From Nitrososphaerales archaeon TH5895 (GTDB lineage: Archaea; Thermoproteota; Nitrososphaeria; Nitrososphaerales; Nitrososphaeraceae), in assembly GCA_014523695.1 (NCBI GenBank), contig JAATVS010000177.1, forward strand, positions 1 to 15,662: a DNA stretch of 15,662 nucleotides. The letters are read 5' to 3'. Within the stretch, counting starts at the first letter, position 1, and every line of letters starts with the position of its first letter. The position numbers and the translations under genes were made by a program. Below are positions 1-15,662 of this stretch, in pieces. A model generated the notes under the pieces. That model was not told the origin of the DNA. It saw only the letters and a program-made list of their open reading frames with translations, and searched no databases.

Positions 1-111
1 CAGAGTACAATTGAAGAGCCGGCAACACCAGAAGGCACAAACCCATTAGTGGAAGCCATAATAAACCAAGTCAATGACGTGGTATCTGCCTCTGGAATAT
101 CTGGTCTATGA
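1..111 (+). CDS. C-terminal end of an unknown protein (partial)
   Basis: Frame 1 is open from the first base for 36 codons and ends at TGA 109-111. The peptide is hydrophilic (QSTIEEPATPEGTNPLVEAI...), ending in ISGL, with no recognisable domain. The composition is protein-like and richer in GC than the intergenic DNA that follows. The bulk of the gene lies outside the window, so no function can be given. The open frame is short enough that chance is possible. Confidence 0.5.
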   Translation, partial: QSTIEEPATPEGTNPLVEAIINQVNDVVSASGISGL

Positions 112-329
112 TTCTAATACGTAAAACCCTTATTTTTTCCACAAATATAAAAATAGAATTTTTATGACCGCTATCTACAGAAATGACTTTACTATCTGGC
201 TAATGAAGACGGCCTTTTGGGCTATCTTCACTTTTTTTTCACTGGAGGTTCAATTCCTGGCTATTATTAGGCATCTAAGACCTGACAGAGTCCATTATGT
301 CTATCGGACCAAAAATGATGGAGGTGGCA

Positions 330-692
330 CTACCCACTCTTTGCATACTCTTTTAATCCTGTAAAGTCAATTCCAACAACAGGTTCATTTCCAACAACCC
401 ACGCGTTATGTCCAGGTGGAATTACAGCAGCATCGCCGGGACCAAACTCTTCCTCAGCACCGTCATCCATAACTACCTTAATTCTCCCAGAAATAAGGTA
501 CTGAGTATGGGGCGCCTGACAACTATCTGTTTTTACTAGGGGTTTCACACATTTTTCCCAACTCCAACCTGGCTCTAATACGACACGACCAATTGTAACA
601 TCACCAAGATTCACTAGCTCAATTTTGCCTTTCTCAAATGTTCGTGTTTCGTCAGGTGAAGAGTCTAGACTTTTTTTCTGCATTTTTGCCAT
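330..692 (-). CDS. Small cupin-domain protein
   Basis: Encodes 120 aa (MAKMQKKS...EYAKSG) with one double-stranded beta-helix (cupin_2-like) domain. Visible conserved parts are the metal-site region HTQYLISGRIKVVMDDGAEE, the FGPGDAAVIPPGHNAWVVGNE turn with a second His, and a closing strand ending in FTGL. Single-domain cupins of this length bind a metal or a small ligand and may be enzymes or sensors; the substrate cannot be read from sequence. The frame is open to 773, but a TATA box (ATTTATAA, 725-718) sits about 29 nt before the ATG at 692, which fits leaderless transcription and argues for the 692 start over the upstream one. It stands alone. Confidence 0.85.
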   Translation of the reverse strand: MAKMQKKSLDSSPDETRTFEKGKIELVNLGDVTIGRVVLEPGWSWEKCVKPLVKTDSCQAPHTQYLISGRIKVVMDDGAEEEFGPGDAAVIPPGHNAWVVGNEPVVGIDFTGLKEYAKSG

Positions 693-717
693 TTGTTTTT
701 TAATGTATTGGGTGTTA

Positions 718-725
718 TTATAAAT
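718..725 (-). promoter_or_regulatory. TATA box of the cupin gene
   Basis: ATTTATAA on the minus strand, centred about 29 nt before the ATG at 692. This is the spacing expected when transcription starts at or within a few bases of the start codon. It decides the start codon choice. Confidence 0.55.
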
Positions 726-819
726 ATTATCTTCCCATGACCTGTCAACTCGGTTATTGTAACACAATTTCAAAAGTTGTCAAGATTCCGACGACTATCA
801 ATCATATTAAATGATAGTA

Positions 820-1035
820 CTAGCACATAGGGCATGCAATTGGTTCTCTGGATGATATTCTGCCGCTATCATCAAATTGAGACATATTATCCAATAGATC
901 GGTCATATTTGCTGTCATGTTTTGAGCTTTCACAACTTGTTCTATCAATGCGTTATTACTGCTCATGAGACTGCCTGTGGTTAGGATTAGGATTATGACC
1001 GCAAATGCTGTGATCTGGGTCATTCCAATTGGCAT
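820..1035 (-). CDS. Tiny secreted or membrane-anchored protein with C-terminal CPMC
   Basis: 71 aa starting MPIGMTQITAFAV. Residues 5-22 form one hydrophobic segment (ITAFAVIILILTTGSL) that reads as a signal peptide or N-terminal anchor. It is followed by a short polar helix (IEQVVKAQNMTANMTDLLDNM) and an end in ACPMC, a CxxC pair that could bind metal or form a disulfide. No family was recognised. The frame is open to 1053, but a TATA box (ATATATAT, 1056-1066) lies 26 nt before the ATG at 1035, which supports that start and a leaderless transcript. Extracytoplasmic location is inferred from the hydrophobic segment. Confidence 0.6.
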   Translation of the reverse strand: MPIGMTQITAFAVIILILTTGSLMSSNNALIEQVVKAQNMTANMTDLLDNMSQFDDSGRISSREPIACPMC

Positions 1036-1055
1036 ATAGCACTCCACGAGCAACG

Positions 1056-1066
1056 TTATATATATG
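1056..1066 (-). promoter_or_regulatory. TATA box of the small secreted-protein gene
   Basis: CATATATATAA on the minus strand, centred at about 1061, exactly 26 nt before ATG 1035. It supports a leaderless transcript starting at that codon. Confidence 0.55.
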
Positions 1067-1492
1067 ACTTCCTAAAATGGGGAATTTCACTATCACTTTT
1101 CCCCTTCTGACAGAATAATGGGTATAAATAAAGTAACAGTACAGGCTTCTAACCAATCAAGATACTAAACGGCTGGTCATTATCTTCATTTTAGTTATAG
1201 ATTAGTTGACATTCAATTCTAATCGGCAGCTATTACAGTAGTATGAGAGATAATCGAATTTTGAGAAGAGCTCCATAATATCTCTACATTGTAGACATTC
1301 GATCTCAATATCCAATTGATCTGCTAATGTATTTTCATTTTAGTGTGGAACGGACGCTGTCTTTGTAGAGGGAAAATAATGCAACAAAAATAGATTACGA
1401 AGATATAATGAATGTACTCGTCAGAGAGACTGGTCTGAATATGACTTTAGAGTGTCACTAGTTACTCTTAATAAGTAATAGGTTGTGCTACG
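1067..1492. other. Intergenic stretch without a recognised gene
   Basis: AT-rich DNA with stop codons in all frames and no ORF whose product looks protein-like. No tRNA arm, strong hairpin or repeat was seen by eye. Confidence 0.5.
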
Positions 1493-1936
1493 TCATTTCA
1501 GGTATAATATAGTACGATCTTGTTCGTTGTACACTACAGGCGAACTATTGATACCAATATTAAATATTTTACTCCAATATCTATTTATCAATTTTATGGA
1601 TTCAAACATATTGTTCCAATACGATGTTGATATATTAATTGAATTATATTTTATCTCATCGTTGAGTTGGTTTTGTATGTGATAATGATCCTCATCCATA
1701 ATTAACTGAGAAGATTCTGGCCTTTGCATTTGTTTATCTTCTAAATATATGTCAATATTAATATCATTTACAGTATCGGGGTTTCGACAATATGCGTGAA
1801 TTCGTTCATCAGTATTCATGAAACAAGACGAACATGTGAAATATAACACTTCATGACATACGTTACAAAATGAATGGGGCATGAGATTTGCACCACATCT
1901 TACGCAGATAGTAGAACCCAATAGTTTGGATATCAA
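1493..1936 (-). CDS. Zinc-ribbon protein with three CxxC pairs
   Basis: Up to 147 aa. The first 40 residues hold three close CxxC pairs (CVRC, CNVC, CSSC) with nearby His residues and a fourth lone Cys (AYCRN), so it probably folds round one or two zinc ions. The remaining 100 residues are polar and AT-codon-biased, with no recognised domain. Small zinc-ribbon proteins are abundant in these archaea and are usually thought to bind nucleic acid or protein; nothing here fixes a role. The start is uncertain: the frame begins with TTG at 1936, while a TATA-like ATACATAAAAG at 1946-1956 would place transcription near 1926 and favour the TTG at 1921. Both keep all the cysteines. Confidence 0.65.
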   Translation of the reverse strand: MISKLLGSTICVRCGANLMPHSFCNVCHEVLYFTCSSCFMNTDERIHAYCRNPDTVNDINIDIYLEDKQMQRPESSQLIMDEDHYHIQNQLNDEIKYNSINISTSYWNNMFESIKLINRYWSKIFNIGINSSPVVYNEQDRTILYLK

Positions 1937-2078
1937 CTGCTAGATCTTTTATGTATTCAGAGTGAACAAAATTAATAGACTAGTCTAATGTCTTTTGCTC
2001 AGAAAGTCTAGAGACTCCAACCTGTGGAAGATAATAATACAATCTGGAAAAGCCTACTATGAATTACCGTTATAGGAG

Positions 2079-2354
2079 TTATGATAATACAGCCATCGGA
2101 AATATTTGCTCTTTGGGGATGTTTTCAAGAGCTACTCTATTTAACTCTAGAGCCTCTTGTCCATAGGCCTGTAGACCATATTGTATGCCGTCAACGCAGG
2201 TTATTTCTACGAACGAATACTCTATCCCATTGGTCAGATGAGATAAACTCGTAGATACCTGGGTTATCTGGTGTGAGCTTAGTAAATCATGTAATGCGTC
2301 TATGCTGCTGTCGTACACAACTGACTCGGTTGGGACTTTCTCTTGATTCAACAA
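2079..2354 (-). CDS. Hypothetical 91-aa protein
   Basis: The product (TTG TTG AATCAAGAG start) is soluble and protein-like. An acidic N-terminus is followed by a helical part (IDALHDLLSSHQ), then alternating strands (IEYSFVEITCVDGIQYGLQAYG) and a final helix (EALELNRVALENIP). No family was recognised and no metal or catalytic motif is visible. It lies on the same strand as the zinc-ribbon gene at 1493-1936, but 142 bp separate them, so an operon is doubtful. An AT-rich GTAAATAATATTTG box overlaps the TTG start, so the true start may be further in. Confidence 0.55.
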   Translation of the reverse strand: MLNQEKVPTESVVYDSSIDALHDLLSSHQITQVSTSLSHLTNGIEYSFVEITCVDGIQYGLQAYGQEALELNRVALENIPKEQIFPMAVLS

Positions 2355-2407
2355 ATATTATTTACGTGACGGAGAAGATTAATGCTATTCAGAATAGGTT
2401 ATGATTA

Positions 2408-2602
2408 ATGACAATGGAAGCTTACAAATTTAGTGTTAGAACTTATGACGTGGATGCTCCTATGCATTCGAATAGTCTAAACCAAACATTGTCAGCTAGA
2501 AATGAAATCCTACCACAGACATTACGATCGCAAGACTTTGAGAATGATAGCCCGCCTCTTAAGACACATCGTGGATATAAGACAGTACAAAATAATAGTT
2601 GA
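2408..2602 (+). CDS. Possible 64-aa hypothetical protein
   Basis: An ATG-initiated frame (second ATG two codons on) encodes a hydrophilic peptide (MTMEAYKFSVRTYDVDAP...) with no domain, membrane segment or cysteine. An in-frame TGA lies just upstream, so the start cannot move. A weak TATA-like AGATTAATGC at about 2376-2385 is near the expected distance. It could be a small gene or a chance frame. Confidence 0.3.
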   Translation: MTMEAYKFSVRTYDVDAPMHSNSLNQTLSARNEILPQTLRSQDFENDSPPLKTHRGYKTVQNNS

Positions 2603-2833
2603 TATCAATCTGTAGCATCAGACAAAAACAGTAGCAAGTGATAACAGGCAGAAAAATCTATCTGTAATGAGTTCTAATAAAACACATTGCAAATGGTATT
2701 AAACAGGCGAGACAAAGAGCAGTTAGTAATTAAATAAAACTCTGATGGTCTGTCAAATATAACTAGTACCAATTCCAGTACTATTCTAATAGTCATATGG
2801 ATCATAACATGTAATATCTTATATTGTCTATAA

Positions 2834-3049
2834 TATACTAAATTGCATTGGGCCGATGATTGCATTTGCAATAGATGGTTGACTGATTCTAAGACGATAG
2901 AATTTTTCAAGATAAGCGATTCGAGAATAGAGCTTCGGTGCAGCAGATGCAAAGGTCTTATGGGTTGGTGGGATGAACCTTCACGTACAAAAAAGATTAT
3001 GCCATTCAAGCGAGCTTGGTCAGAAGAGGAATGTTTAGCTATGCGTTAA
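2834..3049 (+). CDS. Possible small zinc-binding protein (start uncertain)
   Basis: The frame reads WADDCICNRWL, then a strand-rich middle (KTIEFFKISDSRIELR), then CSRCKGLMGWW. The CxC plus CxxC pairs separated by beta-strand-like residues resemble a one-zinc ribbon, and the ribbon appears complete. No ATG lies before the first cysteines; TTG at 2843 is the likely start, with an in-frame TAA at 2831-2833 limiting extension. TATA-like sequence (CTTATATTG, about 2819-2827) is 20-25 nt upstream. The opposite strand also has an open frame (2674-3009), but its product looks like random hydrophobic or basic sequence. No function is assigned. Confidence 0.4.
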   Translation, partial: YTKLHWADDCICNRWLTDSKTIEFFKISDSRIELRCSRCKGLMGWWDEPSRTKKIMPFKRAWSEEECLAMR

Positions 3050-3145
3050 TTTCGAATTCGCTCTAATATAACATATATCAGATATATGAAAGCGTCCTGA
3101 TTTGCCTAATGCAGATAAACTCAACTCTCTCTCATGCTATCAGAA

Positions 3146-3388
3146 ATGAATACCAAATACATGGCAATAGTAGCAACAATGGCAGTAATGCTCATTGGAG
3201 CAACAGCACTTGCAACTACTGATAGCGCATTTGCAGACGGAAAAAAGCATTATGAAAAGAGCCAGGCAATATCTCAAGCCAACGCTTGTGGCAACGGATT
3301 TCTACCAGAGAATGTCTTCTGCCAAAACATTGGCTCACAAGTTCAAGGCGATGAAAACGCAGTAGCATTAGACGGCTTCCAAGACTAA
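3146..3388 (+). CDS. Small secreted protein of the YEKSQ/CGN/QGxEN family
   Basis: 80 aa. Residues 1-31 are a clear signal peptide (MNTKYMAIVATMAVMLIGA...) with a probable cleavage after AFA. The mature part is about 50 aa: HYEKSQAISQANACGNGFL, PENVFCQNIGSQ, then QGDENAVALDG. Two cysteines 15 residues apart may form a disulfide. I recall this pattern as a recurrent family of unknown role in soil ammonia-oxidising archaea, but could not check that here. The ATG at 3146 gives a normal signal peptide; an ATG four codons earlier (3134) is also in frame. A TATA-like GATATATGA at about 3081-3089 lies upstream, implying a short leader. The gene at 3570-3755 is a relative. Confidence 0.75.
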   Translation: MNTKYMAIVATMAVMLIGATALATTDSAFADGKKHYEKSQAISQANACGNGFLPENVFCQNIGSQVQGDENAVALDGFQD

Positions 3389-3569
3389 AACACCAATATT
3401 ACATAATCTCTTTTTTTATTTTCTGATTCTCGATAACGAAAAGTTTAGTTTTTATGCATAACTGTTATGTATGTATAGACTTATACGAAGTCCACGAAGT
3501 TATTATTTAAGATTAATCTGTAATAAATAATATAATAAGATCACTGTATCATTTATATCTTCATATCCA

Positions 3570-3755
3570 GTGTTTACAGGTGGTTATGAGAAGAGTCAAG
3601 TCGAATCGCAAATTAATGAATGCGGTAATTATTGGTTTCCAGTAAATATAATATGCTCTAACTTAAACTCTCAAGCCCAGGGTGAAGAAAATGATGTTGC
3701 AATGGCAACAACAACTCCAGATTCTGACACAAACTATGGGGCTCCATTTCCCTGA
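3570..3755 (+). CDS. Diverged paralog of the YEKSQ secreted protein, no signal peptide
   Basis: 61 aa from a GTG. GYEKSQVESQINECGNYWF and the later CSNLNSQAQGEENDVA align position by position with the mature part of the protein at 3146-3388, including both cysteines. After the family core it adds a polar tail ending GAPFP. Unlike its neighbour it has no hydrophobic N-terminus: the frame extends upstream only to a TAA at 3528-3530 through YNKITVSFISSYPVF, which is not a normal signal sequence. Either the signal peptide was lost, leaving a decaying duplicate, or the protein is now cytoplasmic. The conserved core suggests recent or continuing selection. Confidence 0.5.
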   Translation: MFTGGYEKSQVESQINECGNYWFPVNIICSNLNSQAQGEENDVAMATTTPDSDTNYGAPFP

Positions 3756-4168
3756 GGCTTTGCATGTAATGACAGATGGAGTTGAAATGGCAGAGTAGTT
3801 AACATAACAGCTGATTACAATATTGGAAGCTTTAATCCATACTAGTTCATTTAGCTCAAATTAGATTATGTGTTTACTCTAACTTACTGTATAACAAGTC
3901 TCATTTAACATACTCTTAATATTGAAGATCTGGTTCTACCACTAATCATTAATCCTATTGAAAAAATAATCGCATACTCAGAATGATAGAAGTTAAACAG
4001 ATTGGGCTTTGTGTCTCTTGTAGAGGACGGATAACTCGTGATTATGCTGTCGTGAGTAGCGGACGACCAAGACACTACTACCATAAATATTGTGCGATCA
4101 AACATAATATTATTTAGGTATCATTTACATCCATCAGTACGTTTAAATAATAGATAAATACTGGTTGA
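3756..4168. other. Intergenic stretch without a recognised gene
   Basis: About 410 bp of AT-rich DNA. A 66-codon frame on the minus strand (3905-4105) is not protein-like. No RNA gene or repeat was seen. Confidence 0.45.
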
Positions 4169-4594
4169 CTATGGAAATGGGATTAGCGAAGTTTTACTGT
4201 CACTAGACCCGCCTTCGCTATTGCTCGAATCACTATCAGCGTCTAGATTTTCTGAATTATCATTATCATCATTATCATCATTATCATCACTAACCTCATC
4301 AGTGGCATCGGGAACTGTTGTACCTCGATCTCCATCAGTCGTTTCATCTTCGAGATCTTTATTTGTGGGTGAGATATCTGGAATTATTAAAGGAGTTTCA
4401 GTATTATCAGACTGCGAATTATCCGTGGTTTCGGTATCAAAGGTAGATGACAATAATGATGATCTCTCATCACAATTAGTCAAATTAAGAGACGGGTCAC
4501 ACAAGATAGTGCTGCCATACAGTTGGACCGGCGACAGTAGACGTACTATTAAAAATAATGAAAAAATAAATAGAACAGAATTTAACACTCTCAA
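4169..4594 (-). CDS. Secreted acidic low-complexity protein
   Basis: Up to 141 aa. An N-terminal hydrophobic segment (VLNSVLFIFSLFLIVRLL) is a signal peptide or anchor. A short stretch with two cysteines (ILCDPSLNLTNC) follows. The rest is highly acidic, Ser/Thr-rich and disordered, with a DDNDDNDDND core from a 9-nt DNA repeat, ending KTSLIPFP. It is probably an extracellular or surface-attached polyanionic protein; cation binding is a guess. The start is TTG at 4594 (GTG at 4588 is the alternative); there is no ATG before the signal. The start follows the TAA of the upstream zinc-ribbon gene by 2 nt, so the two are probably co-transcribed and translationally coupled. Confidence 0.6.
   Translation of the reverse strand: MRVLNSVLFIFSLFLIVRLLSPVQLYGSTILCDPSLNLTNCDERSSLLSSTFDTETTDNSQSDNTETPLIIPDISPTNKDLEDETTDGDRGTTVPDATDEVSDDNDDNDDNDNSENLDADSDSSNSEGGSSDSKTSLIPFP
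4258..4289. repeat. 9-nt tandem repeat (atcattatc, about 3.5 copies)
   Basis: A short in-frame microsatellite within the acidic protein gene encoding the DDN triplets on the minus strand. The unit is a multiple of three, so copy-number change lengthens or shortens the acidic tract without breaking the frame. Confidence 0.7.
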
Positions 4595-4596
4595 AG

Positions 4597-4968
4597 TTAC
4601 TCTGACATTAAACGTTGAGCTTCATACTTGCTAGCAGATTGCTGTCTAACAACAACTTTGTTAGTTTTATAGAATTCCGTCTCCATTCCATTTGTTAGAC
4701 TAGATTCTATTCTAAATGATTCGTCAGTTGAGATAGGTATTAGCTCAGTGTTGTGAGAATTACAAACGTGACAGTCGAGAACATGTGACGAGGATGCTGA
4801 TACAGATTCTAAGTCATCAATGCCGAAATAAGATGCACACCAGTAACACAAATTACAAATCACAAAATAGATCTTATCGATAGGCTGCAAAATCTCATTA
4901 TCTTCAATAGTATTCGATGAGATCTTGGTTGTTTGCAGCAAGTCATACATTATATTAAGTCTGGCCAT
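4597..4968 (-). CDS. Zinc-ribbon protein with CNLCYWC and CHVC knuckles
   Basis: 123 aa, ATG start (MARLNIMYDLL). Residues 37-46 hold VICNLCYWC and residues 67-72 hold CHVCNSH, giving two paired cysteine knuckles that would bind one zinc ion. The C-terminal half (ELIPISTDESF...YKTNKVVVRQQ) is polar with no known domain. A TATA box (CCTATAAAAAC at about 5006-5016) sits some 40 nt upstream, implying a leader of about 15 nt. It is the first gene of a probable two-gene unit with the secreted acidic protein, from which it is separated by 2 nt. A regulatory or adaptor role is only a guess. Confidence 0.65.
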   Translation of the reverse strand: MARLNIMYDLLQTTKISSNTIEDNEILQPIDKIYFVICNLCYWCASYFGIDDLESVSASSSHVLDCHVCNSHNTELIPISTDESFRIESSLTNGMETEFYKTNKVVVRQQSASKYEAQRLMSE

Positions 4969-5126
4969 TTTTACTACATTCCTAGAGTCCTCTGATCGCA
5001 GCTATAGTTTTTATAGGTTATCGTGCGCTTAAATCAGTAGAAAATCAAATGTATATATTTGATGAAATCATGAAAATTTGATAAATTATAAGCTCTAGAA
5101 TAGCCAATCTCATTGGTTCATTAAAG

Positions 5127-5137
5127 TTTTTAATATT
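5127..5137 (+). promoter_or_regulatory. TATA box of the response regulator
   Basis: TTTTTAATATTT-like box centred about 27 nt before ATG 5159, the spacing for a leaderless transcript. It shows the N-terminal part of the broken gene still has a promoter. Confidence 0.5.
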
Positions 5138-5158
5138 TGGCTTAATAATTTTAAAATA

Positions 5159-5567
5159 ATGTTGAATCGTCTCGCGAGTTATTCTGATACAGAGAAAAAA
5201 ACAGTGATGATATGTGACGACGAGCGAGATTTGCTCGAATTATTTGGAAAAGCCCTCCAAAAAAAAATATAATATAATTCTAGTTGGTTCTGGCGAGGAT
5301 TGTATTGAAAAGTTCATTGATGAAAAGAGCCGGGGTAACAAAATACATCTCTTGTTATTAGATTACAGTTTGGGCAGTATGCATGGCGATACCGTTGCCC
5401 GTAAGATAAAAGAGTACAACGGAACAAAGATAATCTTGATTTCTGGATACGATTTGAATTACACGTTTGTCAAAGATTTAGAGGAGAATAAATACATAGC
5501 AAAATACATAGAAAAACCAATTTTCATAAATAGTCTAATTGAGCTAGTGGCAGATACAATAAGTTAG
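5159..5567 (+). pseudogene. Stand-alone response regulator (REC domain), frameshifted at an A9 run
   Basis: Two frames join into one receiver domain. The first (ATG 5159 to TAA 5270-5272) gives VMICDDERDLLELFGKALQ with the acidic pocket DD of REC domains. The second, one base over, continues YNIILVGSGEDCIEKFIDE, then LLLLDYSLGSMHGD with the phosphoacceptor Asp, ILISGYD with the Ser switch residue, and YIEKP with the conserved Lys. The break is in nine A's at 5259-5267; eight A's would give an intact 135-aa protein. There is no output domain, as in CheY-like regulators. A TATA box (TTTTTAATATTT, 5127-5137) about 27 nt before the ATG supports the start. It may be a true mutation, a sequencing error or a slippage site. 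Confidence 0.85.
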
Positions 5568-5712
5568 ACTGAAACGATCTTACGGAGCTATTGCAACAGG
5601 ATTTGTTCTAAACGTAAGTTTGTTGGTAATGAAACTTAGATATGACAAGCTGCAAAATAGTACCGTAAAAACAATATAAACTATTAACCAACCCTGGTGT
5701 GAAATCATCAAC

Positions 5713-6022
5713 TTAATCCAGTATTTCCGTAGGGCAGTAATTATCTGGTACAGTGCCTAAATAGCATGTTGATTCTGCTGCTGCCGAGGAAGCTTCGGCG
5801 CCGCTTGCCGCAGCTGCTGCTGCGCCCGGATCTCTGCCGGCTGCTGTTGCGGCTGACGTAGTTGAGCCAGCAGCGGCTGCGCAATACAATACTGTATAGA
5901 ATAACAAATGACGAGGTTATCTCCGAAATAAATACTAGTGAAGAAAATGTGATCGGTATCAAAAGATAGACGGCCATTAAGCGGTATGTCAGACGCTTTT
6001 GGTCGCCTACCCCGTATCGCAT
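5713..6022 (-). pseudogene. Small Ala-rich membrane/secreted protein with an apparent frameshift
   Basis: From ATG 6022 one frame gives a long hydrophobic segment (MAVYLLIPITFSSLVFISEI...SFVILYSIVL), a signal or membrane anchor. It then turns into Arg/Ser-rich sequence built almost wholly of G/C-ending codons. A second frame, open from 5907, gives AAAAGSTTSAATAAG, more Ala-rich sequence, then ESTCYLGTVPDNYCPTEILD, with about 36% G/C at third positions, as in the intact genes here. The simplest reading is one gene: anchor in the first frame, Ala-rich exported part with two cysteines in the second, and a one-base shift near 5885-5907. A TATA-like CTTTAAATC box at 6050-6058 supports transcription. 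If there is no shift, the 93-aa basic product is the alternative. Confidence 0.4.
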
Positions 6023-6084
6023 TGATTGAACAGTGTGGACTTTATGAGTGATTTAAAGATCCACCTGTTAGCAGCGTATTATAC

Positions 6085-6126
6085 TACAAATTATAAAACG
6101 GTATTAGAGATAGGTAGACGGCCATA
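6085..6126 (-). pseudogene. Decayed partial copy of the MAVYL signal segment
   Basis: ATGGCCGTCTACCT at 6125-6112 repeats the ATGGCCGTCTATCT start region at 5977-5964, and both continue to an ATACCG (LIP) segment. This copy reads MAVYLSLIPFYNL and stops. It looks like the remnant of a small tandem duplication of the gene next to it. Confidence 0.35.
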
Positions 6127-6505
6127 ATGAGACAATTGAGCTACAGCTGCCTACCTGTTGCTTTTTTGGAATACTAGCAGTTCCATTGTGACAGCAGACT
6201 GCCAGCTCCACTCTTTGTTCAATATAATATAAAAATGATGATCACAATATTGTCATTTTATGTTAGAAAAGGTTGAGGGGTTGACTAGACTTTTGGGCCT
6301 TACAATAAATTACTAATAATGGTAGTAGGTCAGATACATATCTATCGGCTACACTACTACCTACTAATTTGATACTGGATACAATACATCATATAATACA
6401 CGATAAATTCAAGTTCAATTCTAAGATAAGTCTGTAGGTCGTGCCATTTCCATAATCTTTAGAGATAAGTCGTCAAATAGCTTGTTGATTATGTAATGTA
6501 CAGCT
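6127..6505. other. Intergenic stretch without a recognised gene
   Basis: About 380 bp, AT-rich. An 8-bp inverted repeat (TAGTAGGT 6323-6330 / ACCTACTA 6359-6366) with a 28-nt loop is the only structure noticed and may be chance. Confidence 0.4.
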
Positions 6506-6832
6506 ATGAGTCAGCAGCGACAGCAGCAACTATTAAGAATGGAACTGACTGTTTCTCAAATCCTACGCGAATATGGGAAACAGTTCACGCAGATCACAGA
6601 TCAATATTCTGATGGACATAACGGAAGATGTGCTATAGGTGTCATGATGTCTTATTTTGGTTGGGATGGCACAGACGATTTTGATACAGCAAAAGTTTTA
6701 TTTGTTGCATTAGGTGAATTGAAACAAGCCGGTATCGATGAAGACTTACTGATAAACTTGAATGACTCTGGTTACTCATTTGATGAAATAGCTTATTATC
6801 TGGACAGAGTTGAATCACAAGTTACATATTGA
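6506..6832 (+). CDS. Hypothetical 108-aa soluble protein
   Basis: ATG start (MSQQRQQQLLRMELTVSQIL). A Gln-rich N-terminal tip is followed by a helix (SQILREYGKQFTQI), then a conserved-looking core HNGRCAIGVMMSYFGWDG, an acidic stretch and two further helices (TAKVLFVALGELKQAG and YSFDEIAYYLDRVES). The sequence is clearly coding in style, but I do not recognise a family. The GRCAIGV...YFGW segment with a single Cys is the best search handle. No membrane segment, zinc knuckle or catalytic motif is visible. It is isolated from its neighbours by several hundred bases on the left and about 170 on the right. Confidence 0.65.
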   Translation: MSQQRQQQLLRMELTVSQILREYGKQFTQITDQYSDGHNGRCAIGVMMSYFGWDGTDDFDTAKVLFVALGELKQAGIDEDLLINLNDSGYSFDEIAYYLDRVESQVTY

Positions 6833-6999
6833 GATATGTAAATACGCTATGATAGAGCCATGATTGGATTTACAATCAGTGAAATCATGATTGCGATAGC
6901 TCAAGAGTCGGCTGAATAGTAACAGTAGCCACAACGTTTAAAATTTAATTTACTCTAGCTATTATCTAACTATTCTTATTACCAGGTAGGCAGGCAGTT

Positions 7000-7566
7000 C
7001 TATGCGTAAACTTCTCTTTGTCTATTAACTGAAAACTCTGCCGCAGTTTCTCTTGCTGTGTTTGCGATGGTTTTTGCATTATCCACATTTATTCTTGAAA
7101 GCTCTTTTGTGTGTCGTTGTGCTCGTTCGAATGCATTTCTGAATGCATCAATGTTTCCAAATAATATATCGTTACTAATTCGGGTTGCTGCTGAAACATT
7201 TTCTGCAATATTGCTAACTGATCTTGCCCACAGTTCTGCTGGTACTCTTGGAGATAACCAATAATTGTACATTCTTTGCACATTTTCATAATATGGAACT
7301 ATAGAATCGTAGACGGAATTTATCACTGCTTTTTGAGTTTCAATGTAGTCTTCCACTATGTTATCAGTTGATTCTAATGCTTGCTCCTGATAATTCTTGA
7401 CGACATTAGTATATTGTGGGATCTGAGTTCTTGTTTCATTTATGGATTTCCGGATATTCTTTTTTGTTTCGTCTAATGATGCGTTTATTGATTCTTGTGT
7501 TGCACTCCTGGCTTGTTCAGCTACCCTATTGGCTGCTTCAACGACTTTTTCTTCCCGTTTTGACAT
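7000..7566 (-). CDS. Phasin-like coiled-coil protein
   Basis: 188 aa, almost wholly helical and charged: KREEKVVEAANRVAEQA at the start, repeated Ala/Gln/Asn/Glu heptads, a central YWLSPRVPAELWARSVSNI turn, and a second helical half to the end. Length, the lack of cysteines and the A/E/N-rich amphipathic helices fit phasins, which coat polyhydroxyalkanoate granules; these archaea are reported to carry PHA synthase genes. None is in this window, so the role rests on resemblance only, and another coiled-coil function is possible. The frame also has an ATG at 7572, but a TATA box (ATTATATAA at 7587-7595) is 25-26 nt before the ATG at 7566, favouring that start. Confidence 0.7.
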   Translation of the reverse strand: MSKREEKVVEAANRVAEQARSATQESINASLDETKKNIRKSINETRTQIPQYTNVVKNYQEQALESTDNIVEDYIETQKAVINSVYDSIVPYYENVQRMYNYWLSPRVPAELWARSVSNIAENVSAATRISNDILFGNIDAFRNAFERAQRHTKELSRINVDNAKTIANTARETAAEFSVNRQREVYA

Positions 7567-7586
7567 ATCCATCTTTTATCAACATA

Positions 7587-7595
7587 TTATATAAT
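7587..7595 (-). promoter_or_regulatory. TATA box of the phasin-like gene
   Basis: ATTATATAA on the minus strand, centred at about 7591, 25-26 nt before ATG 7566. It favours this ATG over the one two codons upstream. Confidence 0.5.
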
Positions 7596-7847
7596 TATTG
7601 ATGATGATATGTTAATGTACTACCCCAAATGTGTAATAAGATAGCAAACAGTGCCTGAAATAGTAAGAACCCAGCTGATTAGGCAAATCACTGTCAGAGC
7701 GTAATTGAATTATCTAATTTTATGCATCACCATTCATACCAAAACTCTGCTACAGCTTGACTATCAATATGATTCATTATTATAGCTGTTTGGACGCAGT
7801 AGAAATCATATCTTGGATTAATTTTTGTCAATAAAGTTTAGGCAGAG

Positions 7848-7856
7848 TTTATATAC
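7848..7856 (+). promoter_or_regulatory. TATA box without an obvious gene
   Basis: TTTATATAC is a good archaeal TATA box. Transcription would start near 7879, but no protein-like frame follows for more than 100 bp. A second TTTAAA box lies at 7930-7935, just before the inverted-repeat site. It may drive a non-coding RNA or be a relic. The flanking stretch 7596-7940 otherwise holds nothing recognised. Confidence 0.35.
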
Positions 7857-7940
7857 GGTAAGAGTTGCCGGACAGCGTCAGTTGAAATACCTTACCCCTA
7901 AACACATAAACCTGTATCGCAAAGAGAGCTTTAAACTTTT

Positions 7941-7969
7941 TGAACCCACTATAAGGTGGGCCCAAGGGT
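7941..7969. repeat. Inverted-repeat site, copy A (possible recombinase core site)
   Basis: TGAACCCAC (7941-7949), a 6-bp spacer TATAAG, then GTGGGCCCAAGGG (7956-7968). The arms are a 5-bp perfect inverted repeat that becomes 9 bp on the minus strand if two G-U pairs are allowed. The same arms recur, in the same orientation, at 10434-10462. Arms flanking a 6-7 bp spacer are the layout of tyrosine-recombinase core sites. The function is inferred. Confidence 0.6.
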
Positions 7970-7994
7970 GTGTGAACCATTTTTGACATAAATA

Positions 7995-8220
7995 TTGGGC
8001 TCAACAATTCATGCATATGGATCTAGATTTGGATCAGTAGGCCGTACCAAGGCACCACCGCAGATAGAGGGACGTTCGCCCTGTGTAGGACAGCGCCGTT
8101 TTGAGATACTATACCCATATCGGCTTGCAACTATTTGTCGTGTTTATCATCGTGTGTGTAAACAGTCGATGGCCTTAAAAGGAAAGATAGGCTTACCAGG
8201 ACAAGGCTTACCATAGCTTC
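7995..8220. other. GC-rich block: broken gene or structured RNA
   Basis: Bases 8041-8100 are about 63% G+C, far above the surroundings. The plus strand has a 73-codon open frame from TTG 7995 (GSTIHAYGSRFGSVGRT...), but it has no promoter at the right distance and no recognised motif. The minus strand reads YGKPCPGKPIFPFKAIDCL, then adjacent TGA and TAA stops, then TRQIVASRYGYSISKRRCP, TQGERPSICGGALVRPTD and PNLDPYA in the same frame. The latter is more protein-like and resembles a zinc-ribbon protein with CPTC changed to CPTQ, so a decayed gene is my preferred reading. A conserved RNA cannot be excluded. Confidence 0.35.
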
Positions 8221-8293
8221 TCTCTCAAGAATGGATATTCTATTTAGTACAATTGTTAATAATGTCAATGTATCTTTGAATGAAGTGCTTCTT

Positions 8294-8304
8294 AAAATAT
8301 ATTA
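8294..8304 (+). promoter_or_regulatory. TATA box of the multicopper oxidase gene
   Basis: AAATATATTA-like box about 29-31 nt before ATG 8330, fitting a leaderless or near-leaderless transcript. It favours ATG 8330 over the in-frame TTG at 8321. Confidence 0.45.
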
Positions 8305-8329
8305 ACGCCTATTATCATTATTGTTTATT

Positions 8330-9895
8330 ATGAAAAACATACAGGCTTACAATTCTTTTTTTAATGGTAAAAAAAGAACAACAGCAATTTCCTCTGTTCT
8401 CTTTATCATTCTGTTATCAAATATTACAACTACCACAATGTCCTTTGTTAAGGGTGAAAATATTGCATTAGCTCAATCTCAATCTGGCTCATCAGTATCA
8501 CCGATCTCAAATGATATGGGCAGAATCAATAATACTGTTGTCAATAAAATATCAGAGCAACAACAACAGTCAAACCAATTACCTTCATCATCCCAACAAC
8601 CAAAGACTCATGAATATACACTGATAGCAGAAGAAACTACGCTTGAAATAGCTCCTGGACTTCGGGTTGATGCTTGGACTTATAATGGTACGGTTCCCGG
8701 ACCTACTATAACAGCTACTGAAGGTGATAGAATGATAATTCATTTTATTAACAAGACACCTCTTCCTCATACGGTTCATTTGCATGGCGACCATCCTAGC
8801 CAACAAGACGGAGTATTTGAGATGGTGGGACCAAATGGAACATATACATACGATTTTGTAGCACAACCGGCTGGTGCTTTAGCATATCATTGTCATGTTC
8901 CACCGGTAATGCAGCATGTGAGAATGGGGTTGTATGGCGCATTTATCGTATATCCGAAAACTCCCTTACCGCCTGCAAGAGAATATGTACTTGTTAATGG
9001 AGAATATGATACTCAAAACCAGTTAAATCCGCTTCCGGAATACTTCATGTTCAACGGTTATACGGAACAATATCAGTTGCATCCCCTTCCTGCGAGGACT
9101 AACGAAACTGTAAGAATTTACCTGATTAATCTAGGTATGTCTCCCGCTTATGGCATGCACATACATGGAAGTCTCTTCAAAGTCTATCCTTCTGGAATAT
9201 TGGAGAATCCCACATTCAAAGTGCAGTCATGGGAGCTGGCATCAGGAAATACTGCGATATTGGAAGCAAAATGGCCATGGCCGGGCAGATTTACATTCCA
9301 TTATCATGGAATACCTGAGGAGAGAGGAGCAATGGGCTACTTCAATGTAACAAATGCTTCTCCTAATGCTACAGATGGACTGGATATTGCTATTACAAAA
9401 TCTATAAACATGAATGATTGGCAGATGAATTTGACAAAGAGCTTACAAAAGGCCGATCCTAATGGAAGGGTAACATCAGTGTCTTCAGGCACTAGCGAGG
9501 GACATCATGAAAGGATGATGGATGGCGGCGGAGGAGAAATGCCAATGGGAAAGGAACAAAAAGAAGGTACGTCTCAGTTAACTAATGCTAGTAATTCAAC
9601 ACAAGTGTCAATTGTAAATGGGGCAACTACCTTGAGCGACAAAGCATTCTCCCCGAATAATATGAAGGTAAAAGTTGGTAATACTATTGTTTGGACCAAT
9701 GATGACAGTACCATTCATACAGTCACATCAGGTTCACCTAATACCCCTGATGCAGGACAAGTATTCGATTCAGGCTTAACATCGCTTATATCACCATCTA
9801 AAACGTTTTCACACAAGTTTACTTCTCCAGGAGAATTTTCTTACTTTTGCAGATTACATCCTACTATGATAGGGGAAATAGAGGTAGTACGATAA
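8330..9895 (+). CDS. Two-domain multicopper oxidase fused to a C-terminal cupredoxin
   Basis: 521 aa, exported (hydrophobic 19-37, then AQSQS). Domain 1 (about 95-210): PHTVHLHGDH, HCH (187-189) and HVRMGLYG. Domain 2 (about 220-345): HIH (277-279) and HYH (324-326). Four HxH motifs are the ligand set of a trinuclear copper cluster, so this is a laccase-like oxidase; NirK has an Asp where His150 lies here. A type 1 copper site is present only in domain 1 (His147, Cys188, His196) with Leu201 at the usual Met axial position; domain 2 lost its own (Tyr325 replaces Cys). After a His/Met/Gly-rich linker (HHERMMDGGGGEMPMG), a plastocyanin-like domain (about 425-521) has a full type 1 site: His463, Cys507, His510, Met513. 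It probably passes electrons to or from the oxidase outside the membrane. The substrate is unknown; roles in ammonia-oxidation electron flow or copper handling are possible. Confidence 0.93.
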   Translation: MKNIQAYNSFFNGKKRTTAISSVLFIILLSNITTTTMSFVKGENIALAQSQSGSSVSPISNDMGRINNTVVNKISEQQQQSNQLPSSSQQPKTHEYTLIAEETTLEIAPGLRVDAWTYNGTVPGPTITATEGDRMIIHFINKTPLPHTVHLHGDHPSQQDGVFEMVGPNGTYTYDFVAQPAGALAYHCHVPPVMQHVRMGLYGAFIVYPKTPLPPAREYVLVNGEYDTQNQLNPLPEYFMFNGYTEQYQLHPLPARTNETVRIYLINLGMSPAYGMHIHGSLFKVYPSGILENPTFKVQSWELASGNTAILEAKWPWPGRFTFHYHGIPEERGAMGYFNVTNASPNATDGLDIAITKSINMNDWQMNLTKSLQKADPNGRVTSVSSGTSEGHHERMMDGGGGEMPMGKEQKEGTSQLTNASNSTQVSIVNGATTLSDKAFSPNNMKVKVGNTIVWTNDDSTIHTVTSGSPNTPDAGQVFDSGLTSLISPSKTFSHKFTSPGEFSYFCRLHPTMIGEIEVVR

Positions 9896-9967
9896 GTGCT
9901 CAGGTAACTCCGCTTTACTAGTAATACTGTTTACGATTAGAGTATTGTTTGATACTTCTCCTTGATA

Positions 9968-10360
9968 TCAGCAAGCAGTACAAGTGTAGTTCAAAAAGCT
10001 CAAAAAGCATTTGGAGAGGTCCAAATTGCAATTATGTAACCACCTAAAAAAATGCTTAATGCGGACCAGATAGTCATTCCATGTCGTAATCCATCGCTCC
10101 TCAGGGTCCTCCGAAATTGATCTAATTTTCTTATCCAGAAATTTGGTTACTTGTTCTTTAGTGGATATTTGATAAAAAGTTATTTCATATCCTATGAACT
10201 CAGCAAATGCAATAACGGCTTTCAGGTTGTTATTCTGGTGTCTTTCGGAGGTAGCGTTGCCTTTCATATAAGAATGGAAATCTTCGATTAACTTTGAATT
10301 CATAGAATTTGGCACTCTGTCATAAATATGCCTGACCGTCGTGGAAAGCGTGGTTGGCAT
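9968..10360 (-). pseudogene. Tyrosine recombinase (integrase) N-terminal fragment
   Basis: The frame gives 130 aa: VRHIYDRVPNSMNSKLIEDF, HSYMKGNATSERHQNNNLKA, VIAFAEFIG, ITTWNDYLVRIKHFFRWLHN. This is the SAM-like core-binding domain of phage/archaeal integrases, with the RHQNNNLKAVIAFAEFIG helix and the W-NDYL-R-K-FFRWL helix. The catalytic domain with the R...HxxR...Y residues is absent. After RWLHN the product turns into unrelated sequence and stops, while another frame reads WTSPNAF where intact relatives have W-x-TP-x-F, so a frameshift plus deletion is likely. The start is ATG 10360, preceded by AAAGGAGGTG with 6-nt spacing, a strong Shine-Dalgarno sequence unlike the leaderless neighbours. 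It ends 73 bp from the oxidase stop and begins about 75 bp from copy B of the inverted-repeat site. Confidence 0.8.
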
Positions 10361-10376
10361 CAGCACCACCTCCTTT
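10361..10376 (-). promoter_or_regulatory. Shine-Dalgarno sequence of the integrase fragment
   Basis: AAAGGAGGTG on the minus strand lies 6 nt before ATG 10360. It selects this ATG over the two upstream in-frame GTG codons, and contrasts with the leaderless style elsewhere in the window. Confidence 0.65.
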
Positions 10377-10433
10377 CACGGCCATTGTTCGTCATTGTGT
10401 ATGTTGTCAGTATCTAAGGTCTTCAGAAGTATA

Positions 10434-10462
10434 TGAACCCACGTAGTAAGTGGGCCCAAGGG
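10434..10462. repeat. Inverted-repeat site, copy B (possible recombinase core site)
   Basis: TGAACCCAC (10434-10442), a 7-bp spacer GTAGTAA, then GTGGGCCCAAGGG (10450-10462). All 22 arm bases match copy A at 7941-7968; only the spacer differs in sequence and length. On the minus strand it lies about 75 nt upstream of the integrase fragment start, next to a TATA-like CATATAC. It could be a recombination site, an operator for the integrase promoter, or a repeat carried by this element family. Confidence 0.6.
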
Positions 10463-10779
10463 GGTTTGGCAAGACTTTAACGTGTGTTAAAAAATTCACG
10501 AGGAGATTTGATCAATGTGACTTCAATTTATCTTTCCAATATTGCCGACACAGGTAACACGTGATTCTTCAAAATCCCATAGTGCCATTTAGTATTTTGG
10601 AAGAGATGGTTCCTAGATTTCTGACATACTACTCTATGACTAAGGAAGCCTTGGCAATAGTTTAGGTATTATATAATTTACTCGAAACTAGAATTAACTT
10701 CGTATAAATTATACAATTTAATTTCATTTTGTTTGTCTAGTCAAACCATAAATCCCGTTTCATTACTTTAATCGGTATT
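10463..10779. other. Intergenic stretch without a recognised gene
   Basis: About 320 bp of AT-rich DNA. A GGAG followed by GATCAATGTGA gives a start codon directly followed by a stop, so no gene. No RNA or repeat was noticed apart from the adjoining copy B. Confidence 0.45.
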
Positions 10780-10788
10780 CTTATATAC
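10780..10788 (+). promoter_or_regulatory. TATA box upstream of the beta-motif membrane protein
   Basis: CTTATATAC centred at about 10785 would start transcription near 10811, about 10 nt before the TTG start at 10821. Confidence 0.45.
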
Positions 10789-10820
10789 CAAAAGTGGGTA
10801 ATTTCGGTTGTATCTGACTG

Positions 10821-11300
10821 TTGCAGGAAAATGTCAAGAATATTCATATTAGCGGAATAGGTGGAGATGTGTTTAGTATTGACATTTCTGGAAAGGGGAA
10901 TGTGATTGATAAGAATATCGCAATTTTCGAAATGGTCAATCTGGACAGTGATATGCTTAAAGAAATTCCGTCTCTTTACGCAGAGACATTAAAGAATTTC
11001 TGCCAATCATTGAATGAACAATTGACTCGTCATAATATTCAAAAGCCACAAATATCACAGATTCAAGAAAGTGTAAACCGACTTGTCAAAGAGATCGAAG
11101 GTGCGGAGATAGACCAAGAGGTAAACGCTCAAAAAAGTACTTCAATAAAAGTAAGATTGATTAATGTTGCTCGGAATACCCTGAGAGTTCTTCCCATGAC
11201 CGCAGAGATGGTTACGTTGTTTACGCTTCTAGCACCGTTTAGGAGGCTAATAGGTGTAGTTACTCAATCTATTATCAAACACATTCAAAAAGAGGTCTAA
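10821..11300 (+). CDS. Small protein with N-terminal glycine-rich beta motif and C-terminal membrane helix
   Basis: 159 aa from TTG (only CTG or TTG are available after the in-frame TGA at 10815-10817). Residues 5-33 form two short strands with a glycine turn each: IHISGIGGDVFSI and DISGKGNVIDKNI. Residues 40-110 are helical, charged and probably coiled coil (YAETLKNFCQSLNEQLTRHN...). Residues 120-152 (LRVLPMTAEMVTLFTLLAP...VVTQSII) are hydrophobic, probably one or two membrane or membrane-associated helices. The same GxGNxIDKNI motif begins the decayed TPR gene at 12870-14078. Such N-terminal beta modules resemble adaptor segments of predicted conflict/NTPase systems, but I cannot assign a family. 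The secreted PsbP-like gene starts 76 bp downstream and may share the transcript. Confidence 0.7.
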   Translation: MQENVKNIHISGIGGDVFSIDISGKGNVIDKNIAIFEMVNLDSDMLKEIPSLYAETLKNFCQSLNEQLTRHNIQKPQISQIQESVNRLVKEIEGAEIDQEVNAQKSTSIKVRLINVARNTLRVLPMTAEMVTLFTLLAPFRRLIGVVTQSIIKHIQKEV

Positions 11301-11376
11301 AAATATTGTTGGACCAACAATCGAGTATCGATAAAAGGCATCGAGACCCACCGTTACTAATTTTCTTTGTTTTCAA

Positions 11377-12627
11377 ATGATTACTTCTTTAGTATTGCAA
11401 TTAATACTGTTGTTCCCGCAGATTGCGCTAATCACTAACAATGATATGGTTACTCAGTCCATCAGTGTTAATGGTAACTTTACTGCCAAGGAGTCTCATC
11501 GTGGTGAAATGGACATTGCGTTACTTGCAGAAAATCCGACTCTGACCGATTTCGCGACTTACGAAAATCCAAGGCTTGGTATACAAATAGAGCATCCTGC
11601 TGATTGGAAAATAGATGAGTCAATACCGGATGGGGTTATCTTTAAGAGTCCAAAGCACGATAATACTTCAAGCATATCATCTGAATATTTGATAGTATTC
11701 GTTCATACTGGCGACTTTATGACACTGGATGAAATTACCCAAGAACAGATCGAGTCTCTTAAAACTTCAGTTCCAAATCTTTATCTAAATCAGTCAGAGT
11801 CCGCTACAACTATGCTCGCTGGCAATCCAGCATACAGGGCAGTCTTTGACACTAAAGAAGACAATGTTCCCTTCAAGCTGATTCAAATCTGGGGGATCGA
11901 AGGTAAGAAGGTGTTCTACGTCACCTACAGATTAGAAGGAGATCCCAAACCCATCCATGACTACATCGGAGTAGTAAATAAGATGATTAATTCTTTAAAG
12001 ATAAGCAATTTTTCACAATATGAAAATCCCATCCTTGGAATAAAGACACTAATCCCAAGTAACTGGGTAAAGGAAGAGGTTCCGGGCAATGATTCAGTAG
12101 TATTTGCAATCCCGTTAATAAAGAGTAGCGATGAACCCCAAAAGTACATGGGCTCTGTTACACTAACAACTGAAAATAATTTGCAGAATTCTAGTTTAAA
12201 TGAATATATGGCAAGTTATGTTACTAGCATAATTAGAAATGATTCTAATTCGAATATTATCTACGAAGATAATGGGTTTTCTCTCGGGAAAGAGCCTGCT
12301 CACGTGTTAGTCTATACGACTAAAGAAAATAATGATGACAATATAGAACTTGTTAATATGAAATTGACGACAATTATGAACAATAGAGTATACTCAGTAG
12401 AGTATCGATCAGATAAGGGCACATTTTCAGAGAATCTACCAGCTGTTCAAGAGGTGATAGACTCTATAGAGATACAGTCTGGAGAAATGACTGCCGCATT
12501 TCTAGGCTTTATGCCACCCGCACAGCTATTGGGAATTCCTTCGCCTATTCTGCCTCCTCTAGGGGTGGCTACCATACCCACCCTGCCCACGAAACCTAAT
12601 GAGTCAGCATCCATCACTGTTGGTTAG
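11377..12627 (+). CDS. Secreted protein with two tandem PsbP-like domains
   Basis: 416 aa, ATG start. Residues 1-19 (MITSLVLQLILLFPQIALI) form a short signal peptide or anchor. Domain 1 (about 60-212) opens FATYENPRLGIQIEHPADWK and closes MINSLKI; domain 2 (about 213-372) opens FSQYENPILGIKTLIPSNW and closes VIDSIEI. The YENP-LGI-x-(H/I)P-x-(D/N)W start, the strands in the middle and the final helix plus SLKI/SIEI strand are the pattern of PsbP-like proteins, a fold widespread outside photosynthesis and common in secreted proteins of these archaea. The tail is Pro-rich (LLGIPSPILPPLGVATIP) and may contact the membrane or S-layer. Ligand and role are unknown. A TATA-like CGATAAAAGG at about 11329-11338 implies a leader of about 20 nt. 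Confidence 0.8.
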   Translation: MITSLVLQLILLFPQIALITNNDMVTQSISVNGNFTAKESHRGEMDIALLAENPTLTDFATYENPRLGIQIEHPADWKIDESIPDGVIFKSPKHDNTSSISSEYLIVFVHTGDFMTLDEITQEQIESLKTSVPNLYLNQSESATTMLAGNPAYRAVFDTKEDNVPFKLIQIWGIEGKKVFYVTYRLEGDPKPIHDYIGVVNKMINSLKISNFSQYENPILGIKTLIPSNWVKEEVPGNDSVVFAIPLIKSSDEPQKYMGSVTLTTENNLQNSSLNEYMASYVTSIIRNDSNSNIIYEDNGFSLGKEPAHVLVYTTKENNDDNIELVNMKLTTIMNNRVYSVEYRSDKGTFSENLPAVQEVIDSIEIQSGEMTAAFLGFMPPAQLLGIPSPILPPLGVATIPTLPTKPNESASITVG

Positions 12628-12869
12628 CTTCGACGCTCACTATAATTATAACCATCTACAGAGAATCCGGCATCAGAGATAACTCCTTCATCAGATAGAA
12701 GTTAGATAAGTTACTAAAAAATCGAAGCGCGAGTGAATTCCGAAAGTCTATTTGCGTATTGCAGTAAAAGAACGTCAACACATTATTCGAATGTAGGGAG
12801 GGAGCGTAGTGGAATAAGCAGAATTAGCATATACTATATTTCGTTAGTCGCTTATTGTAGTTACTCTAC
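12628..12869. other. Gap between convergent genes
   Basis: The PsbP-like gene (plus) and the TPR pseudogene (minus) end towards each other here. An open frame on the plus strand (12733-13002) overlaps the pseudogene and is a shadow. No clear terminator hairpin was found. Confidence 0.4.
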
Positions 12870-14078
12870 TCAAGCATTCTCCACACTTATTAGATTATTT
12901 TCCCTCAGCTCTTTTGCTGTGCTGAAACACTTTTTTCCCCTTTCATGTTCCTTCAATGCCTCTAGAGCTGCGCCCTTACCATACCATACGAGTGCTTTGT
13001 AGGGATCAATTTCAAGTGCCTTTTCATGACAGAATAGCGCTTGCGAAAATCTTCCCAATCTATATAATGCTGAACCTTTGGTATACCGTGCGCTGACTTG
13101 AGACGGATTGAGGGCCAGAACTTTGTCATAGCAATATATTGCCTCATTGTTTTTTGACAAGTATTGGAAGGCCACCTTTGTTGTACCATGCGTCTGCATC
13201 ATCTGGGTTTAACCTAATTGCCTTGTCGAAGCATTCAATAGCTTGTCGGGACCTTCCTAGATTTGCAACAACTGCACCTATGTCGTACCAAACATCTCAA
13301 TAACAAGCGTTGTTGTAGTCATCATGATCTGCTAGTATCACTGATTCAAATTTACGTACTCACTCTCGACGCCCCAATTTTTTGAACGAATGCAGAGCAT
13401 CTAGTAACAAATAGGTATCTACGGGCTCACTCGATAATGATAGCAAATAATTTGCCTCCGCCAATTGGAAGAACTCAAAATAATTATGAGGCAAACACAA
13501 AATATTTCGAATGTGTTGAAGATTCTTTTTCATCTGATGGACTTTATCAGGAAAAAGTTTGGATTATGTCTTTGCCATATAGATAGAATTTCACAGTTCA
13601 AGTTTGTGAGCTTCAGTAATTATAGAATAAGCCTCTGCGTATTTTGAACTGTACATGTTAATATCTGAGTTTCTTGGCATAACGTTCCAATATCTTTCAG
13701 CCTGTTCGGTTAGCACTATTGACCTTTTTAATAAAAGATCGATGCGGGAGATTTGAAATTGGTTAGCTCTAAGTTCTCGCATTTGCATCCCCCTTTCATA
13801 ATCAATTTTCTTTACCATTTGAAAAACTTCATCAATTCTTCTCTCAATTAGATTTAGGTCGTTGCCTTTTGGGATCTCTTTGATTGGAACCTCTGTTACC
13901 ATATTCTTGAAGGTATCGAAGTTATCAAGAAATTCCTTGGACGGGTTTAAAATCTGAATAGCATTTCCTCAATTAACTGTGTATTGTATATTTTTGTCTA
14001 TTATGTTCCCTGAACCAGTAATATTGACCCCTATGACGTCATTTCCTACACTATCAGTCGCAACTGGTTATTGTTCAT
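12870..14078 (-). pseudogene. Decayed TPR protein with N-terminal GSGNxIDKNI motif
   Basis: One reading frame, allowing for damage, covers about 400 codons. ATG 14078 begins MNNN; after a one-base shift near 14063-14070 come PVATDSVGNDVIG and VNITGSGNIIDKNI, then a long helical region (NLIERRIDEVFQMVKKIDYE...AERYWNVMPR...AEAYSIITEAHKL). A linker (YFEFFQLAEANYLLSL) precedes three TPR units (WYDIGAVVANLGRSRQAIEC, AIRLNPDDADAWYNKG, KVLALNPSQVSARYTKG, ALEIDPYKALVWYGKG). In-frame stops lie at 13969-13971, 13591-13593, 13564-13566, 13360-13362 and 13297-13299, and a second frameshift is near 13170-13178. The start follows the subtilase stop by 7 bp on the same strand, so they were probably one operon. 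TPR modules bind other proteins. The parent function is lost or fragmentary. Confidence 0.85.
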
Positions 14079-14085
14079 AGATTGC

Positions 14086-15662
14086 CTATTCATCCGATCG
14101 TAGACTTAACGATACCATATTGGTAGTATTTTGAAGCAGGTTCTTCACATACAGTAATGCTTCTCGGTCACTATCTAGATCTCCAGTAAAATAGCCGTGG
14201 CCATTGCCGTCACATTCAGTAGTTAACTGAGAGCCCAGACGGATAAGCTCCGAGCGTATCTCAGATGGTGGTGCAAGAGGATTATAGAGTTTAAATAGTG
14301 CAGCAGCTCCTGCAACATGAGGTGCTGCTTGGCTAGTACCAGAGATTTGCGCATATGCACCATCAATTGATGTTGAATTTATTTTTACACCAGGGGCTGC
14401 TATATCTATAACATCACCATAATTACTGAACGAAGCAAATGTATCATCAAGTTCCTTACTCGGTCTACCATCTGCTGCAACATAGCTAATTTTTCCACTT
14501 TGTCCGCATTTACCGTCACTATCTGACATAGCTGAAACAGTTATTACGTCAGGATGGCTGACCATAAGAAGTGGGCCAGCATCCATGTGACTATTCCCAG
14601 CCGCCACTACCAAGGTAACATTCTTTTTTACCGTTTCATCTATCATTTGGAAGACGGCTTCTTTTAGCTCGTTGGATATACATAGGCAGCCGAGGCTTAG
14701 ATTGACGACGTCTATTTTGTCAGCATTAGTTTGTACATACTTCAGAGCGCTCAAAAGGCTGGTAACTGAACCCTCGCATATCCCTTTGCTTGGATTAAAT
14801 TCAAGAGCTTTAACAGCCCATAACCTTGCACCTGGGGCTACTCCTGCGATCCCAATACCATTGTCCTTCGCTGCTGCTATTCCAGCTACGTGAGTGCCGT
14901 GACCACCACAGCGAATATCATCATCCGCGGTGATAGTATTTGGAACAACTGTTGTGTTTCGAAATATATTAAGTTCTGGATTGTCAAGATCTATGCCGCT
15001 GTCTATGATTGCTATATCTATGTCTATATTACCGATGCTGCCAGATTCGCTGGCCATTCCCATTTTGACAAGACCACCGTCAACTCTTTTGATACCGTTG
15101 GGCACAGCATCTCCGAATGCTACAATAGTCTGATCTTGCTCTAAAACTCCTATCCGTGAATCATTTTCAAGAATCGTAAGAACGTTGCCAAGAATCTCTT
15201 CATTAGGAGCTCTTATTGCGAAACCTGGGATTATTTTCTCATAGACGTCAAGCACTTCTACCCCTAAATTCTTGACTTTAGCCGTCAGATCCTGAAGTGA
15301 ACTTAAAGAAGCCTCATGTTTATCTGCAAAATAATTCTTGAGCAGTACTAGATATTGATTGGGTATTTTTTCTCCTCCTAGTCTTGTGTCAACTATGTCT
15401 ATGCATTCATCGTCCTCTGGGCTGTCTTTGCAGTAAATTTCTTCTGGCTGATCGGGTGAAGGAGTATCAGGATCTATAGGAACAACTTTTGGTTGATCTG
15501 GTGAAGGAGTATCAGGATCTATAGGTTCTACGCAGCCATCGGATTGTGGGTCTACCTTACATGGATCGCAGCCATCGGATTGTGGGTCTACCTTACATGG
15601 ATCGCAGCCATCGGATTGTGGGTCTACCTTACATGGATCGCAGCCATCGGATTGTGGGTCTA
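14086..15662 (-). CDS. Subtilisin-like serine protease (S8), N-terminus outside window
   Basis: The frame stays open from the stop at 14086-14088 to the window edge (at least 525 codons). From the N-terminal side: Cys-rich tandem repeats (DPCKVDPQSDGC), two Pro/Asp-rich repeats (PIDPDTPSPDQP), an I9-type propeptide (IPNQYLVLLKNYF...VIDVYEK-like strand...IIPGFAIRAP), then the S8 catalytic domain. The triad is visible: Asp in IAIIDSGIDL (codon 15001-15003), His in GGHGTHVAGIAAA (14899-14901), Ser in SGTSQAAPHVAGAAAL (14332-14334); the oxyanion Asn is in VVAAGNSHMDAG (14593-14595). The catalytic domain appears complete. It is presumably exported and self-processed; the signal peptide would lie beyond 15662. 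It is followed 7 bp later by the TPR pseudogene. Confidence 0.93.
   Translation of the reverse strand, partial: DPQSDGCDPCKVDPQSDGCDPCKVDPQSDGCDPCKVDPQSDGCVEPIDPDTPSPDQPKVVPIDPDTPSPDQPEEIYCKDSPEDDECIDIVDTRLGGEKIPNQYLVLLKNYFADKHEASLSSLQDLTAKVKNLGVEVLDVYEKIIPGFAIRAPNEEILGNVLTILENDSRIGVLEQDQTIVAFGDAVPNGIKRVDGGLVKMGMASESGSIGNIDIDIAIIDSGIDLDNPELNIFRNTTVVPNTITADDDIRCGGHGTHVAGIAAAKDNGIGIAGVAPGARLWAVKALEFNPSKGICEGSVTSLLSALKYVQTNADKIDVVNLSLGCLCISNELKEAVFQMIDETVKKNVTLVVAAGNSHMDAGPLLMVSHPDVITVSAMSDSDGKCGQSGKISYVAADGRPSKELDDTFASFSNYGDVIDIAAPGVKINSTSIDGAYAQISGTSQAAPHVAGAAALFKLYNPLAPPSEIRSELIRLGSQLTTECDGNGHGYFTGDLDSDREALLYVKNLLQNTTNMVSLSLRSDE
15449..15525. repeat. 45-nt period repeat, two copies
   Basis: A 32-bp segment at 15449-15480 recurs at 15494-15525 with one mismatch. 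In the protease frame it encodes PIDPDTPSPDQP, a Pro/Asp-rich linker between the Cys-rich repeats and the propeptide. Confidence 0.85.
15532..15662. repeat. 36-nt perfect tandem repeat, at least 3.6 copies
   Basis: The unit starting gcagccatcggattgtg repeats at 15532, 15568, 15604 and 15640 without a mismatch and runs off the window. It is in frame with the protease and encodes DPCKVDPQSDGC per unit. Perfect identity points to recent expansion; the total copy number is unknown. Confidence 0.95.

Follow-up and report, generated by a model that had tools for sequence, protein, structure and literature searches.

Two repeat sites in a soil Nitrososphaeraceae contig as probable junctions of stacked integrative elements targeting a tRNA(CAT) 3′ end

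The two repeat sites in the 15,662-nucleotide stretch of Nitrososphaerales archaeon TH5895 DNA analysed here (the window) are very probably junctions left by stacked integrative elements that targeted the 3′ end of a tRNA(CAT) gene through putative integrase action. Observed directly are the tRNA identity of the core of these sites, the linkage of integrases to one side of it, a common orientation, the shuffling of flanks across it and an end of homology at the tRNA gene. Counted against this reading are a window contig without a tRNA gene, a mismatch between the two sites right of the core, integrase-less cores (8 of 24), the differing spacers of left-end class L8, the presence of the right ends b, c and d at other cores and the lack of an integrase match at five of eight tRNA loci in the wider family. 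The integrases would be the actors of both integration and excision.

The repeat consists of TGAACCCAC followed after 6 or 7 bp by GTGGGCCCAAGGG and occurs twice on the plus strand, at 7941-7968 (copy A, spacer TATAAG, 6 bp) and 10434-10462 (copy B, spacer GTAGTAA, 7 bp). All 22 arm bases are identical and the start-to-start distance is 2493 bp, as a preliminary description of this DNA had reported. No third pair is present in the window with arms 4–9 bp apart allowed, and 200 dinucleotide shuffles of the window yielded no match to the motif. The inverted-repeat arms are imperfect, TGAACCCAC agreeing by eye with the reverse complement of GTGGGCCCA at seven of nine bases, and just right of the 13-mer copy A reads TGTG and copy B GGTT. 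The genome that contains the window (3.88 Mb, 719 contigs) has one further copy of the full motif, and the motif is found in four of five congeneric genomes, the window's own counted in, which bears out the earlier suggestion of an array of related sites.

The right arm GTGGGCCCAAGGG is the 3′ end, on the reverse strand, of a tRNA(CAT) gene, as identified by ARAGORN and Rfam in relatives, and takes in a portion of the T stem and, beyond it, the acceptor strand, the discriminator and one more base. In loci L004 and L006 it extends into a longer conserved stretch that ARAGORN and Rfam assign to tRNA(CAT) on the other strand, and an intact tRNA gene ending in the same 13-mer is present in L004, L006, L050, L056 and L066. 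ARAGORN labels the gene tRNA-Met, with Met or Ile both possible. The window alone matches no Rfam family at gathering score and there is no tRNA gene on its contig, so the tRNA origin of the right arm is visible only in relatives; the window's genome has an intact tRNA(CAT) gene on a different contig (G000:C220). The 13-mer occurs in 19 of 70 genomes of the family and its reversed control in none of the 70, although it was the search key and its conservation is therefore not itself evidence. A tRNA(CAT) ends at the 13-mer in eight of 18 scanned loci outside the genus, and among the named records that carry the extended pattern are those of Nitrososphaeraceae archaeon Dino_bin45 and of the Nitrososphaerales archaea TH526 and TH5896. 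The preliminary description had held that arms belonging to a conserved RNA gene would speak against recombination. This applies to the right arm only and favours integration instead, because tRNA 3′ ends are standard integration targets. A conserved RNA spanning the whole 28–29 bp motif was rejected, since the right arm alone is tRNA.

Integrase sequence adjoins the core on one side. The five congeneric genomes hold 24 exact 13-mers (7, 10, 2, 5 and 0), and tblastn with the group's integrases, over at most 1600 bp per side, located integrase sequence left of 16 and right of none, always reading away from the core; five of the 16 positive loci supplied queries, and flanks were shorter where contigs end (382-684 bp left of five sites, 127-1290 bp right of five). 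At the other eight cores the same search detected none on the left or the right. Full-length, stop-free integrases stand at all three tRNA-linked cores compared with one of the 21 others, of which two are truncated by contig ends. In the wider family an integrase was recovered with these queries at three of eight tRNA-bearing loci, and the remaining five may be empty or hold other families.

Where the preliminary description proposed a single recombinase family, at least three divergent families adjoin the same core. Family 1 (485 aa in L056, 444 aa in L050) has members 61% identical, family 2 is represented by 401 aa in L066, and family 3, with 441 aa in G001:C33, is 31% identical to family 2; a related type is present in L063. 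These proteins are assigned to the tyrosine-recombinase family by profile similarity of uneven strength. The L066 integrase matches Pfam PF00589 at 30.8 bits, above the cut-off of 27.1, and L050 at 18.7 bits, below it; L056 has no Pfam match and a weak NCBIfam XerA match (28.8 bits, cut-off 220), and family-1 relatives carry the source name integrase/recombinase XerD. A search by sequence for solved structures of the family-1 integrase returned none at E up to 0.1. Left ends resembling those of family 3 (GGGCCTAAATAAAGGGACAAGATTGA type) also lie directly behind L204 (tRNA-Arg gcg) and L215 (tRNA-Lys ctt) in G001, with integrase remnants in L215 and none found in L204, and this one end type would thus have several tRNA targets.

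Grouped by left and right flank, with thresholds set by the analyst, the 24 sites form 17 combinations across the 13-mer. On the left, the spacer follows the flank: GTAGTRR in all four family-1 ends, ATTGAC in all three family-3 ends and TTTAAA in six of seven family-2 ends, copy A being the sole exception, while left-end class L8 comprises two sites with different spacers. On the right, the core is followed by the tRNA gene at three sites, by end b at ten, c at five, d at four and by single types at two. Exchange, and presumably its cut positions, thus appear to fall inside the 13-mer or directly at its right border. As the 6-7 bp spacer mostly travels with the left flank, it would not serve for exchange. 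The proposal that attachment-like sites of a tyrosine recombinase bracket other genes is retained, with the shared core moved to the right arm, whereas the earlier argument that differing spacers rule out an attL/attR pair fails. With exchange in the tRNA-derived arm such differences carry no weight, and TATAAG versus GTAGTAA would say only that the left-hand elements differ in family. Copies A and B do differ right of the 13-mer, so they fall short of a perfectly matched attL/attR pair.

Right ends b, c and d also adjoin cores other than this tRNA end. Loci with these ends at unrelated cores are L171, L173, L180, L184-L187, L189-L191 and L194; L164 and L168; and L158. Other tRNA genes were rejected as the source of 17 such cores, none giving a full match in a test against G001 that covered the loci for 30 of its 35 tRNA matches. 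The last 10 bases of one of these cores are also those of the tRNA(CAT) end; the 10-base tails of three others match two loci away from a tRNA 3′ end.

Sites that share a sequence also share an orientation, as found in 13 of 13 sequences with at least two sites among 70 scanned for exact cores and for right-end motifs with up to 3 mismatches (5 for end c), although L045 and L060 each rest partly on a weak match and some of the cores differ from the tRNA(CAT) end. When matching is relaxed to 4 mismatches, opposite-strand matches also appear, which are taken as chance. The core is directly repeated at both ends of a segment not only at A and B, which have the same orientation, but also in two relatives where one member of the pair lies at a tRNA: in G001:C33 two cores of like orientation lie 35 kb apart, one of them at an intact tRNA, and a 2.83-Mb contig of G031 has two same-orientation cores 7.8 kb apart, one at the tRNA. 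Homology between G001 and G003 ends at the tRNA: the sequence on its 5′ side and the complete tRNA are common to both (96.6% over 117 bp), up to one base behind the tRNA, the next 50 bases being 38% identical when compared ungapped; three of the same 5′ neighbours adjoin the tRNA in G031. These comparisons draw on fragmented drafts and on related genomes, which are not independent samples.

Several other readings of the repeat were weighed against these patterns. The sites might instead be built from recombinase-binding arms, TGAACCCAC and GTGGG, around a 6-7 bp spacer serving as the exchange region of one recombinase family. The partial inversion of the arms (7/9) agrees with such a design, the left motif TGAACCCA recurs by eye in several left-end types and may well bind integrase, and the L8 spacer differs between similar left flanks as exchange left of the spacer would give. 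Yet at 13 of 14 family-1, -2 and -3 sites the spacer stays with the left flank while the right side varies (tRNA, b, c, d), and family-3 ends reach the same core without TGAACCCAC, which makes this arrangement improbable. A role for the TGAACCCAC-spacer-GTGGG dyad as an operator or promoter element of integrase genes, rather than as a recombination site, is a little less probable again. Its position just upstream of integrase starts that read away from it is what such an element would require, but the right arm lies within an intact tRNA gene in relatives and the far-side flanks are exchanged. The left part of the dyad may nevertheless have a double role, regulatory as well as in recombination.

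The least probable of these alternatives is that the shuffled flanks reflect assembly chimaeras, or homologous recombination at a dispersed repeat without an integrase. The assemblies are drafts and several cores lie close to contig ends, which speaks for this reading. However, 13 bp is too short to join contigs assembled with long words (k141 appears in the contig names of two relatives, and the assembler used for the window may differ), and the 2.83-Mb contig of G031 likewise has two same-orientation cores, one at the tRNA. A 13-bp repeat is also too short to drive homologous recombination.

Integration of stacked elements at the tRNA end, the reading we favour, suggests the following mechanism. 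An element circle would carry its integrase, then TGAACCCA and the spacer, the 13-bp copy of the tRNA 3′ end and the right end, and its tyrosine integrase would recombine the 13 bp with the tRNA gene. Integration would restore the tRNA beside the integrase end and leave a 13-bp tRNA scar at the far end. The restored tRNA would then be open to a new insertion, giving a head-to-tail stack in which older elements decay away from the tRNA. The window would accordingly present a family-2 left end, core A, an element running from end b through the oxidase gene to a family-1 stump and left end, core B, and then end d of a third element.

The left end of the neighbouring element (type ii, integrase family 2; 7851-7955, plus strand) includes a degraded minus-strand integrase start, and within it lie the TGAACCCAC of copy A (7941-7949) and the spacer TATAAG (7950-7955). 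Its DNA is 80% identical to G001:C343:277-431 and 77% to G000:C361 and aligns with five family-2 ends in MAFFT. A protein-level search (tblastn) gave no integrase match left of copy A, and the family-2 start there comes from the DNA alignment. The recombinase remnant that the preliminary description had placed at copy B is thus joined by one at copy A.

Core A (7956-7968, plus strand) is an exact 13-mer copy of the reverse-strand tRNA(CAT) 3′ end and is followed by right end b of the A-B element (7969-8004, plus strand), which is also found at many more places in the five congeneric genomes. The inner stretch that follows (8005-8280, no strand assigned) is partly GC-richer; the GC-rich block described earlier is real and short, with 59% GC at 8040-8110 and 47% at 8005-8220, the window as a whole having 38%. 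Positions 7967-8090 have 78% identity to sequence following the same right end in G003:C60, and otherwise 8005-8280 has no relative among the fetched loci apart from copies of the window itself and a short segment at the edge of the oxidase gene. Beyond that gene lies the minus-strand remnant of a family-1 tyrosine integrase, a stump limited to the N-terminal part (9968-10369). The stump has no Pfam or NCBIfam match of its own, and its identification as a recombinase fragment was confirmed by tblastn, at 82% identity over 123 residues to residues 16-138 of the 485-aa tRNA-adjoining G001 integrase. Its DNA is 80% identical to G001:C33:4605-5028 and the similarity continues to 10449, the end of the family-1 left-end tip (10434-10449, plus strand) formed by TGAACCCAC and the spacer GTAGTAA. 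Core B (10450-10462, plus strand), again an exact 13-mer copy, is followed by right end d of the next element (10463-10540, plus strand), whose first 37-78 bases have 12 further matches, spread over four of the five congeneric genomes.

The junction of family-1 left end, core and right end b recurs at two of the 24 sites (L053, L063), as expected if this left end and end b belong to one element type. The A-B unit (7956-10462) is therefore most simply and most likely one family-1 element of 2.5 kb that has lost its middle and would not be mobile by itself. Its multicopper oxidase gene with a C-terminal cupredoxin domain (8330-9895, plus strand) is complete at 521 aa from its ATG, as previously described, and matches Pfam Cu-oxidase_3, Cu-oxidase_2 and Copper-bind above cut-off. 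The best NCBIfam match, copper nitrite reductase TIGR02376, reaches 123 bits against a cut-off of 296 and so does not fix the substrate. Relatives in G004:C70 (87%) and G003:C182 (77%) are alike only in the gene and its near edges, which fits a moved gene, and the oxidase may have arrived as cargo of the element. Multicopper oxidases are reported to be common cargo of thaumarchaeal elements (PMC6563490).

Much of this agrees with known systems. In the thaumarchaeal integrated elements with XerC/D-type integrases, as described in the account consulted (PMC6563490), tRNA genes are the most frequent target, accounting for 39 of 68 mapped cases and used with a single exception on the tRNA 3′ side, att sites are short (median 17 bp), and re-use of one site in arrays or tandem insertion is known for archaeal and bacterial elements. 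The elements here would share the tRNA 3′ target, short att, multicopper oxidase cargo and tandem insertion, and differ from that account in the tRNA(CAT) site and in several integrase families using one 13-bp core with interchangeable ends (PMC6563490). As in Type II (pNOB8-like, lambda-like) archaeal integrases, the gene lies unsplit beside a restored tRNA; the core of 13-17 bp contrasts with the 40-50 bp of Sulfolobales pNOB8 integrases, and unlike Type II integrases in the account consulted those here match Pfam Phage_integrase weakly or not at all (PMC8371274). The core at the tRNA 3′ end and a whole adjoining integrase, as in type II, are present in relatives, whereas the window itself has only the stump. 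An SSV-type (suicidal) integrase element was rejected, the full-length integrases beginning unsplit beside the core. An integron cassette array was likewise rejected, NCBIfam recognising no integron integrase among four integrases and one oxidase; L066 alone touches the integron-integrase model (26.2 bits, cut-off 265).

A pNOB8-like element of Caldiarchaeum also integrated at a tRNA gene, leaving tRNA fragments and an insert within a tRNA, there a 5′ fragment of tRNA-Thr and here tRNA(CAT) 3′-end scars and two T-arm-interrupted copies (as far as described in PMC3293823). These two copies, L045:2479-2575 (G004) and L046:10520-10720 (G003), have a right-end-b-like stretch (TTTGAACCAAATTTGACGCAATTCAAGGC...) inside the T arm. 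Stem mismatches are seen by eye in the G004 copy, and the one in G003 is without its 5′ end, so that both look like pseudogenes, and they may bear on how tRNA insertions arise.

A literature search covering listings and selected passages returned no description of this tRNA(CAT) array. Most likely the process is already known and the array is a rich new example rather than a new kind of system. The broader proposal that the tRNA(CAT) 3′ end is a shared dock in soil Nitrososphaeraceae, used by a number of divergent integrase families that can freely swap ends across the 13-bp core, is one we offer tentatively and regard as doubtful; long, time-ordered stacks would reshuffle ends and cargo, and integrase-less remnants such as the 2.5-kb unit could be moved by another element's enzyme. 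Reading the sites as junctions turns an unexplained repeat into an insertion record that accounts for how a copper oxidase gene may have come to lie beside an integrase stump. The 13-mer also offers an easy way to look for concealed element borders in the genomes of soil archaea, and the divergent integrases that apparently share one target form a natural set for studying what determines target choice among archaeal tyrosine recombinases.

A viral origin was rejected on searches of IMG/VR. There the 13-mer with tRNA or right-end-b neighbours has no exact match, and three pattern stretches for the family-1 integrase yielded no confirmed relative. An exact 17-base piece of right end b is present in three IMG/VR contigs (L226, L227, L228). 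The 35-kb tRNA-adjoining element of G001 shows no phage or conjugation family by Pfam in 10 of its larger ORFs, and encodes an astacin-type peptidase and a PatG-domain protein (L057:6427-7254, L057:9500-10435). Elsewhere in the window, positions 4100-7600 have at least 12-53 matches in each of the five congeneric genomes. These form blocks around the ORFs at 4597-4968, 5214-5567, 6506-6832 and 7000-7572, which appear to be large paralogous families, one with a predicted response-regulator domain. At 14086-15660 a Subtilase-family protein runs off the contig end and carries DPQSDGCDPCKV repeats in its N-terminal part.
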